From the NCBI RefSeq assembly GCF_024713945.1, contig NC_134678.1, positions 6,138,001 to 6,202,000 of the forward strand: a stretch of DNA of 64,000 bases, given 5' to 3'. Shown one piece after another: positions 1-64,000 of the stretch. How positions within the stretch are numbered: the stretch's first letter is position 1; every line of letters starts with the position of its first letter. The position numbers and the translations under genes were made by a program. The DNA comes from Dermatophagoides farinae (lineage: Eukaryota; Arthropoda; Arachnida; Sarcoptiformes; Pyroglyphidae). Under the pieces are notes generated by a model. That model was given only the letters and a program-made list of their open reading frames with translations. It made no database searches and was not told where the DNA came from.

Positions 1-309
1 AATGGAAACAAAGCGGCTTCTCTACGGGACATAGCTTCTACCTGTTCGCCAGATTCCTATGAATTTTTTCATTGAAAAAAGATTCTGTCCAATCATTTAT
101 CATAAAATACTTACTCTCTGTTCACGATGATAGCCTACGGATTTGAAAGATCCATAAAAAATTGGAATCAAAGCCATTATAACCAATGATCCATAGGCCA
201 TGGCCATTCCTTCGGGTGTAGCCTTAGGTTTGATGGAGCCATCAGTTTTATTGACAAATTCTGTAACAGTAGAATTGATACTATCAACTAATTCTTTGGC
301 TGTGGACAT
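1..309 (-). CDS. HM13: Signal peptide peptidase (HM13-like), 5' end only
   Basis: First two coding exons of an intramembrane aspartyl protease that cleaves leftover signal peptides in the ER membrane. Exon 1 is 115..309 (ATG at 309) and exon 2 is 1..56, running off the window; the donor GTAAGT lies at 114-109 and the acceptor AG at 58-57. The N-terminus carries the family segment ATPEGMAMAYGSL followed by the first hydrophobic helix, and exon 2 contains MSRREAALFP, which matches the conserved block before the second helix of vertebrate SPP. The catalytic YD and GLGD motifs lie outside the window. The gene is divergent from INTS4, with 208 bp between the start codons. Family assignment is by remembered similarity of about 80 residues. 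Confidence 0.88.
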
Positions 310-517
310 TTTTATAAATTGAAATATTGAATGAAAAATCGAAAAATGAGTTGGAGAAGAAAAAAAATTACACGTCGATTATTTTCATTGCACAATGAAC
401 GTTATGAAAAAAAATAGAATTTACACATTCACAAACACCATGATCGGGATCAACAAATGCATGCATGCATGTTTCCAATATATATTCATTTGAATTCTCA
501 ATCGAAATTTTGCAAGA

Positions 518-3500
518 ATGTCGGTAGAATTTCCCGATTTTCTTCATTCAATTCAAAAACGTCTACAACAGGCGGAAAATAATTATCTCACGATAAACGA
601 ATGCTTGATCAATTTATCCAATTTGATTACAAGTCATGATTCTACAGCGCTCCAGAATTTTCAGTCAGAAGTTGGATCAATTATCAAAATTTTGCGTGAT
701 TTTAGCCATTATCATGATCCTAGAGTTCGTTCGACTGCTCTTTCTTCATTGGTATCCAAAAGCAATTTATAATTTTTACATTTCCCTATACTAATAATAA
801 TAAAACTTTGTAACTAGGTAATTTTGCATGAAAACAGCATCGAATTGGACATAAGTCTGTATGGCGAATTCAATGATCTTTTAAACGACGAATATGAAAC
901 AGCAAGAATTACGGCAATGCGTTTGATTCAGCTATTGAGTTGCCAATATAAGGATTGGTATGATTCAATCATGAATTCGTTTTTTTTATCTATATTGATT
1001 ATTAATTAACTTTAATTTTAAAGCCTTGTTTGTCTTGAAGATGGTGAACAGATACGAATCGTTGACGATGCTTTTGCTAAAATCTGTTCTATGATGAATG
1101 ATTATTCCATTGCTGTTCGTGTTGAAGCTGCTAAATTATTGGTATATGATCAAATTTGAATATGAATAAATTAAACAGTTTAATTTTTTTTGTAGGGAAA
1201 ATTCAACGATATAAGTTTAAATTTTTTACATCAAACTTTGGACAAAAAATTAATGTCTGATTTGAGAAAGAAAAAATCCGCTCATCAACGTCATCGCGAA
1301 ACTTTAGAAGCCGGTGAATGGTCGAGTGGTCGTAAATGGACAGACGATTCAGCATCCGAGGTAATCTATCCCGAAACGGTTACATTGATGAGCATAGGTT
1401 CGTGTGGTGCTTTTATCCATGGTCTGGAAGATGAATTCTACGGTACGAATTATCAAGATAACTTTTACTTTAATACTAACATTTCATTTTCCAATAGATG
1501 TACGTATGGCTTCATTGGAATCATTATGTAAATTAGCTCAAATCTATCCAACTTTTGCCAATCAATCTTTGGATTTTTTGGTTGACATGTTCAACGATGA
1601 AATCCAAGAAATACGATTAAAAGCCATTCAATGTTTGACGAAAATTAGTGGTAAAAATATAACTCTCAGAGAAGATCAAATTGATATCATATTGGCTGTT
1701 CTCGAGGATTATTCTATTGGAATTCGTGAAGCCTTACATTTGATGCTGTCAAACTGCAAACTTGCATCGAACGTTGCATTACGATCAACAATAAATAGTC
1801 TTAAGGAGAATCTCAAACGTTATCCATGTGACCGAGAATCTATATGGAACTGTTTTCGAAAACTTGGCCAAAACAACGTCTACTTAACATTGTCTTTGAT
1901 TTCCGAGCTTTTATTGACTCACCCATTTTTCAGACTAACTGATAATCCTCTAGATGATCCTGAATGTAAGCATCGAGTCTAATGTTAATCCGAAAATTAA
2001 ACCAAATTTTTGCCTTTTTCATAGATGTTGCCATTTTGATATTGATTTTCAATGCTGCCCAAGATTGTCCTATAATGATTGAATTATTGGAAAAACATAC
2101 CCGAAAACATTATATCTATCTCAAAGGATCTTATCCACATCTGGTACCATCTCTTAGTCATTTATTTGATAAAACTGCTAATAACGATTTGAAAGTTGAT
2201 ATGGAAAATTGTGATCAATTTTTTTTGAAAATTTTTCAACGATTACATAATCTTGTTCGTGTCGATCGATGTTCTGTTAATGTTCAAATGTCAGCTTTAT
2301 CAAATGCTATTAGGTATTATTTCGATTCAATAAATTCATCAATTATCATCTAATTTTTTTTATTAGTGATCTTCATAAGCTTTCGTTATTACATTCAAGC
2401 ATTGAGCCTGCCTGTAAATTCTATTCCACATATCTTCAATGCCAAATATCTTTGCGAAAGGTTTGTTTATTGTTCAATGCAGTATTCAACTCATTACTAT
2501 TTGATATATAATTTGCTCATCTATTTTTTTTAGATCGTTTCCAATAGCAATTGGATCAATACATTCCTAATGTCGGCTTTACAGTCAAGCGTTTTTCGTT
2601 CATCACTGCAACAGGTTACATGATAAATTATCCTTTTTTCTATATCTTTCACAAAAAGTCTTTATTTTTTATATAGCTGTTGAGCTCGACATTTACAATG
2701 CTAAATTGCTTTCATAGATTACAACCGAAGCATATAATTGCTATCCAACAAACACGAATTAAAGCCATGGCATTACAATTGATAGCCATCATCCACGGTT
2801 CAAATGTGTCGGCATTGGGTCTCTGTGATGCATTTTTATCAGAGATGACCACGTTGAAGAAATTATCTGCAGAACATAATGTTCAATTGAATGAAATCAT
2901 CAATAACATGTTTGATGCAATTGCTTCGCTTAATCAGCCACGGCCAGGGACTGTTGGTCGAATTTTACAACCAATTTTTCTGAATTCATCTACATCGAAA
3001 ATATGTGATCTAAGCAATATTCTCGATGATAATGTTTTACAGGATTTCAAAAAAATAACGATGACAAAAGCAGAAATCCTTGAACCGATTGAACAAATGA
3101 ACAGTAGCCTTAAATTCACTGCTGGTCTTGTCTTGGAAGTACCATTCACCGCCAATCTGGAACATGTTAAAGATATTAAAAACATTCGAATAAAAGTTAG
3201 TAATCTGATAAGTTTTTTTTTTGGAAAAATCAAATTTTAATTTTACTCATTTTGGAAAAAAAATTAGATTCAATATCCAGATCAACAAATTCAATTGATT
3301 CAGCCAAAATTGAATGAATTCAGAATCAAAACAGAACGTGAAGATGATATTAATGATTATAAATTGGTGACAAAAATTTGTATCTCATCCTATGGTGTTT
3401 GGTCTGGTCCTTCATTGATTGAGATTAATTTGTTACTTGATTTTCGTGACATTTCATCATCATCATTGACGACTACACAGATCTATAGCTCATTACTGAC

Positions 3501-3612
3501 TAAAAGTAGTGGAATTAAAAGTACACGATCAGAGGATAATCTTGTGATCGAGATATGTAAACCAGTAAAGCTAATGATACATCCAACGAAACCAAAAAGA
3601 TGTGTTATTTGA
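518..3612 (+). CDS. INTS4: Integrator complex subunit 4 (INTS4)
   Basis: Scaffold HEAT-repeat subunit of the Integrator complex; with INTS9/INTS11 it forms the RNA-cleavage module for snRNA 3' ends and promoter-proximal termination in the nucleus. Ten exons: 518..751, 818..957, 1024..1141, 1196..1442, 1498..1965, 2025..2313, 2367..2460, 2534..2614, 2677..3195, 3268..3612, total 2535 nt, 844 aa (human about 963). Diagnostic blocks are LDKKLMSDLRKKKSAHQRHRE, SSGRKWTDD, GACGAFIHGLEDEFY-like residues, LDFLVDMFNDEIQE and ILIFNAAQDCP. The C-terminal beta-rich domain (FTAGLVLEVPFTANLEHV) is present. Introns are all 53-81 nt. An AATAAA lies about 30 nt after the stop, and the gene is convergent with CLNS1A 90 bp away. 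Confidence 0.93.
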
Positions 3613-3702
3613 ATAGGAAAATTTTTTTTAAAGAATGAAAATAAAAAAAAAATGTTTGATATTTGTAATTTGTTTCATTTGCCCAGAAAAAGTGTTTATT
3701 AT

Positions 3703-6700
3703 TTATTGAGCATCCTCAAATTGACCATTGGTATAATCCATTCGTTCCATTTCATCATCCTGTCGTTGTCGTAGACCATCATTATCTTCTTCTTCATCAT
3801 CATCATCATCGTTGTCATTAGCACCAAAAAACTCGCCATGTTCATCGCCAAATGGGCTAACATCATCAGGGTCCGGATGCAACAGTTGGCATTCGGACAA
3901 AGCCTGATACATTAAATCCAATTTGGATGGATCTCCTGGAACGAAACGTAATTCGCTGACATGATTGTTGCCCTCATCATCATCATCCTCATTATCATCA
4001 TTATCTTGATCTATTTAGAATCAACAAAAAAATGATTAACACTCATTTCAACATTTAGTTGTTATAACAAAAGAAAAAAATTAGATTATAGGAAAAAAAG
4101 AATAGCCATGCATGCAATTCCGAAACAAAAAATCAAATCAAGTCATTTTTTTTTTTTGGTTGATAATTTTTTTTATATATTGCACAAATATAATTTTTTT
4201 TTATTTAATTTCACCAATTATCATATCATCATATAACATATAAATCGTCATCATCATTTTGTTTCATTATGATGATAAAATGTGAAATTTGAATAAAAAT
4301 GAAAAACAAATAACAAAATTTAAGAAAAAAAAAACAGTATGATTTAAAAAATGAAATTGTTACTATTGTTTGGTAATGGTGTGGTGGTGATGATGATGAT
4401 GATGATGGATTATCAATAAATTTTGTTGAATAATTTGATGGAATAAAATGAATGTATGAATAAAAATGAGAAAAAAAGGAACAATAAAGTTTTTCCTCTC
4501 ATTCTGTGGTCAGCAAGGATGGTTGGCATCTCCACATTGTCACATAATACAAATAACCATTAAAAAAAACAATAAAGGATTTCTTTGAATTCGATAGGTA
4601 AATAGCTCGAATGAAAAAAAATGAGCCATCTTATCTGTATTCATGTTTTGCCTCATTCAAAATATATCAACATTTATATTATATTATCAAATATAAATGA
4701 ACATATTAATGATGTGATCAATTTATGTAAATGAAAAGCGTGCAAACAGGTTGTTCCATATTGGATATATTTTTAGAAAAAAAAACAAAAACAAAAAGGA
4801 AAACCGAAGACAAAAGGATAAATATTTCATCATTAAAAAAAAATTTTCGAATGGAATATTGAAAAAACCTATTGTGTGTGTGTGTGTGTGTTTGTGTGTA
4901 ATAAAATTTGTTGTTGTTGTTGTTGTTTTTAAAGTTTCCCATTATTTTGGTTGATTCGTCAAGTTAATTTTCAAATATTTCATTAATTTTACATAATGTT
5001 TGCATTGATTCATTCTTGTGTCTGTGTGTGTGTGATGTATAATTTTATGAATTTGTATGATGGTTTTGCAAAAGAGAAAACGAATAAAAAAAGAGCATTT
5101 ATCAACGAATAATGAAAAAATGAAAAATGAATTGGAAAAAAAAACAGGGCCAGAAAGAGAAAGATAAAAAGTGATAAACATTTCGAAATTGAAAAAACAG
5201 AAAAGAAAAAAATTCTGTATATTTATAACAAATTGAATAATAATAATAATAATAATAATCAAAACGTCTAAATAAACGATTGAAAAGAATGGAAAAACAA
5301 GAACAAAAGGAGAAAAAAAAATGAAAAGCGAAAATTGTGAAAAAAAAATTCAAAGCTAGGCTTTTGAAGGCGATTCAGCACGTGGATTTGTAGTTGATAT
5401 TGAAAATGAGGATTTTGATCGATTACTTCCGCCTGTGCCACTAAAAGTAGTTGTAGTAGATATAGTGGGGCATGATCGAAGATGGTCATTTAATGCGGAT
5501 GTAGTCGTCGTTGATGATGATGTTGAAGCTGAGGTTGTGTTTGTTGTCGTTGTCGATACATTTGTGAATTGACTGGTAAACTCTTTAGAGTCCATGTCCA
5601 GTATATATGGTATGATGCTATCGATTTGAACATTTCCGATCAAACCGGAAAAGAATAGATCCTCAGTCAATGAGGGCACCAATGAACGAAGAGGTATTAG
5701 ACGTAATATTAGCCTTGAATAGCGATCTAATGAATTATTTTGTCTGGACGATGATGTTGTTCTTGATGAAACGTAATTACGAAGCTCATTAGCACACATT
5801 TCTTGAAATCTTTCAATTTGTCTATTGTTTAATCTGATAGCAACATTTTCTGGACTAAACAATATGATTGATTTGAGATAGGCATATTCTCGTTCATCGA
5901 CTTGAAGTTTTTGAAATGTATTCACAAAATCCTGCAATTTGCATATATGATCTGTCACTTGTTTGATTCTTTGCAACGATAATGTATCTTGCTGTAAGGT
6001 AGTCTGTAAATGCGTAATGATTGCCGACAAAATAGTTGCTAAGGACATGACTTGTGAAGTTTGTGCTAAGCCCAACACGAATAGCTGACACCAACATCCT
6101 CTAATCAATGAAGTTTGCACATCATGTGACATGTTTTGAAAAGCTGCAATCGATTGTGCCCAATGTACAGACAGGAATAGTAACCGAGATGCAAATTCAC
6201 AAATATATTGTAACGACATGAACGAATTTGGTGCCATCGGTGGCGCCAAATTGAATACAAAATGTTGATCACTAAGTATAGGTCCTTCGAAATCGATCAA
6301 ATTATCTTGTTCACCAGTGACGCCACCAAATGCATCTATTGCTCCATATAGGAATAATGATTCTTGATCTGAAGTGATTTTGCTTCCTGAGACAATTTTA
6401 GCCATCACATCGAAAGCCGCCTTAGTGATTAATAAATTTTGACCAGAACGTTCATTTGCATCACTAATGGTTTCTTTGGCAGAGCTCTTTTCAGAATGGG
6501 ATTCTTCAGTGTTAGGATCATCATCAACATCGGCTTTCCATAGCCTATCAAGGGCCGGATTTGATTGTGGATGATGATGAACATGAACATGTTGGTCGGC
6601 TGTATTTGTATTAACCTGACTGGGCACATTGACTTGTTTATTAAAGGCAATCAGATTGGACACAACATTGGCCAACGTATTAAGATCACCATTATTTTTA

Positions 6701-9700
6701 TTCGAATTGATGGTCGTATTCTGGTTAACACAAGCGGTTGCTTCGATTATGGACAGGGCTGCTTTATTATCTAGTAAATTATTCATTTCATGAACTGTTG
6801 AACAATTTCGCAACATGGCAGCATTTCGTGGTGTTGGTGAATGTGATGACGACGATGATGATTGCTGTTGTTGTTGGTGTTGTTGCTGTTGCTGATGAAT
6901 CGTCGTCGCTTGTGTCGAACGAGCTTGTGGAGGCATCAATATTGAACTACTGGTCGTCGACGCAAGTGTAACGAAATTTGAAGTAGTCGAATTCTCGAGT
7001 ACCAATGGTTTACGTTCGGGCTGGCAATGATCGGCACGCATACCCATCTGAATACATTTCTGTAATCGACAATATTGACATCGATTACGATGATGTTTGG
7101 TCACCTCACATTCTTGGTTAGCTCGACAGACATAGTTGAGTTGTTTGCGGACACTTCGTTTGAAGAAACCTTTACAACCTTCACAGGAAATAGCTCCATA
7201 ATGACGACCCGATGCTTTATCTCCACATACTACACAGAATTCGAATGTCTTTCTATCTGTTGATTGGTTGGCGCTTTGGTTATTGTTGTTGGTGGTGTTG
7301 ACATTATTATTATTGAGGCTAACTATCGAATTGGAGTTGTTATTATGATGTTGTGGTGATCCGAGATCTAAATTATCTTTGTCATCTCCGCTAGGACTAC
7401 GTCCCATTGGATATTCAGAACCCGAGTTGTATGGTGAATTAGGATAATCGACGCCCATACCAACGACAGCGCTTGGCGATGTTGGTACACTAATAAACTC
7501 GGTTTCCGGTTCACCAATACTATTCTCTGCACCACTTGAAGGGCTATCTGGCTCACATTTCATATTTTGAAATGAATTATTATTAAAATTATCATTTGAG
7601 CGACTATCATTAAGAATTGAATTGTTGACCATTTCCGAATCGTTCAAAAATTGCGATGATGCCATAATCACAGTCGAGACATTTAAACAAAATCTGGGAT
7701 GGTGGCGCCTGATGCGATCAAATGATTGAAATGATGGATAACGTTCTATGAGTTGATATCATAGGATATTTGATGAAACAAATGTGAGAGTGAACTTATG
7801 ACGATGATGAACAAATGAGAATGATGAACAAATGATGACTTGAAGAATTCACCGGGTGATTTCGTGTGTAAGTGTGTGTGTGTTTGTATATATAAGATAG
7901 GAGGTATACGTAAATGGGTATTTGCCTGAATTTTATAAAAGGTGTGCTTCAATTCAAGTAGATTATTATTATGATTATCAATCAGGTAGCCGTGTGTATT
8001 TCATTTCGTTTACATGAACAATGTATGTAAAAAGATAAATGATAACAATAACATTAATCGAACCAACAATAGACCGGCAAAAAAAAATTTTTTGACAATA
8101 GGACATTTGTTTTTTTCGCCACCGTTTTAAAAACAAATCATCAACAACAACAAAAAACAATCGGTAACAATTAACATCAATCAATCAATAATAACGAGTG
8201 ATAATAACAAACAAAACTTTTGGATTTGTATTCGCAATTCATGAATCAAAAAATGAATTAACCAGATTAAACAAGATTAAGAGGATATATTATAACGATG
8301 AATAAAACTATTTATATGTTGTAGATTTTCTTTTTCTATTGATTGATAACACAGAAGGCATATACAGGCAACCCATACGCACAACAAGATGGAACAATTG
8401 AGTAGTATATTAAATGTTGTCGTAGAATCAATATTTTTGTTTTTGTTTCAAAATCAAAAGTGATGTAATATAAATGTGTTGTAAAATAAAAGACGAACGA
8501 ATGTGATATAGTGTATGGAATTGTCAAATATGCAAAAAACAAAACAAAGAAAAAAAAACAGCAAAACAAAAAAAAACAGTAGGAAAAAAATCAAGCACAA
8601 ATTCACAATAATTTTGTCGAATTCTGTAAAGCTGAGAAGTTGTTGTTGATGTTGTTGTAGTTGTTGTGGATGTTGTATGTTTTAACTAAATGAAGAAAAA
8701 TTGCAAATAACAGAATTAGGAAAAAAAATACACAGGAATTTTCATTGGATATCCAAATTGACAAAGAAGTGGAAAATTAGTATTTCTTGGGTTCAATAAT
8801 GGTAAATTGTCTTGATATCTTAGGGAAAAAGGGTTAGATTTGTCTGCTTTTGTGTGTGTGTGTGTGTGTGTGCGAGAAATAGAGATGTTTGATGGGAAAA
8901 GAGAAGGAAAAAATATGAATTGGATCAACTTACCACTTAAAACATTAACGTTGTATCCATAATCACCATCAATATGTGATTGTATATGTTGTGTTGCATT
9001 TTCATTATCATTATCTTCAAACATCAGATAAAGACATTCAGAATGAAAATTGTTCAAATCTCTTGATGTAGCATGTAATGAAATTTGTGGATATTCTAAA
9101 TTGAAACCTTGTCCGTTTTCTGTTCGCCAGGTGAACCTAAATGAAAATAGTAATGGATTATAACAAAAAAAAAATATATCGATTTTCGATTATTAATAAT
9201 AGAAAGAAAAAACAACAAGATTATTGATTTTTATTAATCATTAGTAGATCTAAACTCGTATACGTAGTGATTACAATTGCAAGTAATAAAGAATGTAAGG
9301 TAAATATAGTTGAAATAAAATGAAAATATTTACAGTTAAACGAACAAGTGAGCAAAAGTTCAACAAAAAGGCCAAGGTGGAAATGAAAAAAGGTTGCATT
9401 GACAAGAAAAAAAATATCATGAAACGTTACACAACACAAACACATACTATGTGAGAGCAGATAGAAGCTAACCTCGATATATGTTGTTGGCAATTCACAA
9501 AGCTAGTGCACCTCTCGATGACCTTTTCGACAAAGGAGGGCAAAAATTTTTCAAAGACAAAGGATAAAATGCAATTATACATCTTGTGGTAAAGAGGTCA
9601 TCTTGGAAAAGGCACATACACATACACACACATATACACATACATTTATATACATGGATAGATAGATAGATAGATCTACAAACACGCTATAACATTAAAA

Positions 9701-10125
9701 AAAGACATTACAACATATATAAAAAGAAGCACAAAGAGGAAAGGACATGCGCGCGCCCTTAATATCAAAAAAACGGCGTCAATTTGGATATCGAATGACA
9801 CCACGGGCACCACATATACCTAACAGTTTGGAAGCTAAACATACAATATACACACACATACAAATCGAACACTATTTCGGTTATAGGGGAGAAACAACAC
9901 AAAATGTCTATATCATGCATGCATTTGTAGAGGTCTATTTTGAAGTATATAAAGTTCAACTTATAAAAAAAAATCATACCTATCTTCACCAATGAATAAT
10001 GTTCCTTCACCAAGTAATTGATGATTCGGTTGATTTGTATTGTCTTGAAAATAAGCCAAAGTATTTGGCTCGCGATGTTTCACGTGCTCATCATTCGGTA
10101 TCTCAATCGATGACAAAACAAGCAT
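3703..10125 (-). CDS. CLNS1A: pICln / methylosome subunit (CLNS1A), with another gene inside its intron
   Basis: ICln is the Sm-protein chaperone that works with PRMT5 in snRNP assembly. Three exons: 9980..10125, 8934..9136, 3703..4010; 657 nt, 218 aa. Exon 1 ends in [11 protein letters not shown] and exon 2 begins [19 protein letters not shown], matching the PH-like fold of vertebrate ICln (TLYIAES, GFSLEYPTISLHALSRD). Exon 3 has the acidic loop, then [11 protein letters not shown] and [11 protein letters not shown], and ends in GQFEDAQ, the C-terminal motif of the family. Phases match exactly across both introns. Intron 1 is 843 nt; intron 2 (4011..8933, 4923 nt) holds the complete nuclear-receptor gene on the same strand. 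The stop codon overlaps an AATAAA on this strand. The ATG at 10125 is the first in frame. Confidence 0.9.
4011..5355. other. ICln intron 2, downstream part; 3' flank of the nuclear receptor
   Basis: AT-rich non-coding stretch between the third ICln exon and the stop codon of the nested nuclear receptor. It contains (GT)n at 4873-4890, (GTT)n at 4909-4926, (AAT)n near 5238-5259 and several long A/T runs. It should include the 3' UTR and poly(A) site of the receptor, but I cannot place the site. Open frames here read as low-complexity K/N/F/I strings and are not credible genes. Confidence 0.6.
5356..7671 (-). CDS. NR2C/Hr78: Orphan nuclear receptor of the TR2/TR4 - HR78 group
   Basis: Uninterrupted 771-codon ORF for a nuclear receptor. 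The DNA-binding domain is at about residues 145-215: [21 protein letters not shown]-box [25 protein letters not shown], then QPERKPL. The ligand-binding domain is at about residues 470-705, with [45 protein letters not shown] and [20 protein letters not shown], all close to vertebrate TR2/TR4; the DBD also resembles insect HR78. The hinge contains a Gln/Ser tract (about residues 258-275), and the C-terminus after residue 710 is Ser/Thr-rich. These receptors bind direct repeats, often as repressors. The coding region has no intron, unlike almost every neighbour, and sits wholly inside ICln intron 2 on the same strand. There is a second in-frame ATG at codon 3. Confidence 0.92.
7672..8933. other. 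ICln intron 2, upstream part; putative promoter region of the nuclear receptor
   Basis: About 1.26 kb of AT-rich intronic DNA between ICln exon 2 and the receptor start codon. It holds a (TG)n run at 8851-8872 and a short TGT/GTT-rich tract near 8639-8680. No conserved coding block is visible on either strand. The receptor's 5' UTR and promoter must lie here, or its mRNA must derive from the ICln primary transcript; no TATA box or initiator stands out. Confidence 0.5.
9137..9979. other. ICln intron 1, microsatellite-bearing
   Basis: Intron of 843 nt with a CA-rich tract near 9609-9640 and (GATA)n at 9656-9675. Small open frames on both strands cover this stretch but have no recognisable domain and repeat-driven composition. 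Confidence 0.6.
9656..9675. repeat. (GATA)n microsatellite
   Basis: Five tandem GATA units in ICln intron 1, next to a CA-rich tract. Confidence 0.85.
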
Positions 10126-12194
10126 TTTTCTTTTCTTTATACTCTTTATACATGAACACGATTATGAATGAACACGTCGGGCATTCAAAAAACACACCTT
10201 ACAATTATAGAATTGATTAAAGATATATATAATAGAGATGGAACAAATAGTGGTAATACCGTTTCACACACACACACACACGCACAGAAGAATCAACAAT
10301 TAATATTTAGGCACAAAAAGAATGGAACAACTCAAAAACAATATAATAAGCAACAAGAATTTTGAATAACAAAAAAAAATTCACTGTTACTTTTCAATGA
10401 AATGTAAAAGAAGGATTATTTTTGGATCCTTATAATAGTGATGATGATAGTGATATTTTTTTTTTTTAAATGGCTTTGAATAAATGTATGACCAATGATA
10501 GAGTGAATGTTTTCCAATGTTGAATTATATATCAATGTTTTATTATCGATGATGATGATAACGAAGATTATTATAGGAAAAAAAAAGACAAAAGAAACAA
10601 GTTCGTAGGTCAACATTTACACCCATTAATCATCACATGAATAGAAAAAATCAATTCGAATCAAATATTGAACAAGATATCATTGCATTTTTTTTTACCA
10701 ATTTGACTATTTAGTGATGATGATATATCGTAGCACAAAGATTTATTATTCAAAAAAAAAAAAAAAAAAAATGAAAAAATGAAACCAAAACTTTTAGCAC
10801 ATCGACCAATACACAAAGTACGCTCATAAAAAAAAGACGAAACACACACACACACACTCTTTATCATCATACACTCTTTATTGCTTGTGTTGTTGTTGTT
10901 GTTGTCGATGATGATGATGGGCCAAAATCGGCCAGAAGGCGCCACAATCCCTTTGCTCTTTCGACGACATATATACACACACATACACACACACACACAC
11001 ACACACAAAAAACATACAAATTCTATTTTGAAGGCTATGCGTGGTTCGCGTATAACGCCATGACATGCATATACACGCAACAGTGTTTCCACCCATAATC
11101 AACTCTATTTCTCGTGTTTATTGCAGTTATATGAATAATATACAACACAACAAACAAACAATTTGAAACTAGCCATTATCATCATCATTGAATGATGATA
11201 GTTGTAATGTTGGGGGCCAAAAAGAGATTCGGCTGCTGCCATATAACGTAACTGAGAATGGATGGGGCAAACGTCCAGCCAAGTTTAGTGAGTAATTTTA
11301 TTTTTTCGTTTCACGAATTTTTTTCCATGTTACAAAATGATACGTATGTTCGTAAAAAAAAATAACTATAGTCACAATGGTATGCAACAATACACATTTT
11401 ACGTTATTTCAAAATGCCGAAACATAATGAATGACGTTGCTTCATATTAATCTGTGAATAATGATGTTAATCTTTGGTAATTGGAATCATTGTTTTATGT
11501 TTAAGAATTAGCGTTATTTATATTAATGAAAAATGGCCGACTGGTGTTAGTTTTTTTTCCACATATATTTGGATTAATTCTTGGTCTCTCCGGGTTACTC
11601 AAATATAAGTTTGATTGTGACTATTATCGGTTACGTTTGGCCGACCTCAACGCGCTCATTTTACACAACACAAAATATTCGGATTGGGTTACGACGCAAG
11701 CGTTCTTGAATACGTTTTTGGATTGTCAAATTTTTTTTTTCGTGTTCACAATGTTGTTGTATGTGTATTTTTTCACACGGGTGTAACTACTACTGGGCGC
11801 CATTAAATATTACGCCACAAACATTTTCTTTTTTTTTTCTTTTCCTTTACTTCATCATAATCATCATCATCATCATTGTATGGTTTAGAAATTTATTCAT
11901 TCAATGACGCCATCTTTCTGACAACATATGACATTTTTTATTTCGTATTCTCATTCATGAATCTGCAGATGGATGCTCAACATTCGTTACAAAAAAAATA
12001 AAAAAATAATTAGTCATTGATTTATTCTGCAGATCTTTTCTTATCAAATAGAATATTCAATGGCTTCATATGTTTTTCAACAATAATGATGATAATGTTT
12101 ATGTTTAAAGGATTGTTGATTATTATTGTCTTTCCATTTTCTGCCTAAACGTGACAATTTTTTTTTCGAAAAAAAACAAAAAATTTCTACAATC
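10126..12194. other. Intergenic: upstream of ICln (-) and BPNT2 (+)
   Basis: About 2 kb between two divergent genes. It holds (CA)n at 10267-10282, a poly-A tract near 10753-10770, and (CA)n at 10985-11007. Between roughly 11,200 and 11,800 the composition is less repetitive and richer in CpG, and an 86-codon ORF (11526..11786, +) with two hydrophobic stretches is open there; I do not recognise it. From 11,800 on the DNA returns to CAT/AAT-rich low complexity. Confidence 0.5.
10985..11007. repeat. (CA)n microsatellite
   Basis: Dinucleotide run in the spacer upstream of ICln and BPNT2. It gives rise to His/Thr or Val/Cys-rich ORFs on both strands, which are not genes. Confidence 0.85.
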
Positions 12195-13449
12195 ATGTGG
12201 CCTTATATGATTCATTTTCGTTCTCGTACCTTGGCCTATGTAGCCATCATATTGATAGTGATATATTGTTGGCATCATATGTTCAATATTGAAAATGTTG
12301 CTCATCTACATTCGTATCATTTATCTCATGTAAATTTTAAACATTTGCTGATCGGTTAGTATGAATAAGAAGATATTTTTTTTGATGAAATTTTTGATCG
12401 TTTTTTATTTTGAAATTCTATAGCTTGTGTACTTGCAGCAAAAGAAGGTGGTATAGAAGTGAAAAAAGCTCGTCAATCAACCGATTTAATGATCCATATA
12501 AAGGGTAAAACTAGAGAAGGAATCGATGATATTCTCACCATTGGTCAGTTTTTTTTCTTTTAGTTTATGTTGTTGATTTTTAATTTTCATAATCTAAATT
12601 GGTATAGGTGATAAAAGGTCAAATGTTGTTATGGTCAATTCATTGCTGTATACTATACCGGGAATAAAAATCGTTTCAGAGGAAACATTCCAAAGTGATG
12701 ATATGATTGAATTATTAAATGTAGAAAAATATCTACGAAATCCTGAATTTTCAACTATACCAGATGATATTGAACTTAATATTGAAGATTTAACCGTTTG
12801 GATTGATCCATTGGATGCTACAAAAGAATATGGTGAAGGTCTTACACATTTTGTCACGACAATGGTTTGTGTTGCTCGTCGTGGTGAACCAATCATCGGT
12901 GTGATACATTTACCATTCGAATCAAAAACCTATTGGGCAACTAAATTTGGTATCGATAAAAAATTATTGAGCTCAAAATTTTCATTCAACAAAAATGATC
13001 ATCCTGATCAGAATTCCTCATTAGCTAGTCTTCATCAAAATGACATTCGTATAATAATATCTCGTTCTCATAAAGGTGATATTGAAAAATGGATACAAGA
13101 CAGACAACATTTGTACAACAGAAACAGCAGCGGTGGCAATCAAACACTACGAAATAACGTGACATTTATTGAAGCGGCCGGTTCCGGTTATAAAACATTA
13201 CAATTATTGCAAGGACAGGCCGATATCTATTTGCATAAGACATATATCAAAAAATGGGATGTTTGCGCACCAAACGTCATGGTTAAATATCTATCCATTG
13301 GTGGTGGTGGTGGTACGATGACCACATTGAAAGGCGATTTAATTGATTATAGTTTTCATTCGGATGCTCTTATCAAAGATGGTATATTTGCAACAATGAA
13401 TGCCAATCTAGTCAAATGGCGTGATAATGTCATCAATGAACGTGTTTAG
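12195..13449 (+). CDS. BPNT2: Golgi PAP phosphatase (BPNT2 / IMPAD1)
   Basis: Golgi-resident 3'-phosphoadenosine-5'-phosphate phosphatase; it removes the PAP left by lumenal sulfotransferases, so it supports glycosaminoglycan sulfation. Three exons: 12195..12354, 12424..12543, 12608..13449; 1122 nt, 373 aa (human 359). Residues about 11-30 form a signal anchor (TLAYVAIILIVIYCW), fitting a type II membrane protein. The metal-binding motifs of the inositol-monophosphatase fold are present: the E-E pair in IVSEET, WIDPLDATKEY, and IKKWDVCAPN near the C-terminus. KGKTREGIDD matches the family KSKGKTREG block. A heparan sulfate 3-O-sulfotransferase, whose reaction makes PAP, is encoded 15 kb away, but that is probably chance. 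Confidence 0.94.
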
Positions 13450-14508
13450 TTATAAAATAATTCTATGAATTATTACATTTTTTTTCAAATGACTGGCATC
13501 ATTTTGTTATCCGTTTTTTTTTGTTCATTTACCCATAATGCCTTTCAATTCATTCATTGTTTTTTTTAAATTATTAAAACGTTAATAATTCATATGACAA
13601 ATATCAATAGATTTTGTCCGTCTGTTTTTTTTTTTTGCTAATGATGTTGCGATGAATGTGAGTAAGGATTTGCAAAACAAAACAAAAAAAAAATCCAAAT
13701 TGGAATCATTTTTTAAAGATTAAATATTTATTCATTCAAAAAAAAATCCATCTTTTTCATTCATTCATTTTATACTATATAGAATATTCTATCGAAAGTC
13801 TGTGTGTGTGTGTTGGACACTCATACACACACACACACACATTTATATATACTTTTCATATAACAACAACAAATAAATAAATGGTTCTTGTTCCAAAATT
13901 CCGGAATGCGATTGCTCCAAACTTGATCATCATCATCATCATCTTCATCATCATCATCAAAATCATCATCGTTCTTCACCGTAATGATCTGTATGTATTT
14001 ATGTGTGTGTGTGTGTGTGTGTCTCATAATTTCACTCAATCACATTCATTGTTGAGTTCAAGAGTCAAGGATTCTTCTTCAAAAGATATTGTCCGATTTT
14101 TATCCAGTTTGCCTATAAAAATTGTTTTTTGTTATTATTTTCTTGTTTTCATCCAATATTGTTTAGTGATTATTTTTCCATTTGATTAATTTTATCTGAT
14201 AATATAATTATGATCATCATCTTTATCTATTGTATCGTTGAAATTTAGATATTCATTTTTCAAAAAAAACCAACTACATCGCTTCCGGCCATATCATGTG
14301 TCTATGATTATGATTCACATCATCATTATCATCGCCATTTCTATTATTTGCATTGGAATTGAAACACTGGAAATAAAAATCCTAAATCCAAAAGCAAATT
14401 ATTAGCAAAATTTATTGTGATTTCATCTCATCATCATCATTATAATTATTCATTGTATCATCATTGTCATCAACATCATCGTTTTTTTTCATTCATTTTT
14501 TCTAGTGC
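13450..14508. other. Intergenic: BPNT2 3' flank and RGS 5' region
   Basis: Low-complexity AT-rich DNA with CA/TG runs at about 13801-13842 and 14004-14022 and a CAT-rich block at 13928-13970. An acceptor-like CTAG ends at 14505, three bases before the RGS start codon, so the RGS gene probably has an upstream non-coding exon in or before this stretch; I could not place its donor. Confidence 0.5.
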
Positions 14509-16808
14509 ATGGCATATAGTCATACTCGTCGACATCTTAAGGCACTTTCGGAGGCCTCAAATTCCGCTGGCAATAATGGTGATGGTTCATCACAAAATGA
14601 TTCCACTAATCATTGTGAAAATTGGAATCCTAATCAAATCGTTTACAATAAGGTGAGATTTTTTCATCATTAAATTTCTTATAATTTAAAAATCTTTTTT
14701 TTTTGGTGAAATTCAAATCATATCTTTTTTTTAGATGGAACAAATCATTGACAAAATGCAAGATGAACAAACTGGAGTGCCAGTTCGAACAGTTAAAAGT
14801 TTCATGTCCAAAATACCCAGTGTTTTCAATGGTTTGTTTATACGTTAATGAAATACGTTGATATTTAAAAAAAAATTAAACATTGATTCTAATTTCAGGA
14901 TCTGATTTGATTGCCTGGATGATGCGTGAACTTGATCTTGATGATCAACAAGAAGCATTGCATCTAGCAAATCTAATGGCTTCACATGGCTATTTTTTTC
15001 CAATTGATGATCACGTTTTATGGTATATAAAAAAAAGAAATTTTTGTTCAATTCGTGTATTTACTTCTTTTTTTTTTTTTTTGATTTTCATTCATCAGTG
15101 TCAAAGCTGATAATACATTCTATCGTTTTCAAACACCATATTTTTGGCCTTCAAATTGTTGGGAACCTGAAAATACCGATTATGCGGTATATCTTTGTAA
15201 AAGAACAATGCAGAACAAAACTCGCCTAGAGCTGGCTGATTATGAAGCAGAAAATTTGGCTAGATTACAAAAAATGTTTAGCCGAAAATGGGAATTCATT
15301 TTTATGCAAGCTGAAGCTCAAGCCAAGTAAGATACAATTTTGATGTAGAAAAATTTTCAATTTATTTTTTTTCTTTGTATAACATTCAGAGTCGATAAGA
15401 AACGTGATAAATTGGAAAGAAAAGTTCTTGATTCTCAGGAGCGAGCATTTTGGGACGTTCACAGGCCGGTTGTATGATTATTCTAAAATCCATTTAAAGT
15501 TCATCAAATTGAAATATATTTTTCTTTTCATCATAATAGCCTGGAAGTGTCAATACTACTGAAATCGATATAAAGAAAGCCTGTCGTATGCACAAACCTT
15601 TGAAAAGTTCAAAAGTGAAAATATCAACGGTTAGTATAGTTAAATTAGTAGCCAACTTTTTCCAAAATTTTATGTTCATTAGCATTTGGCATGTTCTGTT
15701 GGTGGTGGTCGTATCAGTCCAGTAAACGAAGCAGAAAAGATTGAAATCCTCAAACGTGAATGTGATTCTTTACGTATACGATTGGATCATAGGATTGGCG
15801 GTGTAAAGATTAGCAAAATAACCGAATCTTATTCGGCATTTTATGAACAATGGGCCGAATATGATCCATTCGTAACGCCTTTGGAGCCCAGTAAAGGGGT
15901 AAATGTTTTTTTTAAATAAAAATAAAATAATGCTCTATTTTAACTGACTGATTCATTTTTTGTAATTTTTATAGACTCCACTCAACCCATGGATTAGTGA
16001 TTCACCCGAATTTTGGGAAATGGAAAGACAAACGTTAGTCATGAAAAAAATTTCAATTTTTTTTCAGTGTTTTTAAATTATTTTTTAATAACAAAATAGG
16101 AAAGATGTTCCTTGTCGTCGTGTTAGACGTTGGGCATTTTCACTCAAGGAATTACTAAAAGATGCAGCCGGAAGAGAACAATTTTTTAAATTTTTAGAAA
16201 AAGAATTTTCTGCCGAAAATCTTAAGTAATTTATTGTCATGAATATATATTATATATTAAAATGAATAAATCTAATTATGAATTTTTTTCAATTCTAGAT
16301 TCTGGGATGCAGTCCAAGAATTAAAGTGTGTCCATACAAAAGATGTTGCTAGCAAAGTACAAGAAATTTGGAACGAATACTTGGGTTCTGGTAAATATCT
16401 CCATTATTATCCATCAATGAATATTTTTTTTTCATTATTCTTCATCATAGATGCCAATTGTCCAATAAACATTGATTCCAAATCATATGAAATTACCAAG
16501 AAAAACATGGAAAACAATCCTAATAATCGATGGATATTTGATGAAGCAGCCGGACATGTTTATCAATTAATGAAAAATGATTCATATCCTCGTTATTTAC
16601 GTTCAGACATGTATAAAGAATATCTGAACGGTACCAAGAAAAAAGTAATATATTAAAATCACAAAATGTTCAATTTTTATTATTTAATCATTTTTTTTTA
16701 AAAAAAAATTAGACTTCAGTAAAAGGTTTTCGTGGTGTGATATTCACAGCAAAAAAAGTCAGTGATCAGCTCACAGCAAATTCCAATAATCCTTCATCAC
16801 TCACATAA
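14509..16808 (+). CDS. RGS7: R7-family regulator of G-protein signalling (RGS7-like)
   Basis: GTPase-activating protein for Gi/o alpha subunits that works as an obligate complex with Gbeta5. Twelve exons: 14509..14652, 14735..14831, 14899..15022, 15099..15326, 15390..15471, 15540..15629, 15683..15898, 15975..16033, 16100..16225, 16299..16390, 16451..16644, 16713..16808; 1548 nt, 515 aa. Order of domains: DEP ([20 protein letters not shown]), DHEX ([20 protein letters not shown], then [20 protein letters not shown]), GGL (about residues 260-330, including AEYDPFVTP and NPW) and RGS ([20 protein letters not shown], then [10 protein letters not shown]). DEP and DHEX are almost identical to vertebrate RGS7, so strong constraint is evident. 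The start is the first ATG after an acceptor, 3 nt in; upstream splicing could add or change N-terminal residues. Confidence 0.95.
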
Positions 16809-17783
16809 AAAAAACTATCATAATTAACATCACCATCATCATCATCATTATCATTAATTGTTTTGCGGCCAAAATGTTCATCACTCAAAATAGACAGACT
16901 ATCTGAATTCCTATTTAAAAAAAAAATATGAAACAGAAACAAAAAAAAAATAATGTTAATTTTTTTTTTCGTTTCTTGGTTGGCTGTGATGATGATTTAT
17001 TCTAATTCAATGATCGACGATGACAAAGCCTGCCGACAAATCGTTTCATTTATTTTAATAAATAATTATCTTCATTTTTCTTCATTATAATTAATTTCCC
17101 TTTTCGTTTGTTTTTTTTTTTTGCAAACTCTTGATCATATCCGATTATTATTATTATTATTATATAAATAGAGAAACATTCGATTTTTTAAAACAAACAA
17201 ACAGAAATGAAACAAAACAAAACAAAACAAAAAATTGAATCAAAACAAGATCTCTTCATTGAACCTGTGTATGTTGTGTTTACAGCGAAAAATATAGGAA
17301 CAGAATAAAAAAAAACAACCAATGAATTTCCTGTAATTGATATTCAATTCATATAAATTCAATTGTTTTTTTTCCATCTGTTTATTTTCAAAATTCTAAT
17401 CTCTCTTTAAATTATTTCCAAAAAAAAAAAAAAAATTTTCCTTCCCTTACATTCTGTGGTCATCATCATCATCATCATCATCATTCGTATCGATTTGATT
17501 CTGTTCATTTTATATAATCTCAATCAAATGTTGTCAAATATTCTTAATTCTTATTTGCGCACCCATTCACACACAGACACACCTACACACACACACACAC
17601 GGACAAATGCCAACACATAAACATATAAAGATTTAAATGACACAAAATAACACTGAACATGTTAGCAATTATTTTATTATCAATTATAAATTGAATTCAT
17701 TGATGATTTAAATTGAGAAAAAAAAATTTTAAATATTAATAAAAATTCCTAATTATTATGATTTAAAAAAAAAAATTTGTCTA
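16809..17783. other. Convergent spacer between RGS and UBE2C
   Basis: Non-coding spacer expected to hold the 3' UTRs of both convergent genes. AATAAA at about 17057-17062 (+) may serve the RGS transcript. There is a CAT-repeat at 17461-17483, a CA-rich run near 17583-17600, and TTTATT (AATAAA on the minus strand) near 17673, about 105 nt past the UBE2C stop. No coding signal seen. Confidence 0.55.
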
Positions 17784-18412
17784 TTATTCATGAATTTCAA
17801 GTTTAACTTTTTCAAGTACATATTTTCGATAATCTTGATGGCCCCATAATCGTGCCGCTTGTTGATCCAATGGTGAATCTAGATTCGGTTCACCAAGCAA
17901 TGATTGTATTGATAATAAAATAGTTCGAACATCGTATAATGCTGACCAATTTTCCTATGAGAAAAAGAAAATTAACAAATAAAAACCACATCCATAACGA
18001 AGAAAAAAAAGATGAATTACCTTTAGGATATCCAAACAAATATCGCCCATAGGACTAATATTAGGATGGAAACAATGATTTAAAAATTTTACATTCGGTG
18101 CTTTGAATGGATAATGTGCACTAAATTTTATAATCATTCTATACGATAGTTTATCATATACGGTATCTTTTGGTCCATCAATCGTAGCAATCCATCTGAA
18201 AAACATAAATATGATTATGAAGAAAAAAAAATCAAATTGATCAAAAATATTGACCTGAAAAGATTTTCACCATCCGGAAATGCCGATATAGATTTATCAC
18301 CGAAGACCATTAATTCCATTAGTTCTTTTTGTAAACGTTTTACGGCGGCTGATCTATCGACATTCATGTCTTTGGATTTTGGTGAATAAATATCCAGATT
18401 AGTTAAACTCAT
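17784..18412 (-). CDS. UBE2C: Ubiquitin-conjugating enzyme E2 C (UBE2C, APC/C E2)
   Basis: E2 that starts ubiquitin chains on anaphase-promoting-complex substrates (cyclins, securin). Exons 18255..18412, 18021..18195, 17784..17954; 504 nt, 167 aa. Markers of the UBE2C subfamily are [20 protein letters not shown], the catalytic region [16 protein letters not shown] (active Cys in GDICLD) and [20 protein letters not shown]. The N-terminal extension of about 25 residues before the UBC fold is typical of UBE2C. It lies head-to-head with UFSP2, with 323 bp between start codons. Another mitotic regulator, the BUBR1-like gene, is 2.6 kb further right, without evidence of co-regulation. Confidence 0.94.
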
Positions 18413-18735
18413 ATTTTCGTTGTAAATTGAGAAGCTAAAAAAAAATTTTGATCACAAAATGATGTCGTCTAAAGTTTGTTATACTGATGTTCAATGCAAC
18501 AATGAAATGACTGATTGAGTGAAAAAAAAACCGTTTTTTTAAATGCTTGCTGCATGCAGCTTGAACAGGGTGTGTGATTTTTGAATTTTTCCATCGGCCA
18601 ATCAGAAACGTTTTTCTTATTGTCAATCCATAAACAACGTTACAAATTTCAAAGGTCTATGTTTATTTGAATTTGACACGTGTACTCTTTTTAACACATT
18701 TCCATTTTCTTTTGACTAATCTAAATTCGTTAACA
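18413..18735. promoter_or_regulatory. Divergent promoter spacer UBE2C / UFSP2
   Basis: The only DNA between two start codons facing away from each other (323 bp). It should contain both promoters and 5' UTRs. It has more mixed sequence than the surrounding low-complexity spacers, for example around 18541-18620, but I recognise no TATA box or defined factor site. Confidence 0.5.
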
Positions 18736-20587
18736 ATGTCAGGCGGTAAAATATATAAATTCATCGATACTTTACAAAAAGTAATTATCAATTTATGATC
18801 ATCAAAATATTCCTCATTTTTTTTAAATTTTCAATTATAATAGAGATTACAACAATGGAATTTTCAAAATTCGAAAAAAGGCATCATATTTGGCTATACA
18901 TCAGCTTTGCAAAATAACTGTTGTTATTGTATGGGTTGTACAGAGAATTTAAATGATATTCCATTCGGAAATAATTTAATTGGAGCCTATTTTCTTGAAT
19001 CATTTGATGAAGATTCGATTGTCGTTTTCTGCAACGAGCTTAGTAAAAACAAAACATCTGGTAAACTTTTGGTTTATAATTACAATGAAAACATTGAAAA
19101 AATTTCATTGTTTGATATAAAATCAAAAAAATTAATCGATTATACTATTGAAATTGTCGATCATCAAGTAGCTTTGGAGCCATTAATACAAATAAAATTG
19201 GATGTAAATTTCAAACTTAATATTTCCTTTGAAGATTCGATTCCAACCACTAATATATCTTCTATCATTGAACAATTAAATAGTTGGATTTTTCGTCTTG
19301 ATATGTCTTCATTTAAAATAAATGGAAAAGAAGAAAATTTGAATGGAATTTGTATTGAAGATCTTTATAATCAAATTGAACAATTTGAAGAATTACAAGA
19401 TTTACAAATACCGACAAATATGAAGAAGAAAATGATCGAAAAATCTCAACGACAATTACGTAGCCGAAAAAGTATTCTGCAATTTAAATTGGATAATAAT
19501 ATCGAAAAATCTGATAGCCCTGAAAAATTTGAAGAAAATCAAAAATATGATTTCATTTTCAACTTGAAGATGTTTTACTTGTTACAGCTGCAGAATAATT
19601 TACAACAATTGTATAAGATATTTATAAATTCTTTGACCAAAATGTTAACATTGATGCAAAAATATTTTGATGACAATCCAGAAAAGAAATGTCCATTACA
19701 AATTCCTCAAGTGGTCAATTTTTATGAACCAAACATTTACACTCACATTATCACCATTCTTTATCACGATTTGGATTCAATCGAAATATACAAGGATCAA
19801 CGAAAATCATTACATCTTAAATATTTAGTGCCAATGTTGAGACCGACATTTAAATTGGCCAATGCCATTGGACGTGATTTTTCTGGAAAAAAATTAATGA
19901 ACGTTCATGTTGGACTACAATCCAGCATTAAAAATGGTCAATGTTATATAGTTAAAGGAAAATATTCTTACCATCATTACAATCAAGATCATATGGATGA
20001 TTCTGGCTGGGGCTGTGCATATCGATCATTGCAGACTATTATTTCTTGGTTTCAAATACAAGGCTATATTGATATAGAAACAGTGCCTACTCATAAAGAA
20101 ATTCAACAGGCTTTAATTGATGTCGGTGATAAACCACCAAACTTTTTAGGTTCATCCAAGTGGATAGGTTCTCAGGAAGTATGCTATGTTTTGAGCCATT
20201 TGTATGATATACAATCAAAGATTATTTTTATCAATTCTGCAACCGAATTATTGGATAAGGCTAGAGATTTGATTAAACATTTTTCCACTAATGGAACACC
20301 AATAATGATTGGTGGTGGTGTATTGGCACATACTATTATTGGTGTCGATTTTAATGAAGCTACTGGTGATGTAAAATATTTGGTTCTTGATCCTCATTAT
20401 ATAGGTGATGAAAATCTAAATAACATACACAAAAAGGTAAGAAAATCAAATGATCTTTCAATCGTCGAATATTAATTCCAAAATTTTCTAACTTATCAAG
20501 GGTGGCTGTGCTTGGAAACCGGTGACATTCTGGGATAAAAATTCATTCTATAATCTTTGTTTGCCACAGGTGTCAGAAGATTTTTAA
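18736..20587 (+). CDS. UFSP2: UFM1-specific protease 2 (UFSP2)
   Basis: Cysteine protease that matures UFM1 and removes it from ER-bound ribosomes and other targets. Exons 18736..18780, 18844..20436, 20501..20587; 1725 nt, 574 aa, about 100 residues longer than the human enzyme. The C-terminal peptidase C78 domain shows the catalytic Cys in [15 protein letters not shown], the oxyanion-region [14 protein letters not shown], and the D-P-H dyad in [10 protein letters not shown]. The last exon [18 protein letters not shown] matches the family C-terminus. The N-terminal half is divergent and Lys/Asn-rich, carrying most of the length difference. The short first exon encodes only 15 residues (start MSGGKIYKF). 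Confidence 0.94.
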
Positions 20588-20981
20588 TGAAATTTTTTTA
20601 ATGGATTATATTCTATTATTATTATTATTATCTATTATAGTTATCTAATTTTATTCATTAACAATATTTTTATTTTTTATGAAATAATCTACATTGAAAT
20701 AAAAGGAAAAATTTCCAGTAAGACTTCGCTTTCGCTTCACAATCAAAATTCATAGAGAATTAACGCCGGGTTTAGCGAGATTTTACTGTGCATTGAAAAT
20801 TTAAAAAAAAATGCGAAAAATCATTGAAATTTACGTATTATATGAGTGAACCATGAGCAACCAACAAGCAAATTGAAAAAAGTTCGTTGAAAATCTAGCG
20901 CGCCACTCGTGAGCTTCAACAATTTCATTGTGATGAAATCTTTTTGATTTGATTGTTTATAATTGTACTTCAAATAAAATT
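20588..20981. other. Spacer UFSP2 - BUBR1-like
   Basis: 394 bp between two genes on the same strand. The first third is AT-rich and includes AATAAA near 20697-20703, a plausible UFSP2 poly(A) signal. The part from about 20,740 to 20,930 has several CpGs and is a good place for the promoter of the next gene. No coding content seen. Confidence 0.45.
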
Positions 20982-23868
20982 ATGGATGAACTTCTTGAAA
21001 CAACTAAAGAAAATGTTCAACCCTTGCGTCAAGGAAGAAAAATAGAAGAATTAAAAGCAACATTGTCCACTGACATAATTGAAAATAATAACCGACGTGA
21101 AATGATTAAACAGTAAGTTTGTGGATCACTGAAATGGATTAATCCTTTTTTGATTGAATATTTTATTTGTATAGAAAATTCGAAAAAGATATCAAACAAT
21201 CAAGCAATGATGATGATGAACTTTTCGAAACGTATGCTAAATACATTGAATGGATCCAACAAAATTATCCGCGTGGAGGCAAAGAAATAAAATTCTCGGA
21301 GATACTAGAGAAATGTATCAAAACATTTTTCAACAAAAAACGATATCAAAATAATGAGCGGATGCTATCAATTTTTCTTTGTTACACCAACATCGTCGCC
21401 AATCCACAGGATGTTTTTAAAGTTTTTTACAAGCAAAATTTTGCAAAAAAATTATCCACTTTTTATATTGAATGGGCCTACCTCTTTGAAATGCAAAATA
21501 AATACAAGCAAGCTATACAAGTTATAAAATTAGGCATTGAAAATGAAGCTGAACCATTGTCCCGTTTGAAGCAAATATTGAATGATCTTGAAGTTAGAAC
21601 AATGCGTTTTGTTATTTCAAATCCTGAAGAACCTGTGAGTGAGAGAAAAGCATTAAATAAATTGAAAACAATAAAAGATTCAGAAGGCAAATCGTCAGCC
21701 CCTGTAAAAAGAACATTAATTGAAGATAATAATGGCATTGATAAAATATTTTCTGATAATATTCCTAAAAATGATAATGTACCAGTTAAAATCTATACAG
21801 AAAATGAAACTGCTTCGCACCCACCAGTTGATAATGATAATGAAGAAATAAATAAATTCTATTTCAATCAAAAATTAAAAGAAAATGAGATGAAAACCCA
21901 TCAATGGAAAGGGAACAAACTCGATATTAAAAAAGCACAAACAAAAAATATCGAAAAATTTGAAATATTTTGTGATTCTAACAATGATATTGCTAAAAAT
22001 ACTCATTCAGATGAACCGAAATATCCCGTCGTGATTTTTGGTGATAAAGAAAAATTGAAAGGCTGGATCTTGTACGATCGATTCGATGAAATATATCGCA
22101 ATGGAACAGAATATTCTCTAGAAGAAATCAAGTACCAAAAATGGGTTGAAGACCAAGAATTGAAAAAACAAAAACCAAATGCTCCTGTTGTTGATCTAAA
22201 AAATTCGGAACCAGAAACCGCGAAATTATTATTCAGCGATACAAAAAATTTATCGCAAATGATTTCTTCATTATTCAATGGTACATTGTGCAAAACAATG
22301 AATCAGACCCATTTAGAAAGATCACCAACTACGCAAGAAAAATTTGAAATATTTCAAGATGATCAAAAAAAATTGGGCTCAACCTTTAACGAAAACAATG
22401 AATTAAAATCTTGTTCATCATCTACGCCTTTTCAAAACAAGACTTTAAAATTACAACAAAATCTAGCCATGCTACCATTAAATAATAAACCTAATTATGT
22501 TGATGGAATTACAGCCAAATTAAGCCCTATTGTAGAATTAAGTCGTGAAGAATATAGTAAATCATCGTCATCTTCATCATCATCATCATCATCGTCTGGT
22601 ACCATCATGAGCAGTCTTACCACCAAAAAAGTCCTTCTTTATGATAAAATTTATCCATTTGATTCTTATAATCGAAAAAAAATACTATCAGCCATTTCCG
22701 ATCCTGTCGAATTTCGCATGGGTTATTATAAAAAAAATCAGATACTTCCTGCGTTTAATTTATATCAATTTTTTGAATTTTTTGGCCAAAATTATATTAT
22801 TGATAGTGGGTGTAAAAGTAATACTAACGAATTCTATGTTTTTGAAAGATTATCAAATGATTTGGATATGATTACGGGCAATTCAAAACGTTTCATAAAA
22901 TTGTCTCGTTGTCTGGATTATTGGGAATTCTACATCTATGATGAATTGAAACGACGACTATTTCAGAATAATTGCGGCACAGACATTGTAAGATTTTTGA
23001 AATATAATTTTAAATTAAAAAAATTTTCATATTTATTCATTCTTTCGATTATAGGAAATATCGGTGTTATCATTAGATCGGATCATTTTCTATAGTAATG
23101 GTTATATATCTTTTTACAACGATGTCGATTGGAATTTTTCCATCCAAAACTTGATGAAAACACTTGATTGTAAGCAAAGCAAATTTCCTGAAATATTCAT
23201 AGCACTTGTTGCTTTAGAATTGATATTGATAATCAAAAAATTACATGAATGTGGTATTATTCATGCGAATATTTCAATCGAAAATGTTATTTTATCTTCA
23301 ATGTAAGTATGCAAAAGTTTGATTTTTCATAGCCTTTCAATTTTGTCATTACTTATGTTTTAAGTGACCAAGACGATATCAATGCGTTGCCGAAACAAAC
23401 ATCTATTAAACTAATAGATTTTTCACAAGCGATCGATATGAAAGTTTTGCCTGATGATGTTACATTCGACATTAATACAATTAAAAATCATGATGATAAT
23501 GAAGTATTCTGGGAAATTTTACAACCGAAATCTTGGAATTATCAGGTATTATTTTTGTCATTGTTTTGAAAACTTTTTAGTTAATTTCATTAAATTTTCA
23601 GATCGATTGGATTGGCTTCTTGAATTGTATCCATATGATGGCATTTGGTTTCCGATTGAAAATCAAAAAACAAAACCAGGTCATAGTAATGGAAAATTCT
23701 TTTGATCACAACCTATCTATTCTGAATCCAATATTTAATCAACTTTTAAATTTGGCTGCCAATCAGAAACCAAATCTTGACGTTCATATTACGGAATTGA
23801 TCAATTTCATCAAATTAAATACCAACAAAGTAGAATGGCAAAAATTTGATTTCAACTTTCTCAGTTAA
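20982..23868 (+). CDS. BUB1B: BUBR1-like (MadBub) spindle checkpoint protein with degenerate kinase
   Basis: Mitotic checkpoint complex subunit that inhibits APC/C-Cdc20. Exons 20982..21112, 21175..22987, 23055..23302, 23365..23545, 23602..23868; 2640 nt, 879 aa. Residues 9-17 are TKENVQPLRQGRK in register, the KEN box and flank of vertebrate BUBR1. Next comes the Mad3/Bub1 TPR domain (YAKYIEWIQQNYPRGGK through FYIEWAYLFEMQNKYKQAI). Mid-protein there are two FxIFxD segments resembling ABBA motifs (KFEIFCDSNND, KFEIFQDDQKK) and a GLEBS-like Bub3-binding stretch (GTEYSLEEIKYQKWVEDQE). The C-terminal kinase fold has WEFYIYDELK and WNYQIDWIGF as in BUB1, but the catalytic loop reads HANISIEN, with Asn instead of the catalytic Asp, and the DFG-equivalent reads DFS. 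I infer a pseudokinase, as in BUBR1. Confidence 0.9.
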
Positions 23869-23953
23869 AAACATTGATTGTAAATTGATTTGTTGTTATT
23901 CTTAAAATTAATCAATGACTATTATTATCTTTGAATTTATTCAATGAAAAAAT

Positions 23954-26430
23954 TCATATATCCACATTAATTTCAACACGAGATAGAATTTTCTTTTGAT
24001 TATTTTCATCTTTGATTTGTTCGTATGTTAATAACGAAACACCAAGTTGATCCTCCTGTATAAATAAAAATTTTTGAAATTTTGTGGAAAAAAAATTTGA
24101 TTTGATTCTTGACTTACTTTTGAAAATGGTTGTGCCATTTGTTTGAGAAATTTTCTGGTTATCTGTGTAGATTCTTCGATACTCAAATTTAATACTCCTT
24201 TGCTCATATTTGATTGAATCCATTTCGGTAATTTTTTTAGCTTATCTTCTCTGGCAAATCTCTGAAAATAAAAGTGACAAAAAAGGTTTAAATTTAGACA
24301 TTTTATCCTATATATATACATGATATTTATATACCTTATCGGCAAAACACATAATACCATAATCAGTCTTGCCTCGAACTGCTCGACCAACACATTGAGC
24401 AGCATGTCGCATAGCATCGAATGTTAAGAAATCGCTTTCTTTTATCTGATAATTATCACATAAATATTCAAGTCGAGCTTTTAAGATTCTCGATTGAGTG
24501 TAGACAAAAGGAATGCCAAACATAATCACACATCTTCCTTTGTGATGGTCAAAATCGATTCCTTCGGAAATTTTACCACGAGCAACAGAAAGAAGCACCG
24601 CACCTCTACCATTTTCACAGGCACGAACATAATTGTTGAGCGCCAAAGATGTTTCTGAAGCATCTTGAGTTTCAATGAAAAGCAGCTTGTTCTTTTGAAT
24701 AGAATCAATGATACCTTGTTCATACCAAGATGCAATTATCTGTTCCATATAAATATAGCTTGTAAAAAAACAAACGATTCCATCCGGAACAATGGCAGAC
24801 ATTTCGACCAAAAGAATGCCGTAATTACGTATTACTGACATATCATTACGGGTTTCAAATTTGGATGTCATAGGAACTTGATCATTTCCTTTAGTCACAA
24901 TCAAAGGACAAATACATTGTCGATGTAAGCTCATGGTGAAAGTTGCAGCTACAATAGGATTGAAATCTAGCATTTTAGGATACATTTCAATAGGTGACAA
25001 AGTTCCCGATGTAATTATTACAGATTGAAATCTTTCAAAAACTGGCTTAATTGCTAATGAGGCATCCAAACAGCTGAAATGAAGAATAGGGTTCGGCACG
25101 TTAGGTGTACGATCTTCGAACGGTTCAATGATGATGGTGAATCCCCTTAAATATGTGCTAACTAAAGTAGCGAAATTACATAATAAAGTTAAAGGAGTAA
25201 AATCGGTAATATTATTCACTTCAAGAGTTCGAATTAACGATTGGATGCGTTCGGAACAAAATCTCAAAGGTTTTCGATCAATGGTCATTTTGTTATGAAT
25301 ATCTTTCAAGAATGCGGCTGGACTTTCTTTTACTACATGTTGAATTCTCAGACGTAATTTCATATATTCAAGAAGATATTTAAGGAATCGAATAAAATTT
25401 TCCGCTTTACGTATATTTCCCGGTAGGGCTTCATTCAGAATGTCACCAGGTAGAATAGGATTTGCCAAGAATGTATCGGTCTTTTGGGCTATATAAGCTT
25501 CACGAAGCCCCTCAACCAATCTATTATATTCGGTTTCAAGTTTGTTTTCATCAACTTCTTTGATCTTTTGGATTTCTTCTTGTAGAGTAGTTATATTAGA
25601 TTGACACTTTTGCAGAATCTTTTTATTTATGGTAACACTCATCGATTCGATGCATACATTGTCAATATTATGTGCTTCGTCGAAAACGATAACAGAACTT
25701 TTTGTTAACTCTTTGGACACGAGTTTGGCGATTTTTGGGTCCAACAGATAATAATAACTGTAGACGATTACATTGGCATAAGATAAGGCCCCGCGAGCCA
25801 AGAAATAAGGACAATATCCCATTTTTCTTCCCAAATCTTTAAGATCATCAATGTTGTAAATGCCATTTGGAAAGACGAATTCGCGGCCTTCATTTTCAAA
25901 TTTTTCAAAAAAACTACACAGTTTACTTGAATCATCGCGGTTCCTCTGTCGTTTATGCGATGCAGTCATACTAAAACATAAACCATCAACAGCTTTTCCT
26001 TCTTTTTCTTTGCTAGCGATCGGATGAATGCAAAGATTTTTTCGCGAAGTCAAACACAAACCAACAAGTGCATCATCATTATTAACTTCTATGTAATATT
26101 CATGTAATTTTCGTAATTCTTCAACGACCTTTTCGATTTCCGGTATCGTACGCGAACAATATATTAGCTTTTTCAATGAATTTGGATGTTGTTTCAGATA
26201 TGCCACAATCAATGATAATAATGAAGTAGTTTTACCGGTACCCGAAGGCATTTCCAATACCCCATGGCCTTTGGCGTCCAGACATTTTTTCAGATGACAC
26301 ATATAAGAGTATTGTTCTGGATATATATAATTATAAGGAAAATAAACATCCAATCCATCTATCTTTAGCCTAGGAATATATTGATAATAATAAAGGTTAG
26401 ATTATGAATTTTCAAAATTATTTACCTCAT
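23954..26430 (-). CDS. ERCC2: TFIIH helicase XPD (ERCC2)
   Basis: 5'-3' iron-sulfur DNA helicase of TFIIH, needed for nucleotide excision repair and for anchoring the CAK module. Exons 26426..26430 (5 nt, ATGAG), 24335..26369, 24118..24261, 23954..24055; 2286 nt, 761 aa (human 760). Motifs: Walker [13 protein letters not shown], the Fe-S cysteines in [10 protein letters not shown]-like, [14 protein letters not shown] and [10 protein letters not shown] segments, [28 protein letters not shown], and the helicase motif VI block [18 protein letters not shown]. Similarity to human XPD is very high throughout. The 5-nt first coding exon supplies Met and part of Arg, restoring the family start [14 protein letters not shown]. 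It is convergent with the BUBR1-like gene (85 bp) and divergent from GTF2H5. Confidence 0.96.
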
Positions 26431-26608
26431 TTTCGATTTTCAATGATTCAAAATGTCGCGTGCAATATTTTTCACTATATTCGATTAATGGTATATTTGA
26501 ACGGCATGTATGAGTTAATAGAAAAAATTAACAAAGCATGTGAGAGCTAAAACATTTTATTTAGTTTTGACAAGATACATAAAGTTGAATTTATTTATTT
26601 TTTGGGTG
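26431..26608. promoter_or_regulatory. 178-bp bidirectional promoter of XPD and GTF2H5
   Basis: Only 178 bp separate the start codons of two genes for subunits of the same complex. Both promoters and 5' UTRs must fit here or extend into the coding regions. No TATA box is clear; the sequence is AT-rich, with AATATTTTTC near 26464. A shared promoter region is inferred from spacing alone. Confidence 0.6.
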
Positions 26609-26821
26609 ATGGTTCAAATCCAAACTGGAATTTTGGTTACTTGTGATCCTGCAATGAAACAATTTTTGCTTCATCTGGATGAGACTAATGCATTAGGTCA
26701 ACGATTCGTCCTGCAAGATCTCGATGCCACTCATTTGTTGATCACTGCCGAAATATTGACTGTGTTGAAAAATCGAATTGATGATTTGATGGATCATTTT
26801 TCGTTTGTTGAAACTAATTAA
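26609..26821 (+). CDS. GTF2H5: TFIIH subunit 5 (p8/TTDA, GTF2H5)
   Basis: Small stabilising subunit of TFIIH that binds p52 and stimulates XPB. A single exon of 213 nt encodes 70 aa (human 71 aa). The protein matches the family throughout: GILVTCDPAMKQFLLHLDE, then NALGQRFVLQDLDATHLLI, then LKNRIDDLMD. The ATG at 26609 gives the normal N-terminus (MVQIQTGILV); longer in-frame reading upstream has no similarity and is probably 5' UTR. It sits 178 bp from XPD on the opposite strand and its stop codon is followed 12 nt later by the ATG of ZNHIT1, so the two are likely on one mRNA. Confidence 0.95.
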   Translation: MVQIQTGILVTCDPAMKQFLLHLDETNALGQRFVLQDLDATHLLITAEILTVLKNRIDDLMDHFSFVETN

Positions 26822-26833
26822 TTTTTATTAAAA

Positions 26834-27394
26834 ATGTATAAAAATAGCGGCAAATCATCATCCAGAATTTCTATTACTCGTAAACAATATAGAATTCTGG
26901 ATGAAAGTACTAGAAATCGAAGAAACCGGCAACATATTGAACAATTAGAACGAGATAATTTTCATGAAGATCCACATAGTAATTTGGTGATGCATAAAAA
27001 AGCACCCAAATTCGAAGATCCTACCGCACTCAATAATAATAGTAGTACAAATATCACTCCCAGACGTGTGAATGCTTACCGATCACGAATATTCACATTA
27101 AGCACATTGATCGAAGAAAATTCACGACTTTCAACGCCAAATTATTTATCGATCGCTACACGTTCGCTGAATAATTATCCGAAAAGAAAACACAATTCAA
27201 ATGATGATAAACGACAATCACAATTATCTAGCACATATTTTCCGCATATTGAAATTCCTTCGATCAAACGGCATTTTTGTAGTGTATGTGGTTTTAAAAG
27301 TAGCTACACTTGTATCATATGCGGTTTCCGTTATTGTTCATCGCATTGTTTGCAGTTACATGTCGAAACACGTTGTCTTAAATGGACTGGATGA
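26834..27394 (+). CDS. ZNHIT1: Zinc-finger HIT protein 1 (ZNHIT1, SRCAP/SWR1 subunit)
   Basis: Subunit of the SRCAP/SWR1 remodeller that exchanges H2A.Z into nucleosomes (yeast Vps71/Swc6 homologue). Single exon of 561 nt, 186 aa, longer than the 154-aa human protein because of a Ser/Asn-rich insert in the middle. The N-terminal block RRNRQHIEQLERDNFHEDPH matches RRINRQLEALENDNFQDDPH of human. The C-terminal HIT zinc finger is complete: CSVCGFKSSYTCIICGFRYC, then CLQLHVETRCLKW. Only 12 nt (with no AG that could serve as a splice acceptor) separate the GTF2H5 stop from this ATG. AATAAA-type signals follow at about 27466-27490, none between the two ORFs. Confidence 0.95.
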   Translation: MYKNSGKSSSRISITRKQYRILDESTRNRRNRQHIEQLERDNFHEDPHSNLVMHKKAPKFEDPTALNNNSSTNITPRRVNAYRSRIFTLSTLIEENSRLSTPNYLSIATRSLNNYPKRKHNSNDDKRQSQLSSTYFPHIEIPSIKRHFCSVCGFKSSYTCIICGFRYCSSHCLQLHVETRCLKWTG

Positions 27395-27612
27395 ATAATG
27401 ATAATATTTTATAATCTAATCTAATATTTGTATAAAAATCTTAATTCTATATTTTCTTTGTTTTTAAATAATAAAAAATAAATAAATAACTATAATTTTG
27501 TCATAATTTTTTTTCCTGGGAAATGTATCGTATCGTTTATCATGGATAGACACACACACACACACGAGTTCAATTAGACTCATATTTGTTTTGGATTTTA
27601 TTCACACAACCG

Positions 27613-28312
27613 ATGGCAAAATTGATTTCGAAAAAATCAATAAAAATGTGCATTTTTTGTGGACACGAAAATTTGTCAATACTATCACAGGTGAGTGTCA
27701 TTATTTTCGATTAATCAATTTTTATCCTGTCATCATCAATTTTATTTTGTCTATTAGAATGATCAATTTATGTTAATCAAAGATATCAAACCGGCAACAG
27801 CTCATCATTATTTGGTCATACCAAAAGAACATTATTCCAATATTAAATATTTGAATCGTCAACAAATACCAATGAGTAATTATCTTATCTAATGAAAAGT
27901 GTAACCAAAAAAAAATTCCATATTTCTTATTTATCATTATAGTTGAAGGATATGAAACAAATGGGCTTAGATTTCATGGAAAAAAATGTTCCAGAATTCG
28001 ATAGAAATAATTTACGGTATATTCATTTACAACAATATTTTTACATTCAATAATTGTATATATTTCTTATAGATTAGGATTCCATTGGGCACCATTCAAT
28101 TCAATCGACCATATTCATCTTCATCTTCTTTATCCATATGAACAAATGAATTGGTTACAAAATTTAATATTTAGACCGAATTCCTATTGGTTTATTGAAG
28201 TATGTTTTTTTTTTTTTTTGATTAATAATGAATAATCATCATCATCGTTAATAATTCTACATATATTTATATATAGGTTGATGAAGGAATAAAATATTTA
28301 CAAAGCAGATAA
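27613..28312 (+). CDS. HINT3: HIT-family nucleotide hydrolase, HINT3-like (one phase conflict)
   Basis: Histidine-triad hydrolase of adenosine phosphoramidates and acyl-adenylates. Exons by similarity: 27613..27690, 27758..27875, 27943..28016, 28073..28199, 28277..28312. The N-terminal zinc/fold motif CIFCGHEN, LIKDIKPATAHHYLVIPKEH, the histidine triad HIHLHL and the C-terminal SYWFIEVDEGIKYL all match HINT3. The start could be 27613 or the in-frame ATG at 27646, next to CIFC. The exon lengths sum to 433, one base too many: exon 2 ends ATGA before GTAATT, whereas exon 3 must begin in phase 0 to read LKDMKQMGLDFMEKN. A downstream acceptor at 27969-27970 is in phase but drops ten conserved residues. 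Sequence error or an unusual junction is possible. Confidence 0.8.
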
Positions 28313-28844
28313 TATAATGGGAGAAAAAAAATCGCCATATTCTCTTGTGATTCACAATTTTGCGCGCATGTTTTTCGATCTAGTTGGAAAAAATGTTATA
28401 TTGAATGAAATCATTATTGATTCTCTGGATCATATCATCGCCATGACTCAATTCTTATTCATTACTAGCCGTTAGAATTTTTTTTTTTTGGGTTAGGTCG
28501 TGTTTATATATTATTATTATTAGCCGAATGTTTTGAATAATAAAAAAAAATTAAAATTTTGAAAACAAAATTGAAAATGTTATATTCTTGATTTTGTAAT
28601 TTTCTTTCTTTTTTTTTTAAAAAAAAATCCTACAATGGTTGTGAATCTTTTTTGGTTGTGATTTCTTTTCTAAATGATCATCAAAATTAAAATTATAACA
28701 AAAAAAGTCTTATACTCGAATGGTTGTGATTTTTTTATTCTTCATTCATTCATTCATCATTCAAATCAATTAATTTGTTCAATTCAAAAATTCATTCAAA
28801 TTTATGCAAACAAATAATGATGATGGATTTGTGGCCACAACAAA
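28313..28844. other. Spacer HINT3 - 3-O-sulfotransferase
   Basis: 532 bp of AT-rich DNA between two genes on the same strand, with many poly-T and poly-A runs and an AATAAAAAA stretch near 28540 that could end the HINT3 transcript. Nothing coding seen. Confidence 0.5.
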
Positions 28845-30057
28845 ATGAAATGGTACATCCAAAATTATAATAATAAACAAAAACATGATCAACATGTCGA
28901 TAGTCTTTTATCTACTATCGATGAACAAGCTATAATCTCTCGATTAATATCCGGTACAAATAAAAATCATCATCATGAATCATTAATCAATAAAAAAATA
29001 AGAAAAAATCATTATAATTATCATAATCGAAAGGAAAAACGTTTCTTCACTAGTCTCTGTATTGTTACATTCATATTGATACTTTTAATATTGATTTTGA
29101 GTAATAATTTCAATGTGATTTTACATCATCATAAATTCATATGGCACAATCGAAGATGTAATGAAAATAATGAAACCGAAATGATTCATAAAGAAAGCCA
29201 AAAAGTGCTTCCACATTGTATAATCGTTGGTGTTCGTAAATGTGGCACTAGAGCTTTATTAGAGTTTCTTGATATTCATCCACTAATCACCAAAGTGGTA
29301 AATGAGATACATTTTTTCGATGATGAAAAACGTTTCAATCTAGGTTTAGAATGGTATCGGCAACAGATGCCCGTTACTAATCAATCGAATATTGTGATTG
29401 AAAAAACTCCAGCTTATTTTGTTACCGAATCTGTTCCGGAACGGATATATGCTATGAATGCATCTATTAAAATCATTTTGATCGTCAGAGATCCTGTCAC
29501 ACGATTGATTTCTGATTACGCTCAACTAGCCAGTAATAAAGCGAAAAAAGTTCGACATGTAGAAACATTCGAAGAAGCTGTCCTTTATCCTAATGGTAAA
29601 GTAAATTCCAGTTACAAAGGAATTAGAATCAGCATGTATGCTGTTTACTTTTCGCGATGGATTAAGGTTTGATTTGATTATTTTTTTTTCTCCTGATAAC
29701 TCTCTATTATTCATTTTGATTCAATTTTTAATATCTAGCTTTTCTCCAAGAATCAAATACATGTAGTGGATGGCGATCAATTTGTTTATGATCCATTGGC
29801 AGAACTGAAAAAAAATCGAAACATTTCTTGGCTTACCACATTTAATGCGACATGAGGATTTTATCTATAATGTTACCAAAGGATTTTATTGTATACGAAT
29901 GGATAATAATATGGAAAAATGTCTCAACAAAAACAAAGGTCGTCGACATCCAGACATAAATCCAGTTATAATTAAACGTTTACGGAAATTCTATGAACCA
30001 TATAATAAATTTTTCTTCAGTTTGGTAGGAAGACGTTTTTATTGGCCAAATCGATGA
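28845..30057 (+). CDS. HS3ST5: Heparan sulfate 3-O-sulfotransferase (HS3ST5-like), one base out of frame
   Basis: Type II Golgi enzyme that transfers sulfate from PAPS to the 3-O position of glucosamine in heparan sulfate. Exons 28845..29666 and 29739..30057. A cytoplasmic His/Asn-rich tail precedes a signal anchor at about residues 68-86. The PAPS-binding loop is IVGVRKCGTRALLEFLDIHP, where the family usually has KGG; then EIHFFDDE, IEKTPAYFVTESVPERIYAM, IKIILIVRDPVTRLISDY and GFYCIRMDNNMEKCLNKNKG, all closest to HS3ST5. Exon 2 reads HVVDGDQFVYDPLAELKK up to a run of eight A (29808-29815), after which the conserved continuation IETFLGLPHLMRHEDF is in the next frame; seven A would keep it open. 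Total length is 1141 nt, one extra base. Likely sequencing error, otherwise a recent disruption. Confidence 0.85.
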
Positions 30058-31361
30058 AAACATGCTCTTCATTCATCATCTTATTCTCAATGCGATTTTC
30101 TATGGTTGTGAAATTGTGCTTTATATAAAAAAAAACAAAATTTATTTCGTCGAAATCAATTTGAACAAAAAAAAAAACAAAATCATCATTTCATTTTTTT
30201 TTGCCATTTTCTTTTTATTTTATCATTTCGAGATTGATGAAATGGGGGGAAATGTTTACTAAAATGAATTCTTAAAAATTCAATGTTTTTTTTCTAATTA
30301 TTATTATTATATCGAATCATTAATCATTCTTTATGTTATAAATTAATAAATAAGTATAGTAGAGCAGTTTGATGATTGTGACAACAACAACAACAACGAC
30401 AAGGATTTTGAGTCAAGCATTTATATCGATTTGGGATTTGAGGAAAAAAAAAATTTTCTTTTTGTTTTAAGCAAAGAGCAAAAAAAAAATTGGAGCAATT
30501 ATTTGGAGGGAAATATAGTAATATATATTCAATACAGATGGAAACCAATCGCATACTTGATTTGAGACACAGTCTGTTTTTGTTGTGTTTTGGTAAAAAT
30601 TAAAAAAAAATGACATAGATTGGTATCAGTTTGTAAATTTGACAATTGAAGAGGATAATTTTTATATATATAGATAGAATAGATATAAAAACAATAATAA
30701 TAATAATAATAACAGAAAAAAAATTTGTAAATTTGACATAGAAAAAAAAGAAGAAAAAAGATTCAATGATGAATGAAGTTTGAGCATAATCGATATACAA
30801 TCGAACGATAATAAATTCAATTTTTTTTTCTTGAGAATAATAAATGATGAATCGAATGAACAATCAATAAAACCAACAAATGAACAATATATAGGTTTCA
30901 AAATGATAAACAACAAATTAAAAATGGTGGTTGTAAAATCATTTGTATATTATATAGACAAAGGAAAAATTAATATTGAAAAAAAAGTCAAAATCGACAA
31001 GAAAGACTGAAGAAAATGAATGAATGATTGAATGAATGAAGAATGAAAAGAAAAAAAATCAAACATTCTTTATATATATAATCGTGGGATTAAGTGGTAT
31101 AAGAAAAAAAATAGGTAAAATGGGTAAAGTTAAGTGATTTTAAAATCTTAAAAGTAAACTTTGCTTGAATCAAGAGAGAAAACAAAACAAAAAACTTTTG
31201 TATAATCAAGTAAATATTATGATGTTTTGATGTAAAATTAAATTAGACGATATTAAGACTAGTTTCATCGGAAATTTCATAAACAATATCCGATTATCAT
31301 GATGATGGTGATTATGCATGAATGTTCGTTCACTTTGCGAATTATTATGGATTATTAACGA
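30058..31361. other. Convergent spacer between 3-O-sulfotransferase and PDE7
   Basis: 1.3 kb of AT-rich DNA that should hold two 3' UTRs. It has (CAA)n at 30380-30395, (AAT)n at 30694-30713, and TTTATT motifs (minus-strand AATAAA). The predicted small peptides on both strands are Phe/Ile/Lys/Asn strings and not credible. Confidence 0.5.
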
Positions 31362-34300
31362 TTAGGCAGTATAGTTATTTAGTGAACGAATAAAAATGTC
31401 TTGAGGAACTGATCGTCGACGCTGGTTACCACCACCACGTTGTTTATTAGTAGTCAATAAATATTGATGACAAGTGTTGGCTGCTGTTACCGTTGCTTGG
31501 CCATGATTATTGCCGCCAGATATGTCAAATAAACTTGATCGACATGAATGATGCTGCCCAAAGTAACATGATTCCGGTTGATGATGGAACACTCTATTGT
31601 TCCTGTTTCTATTGCTTTTGCCTTTGGCATAGTTAATACATGTAGCCGTATTAAACCTGGTTGTCATTGCCGCTGTCATATTACTAATATTTGTTGGCTG
31701 CTGTTGTAGACTAGTTTTGAAATGTATATTTCCTTTTGGTATCTTGACATTAGGAAATGATGAACGTCTTTTGACAATATTATTATTATTATTATTATTA
31801 TTATTTTTGGCTTTCAATGAATTACAAAGCAACAATAAGGCAGTTCCTTTGGCCGTATTCAATTCATTTCTTCGAATCATGTCAATACAACCAGGTGCCG
31901 AACCACGTCGATAGAATCCGCTCTGGGGCTGTAAAAAAAATAATGATAATCATAATTAATAATTTTTTCTTCTAAAATATTGTCTTGAAGAAAGAAATCA
32001 GAAAAGAATTCCAAAATCATTAAAATGAAACAATAGAAATTTACCTTTTCATAACAAAAATTTGGCAATATCAATGCCGGTGTAGAAAGTATTGCTCCAC
32101 AATTGAATTCCGAAATAAAATCATCTTCTTCATCATCGAAATCAACATCATCATTTAATTTGACTTTTTCTTCACTATTTGTCGTCGTCATAATTATTTC
32201 TTTCGATGATGGAGGTGTTCCACAGCCATTGATACATTCAGGCTTTGAAGATTTTTCCACTGTTTGGCTAGCTTTTAATTTAGTCAATGTATTTTCAAAT
32301 AATGTAATCGATGAAAGATTGAGTGGAGATAATTTATTGTATGATTTACAACGAATAGTGGATTCAATTTCAAATTTATCCGATAAAGAAATCAATGAAT
32401 GACTATGTTTAATTCTTGATTGTTTTACATTCTCCATATTTTTCCACATATATTCATTGAAATTTAAATTATTGATTAATTGACGTGTAAGTTTTGAATC
32501 AAGAAATACATTCCATAGCTCGAACAAAGGCCTGACAATGTTTTTGAAAAAATCTGAATATAAAATAATAAAAGAATCATCAAATTTTGTACACATTAGA
32601 TTCACCTATCAATTATATTATATGTTCTTTTTATTTCACTTTTTTTTATATACCTGTCTGAGTTTTTGAGATTGTCGTTGAATTCCTATCACACATGGGA
32701 GTGACTGGCAGTCCAAGTAATTTTTCAAAATCGCCTTGTCTATAAAATTCATTACAAATCTGTTCACTCCAACGTTGACTAATTTTCCATGGACGGCATG
32801 GATTACCAAGATCAGCACATTTAAGAGCAATTTGTAAAATGAAATATTTATGCTCTTTTTTCTCCATTGAAAATGCGTTGCCAAGTTTAATATAATTGTT
32901 AAATTGATGAATGAATTCACTTTGTCGACTAATGTCGGTGGCTAAAATTAGATTTTTCAATAAAAATTTTATCTCTTTCCATTGTTTTTCATTAAAATGA
33001 TCGAATATATGTGATTCGTAAAAACATGACAATGCAAAACGCCAATGATGACTTTCCAAGACGGACAGGTTCTAAAAATAATAAAGTGGATACAAACAAA
33101 AAATAATAGAGATAATATAGACAAACAAGCATATTTAAAGTTTATAATAATAAAAATAAGGAAGTAAGATGGCATCTATCTATCATTTATGTTTACATTA
33201 TGCATAGTTGTCAGATGGCTATTTGTTGCAATTAAAAATTGTTGATTAACACCAGGATGGTCTAGATCATGTGATACGGCTGCCAATAACGAACACATTG
33301 CTTCCATAGGTGTCAAATATTGTTTAAGTTTTGACTCTTGCAGGAAACAATGCATCGCTTGGGTAACATCAGCTGCATGTACCGAATTATGATAAGGATT
33401 CGTATCATGATAACCTAGCAGGGGGTTTAGTTGGAAAAAAAATTTTATTATATTCTTCCTGTTCATTAATATAAAGTTAATAATGCTTACCCTTTTCAAG
33501 ATAATCTAAAAATTATAATTTAAAAAAAAGTGAATAAAATTATGATATATAAATACTTTAATATTGTAAAACACATTTAATACTTACTGAAACATCGTAA
33601 AACATTAATCAAATCAAGATTAAATATTTCGATGAAACGATATTCTTTGAAAAAATACAACAATAGACTAGATAGTGAATGACCGCTAGTCAATACATCG
33701 AATGAAAATGTATTGAAACTCCATTGATAAGAATATTTCAAATAACGTTGTGTGATACCATAATAGTATGGATCTAGTAATGGTATCGTTTCAGGATGTA
33801 TACTTTGTTGAAGACTTTTTCGTCTTCGTAATGCCAATAATAGGTATACACTTCGACGATCGAGCTCATCCGATTGGCTTCCTAAAAATAGCAATTTTGA
33901 ATTAATAATTATTAATTATATAATATATATATGGATGCATGAATAAGTGCAATTATGTGTTTGTCAACAATTTTTTTTTGTTTTGTTAATAATTATAGTC
34001 ATCATTTTTATGATAATTACTTTCTTTCGATGATGCAAGCAATGCATTATTATTATCAACCAGAATACTTTGTTGAGCAGCATTTTGAGATTCTAAGTTC
34101 GAATGTTGTTGTTGTTGTTGTTGTAATTGTTGTTATTGATCATGACGATATGCAATAACATGACAATGTTAATTTCATACCAATATAGGATACAAATAAC
34201 GTTAATGAATATGACAGAAAAAAAATCATTGAATGAATGAATGAATAAATGAATGAAAAAAAAAAATTATCCAAAACAAACCTATGGCCCATGTAAAACA

Positions 34301-35019
34301 TAATGTTTGGTCATCCTGAGAAGTGACGTTGATGATCGTCGATTCCACTCGCTAAGGAAACATAACAAATACAAAGTATAATGAAATGATGACAATGTAA
34401 CCAAAATGAAAATGATGATGATGATGATGATGATAATAATTCAAGAAAATTATTTGGAACATGGAAAAGAAAGAGAATGAAATGAAAAATTAATAAATGA
34501 ATAGGATTTTTTGGGCCATACAAATTCAAGTGAATTATTTACATTTATAATAAATTGGAATGAATGAAAATATTATACACACTATACTATACTATTATAT
34601 ATTGTGTTAGATAATGAATGTATGGAATAATCAAAACCATATTATTTGTTTAATTGAATAATGATGAAAATCATTCCTTTTTCTTATTATCATCCTAATT
34701 ATTCATTAATATAATGGACATCTAACCACATCATCATATAGCTAATAATAATAATTTACATTTTCAAACAACAAATCATATATAATGATGATGGTACATA
34801 ATAAATCTTATCTTATCATTAACATTTATCAGGAACGAAAAAACTACAAATAAAAAAGATTTATTGCTTATCATTTACCGTATTATGTCCAAAATGTTGA
34901 ACCAAAGTCCATTCACAAGGACTGAATTTATTGTTGTCATTTTCGAGTGAATGTCGTCGGGTTTGATTGAAACGCATACAAGTACTATATGGTATCATAA
35001 TAGCAGAACACTTTTTACA
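31362..35019 (-). CDS. PDE7: cAMP phosphodiesterase, PDE7 type (5' end not found)
   Basis: Class I cyclic-nucleotide phosphodiesterase; PDE7 enzymes prefer cAMP. Exons found: 34879..35019 (least certain), 34282..34351, 33588..33881, 33491..33505, 33197..33414, 32654..33071, 32045..32553, 31362..31928; 2232 nt, 743 codons in phase plus stop. The catalytic domain shows [20 protein letters not shown], the metal-binding [42 protein letters not shown] and [13 protein letters not shown], all nearest PDE7A/B. Before it, [17 protein letters not shown] fits PDE7 NWNFDIFLFDRLTNGNSL. The tail of about 330 residues after the catalytic domain is acidic, then Asn-rich, and much longer than in vertebrate PDE7. 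Exon 33491..33505 is a 15-nt microexon. Exons upstream of 35019, including the start codon, were not located. Confidence 0.88.
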
Positions 35020-35034
35020 CTGATGGTTTCTCAG

Positions 35035-35078
<44 letters not shown>
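35035..35078. repeat. (TGA)n microsatellite next to a PDE7 exon
   Basis: About 14 uninterrupted TGA units, 15 bp outside the proposed PDE7 exon 34879..35019 and just upstream of its acceptor on the minus strand (reading TCA repeats there). Length variation could affect splicing of that exon. Confidence 0.9.
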
Positions 35079-35080
<2 letters not shown>

Positions 35081-37106
35081 TGATAATGATGATGGATGAT
35101 AATTTTTTTCTTTTATAAAATTTTTTAAGTCATATGTCGATTTGTATCAAATTGATAAATGATGATTGAATGTAAAATATATATTAGATGTATTACACAA
35201 TAATCAAATGGTCGATGATTGTATTATCAATTATATCTTTGTTTATAATGATAATTTTTTTTTATAATCAATATTCATACATTGATTAAATTATTTCCTT
35301 CAAATACACGTGTTAAATTAGAGATTTATTTAATTTATAAATATATATAATCATAATGACAATACTATACAAAACAATGGTCGATAAAGACGACAAATAC
35401 GACGAAAACAAACAAACGAACGGATGTATGATTAAAAAAAAAATTATTATTATTATGATGATGTTGATGGCCAAAACCAAATCAATTCATTTATTACAAA
35501 CAACACATGAACACATTAACAAATTTAATGATTATCAATCAAACAAAAAAAAATATTGTCATGAAAAAAATGAAAACAAATGTTATTTTCAATTTTTTGT
35601 TTTATTTTTTGTTTTTGATTGATAAAAACCATTTATATTAAAACAACATACATACATACATTATTATGTTGAAACAAAAAGTAAATGAAAAATTTCATTC
35701 ATCCACGATAAATGGATGGATGAATGGATGGATTTGATTGATGTTGTTGATGATGATGAAGATCGAACCAAACGCATACACACAATGCACACACACATGC
35801 CAAACAAAAAAAAAAACAAGTCTTGTGGTTCAAAATATGTATAAAAGTTATGTTTTTTGTTGTTGTTGTTGTTGTTTTTTCGTTCGTTCGTTCGTTTATT
35901 TCATATATATCATTATCAATTACCATTGGTCAGAAGAAGAAAAAAAAATAAAAGAATTAAAGATGATGATGATAATGATGATAATACCTTCTCACATGTG
36001 TGTATTTTGAATGTGTATATTTGAGCAAAATGTTTTTTTTTCAATATATTCCAGTGACGTATATATATAAAACAATGATTCGTTGATGTTTTGTTTCATG
36101 TTCTCTCTTCAAAAAATATTAAACAAACACACACACACATACACACCTTTTAATATTTAATTTTTGTTTTTTTATTAAATGAATGGATTAATTGATGTGT
36201 ACATGTACATATATATAAGATATGAAATGTAATGAAAACTTGATTTATCTTTTTATCGTCATCATCATGATCATCATATTTATACAACGGTGAAATTCTT
36301 TACACGTAAAAAAAAGTCAAATATATGTGTGTGTTGTTCACAAATCATATATATATTTTGATGATTTGTGGTTATTAGATTTTGATTGGAATTCTCTTTT
36401 TTTTTGTTTTTGTTAATTGCTTTATATCCTGATGATGACGATAATCAATTCGAATCGAATTTCATTAAAAAAAAACACACACACACATACAGGAGAAAGA
36501 GGTAAAAATTTGATGAGCGAAATGGTAAAATTTTGAATAAAAATAGTGTATAAACAAATAAATAGAGCAAATGGAGAGAAGAAAAAAAAATTTGTAAAAG
36601 AAAACCAGCAACAACAACAAAAAAAATTCAATCTCAAAAATTTAATTCCAAAAGAGCAGGTATGATGTAAACATCATCAGATAGAATTGAAAATTGATGC
36701 CAAAAAAAAAAAAAAATATATACACAACACGATATCATGGGATCATGGAGCACACACAAAACACCAACAACCAGAAAAAAACCTTTAAATGTGAATCTAT
36801 TCGATTCGATAGACACGAACAGATTTGAGTGAGAAAAGAAAAAAATTTTGTACAATTTCTTTCTTTTTATTTTTTGAAATAAGGCGACAAGTCAAAAAGT
36901 CGATGAAATGTGAGTGAACTCGAACTGGAGAAAAAAAAAGAGCTTGAGCTATATCCAGAGAAACATAGGAAAACAAAAAAAAGGATACAAGGATAGGGAT
37001 ACCATACACATACACACACACATGCATCCATAGAAGGAAAATAGAGTGGGAGAGAGAGTGGAATACCCTGTGTGTGTGTTTGGTGATGTTGATGGAAAAA
37101 AAATTA

Positions 37107-37118
37107 TCATCATCATCA

Positions 37119-37150
<32 letters not shown>
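37107..37150. repeat. (ATC)n/(ATT)n microsatellite
   Basis: Compound trinucleotide repeat, about five ATC units followed by about ten ATT units, inside the 35-39 kb non-coding stretch. Confidence 0.85.
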
Positions 37151-37152
<2 letters not shown>

Positions 37153-39261
37153 CCGTTAGATCGGGTTGATGAGGAGAACCTAATCTATTTTACCGAATTT
37201 TTTACATCACGCCCATTATATTATACATGTGCATTCGTTATTTTTATTCGAACATTATATATCTGTGTGTGTGTGTGTGTTTGGGTATACATTGATCTAG
37301 TTTTTTTTCCATCCTGCTAACCCACTCTTTCAAATTTTTCTTGTATATTTATTATTATTATTATTATTATTTGAGCATCATCATTCTACAGTATCATTTC
37401 TCCATATATCTTGGCAATATCGATAAAAACAATCAAAATCTATTAAACTTCCGTTCGAATCTCTGTTCTCTGTAATGTAAATTTTGATTTATATGTTGGT
37501 ATGCGTGTATGTGTGTGTGTGTGCGTGTGGAAGAATGTCTGTATTTCCGGGTAATATATGATAAAATAAAAATCTAACGGCAATGACTTCAATTCTATCC
37601 ATTGACAATTCTATAGACGCATGACAATTTTTTTTTTCTATCTAGGTTGAATATACTTTTACTTATACACAAATAATATATACAAAAAGCGTCCTAAAAA
37701 TGTGTTATCCACTTTCTTTACTATTATTTATTGTTTATTTTTCTTTATTTTTTTTTGTTGGCCAAATATTCAGTTCAAAGAAATAAGGCGAATAGTTTGG
37801 CCAATTCTATAGTTTCTGACAATGCGCTCAATTGCTTGATTCTATGAATCCGAATGTATGAACAGAATAAACGGTCCGGAACCAACGATCATGGACTATG
37901 ATGATGACGATGACTATGATGAACAAATCTGTTTTTTTCTCTTGTATTTCCCTGTCGGACAAATAACTCGGAATTCCTTCAATAGTTCGTAATCGTCTTT
38001 AGTCCGTTATTTGGATGGCCTGTCCCTGACTAATAAAAAAAAATGTAACACCACCACCACTATACTAGCTGACATCGATGATGACAAAAAATGAATGGAT
38101 CATAAACCTTGGACCGCCGAAGTAAACGAACGAATGTATACAATTATACGATCCAAATCATATATGACGTCGTCCATAACCCACGCGATTCTTGTTTCTT
38201 GGTCATGGAACTACGTCATCATGACATGGTTTGCACATGGATAATGAACGATATACATACATGCCGACAAAAAAGATTTCATCGATTCTTTGCTTGATTT
38301 TATGATCATTATATTTTTTTTTTTTTGTAGTTCACATACACATACACACCCACATTCAATATATAATATATAGAGTAGTCATATGAATCAGTGTATGTCA
38401 TGGATTCTGTCCAATGCTATTCTATACACAAAAAAAGAACTATGAAAAGAGAGGTAGAAAGAATTTTTTTTTATTCATTGACCTCATTTGATCATTCAGG
38501 GATGAATGTGAAAGAGAGAGAAAAAGGAACAAATATTAGTGATGATGACGGTGTTGTTGGTAAATTATGATTAGTATAAGTAACGACCGATAGCGATGAT
38601 GACGATCACGCTGATGATGATGATGATGAAGAAGAAGAAAAAAAATGAACAAATTCGAAAAAAAGGTCGATGATAGACATTAATGTAAAAAAAAAATTTG
38701 GAATAATCCTGTCTATAGTCTGTCAAAATAGAAATAATAATAATTCATTCATACATAATATCCGAATTCGAACGTTAATGAATGGAGCTTAATGAATTCA
38801 ATTTTTTTTTCTCTATTCCACAATTTTTCTTTCGCCCAGTTTCTTTTTCTAATCTGGGCGTTTTCTTCTCACTATTTTCATTATATTCAAAAAAAAAAAA
38901 TGTCGAATAAATTTTTCTAAATCTATAATGGAAAAAAAAGAAATTTTTGTTGTCACATTGAATCGTGAAGTGTGTTGAGTAATTAACGAGTGAAAAAAAA
39001 ATTGGAACATCAAAAGAAAAAATTTAGTGAGAATAAATGTAATAACAAACAAAAAAATCAAAACAAAATCAAAAGCAAAACAAAAAAATGTTCATTTTGC
39101 TCCAATTTTTTTTTACTTGCAATTTACAACAATAATTAGGTGAAAATTAAAATTAGGATTTAATTTTATTTCATCATCATTATGAAATATAATATAGACA
39201 CAGAATATGTTCATATTATATGTAGAAAAATAGATTTTTTTTTCTTTTTTTCTAAAAATAA

Positions 39262-41020
39262 TCAACATCCAAATGGTCGGCTTGAAATTTCAATTTGTTT
39301 TCTTTGTCTTTGTTTATTTGTAAGTATATTACTGTTATTGTCATTTCTGCCATTCGATGAAGACCATTTGAATTGTGATGGGTGAGGTATATGATTCTGA
39401 TGATCAGGATGAACATATGAACAATTGAATGTTTTACAAGCTGATCCATAATGGCAAACAATCTGATAATTAAATTTATTAAATATAACTTTTTCACATT
39501 CAATGAGATAGTATGTATGTTACCTTTGGATGAATAAATTCACAATTTGGATTTGCACATTTTGGAAAATATTTACATGTAACATTATTATTATTCGGGT
39601 TCATCATCAATTGGCAGCGTTTAATGTTAGCTGTAAACGTATGGAAAAATGGGCAATCTTTCCGAGAACAAACGGAATCATATTTGCATATCGGATGTAT
39701 GTAAAGACATTTGTCACCAAAACGACATTGAGGAAACATACTTGAAAGTAAAAAAAAAGTCATTTGATTCATGATTATTGTTCAAATCAAATTAGAATAA
39801 TTTATAATAGCCTTACTTGCATTTGATGAATGGATGATGGTAATCACATTTATTACCATTCATACAGGATGGCCAATACCGACAACGTTCGAATTTATTC
39901 GAACCAATATCTGCAACGGAAAATTTTTCTTTTTTGTTCATTGATAATTGATCGATATTCGGAAGATCTTCATTCATAAGTTCAGGATCAAGTTCTTCAT
40001 CCATCAAAAAGAGATCATCATCTACTGTTTTTGTGATGGGAAAAAAAATTGTTAGAATGTTTAAATGAAATTCCATACTGATTCATTCTTCTTACCTTTG
40101 AACATATTTTTCACACCATCTAATGTTACAAAGAATTTTGTCTGCATTTCTTTATTGTTATCAATGAGGGTTGGCTTTGTAACAACAGTTTCATATGAAA
40201 TGGATTTTTTATTTTCTTTCAATATTGAATCATCAATTTCATCTTCCGAAATTGAACGTTGTTCCTTGTTATTGGGTGGATATTTTTCCGAATTACTTTT
40301 GATGATATTATTAGACACAGCACGTTTACGTAATGCGGGACGAGATTTTTGATTCTCATTCTCATCATTCTCTTGGTTTTCTTCATTGTTAACAAGATTG
40401 ACAACAGCAGATTTTAATTTTTTCTTCGGTATTCGTTTCGATGCTTCATCAGCATCTATTTTATTAGCTATTTTCCTTTTATTCGTTTCACTTTTCACGT
40501 TCGCTTTCTTGCTATCCATTTCACTTGATTTATGATCATTTTCTTTCGATTCATTCTTATCTTCTTTGTTTCCTTTTTTGCCCAATTCTTTGTTACTATT
40601 TTTACTCTTTGAATCCCTTTTTTTCTGTTTATCAATATTCAGATCAATACTAGAATCATGATTCGATTGTTTTAACTTTGATAGATGTTCAAATAACCAG
40701 TTGACAAAATCATCGGAAATTTTTCCCAAAAACAAGGCAAGATTATGCTTCATTTCATATTTGTTTTTTTGGTTGATCACCATAACGATGATATAATCAA
40801 TCAATGAACTCCCTACACGTGGAACAATAACAAAATTAGAAAGGAAAACAAACATAAAAATTGAATGGAAAAATTTACCCAATTCAGTATTGTCCGGATC
40901 AAGTTCCTTGAGTTTTGCAGTAACGCTGGCCTGTATTTGAAAACGAATGATAAGACAGTGAATAATAATACAATTTTTTCTTACTTTTAATTCATCAATA
41001 ATTTCACTGCTGGCTTCCAT
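39262..41020 (-). CDS. ZC3H14: Nuclear poly(A)-binding zinc-finger protein ZC3H14/Nab2
   Basis: CCCH zinc-finger protein that binds poly(A) and polyadenosine-rich RNA, limiting tail length and aiding nuclear mRNA quality control. Exons 40985..41020, 40879..40930, 40096..40812, 39817..40024, 39524..39740, 39262..39462; 1431 nt, 476 aa. The N-terminal PWI-like fold is visible in ASVTAKLKELDPDNTELG and LIDYIIVMVINQKNKYEMKH. A long Lys/Asn/Ser-rich basic middle with RRxx-like nuclear signals (KRIPKKKLKS) follows. The C-terminal CCCH fingers are in tandem: CRYWPSCMNGNKCDYHHP, CRFGDKCLYIHP, CKYDSVCSRKDCPFFH, CKYFPKCANPNCEFIHP and CHYGSACKTFNCSYVHP, giving five. The first coding exon is only 36 nt. 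It is divergent from the PAG-like gene (684 bp). Confidence 0.94.
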
Positions 41021-41704
41021 AGTGTTTTTTCTTGTATTTTCGGTAATCGAAGCGACTTTATAAAGAGTTAAATTAATATATAAAAAATCGAAAGTTTTAT
41101 TTATTTATTTTGTCCAATAGAAAATTCAATTGTTCCAACGGGGATTAAATGTGCGTTTTGCAATTTTTTTTTACTTCATAAAACCATAAATGAAAAAATT
41201 TCAGCCTTAGTCTCACTCGAATCTTCTCAAGGATGGAAAAAAAACATCGATTGTTTTATATTTCGCTCAAATAATCGATGTATAAAAATTTTTTCCATTA
41301 ATCGACGATAGATGTCATTGTAAAGTTATTTTGTGAGCCAATTTTAGTTGTGACGTTATTATGAAATTGTTCCACTAAAATCATCTTGTGGATATTTATG
41401 TACGAAAAAAAAATTAGCATTTTAACTGTAAACATCAACAGTTATAACGACCATCCCAATAATTTATGTTTCAATTTTCGAAAAGTAATTCGAATTTCTT
41501 CAATAAATCATGTTTAAAAAAATAATCAAAATAATATTCATGATGATTAAATCTGGTTATATTCACTCGAGATGATTATATACTTTGTCGCGAATATGTT
41601 GTTCTCAAGGAATTCTTATCGATCCGATTTTGATTCTATCGTCACTGAGAATCGATCGAATTAAATCAAGTGAAAATTAAAATTCTAAATATCGATTAAT
41701 TACG
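41021..41704. promoter_or_regulatory. Divergent spacer ZC3H14 / PAG-like
   Basis: 684 bp between two outward-facing start codons. The sequence is less repetitive than other spacers, with several CpGs between 41,570 and 41,670. Promoters of both genes are expected here; no specific site is recognised. Confidence 0.45.
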
Positions 41705-43321
41705 ATGATTACAATCGAAATTGGCAGCTATTTTTGGACGTTGGTTGTGTATACATCTTCATTGTTAATATCGTTGATATTTATCATAATTTGTTGTGTT
41801 TGTAATCCTAAATCAAAACGTTTCAATAAACATAAAAGTTTCATCTTATCACATGAATTTCTTGCTGAAAATGATGACCAAATAGTTGATCAAAATGGTC
41901 GAAATAATCAGGATTTGACATCTACAACTCGTGTAATCACTAATCAAGATGATATGATAAGCATAGTGAAACATATATCATTAAATCGCGCCTTACCAGA
42001 CATTCCACAGACAACTAAATCGGATAACGATCACATACAGCCATCAGTTCTGTCAGCTAATTCTTCCGTCATTGAAATCAATGCTGATGCTGATCCAGTT
42101 TATACATCAGCAGATAATAATAATATCACCATTGATAATAAAAATGAAGATAATATTCAAAATCATGCTTACGCACGTATTCGAAATCTGATAACCGATT
42201 CTTCAACAGAAAATGATACCGATGATTATTCCGATCCGAGTGTAATTGTACAGAATGCCAATCCATATCCATCACCTAATCATTCCCATCAACATCATCA
42301 TCAGTTAGTTGATCCTGATAATGATAGTTATGAGCATCCTATTTCACCATCCGAACGAATGATTAGGTCTGAAAATGTTGTTGTTGAATCTGTTGTTGAA
42401 ATGTTGAATAATCAAATCGAACCGAAACGGGAAATTTCATACAATACCATTTCTGTTCGAGAACCATTAGCTAAAGTATTGGCTGAAAGAGAAAATAATA
42501 ATAATGTTGAACATCACTATAATGAAGTTGAAGATGATTCAGAGAGATTGTCATCATTCTATGAAGAAATCAATGGAGGTGGTTCAGCTACTTATTCAAA
42601 AATTAGTGAACCACCATTAATATCAGCATCATCGATTGCTCAAAATAATTGTCAGCCTTCAACGTCATCATCATATCATCAACAACAGACACAACAAAAA
42701 CCTAACGAAATTAGCATGATGATCAATGATTCAGCAAACAATTTGCCTTTATATGCATTTGTCGATAAAAAGAGTAAAAAACTTGGTAATAATGATTTAA
42801 ATCCTGTTAGTACATCGATAACTGGAGCCGATGTTTTTGACAATCTCTATACAAAAGTAATGAAACCAAAAAAAGAGACATCATCGGCAAATAAATCGTT
42901 ACAACGGTATTCACCACCACCACCATTACCTCCACCATTGAATAAAGATCAAACAAAAGTTCAACAACGAAATACAATCATATTCATTGGTGCAACATCG
43001 ACTACCACGATGTCAACACCATCAGCACAAATCACAATAAGTGATGAAAGAGATCCAGGATATGAAACAGTATACAAAGAAATCAATCAAAATATTATTA
43101 GTGATGATCATCAGGATCAAATTGATTATGGTTATGAAGCAATTGCCAATGATCCTGCATATGAAATTGTTTCAACAGCAATGGAGAATGGTTATGAAAC
43201 TATACAGAATAATTATCATAATGATGAATTAATCGATCAAGGTGATGATCAATCGGATCCTAATTATGAAATTATTTCAAATATAAAATCAACGACAACA
43301 ACACAACAACAGCAACAATGA
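41705..43321 (+). CDS. PAG/Cbp-like transmembrane adaptor with many tyrosine motifs
   Basis: Single exon, 538 aa. A short lumenal or extracellular N-terminus (about 10 residues) is followed by one membrane helix at about residues 11-34 and immediately by CCVCNPKSKR, a probable palmitoylation cluster plus positive stop-transfer. The rest is an acidic, disordered cytoplasmic tail with at least twelve tyrosines in SH2-type contexts, such as PVYTSA, HAYARI, HHYNEV, SFYEEI, ATYSKI, NLYTKV, PGYETV, YGYEAI, PAYEIV, NGYETI and PNYEII, and a Pro run SPPPPLPPPL. Layout and pieces such as ALPDIPQ, RLSSFYEEI and DNLYTKV resemble vertebrate PAG1/Cbp (RELPRIPPE, NDLYATV), the Csk-anchoring raft adaptor. 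A role in Src-family or Csk recruitment is inference. The protein ends in a Gln run at the stop. Confidence 0.75.
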   Translation: MITIEIGSYFWTLVVYTSSLLISLIFIIICCVCNPKSKRFNKHKSFILSHEFLAENDDQIVDQNGRNNQDLTSTTRVITNQDDMISIVKHISLNRALPDIPQTTKSDNDHIQPSVLSANSSVIEINADADPVYTSADNNNITIDNKNEDNIQNHAYARIRNLITDSSTENDTDDYSDPSVIVQNANPYPSPNHSHQHHHQLVDPDNDSYEHPISPSERMIRSENVVVESVVEMLNNQIEPKREISYNTISVREPLAKVLAERENNNNVEHHYNEVEDDSERLSSFYEEINGGGSATYSKISEPPLISASSIAQNNCQPSTSSSYHQQQTQQKPNEISMMINDSANNLPLYAFVDKKSKKLGNNDLNPVSTSITGADVFDNLYTKVMKPKKETSSANKSLQRYSPPPPLPPPLNKDQTKVQQRNTIIFIGATSTTTMSTPSAQITISDERDPGYETVYKEINQNIISDDHQDQIDYGYEAIANDPAYEIVSTAMENGYETIQNNYHNDELIDQGDDQSDPNYEIISNIKSTTTTQQQQQ

Positions 43322-44044
43322 CAAACAATACGACAACAATTATTATCAATACCGGTTCATCATCAGTACCATCCTCATCATCGACATCAATTACAAATAT
43401 ATTCATGAGCAATAATAATAATAATGAAAACAATAATACTAATAATACTCGATCGACATATTCATCGTCAGATGATAATTTTGTTATTATCGAACATTTA
43501 TGATGATGTATGATGACCGTCATTGTTTCAGTATTCATTTTTTTTTTAATTTATATCATTAACATATCTTTCATCATCGTTATATTTTTGTCCATTTTCA
43601 AACCAATCAATTTATATCGACATATATTTTACATTTGACCAAATGTATTTCTGCATCATTTTTTTTTATTGTAATTTAAACATTGTTGTACAGCCACATT
43701 TAATGAAATGCATTTGTAGTTTTTTTTTCTCCCACTAAAATATAATTTGATTAAAATAAAAAAGTCAATTTTATTTTTGTTATAATCGGGTAATTTTTTT
43801 TTAGGATTTAAAAGTCTTGATGAATACGTACATTGTGGTTGGTCGTACAAAATAATAATATTGTTGACATCAATATTGATTGTTTCGATTATCGTTTTTC
43901 CATTCACATCATCAGTATTCGATATAAAATTCTTTAAAAAAAGTTTTTGATTTAATTTTTTTTCCCCATTCATCAATGATGATGTGTTTGTTATTAAATT
44001 TTTTTCAAATGAATTATTGAATGAATAACGAGTGAATAAAAAAA
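43322..44044. other. Spacer PAG-like - CCDC124
   Basis: 723 bp. The first 180 bp stay open in a different frame as an Asn/Ser/Thr-rich 61-codon ORF whose ATG overlaps the PAG-like stop (ATGA), probably 3' UTR. The rest is AT-rich with poly-T runs; a CCDC124 promoter is expected before 44,045. Confidence 0.45.
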
Positions 44045-44759
44045 ATGCCCAAAAAACTCGGTGTAAATACCAAAGCTGTGGAAGCAAAAATTCGTAAAGA
44101 ATCAGCAAAAAAAGCTAAAGAAGAACAGATTCAAAAACAAAAAGAAGATGAATATTGGCGTGATGATGATAAATTGATTAATCGAAAACTTGAGCGACAT
44201 CAACAACGTGAATCCAAAAAACATGAACAAGCTCAACGTAAAGCACAGAATCGTGCCGCATATGAAGAAGAAATGAAAAATATTCCAAACACATCGGCCA
44301 AGACTAAGGATAATGCGAGTAAAGTGACAAGATCGCAAATACAAATGTTTGTCGATAATAAGAAACAAAAAGAAGCTGATAGTGAATCCAAAGAACGTAA
44401 TAAAGAACCAACACATCTTGAGGTTCCATTAGAAGAAAATATTAATCGATTACAAATCGAAGGTGATGAAGCCCGAAACATCGATGAAGCCATCACAATT
44501 TTAAGGTTTATTATAAATAATAATTTCAACTAGAGATTTCTAATCATGATATTTTTCTTATTATAGTAATAATGAAGCAGAAATTGATCGTCATCCGGAA
44601 CGACGAATGAAAGCTGCTTGGGCCGCATATGAGGAAAAACATTTGGCTCGCATTAAACAAGAGAATCCTTCGTTGCGATTATCACAACTGAAAGAAATGT
44701 TAAGAAAAGAATTCATTAAATCTCCGGAAAATCCAATGAATCAGATAAAGGCAAACTAA
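44045..44759 (+). CDS. CCDC124: CCDC124 (Lso2-type ribosome-associated coiled-coil protein)
   Basis: Small basic protein; in yeast (Lso2) and human it binds the A-site/GTPase centre of idle ribosomes and supports recovery of translation. Exons 44045..44505 and 44567..44759; 654 nt, 217 aa (human 223). The N-terminus MPKKLGVNTKAVEAKIRKES and YWRDDDKLINRK match the family. A charged coiled coil spans about residues 15-85, then SKVTRSQIQMF and THLEVPLEENINR, and the conserved C-terminal globular part DRHPERRMKAAWAAYEE, then RLSQLKEMLRKEFIKSPENP and NQ. It is convergent with dystrobrevin, with just 44 bp between stop codons. Confidence 0.95.
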
Positions 44760-44803
44760 AGCAATTTATGATGAGAAATAATAATTTTTAATAAAATTTT
44801 ATT

Positions 44804-46550
44804 TCAAAATTTATGACCGGTTGTCGTGTTTGAATCACACATTTTTAGTTCTTTCATCAAATCATCTAATTGAAACATGAGATTTTTTCGTCGATCTTGA
44901 AGACAGGTCAAATATGTTTCAAGATCGGTTTTTTTCTGCCGTAGTGATGAAAGTTCAGCAAAAAAATTTTCATCACAATCCTTATTGTTCGAGATGAAAT
45001 CAGCAACAAAATTTCGATTTTGCTCTTGCGATTTTTTTGATGAGCTTAGTTCCGAAATGTTTAACATTAATTGTCGATTTTTTTGTTCCAATTCTGTGAT
45101 AATTTTTTCATAGCTTTCACTATCAATACAAGTGAATGTCGTACCATTTTTATTTGATGCTGGTTCATCTCTCAGAATGTTCAGATAATGTTCAATAAGT
45201 AAATGTTCGTTTTCAGTTTTGTTTCCATCGATTTGCACTTCTGAATAATTGGAACATAAATCTTCCAGTTTGAATTCATTATTAGCAGTAGGGGCAGTTT
45301 TGTTTTTATGATAAACTTGAGGTGAAATGATATTTGACAAATTCAATTTTTTAATAATCAATTTATCATTGTTTTGTAGATTAAAAGCAGATTCATTTTC
45401 TTCTGGTTGTTGTTGATGTTTGGGAATAAGTTTGCGAAAAGATCTTCGAAATGATTGACGTAAATGTTTGCGTGTCTTATCAAACAAATATTCTTTACAT
45501 GGATGGAAATCTGGATCGTGATTTTTTGTGCTCTTACCAGTCCAAAAACAATCTTGACATTGATTATAATTGTGACAGATTTTACATTTATAACGGAAGC
45601 CTACCAACGGATTTTTATGGCAAGAATCGCATGTAATATTATGGACAACATTTTCCGAATCAAACAATCGATGATAAACGATTATCCAGGAAATTAAATC
45701 ATTTTGATTGTCAAAATTTGTCAGGGTTTCAATGAAATGTTTCAAATCAATCAATACGGTAAAATTGAATATGGATTCTTGGACATAGATTTCATCGAAA
45801 TTGCTATATTCATTTTCAAAATAATTGCAAATATCATTTAAATATTGCATAAATTTGGTAAAACTGAATTCATCAAGAAATCCATTTTCATTAGCCAACA
45901 ATGTGAAAAAATATTTCAATTTGTTGGAAAGAAGAGATGAACACAATAATGTTAATGCTATTTTGAAGGCCAGAACATTAATATAACCATCGGATGCACT
46001 ATATATATAGGATAAATCATGATTTGTAATTAATGAAAATATATAATTACAAAGGAAAAAAAATTCATTACTCGTTAAACATTTCCAATAGCCAATTATA
46101 GATAAGGACAACTGAATAATCAATATCAACATCTTTTGAAGATGATGATCGACGACTTAAATGATGAAAAATTGAATATAAAATTGAATGAATTTTATCA
46201 TGTGAAATAACTGCATTAAAATCTGATGAATAGCTATTCAGACCGAATTCACGGAATGCCTCGATTGTATTGTATAGATCGATTAGATAAACTGAAAAAT
46301 TAAATTAAATTAAGTTTGAATAAATATGATTTTTTTTTTAAATTAACACTTACATTTAGATTCTTTTTGTAAAAATTTTAATTTTAAAGCAATTCTATAT
46401 GGTTTAAACCGAATGCTATCATAGTTTGCAACTGTTTTCAATGGTGGTAACAATTAATACAATAAATTGTTAATAAATAAATAAATTACTCTATTACTTA
46501 CTAGTTTTTTTATATCTTTCAACTCGTATTTGAGTGTTTGAATCGTACAT
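44804..46550 (-). CDS. Dyb: Dystrobrevin (dystrophin-complex protein)
   Basis: Cytoplasmic partner of dystrophin and syntrophin at the membrane of muscle and neurons. Exons 46502..46550, 46354..46431, 46072..46291, 44804..45998; 1542 nt, 513 aa. The EF-hand-like regions begin DSIRFKPYRIALKLKFLQK, YLIDLYNTIEAFREFGLN and DGYINVLAFKIALTLLC. The ZZ zinc finger follows: CDSCHKNPLVGFRYKCKICH and QCQDCFWTG. Then the syntrophin-binding region is weak, and the coiled coil is conserved (ITELEQKNRQLMLNI, ELSSLRQKKTDLETYLTCLQ, KNLMFQLDDLMKELK). The protein stops soon after the coiled coil, like short dystrobrevin forms. Reading through the 73-nt intron 45999..46071 stays open, which gives a false 442-codon ORF; the spliced frame (LLEMFNE then DASDGYIN) matches the family. 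Confidence 0.92.
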
Positions 46551-46932
46551 TTTTTCTTTTTTTCGTGCACAAAATATGATTATCGTGATTGATGAATCTG
46601 AAAAAAAATCTGTAGCAAATAAATGCCGATTTATATATAAATTGATTAGAGCAGCAATATAAATAAAAAAATTCCAAAGATAATAGAGTCTCATAGAGAG
46701 CGTAATTGTGGACACACCCACACACTAACACATATTAGATCGTGAGTGTAAATAATATACTTGGATTGGATACAGATTTATTTTATTTTATTTTTTTTTT
46801 TTTTTGCTGATGTGAATTCATCTTTGTCATGATGGTGATAATCTAGAATTGAATTTTTTTTCAATCAATATCATTATTATTTTATCATATTAAGATTCTT
46901 TTTTTTATCCTGATCACATTTTTTTTAAAAAA
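46551..46932. promoter_or_regulatory. Divergent spacer dystrobrevin / EDEM3
   Basis: 382 bp between outward-facing start codons, AT-rich, with a poly-T run at about 46788-46804. Both promoters should be here; no defined element recognised. Confidence 0.45.
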
Positions 46933-49906
46933 ATGAATCTTTTATCCACTCAATTATTATCATCAATAATTCTTTCATTTTTCTCCTCTATAATATGTAT
47001 GTCGGAGAGAGAAAGAATCACTTTAAGGTAAATAAAAAACTTTGTTTTTTTTCACAGAATTTTACTAATATAAGCTTTGTCGATTTGTAGAAATGAAGTT
47101 CGTGAAATGTTTACACATTCATATGATTCTTATATGAATTATGCTTATCCAGCCGATGAATTGATGCCTTTGTCCTGTAAGGGACGTTTTCGTGGTGTTG
47201 AAATCTCTCGTGGAGATGTTGATGATGCCTTAGGAAATTTTTCTCTTACATTGATCGACACATTAGACACTCTAGCGGTAATTGAATAAAATTTCATTCT
47301 AGTTAAATTTAAAAATTATAATTATTACAGATAATGGGAAATTATTCGGAGTTTGAAAAAGCCATAAGTCTGGTGATCAATGATGTAACTTTTGATTCCG
47401 ATATTGTTGTTTCAGTTTTTGAAACGAATATCCGTGTATTAGGTGGATTACTATCAGCCCATGTTCTTGCTCAAGATATTCAAAAGAAACACCATCTTCT
47501 CGGATGGTATGATAATCAATTATTATCAATGGCTAAGGATATTGGCCACAGACTAATAGCTGCCTTCAATTCAACTACAGGAATCCCTCATCCTAGAGTA
47601 AATTTTATTATAACTATTGTATAACAATTTTAAAATATAAATCTGTGAAATATTTTCTAGGTCAATCTTAAATATGGGATGAATTCTTTCAAAATTGGTC
47701 CTCTCAAAGAGACTTGTACAGCTTGTGCTGGATCAATGATTTTAGAATTCGCAGCACTAAGCCGATTGACTGGCGATTCTATTTTTGAGGTATATGATGC
47801 GTATTTATCTTAATTCCATTCACAATTTTCAATATAATTCATAACAGATAAAAGCACGAAAAGCAATGGATTATCTTTGGAGTCAACGACATCGTCAATC
47901 AGATCTGGTCGGAAACATTATTAATATTGATACTGGAGATTGGATTCGTAAAGAATCTGGCGTAGGAGCAGGCATCGATTCTTACTATGAATATTGTCTT
48001 AAAACATACATTTTGCTAGGAGATGAAAAATATTTAGATCGTTTTAATCGCCACTATGCTAGCATTATGAAATATATTAGTAATGGACCTTTTCTTATCG
48101 ATGTTCATATGCATCGACCACATAATCAAGCAAAGAATTTCATGGATTCTTTATTAGCCTTTTGGCCTGGATTACAAGTGCTAAAAGGAGATCTAAAACC
48201 GGCAATTGAAACACATGAAATTTTATATCAAATTACTCAAAAACATAGTTTTCTTCCTGAAGCATTCACAATGGATTTCAATATTCATTGGCCTCATCAT
48301 CCATTACGACCTGAATTTATTGAAAGTACTTATTTTCTCTATTTAGCTACTAGAGACAATCATTATTTGGATGTTGGAAAAGATGTATTGAAAAACTTGC
48401 AAAATTATACTCGTGTCCATTGTGGCTATGCGGCTGTGAACGACGTACGGACTAAAAAAAAGGAAGATCGAATGGATTCTTTTTTTCTGGCTGAAACACT
48501 CAAATATTTATATTTATTGTTTAGTGAAAAACATGAAATTGGTAAACAATTATTAATGAATTGTCTATATACAATATTAATTTTCACAATTTCTCCATAT
48601 AGAATTTAATTTGGATGATTATGTGTTCACAACGGAAGCACATTTTCTACCACTTTCATTGGCCTATGCGAACAATACTTATAAAAGTTTTTCCAAATTT
48701 TCACGTAAAAATTATCTATTTTCTGATTCTGATTACAATTGTCCTACAACAAAGGAATCATTGCGAAAAAGCAATCTTTACGACAACAATATGGACAATT
48801 TAAGTTATTTTAAAATATTACGAATGCAAGTACGAGATTTAGTCTCGAATCGTGATCCACGTTCATCGAAAACTAAAATTTCCCGTCCACCAAGAATACG
48901 AGCCGCACAATTTTCAGCATCAAAAAGTGATCACATAGATCTTGTAAAACAATTGGGCATTAATGTGATAATACTGAAAGATGGTCGCGTTAAATTGATT
49001 CATGATTCTACAATGGCTCAATCATTAGAAGCAGCTGAAGAAGGTGTTCATTTTATGCAAGAAATGATCTCACTATCACAACAACAGCGGCAATATGAAC
49101 AACGATTGCGTACAGTTTCGTTCATTCTTTCCAAGACCATCAAAGTTTCATTATTGGCTGGACCAGCTCAATTTGGTTACGATTTCAATTCCGATAAAAG
49201 CCACATCGAAGGAACGATTATCAAATTGAATCCATTTGATGGCTGCAATATTGACGAAATTACTACCGATATTAAAAATCAAATCGTATTAGTTCAAAGA
49301 GGCAATTGTATGTTTGTAGAAAAAGCTCGAAATATTCAAAATCTTGGAGCCATCGGTATGATTGTGGTGGATAATGTTGAAAATAGCAGTTCAAAAAATT
49401 TGCCAATGTTTTCAATGTCCGGTGATGGAATAAATGACGTTAAAATTCATTCCGTTTTTCTCTATTCAGAAGATGCTAAAATTTTGTTTAACGCAATGGA
49501 AGAAAATCCAAACATGAAAGTCAAATTAGATATTCATCATGACGAGGAGATTGTTTCAGTTAATGGATCCAATTCGAATAATGAGGATGAAAATGATTCA
49601 ACTCAGACTTCCACTGTCAGTAACAATTATAATATGCAAGATATGATATCGAATTTGTTTAAAACAGATAAACTTAGATTTGATCTATTATCGGTGATAA
49701 ATTTTAAAAATTTGAATGCCGATCATTCCAACATGTTCATGTCGTTGTTAAAGAACATTGCTCTTCCCATTGTAACGAAAATGAAAAATGAAAATATTGA
49801 ATCTGATAATGAAAAAAAAATCGAAAACATGAAATGCTGGAATCCCCACCGAAAATCTAATCACTTTATTCATTTCATGAAGAATTCATTATATACATGT
49901 TATTAG
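46933..49906 (+). CDS. EDEM3: ER degradation-enhancing mannosidase-like protein 3 (EDEM3)
   Basis: ER-lumen GH47 mannosidase that trims N-glycans of misfolded proteins and directs them to ERAD. Exons 46933..47027, 47091..47277, 47331..47597, 47661..47789, 47848..48541, 48603..49906; 2676 nt, 891 aa. The N-terminus is a signal peptide (about residues 1-23). The GH47 domain (about residues 35-480) has [122 protein letters not shown] and [11 protein letters not shown] protease-associated (PA) domain follows at about residues 630-730 ([30 protein letters not shown]), which separates EDEM3 from EDEM1/2. No KDEL-type tail is seen at the C-terminus, which ends KNSLYTCY. Confidence 0.94.
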
Positions 49907-50114
49907 AAGATAACACAATGTGATATACAATTTTTTGTTCAAGTGATAATAATTATTAATCAAATCAATCAAGAATTATATTTGCTTTTACAAATATATA
50001 TCTAATATCTAATATTATTATTATTATTATTACCAATTAATGTTAATGTCACTAATATTGAGAAAAACAAATTGTGTACATAAATTTTGTATTTGTATAA
50101 TCATTAACCAATAA

Positions 50115-57092
<6,978 letters not shown>

Positions 57093-57387
57093 GATAAAGA
57101 TAAAAATTCGAACGCGAATTGTCTGTCAAAAATCGGTCAAGTAAACACTATTTGAAAGAATCAACAAATTAGTATGAAATGAATGACAATTTCTAACTTT
57201 AATGAGCCAAGGATAAAATATGCGCTATATATATTTTTTCCTGTTCCATAATAAAACTAGCGAAGAGAATGCAGTATATAGAAATAGAATACAGAATTCA
57301 TATGCAATGAATAAGACTACCACTTTTAATTCATAAAGATTGATTGAATTTTTAAAATTCATACAAAAATACAAATTAAATTTTTTT

Positions 57388-58343
57388 TTAAAACATTAAA
57401 TTTAATCCACCATCTACGACCATAATGGTTCCCGTAATAAATGATGATGTACCAAGAAAATAGACGGCGTTGGCCACTTCTTCTGCTGAGCCAATTCTTT
57501 GCAATGGAATTATTTTTTCATAATTTTGTATCTGTTCAGCTTTCATACTCAAATTAGTCATATCAGTATTGATGAATCCTTTTTCATAAAAAATAGATTA
57601 GTTATTGATATAGATTTGAATTTTTGTTTAAATTACCTGGCGAAATCATATTGACACGGACATTTTTTGCACTCAATTCTTTAGCGAATGATTTGGTGAA
57701 TCCAATAAGTCCAGCTTTGGAAGCGGAATAGACAGTCTGGCCAATGTTTCCATGAGAACCAACTATACTGCCTATATGTTTATCATAACTTGAATATAAT
57801 CATCATTAAAATTTTCATCTATCAATTACCAATATTGATGATTGAACCATTTTTTTGTCTAACCATTTGTTTGCTTAATAATTTTGTGATTAGAATGGCA
57901 CTAATTAAATTTGTATTTATCACATTATAAATATCGTCAAGTTTCGTTGAAAATAATAATTTGTTTAATGTTATACCGGCCGAATTGACTAGAACATCAA
58001 TTTGTTCATTTCTTTTATTCACCATCTCATTCAACGTTTGACATGTTCGAATGACATTGTTTTCATTGGATACATCACAAATCTGATAATCAATACAAAC
58101 ATCATTCGAATGATTCTGTTTATGGAAATATTTTTTTAAGGTTGCTGCACTTTTGACTAAATTTTCTTCATTTTTCGATACAAGTGTTACATTGAATGAA
58201 TTTTCCTATTTTCCATCATAACAATAACATATAATGAAGAGTTTAACGAATTATTAATTTAGGAATAAATTTACCAGAAATTTTTTACCAATAGCAAATC
58301 CAATGCCACGAGATCCTCCGATTATAATAGCATTCGGTGCCAT
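57388..58343 (-). CDS. CBR4: Carbonyl reductase 4 / mitochondrial 3-oxoacyl-ACP reductase subunit
   Basis: Short-chain dehydrogenase; CBR4 pairs with HSD17B8 as the 3-ketoacyl-ACP reductase of mitochondrial fatty-acid synthesis. Exons 58275..58343, 57830..58205, 57637..57771, 57388..57578; 771 nt, 256 aa. The cofactor motif [14 protein letters not shown] has Gly-Gly-Ser as in CBR4 (VFGGSRGIG). [12 protein letters not shown], the catalytic Ser in GSIVGSHGN, the [11 protein letters not shown] triad (Tyr-x3-Lys) and [12 protein letters not shown], then [11 protein letters not shown], complete the SDR set. The best match is CBR4 rather than bacterial FabG, but the SDR family is large. It lies 295 bp downstream of the unc-13 start on the same strand and head-to-head with HDAC1. 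Confidence 0.88.
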
Positions 58344-58683
58344 ATGAGGTTGGATTGATTAATTTTTAATTGAGAAATTAATTTCAATGATGATGATGAT
58401 AATAATAAATATAATTAGAAAATAGTTTGTCAGGAATTGGGTATCATAATTTATGAACAAGCCATTAAAATTCGATATTCGGCTTTGCCATTGTGTGCTC
58501 GCGCCACTCAATTTTGCTTTGAAGCATTGTTTCAAAAGAGGAGGCCGCACACACAATTACAACACACACACACAGTGTTGTGTTTGACAATATAGAATAT
58601 CTATTTCGATTCACCATAATTTGGTTTCATTGTGAAAATCATTTGTCATTAGAAAATTCATCAGATTAACACCTAGATCAACG
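58344..58683. promoter_or_regulatory. Divergent promoter spacer CBR4 / HDAC1
   Basis: 340 bp between outward-facing start codons, with a short AAT/CAT stretch, a CG-bearing segment at about 58495-58550 and (CA)n near 58562-58575. Both promoters must lie here; no defined site recognised. Confidence 0.5.
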
Positions 58684-60505
58684 ATGACATCTTCAGCCGG
58701 TCAATCAAAAAAACGTGTTTGCTATTATTATGATGGTGATATTGGAAATTATTATTATGGCCAAGGACATCCAATGAAACCACATCGAATTCGTATGGCT
58801 CATAATTTGATTCTTAATTATGGTCTTTATAGAAAAATGGAAATATATGTATGTTTATAGTGAAATGAATCGATTTTTATTTGTAAATTATTGTAAATCA
58901 TTTTTTTATATTAATATAGCGGCCGCATAAAGCGACTCAAGAGGAAATGACCAAATACCATAGCGATGATTACATCCGATTTTTAAAAAGCATTCGTCCG
59001 GATAACATGAGCGAATATAATAAACAGATGCAAAGATGTGAGAATTTTGTTGAATTTTATTTTATTTTGTAAGAATAACGTAATTTTTTTATTTTTCATC
59101 AACAATTATAGTCAATGTCGGTGAGGATTGTCCTGTTTTTGATGGTCTCTATGAATTCTGTCAACTTTCGGCCGGTGGCTCGGTTGCTGGAGCGGTAAAA
59201 CTCAATAAACAAGCAACTGATATTGCTATAAATTGGGGCGGTGGATTGCATCACGCGAAAAAATCTGAAGCTTCTGGATTTTGCTATGTAAACGATATTG
59301 TATTAGCCATATTGGAATTGCTTAAATATCATCAACGTGTACTTTACATTGATATCGATATTCATCATGGTGATGGAGTTGAAGAGGCATTCTATACCAC
59401 TGATCGTGTCATGACAGCTTCTTTTCATAAGTATGGTGAATATTTTCCTGGAACTGGCGATCTTCGCGACATTGGTGCTGGTAAAGGCAAATATTATGCT
59501 GTCAATTTTCCACTACGCGATGGCATCGATGACGAAGCCTATGAAGGAATTTTCAAACCTTTGATCTCAAAAGTTAGCTCATTTTTATATACTCGAATTA
59601 TAATGTTTTAAAAATGATATTCCTTATCAATTAGGTTATCGAAATGTTTCAACCAAGCGCCATTGTTTTGCAATGTGGCGCCGATTCTCTTTCTGGAGAT
59701 CGTTTAGGTTGCTTTAATCTTACGTTAAAAGGTCATGGCAAATGTGTTGAATTTGTTAAAAAATTCAATTTGCCTCTTTTATTGGTCGGTGGTGGTGGCT
59801 ATACTATACGTAATGTTGCACGCTGTTGGACCTATGAAACGGCAGTAGCTTTGGATACAGAAGTATCTAATGGTTTGTTTATTTGATGTTTATGACAAAT
59901 CTTTGATCTAATGACTATTTTCCTACAGAATTACCTTACAATGATTACTTTGAATATTTTGGTCCAGATTTCAAACTTCATATCAGTTCATCAAATATGA
60001 CTAATGCAAATTCTCCGGATTACCTGGAAAAGATAAAGTAATTTGAAATGAATTTCAAATTATAATTAGTTATTACTTATTATTGTTTTCTTGTAGAACT
60101 CGTTTATTCGAGAATCTTCGTATGTTGCCTCATGCCCCTGGTGTACAATCACAAGCTATTCCTGAAGATGCTGTTGATGTTGAAATGGAAGATGAGGATG
60201 AAAAACAGAACCCAGAGGAACGTATCAGCATTAGAGCATCGGAAAAAAGAATCTCGAATGAAAATGAACATTCCGATAGCGAAGATGAAGGTGACAATCG
60301 AAAAGATTCACGAAATTATAAAAAATCCAAGAAAGTAAAAACCGAAAGCAATTCCAATAATGAAAAGGATAAAAAAGAATCGAATGAGAGTAATGAAAAA
60401 TCTGCTACGAATACTGCTTCTTCTACTGGTTCGGGTGCAACAAACTCTGAAACTACACCTGCTACCATTGTAATCAACACCGAAAATACTGAAGATAAAA
60501 AATGA
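58684..60505 (+). CDS. HDAC1: Class I histone deacetylase (HDAC1/2, Rpd3)
   Basis: Catalytic subunit of Sin3, NuRD and CoREST complexes. Exons 58684..58848, 58920..59037, 59112..59572, 59635..59872, 59929..60037, 60097..60505; 1500 nt, 499 aa. The N-terminus [20 protein letters not shown] and [15 protein letters not shown] are nearly identical to HDAC1/2. Active-site residues are in [20 protein letters not shown] (the two His), [14 protein letters not shown] (zinc-binding Asp and His) and [20 protein letters not shown] (Tyr and the release channel). The C-terminal tail of about 130 residues is acidic (VEMEDEDEK), then Lys/Ser/Thr-rich with basic clusters ([10 protein letters not shown]) typical of the HDAC1/2 nuclear tail. 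Convergent with the neurexin-like gene, 125 bp between stop codons. Confidence 0.96.
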
Positions 60506-60630
60506 GCCAATTCCTATTAAATAAATTATTCATTTTTTAGCATCAAAAAACCCAATTTCTACATATATTACACATTTCTGATAATTTTAAATTAAATTTC
60601 ATTTTATTTCGAATATTTTCTCTCTCATTT

Positions 60631-63600
60631 TCACATATAATTTTTTTCGATTTTTACTTGATTTTTATGGAAAAATGGTGTTTCACCTTGAAATTTGAGT
60701 AGACGATATCTTTTTTCTATTTTCCGTAAATAGATTGCAACACAAATCATAACAATGGATAGATAAATAATGCTTATGATAATCACAATGTTCGATTTGC
60801 TCATGTAAACTTGTTCAGTGTTTTCATCATTTTTCATTCTAAAAGATACTAATGATGGTTTTGGACGATTTAGCCAAATTTCTACTCGATTTAACAAGGT
60901 TAATGTTTGATCAGTTCTCATGAGTGGTACATTGATTTTTTGCTGTATTTTAAATGATGAACAAATTCCTTGTTTGATTGGTCCGTTTACTTTTACATCG
61001 TTCAAACCAGATCTGATTCCAAATGCCGATTCAAAAGGATCAATTTTTATTTCATCCAATATAATGTTTATGTCTAAAGAATCCAATAAAATAGATGAAA
61101 CTAAATGATCATGAACAAATGTATTTAGACTAACTTGATATACAGCCACGAAAACTGGGCATTGAACTGAAGTTTTGATTATTGATCCGGCTAGAACCAA
61201 TAACTATGATATTCTCATCAGTGTTTGTAATGGGTTTCTGTAATTCTTTGTAATGTTCGTCCATCACAAAAATTATACTGTCCACCTATAGAATTGAATC
61301 GAATGTTATAAATTGAAAATATATATATGTTTAAGCTTTTCAATAATCATTTACTATTATCTGGGCGGATTTGTCATCTCTTGTATATCGAACCCAATGT
61401 CGATATGAATCGGAAAAATTGTCCTCTTCACTCTCTATAATTTTTGAATCTTAATATTGCCAAATTATTAATAAAGAAATTTAATCAGATATACATAGAA
61501 ACTTACAAATTTCATGTCCATCATCTTCTTCCACAAACATTTTTCCATTAGGCAATAGTGCAATATGTAAAAATCGTGTGCTATTAGCGTACCGGATCAT
61601 GAACAAAGTTGCTCCTTCCATATTCGGTGAAGAGAATGCAAATGATATATCGATGTGATTGAAATCCATGATTTTATTGTCAAGATAATAGATAACACTG
61701 GAATCTTTTTCAAAATGAGCTCCAATATCAATATCACATGCTTCGCCACGATATGATGTGTAATCACAATCACAAATGGTTGATTCATGTTCCCAGTCTT
61801 CAGTACATGTACCACCATTGTTGCAAGGTAGATTATCACAGAGCATTTTACATCCAACTTTGATGAGATCACTTCTAGTAGTATTTTGTTCCTTTATCTC
61901 GGTAGCCAATTTTTCGAGATCAAAAAGTTTTCCACCAATCTTCAGGCCTTGAATACAGCCCACGAAACCTGGAATCGAATTAATTAGCTCCGAAGATTCG
62001 ATGCTTCCGATGAAAATCTCATTTTTGCTGGCTGTTGAATTGAATCTGATCATATGATCAGTTTCGATATCGAACAATGATAAATCAGTTGATTCATGAT
62101 TGTCTTTTATCAATTTCACCACGTATGGTATAATTATAGAATTTTTATTCACAGTGAATACAGTATGATTCTGAAGACGTGCAATATGGATTTGAACAGG
62201 ATGACCATTGGTTAAAATATTTCCGATATCAATTTTACGAGTAATAATTTTTTGATGAAAATTATAAATCAACACGACACTTGTTCCATCGGCAATATGA
62301 ATTTGTATAAAGTTTTTATAAACATCATGAATGAAAAGTAACAATGCAAATGATTTATGCGTCCGAAAGCTGAGAATAATATCATTTTTTAAAATAGATT
62401 TGATTTCATCCGAAGAAAATTCTTTCTGAAGATATGTTGCCGATTTTATAGTGATAGCTATCATAAAATTAGATTATTATAATTACATTGATTTATTGAT
62501 CAATTACCATTCGTATTGAGATTGTTTTCACAATTTGTACCGCTATGTGCGATAGGATTAGCACATCGACATCGATATGAGCCCCATAATTCCACACATA
62601 TTGCTTGATTTTGACATAAATTTGGTTTACAATAGGGTCGACAACCTGATTCAATACTAGGATACCTGTTTCAAATTATATAATTAATAATTAAATTGAT
62701 TAAATTTTTTTTAATTACTAACCTAGCAACGCTAAGATATTGATGAAGATTAATGATGTTATCGTCAAGCACCAACCCCCGTAGACATCCGATAAAACCA
62801 AGCGTTATTTTTAATCCACGAAAATATCTGATAGGTGCTCCACCAACATATAGTTTACCATCAAAATCGATAAATTGATCATTTTCATTTAGATAGAGTA
62901 TTCTAAAATTTTGATTTATCGAAACTCTAAATATTTATGGGAAAAAAATATATAAGATTTCGTATCATCATTAGACATTAATTTTTTTTTCACCTCATTT
63001 GAGTTTCATCTCGTTCAATTAGTACATGTTGCCATTGACCACAATTCAAACATCGGCTTGATGAGACGGTTACATTAAATTTTCGATTTCGTAGACAATA
63101 TTCAAAGCTGATTTCATTTTCACTGATTATGGTTGCTTTGAAATAAGTAGAAGTTGTTTCCAAATGTGACTGAAAAAATATAACTGCCTCATTGGCCGTT
63201 GTCTTGAAACTAATTGCCATTTCTTTGCCTTTCCATCCGGGAACTTCTAAATAGGATTGTTTTGTTTTGAATGTAATTTCATACTTTTGGGTATCTATTT
63301 GAAAAAAAGGTTACTGCTCCAATGTTACCATTGAAATTCATTTGAATCACATACCTAAATCTTTACAAGATAAATTTCCCAAATAAAGATGTGCTTCCGA
63401 ATCCCAGCTTGAATTTGGAAACTGAAGAAAAAACATTTTCGTTATGCCAACATCATCTTTTTCAGTCAAATATCCGTCGTCATGTTTCCATCCAGGTATA
63501 TTAATTGCATCACAATTACAATCAAGATCTTGATCAGCACATTGGTTTTCTCTTCGACTTTTAGCATTGCATTGGCAACCCTTGGATCTACCACTATCTA

Positions 63601-64000
63601 AACGAATTAATTTATGTTCTGGTTTGATTGCATATAGCAACGTATAAGTCGACAAACTAATTTGAAATTAGTTTCATTTTTAAAATTTTCAAAACAACCA
63701 TAGATACCTTAATGGAGCATTATTACATTCATATCGAATATATTGTTTGCATCTATCTGATCGTTGAACAAATAAACGCAACATTTCTCGATTAAAATCA
63801 CGATAGAATACATCCATATAATGATTGCCTTTCTGTCCTTTCTCTCGAACAATCTATTGATTTGAAAAAAATTAATGTTAATTAAAACTCATTCTGAATG
63901 TATGACATAAAAAAAATACCAACCACTTGATGTTGAATATTATGTTCGATTACAGTATTAATAATCGTTGATGTTTTATTAGGTCCATTTGAAACATTAC
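60631..64000 (-). CDS. axo: Axotactin/CASPR-type neurexin-superfamily membrane protein, 3' part
   Basis: C-terminal 950 residues of a neuronal or septate-junction adhesion protein; the 5' part is outside the window. Exons 63924..64000, 63708..63853, 63355..63656, 62994..63294, 62723..62926, 62508..62665, 61507..62457, 61355..61449, 61135..61285, 60631..61100. Order: fibrinogen-like segment (CKQYIRYECNN, CDAINIPGWKHDDGYLTEKD), LamG, EGF (CKPNLCQNQAICVELWGSYR), LamG (GFVGCIQGLKIGG), second EGF (CDNLPCNNGGTCTEDWEHES), LamG (MPSFRGCIS), one membrane helix (IVIIISIIYLSIVMICVAIY) and a short basic tail. CASPR/Nrx-IV has one EGF and one LamG fewer after the fibrinogen part, so axotactin is the better guess. 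The tail lacks an obvious PDZ-binding or protein-4.1 motif of CASPR. The final LamG is split by a 34-nt intron. Confidence 0.78.

Follow-up and report, generated by a model that had tools for sequence, protein, structure and literature searches.

How is a gene expressed when its start codon lies 12 nt beyond the stop codon of the gene before it, and do the two share one mRNA? The question is raised by a locus of Dermatophagoides farinae, in a window that comprises the whole 64,000-nt stretch of DNA analysed here (contig NC_134678.1, positions 6,138,001 to 6,202,000). The species agrees with the group 2 allergens of this genome, of whose seven matches two were compared: one (L016) differs from a Der f 2 chain at one of 108 aligned residues and resembles Der p 2 less, and the other (L015) has only moderate similarity to Der p 2. 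Of 38 protease matches one was compared, and this cysteine protease proved to be cathepsin B. A sequence-only reading of this DNA had placed complete GTF2H5 and ZNHIT1 ORFs 12 nt apart on the same strand, and the coordinates, the frames and the gap all bear it out. The features of the locus are as follows, in positions of the window.

26609..26821, + strand: GTF2H5 (p8, TTDA, Tfb5) ORF, a TFIIH subunit of 70 aa and the first cistron, identified by Pfam PF06331 and human p8
26822..26833, + strand: intercistronic gap of 12 nt, TTTTTATTAAAA, with ATTAAA at 26827-26832 and with neither AG nor AATAAA
26834..27394, + strand: ZNHIT1 (p18Hamlet, Swc6) ORF, an SRCAP/SWR1 subunit of 186 aa and the second cistron, identified by Pfam PF04438 and human ZNHIT1
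27470..27486, + strand: three AATAAA hexamers, starting at 27470, 27477 and 27481

GTF2H5 and ZNHIT1 in the mite and the fly

The first ORF matches the Pfam Tfb5 profile (E 4.5e-24) and residues 1-67 of human p8/GTF2H5 (E 6.2e-23). The second matches the Pfam zf-HIT profile (E 3.8e-8) and, in two parts that correspond to the N-terminal region and the zinc finger, human ZNHIT1 (E 1.3e-23). Each has a single match in the genome (62.4 Mb in 22 contigs), and no relatives of either protein were found in the viral contigs. The locus consists, then, of a p8/Tfb5 orthologue and, downstream of it on the same strand, a ZNHIT1/Swc6 orthologue, with a short gap between them that offers no intron acceptor.

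Further along the same strand, just downstream of ZNHIT1, there is an exon of a DcpS_C/histidine-triad gene (27770-27889; DcpS_C E 4.8e-9), which is unrelated to the HIT zinc finger, its name notwithstanding. At 28845-29672, also on the + strand, a sulfotransferase-domain protein is encoded (E 2.9e-15), in which a hydrophobic N-terminal stretch can be made out by eye.

The sequence-only reading was aware of no earlier description of these two genes as linked, and in this it was wrong. The source that both PMC7013941 and PMC9514664 cite for the bicistronic locus of Drosophila is Herrera-Cruz et al. 2012 (J Biol Chem 287:33567). Fly Tfb5 (Dmp8) and CG31917 (Dmp18, the Znhit1 homologue) are reported as a bicistronic locus (PMC7013941, PMC9514664), a review asserts the linkage of p8 and p18 for all arthropods (PMC7013941), and a 2008 survey counts TFB5 (73 aa), upstream of CG31917, among the conserved uORFs, the most distant EST coming from Bombyx (PMC2276209). 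Since the survey's evidence for the pair extends only to Endopterygota, it is the sentence in the review that carries the claim for all arthropods. Vertebrate gene names conceal this fly literature, and our literature search found no paper that names ZNHIT1 together with GTF2H5. Nothing on mites was found among the best-listed results on mite operons or polycistronic mRNAs, and in the C. elegans GTF-2H5 paper (PMC8617094) the words “operon” and “cistron” are absent.

The mite locus resembles the Drosophila one in holding the same two orthologues with p8 upstream (fly order as given in PMC2276209), and likewise in the shortness of the first ORF, which has 73 aa in the fly versus 70 aa in the mite. 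The bicistronic transcript is reported in the fly, whereas in the mite we infer both the shared mRNA and the way in which it is translated. A p8-ZNHIT1 pair with a bicistronic mRNA is already known for arthropods, and the mite locus is its orthologue. It lends direct chelicerate sequence support to the published arthropod-wide linkage, which would predate the split between chelicerates and insects unless it has arisen twice.

Fly mutants show how far the two products depend on one another. A P insertion inside fly p8 is reported to have no effect on the other protein (PMC7013941), p18 protein is unchanged by western blot in the testes of p8 insertion nulls (PMC5090060), and the Tfb5 transcript is still present in flies with a 224-bp Dmp18 deletion (PMC9514664). 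Taken together, the insertion and deletion results indicate that the fly can make each of the two products independently of the other, and the p8 insertion result fits an independent route to p18.

What does this mean for the mite? The dicistronic mRNA that the sequence-only reading proposed agrees with the published fly orthologue, but for the mite itself the argument for it is one of homology, and the internal ZNHIT1 promoter that was offered as an alternative still stands beside it. On the strength of orthology and the fly data, we settle on one mRNA for both ORFs, on which ZNHIT1 would be reached by reinitiation or internal initiation, perhaps alongside an internal promoter. In all, we consider it very likely that the mite locus is orthologous to the bicistronic Tfb5(p8)-ZNHIT1(p18) locus of arthropods, with one mRNA from which ZNHIT1 would be translated by one of these two routes.

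Reading the intercistronic gap

On this account, a single capped mRNA would begin in the 178 nt between GTF2H5 and the neighbouring XPD gene (see below), would carry p8 and then ZNHIT1, and would end near the AATAAA cluster. The first hexamer of the cluster starts 76 nt past ZNHIT1, and by their position the three are likely, as putative poly(A) signals, to serve the shared mRNA.

Could the two products instead be separated by splicing? The sequence-only reading had pointed out that the gap contains neither an AG nor an AATAAA. Both are indeed absent from it, but ATTAAA, a common variant poly(A) signal, is present. The AGs nearest to the gap start at 26716 and 26846, and no AG, such as a spliced-leader operon needs for its acceptor, starts within 26717-26845. 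Nematode-type spliced-leader operons resemble the mite pair in their close same-strand spacing; they are resolved by spliced-leader trans-splicing, and a gap that lacks an AG acceptor leaves the mite pair with no trans-splice site directly before ZNHIT1. We therefore reject a spliced-leader or cis-spliced ZNHIT1 mRNA with its acceptor in the gap. Three AGs inside p8, at 26682, 26695 and 26716, could as such be acceptors. As for AATAAA, its absence is real, but for the coding regions it is a nearly weightless argument, because codon-randomised versions mostly lack the hexamer too (5000 of 5000 versions of p8, and 90.6% of 5000 versions of ZNHIT1).

The ATTAAA bears on the alternative that survives best, in which the two genes form separate, overlapping transcripts. 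ZNHIT1 would then have a promoter of its own inside the p8 coding region, the p8 transcript would have its end within ZNHIT1, or already at the gap's ATTAAA, and the tight spacing would reflect compaction alone. Of the 156 12-mers in the window whose A/T make-up equals that of the gap, just 7 (4.5%) contain the hexamer, which speaks for such a reading. However, 105 of 1329 all-A/T 12-mers also contain it; with an expectation of about 5-8% for A/T-only 12-mers here, chance could account for the ATTAAA, an origin that is possible without being the rule. Separate transcripts would also agree with FlyBase, where a monocistronic 3' transcript usually has a promoter that is downstream or external, and a monocistronic 5' transcript uses a poly(A) site further upstream (PMC4528330), and with the persistence of p18 protein in fly p8 insertion nulls (PMC7013941, PMC5090060). 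Against this, the fly orthologue is reported to be bicistronic (PMC7013941, PMC9514664), and an arthropod-wide linkage, as stated in the review, suggests that selection keeps a shared unit. We regard fully separate transcripts as unlikely.

Close same-strand spacing can be seen elsewhere in the mite genome. FlyBase pairs such as snapin/CG9958 and MOCS2 also have two ORFs on one processed mRNA, though their genes are unrelated to p8 and ZNHIT1. At the snapin-like locus of the mite (L024:632-1725, − strand, contig C3), 59 nt separate a snapin-like ORF (1384-1725) from the ferric-reductase-like ORF downstream of it (632-1324), with the ORF starts as read. The product of fly CG9958 is a methyltransferase (PMC2276209), so the mite has not retained the snapin/CG9958 pair in its fly form. 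This second close same-strand pair counts in favour of separate transcripts, as compaction alone may bring genes close together in this genome, and it suggests, as far as a single further locus picked on other grounds can, that such spacing is not unique to p8-ZNHIT1. For the MOCS2 comparison, inspection by eye of the sequence immediately preceding the MoaE gene on contig C4 gave no recognisable MOCS2A. FlyBase release 6.04 contains 159 dicistronic pairs, and at loci with only polycistronic transcripts the gaps range from -34 to 319 nt (PMC4528330), which makes 12 nt an ordinary spacing.

Translation of the second cistron

How would ribosomes reach ZNHIT1 on the shared mRNA that we favour? Ordinary scanning would give translation of p8, and ZNHIT1 would come mostly from ribosomes that start again once the short p8 ORF has been translated or that enter internally, possibly with the assistance of shorter mRNAs whose 5' ends lie inside the p8 ORF. 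Leaky scanning past p8 is unlikely, given that the p8 AUG has G at both -3 and +4 and that AUGs are not depleted within the ORF: it contains six more, two of them in frame and four out of frame, where 3.9 out-of-frame AUGs are expected. None of the small ORFs opened by these internal AUGs overlaps the ZNHIT1 start, so reinitiation is not blocked by them. For reinitiation of the classical kind, however, 12 nt is a short distance. With regard to internal entry, the predicted fold of 26740-26900 is unremarkable (z -1.55, with 14 of 200 shuffles as stable), and we have dropped the idea of a structured entry site for ZNHIT1 on this ground.

The two ORFs lie in one frame. Between them there are four sense codons and a single TAA, and since that TAA is the sole stop, readthrough could yield a p8-ZNHIT1 fusion protein. 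However, a shared frame has a one-in-three chance of arising, ZNHIT1 starts at an AUG of its own that has A at -3, the length of p8 is close to that of human p8 (70 versus 71 residues), and the fly papers, in their passages on this locus, make no mention of a fusion. Altogether, readthrough is highly improbable as an explanation of the locus. That an assembly or annotation artefact joins the two genes is scarcely credible, as both ORFs are open, have one match each and lie within an 8.39-Mb contig, and the fly papers place the same pair on one transcript (PMC7013941, PMC9514664).

XPD and other TFIIH subunits

The p8-ZNHIT1 locus is otherwise ordinary for its kind, but it has a neighbour that the sequence-only reading missed. 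XPD, which encodes another TFIIH subunit, is head-to-head with GTF2H5.

24308..26430, − strand: main coding part of XPD/ERCC2, identified by its match to human XPD and by Pfam DEAD_2, HBB and Helicase_C_2
26430-26428, − strand: ATG of an XPD mini-exon, which is followed by a 56-nt intron (26425-26370) and by the long exon from 26369
26431..26608: putative shared promoter of 178 nt and 26% GC, bounded by the start codons of XPD and GTF2H5, which point away from each other

The long XPD frame matches residues 2-684 of the human XPD chain (E 0), and its N-terminus is read across the splice between the mini-exon and the long exon; judged by eye, C-terminal exons probably continue below 24308. A protein with Mad3/BUB1 homology region 1 is encoded at 21158-23092 on the + strand (E 5.5e-32), convergent with XPD.

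With divergent starts only 178 nt apart, the two TFIIH subunits may share a promoter region, a function that their position suggests. XPD is a trichothiodystrophy gene, and TFIIH has nine subunits besides p8. If genes were placed at random among the 10,684 annotated in D. farinae (PMC8487952), a TFIIH subunit would neighbour GTF2H5 with a chance of about 8 in 10,000, a figure to be read in the light of an adjacency that was noticed after the fact. The p8 protein is reported to interact with p52 and XPD (PMC2576456). No description of an XPD/GTF2H5 (TTDA) adjacency or shared promoter was found among the best-listed literature results, and PMC6852550, one of those listed, concerns other genes in the part that bears on this subject.

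It is tempting to go further and to see a three-gene module in the mite lineage, with XPD transcribed divergently from the p8-ZNHIT1 dicistron out of the same 178-nt promoter. We put this forward tentatively and think it rather doubtful. If it were true, the smallest TFIIH subunit, the XPD helicase and an H2A.Z-loading factor would be transcribed together. In Drosophila, Xpd is presumably located elsewhere than the Tfb5/CG31917 locus. The head-to-head arrangement with GTF2H5 is seen in the mite, while Drosophila CG31917 is at 25C1 (PMC2276209). The XPD adjacency is a modest new lead, which offers a test of the co-regulation of TFIIH subunits in mites.

Does the adjacency belong to a wider grouping of TFIIH genes? 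The best matches of p52 (Tfb2) are on contig C1 and the best match of p44 (Ssl1) is on contig C7. Both of the two further subunits tested are therefore unlinked to the locus, and as they lie on other contigs, nothing points to TFIIH genes being clustered in general; wider clustering was rejected.

The search for these subunits also brought up Ssl1-, DEAD_2- and Tfb2-like matches on the small contigs C14 (L026), C15 (L006) and C17 (L011), in stop-free frames of 428, 910 and 681 aa, respectively. The Tfb2 copy on C17 (L011, G000:C17:210290-211735) is very divergent, matching p52 from the PDB with E 5.7e-5, and the G+C content at these loci is 0.31-0.36. These matches may come from another eukaryote in the sample or from divergent paralogues, and the large contig C1 also has a weak Ssl1 match (L027), which favours paralogues.
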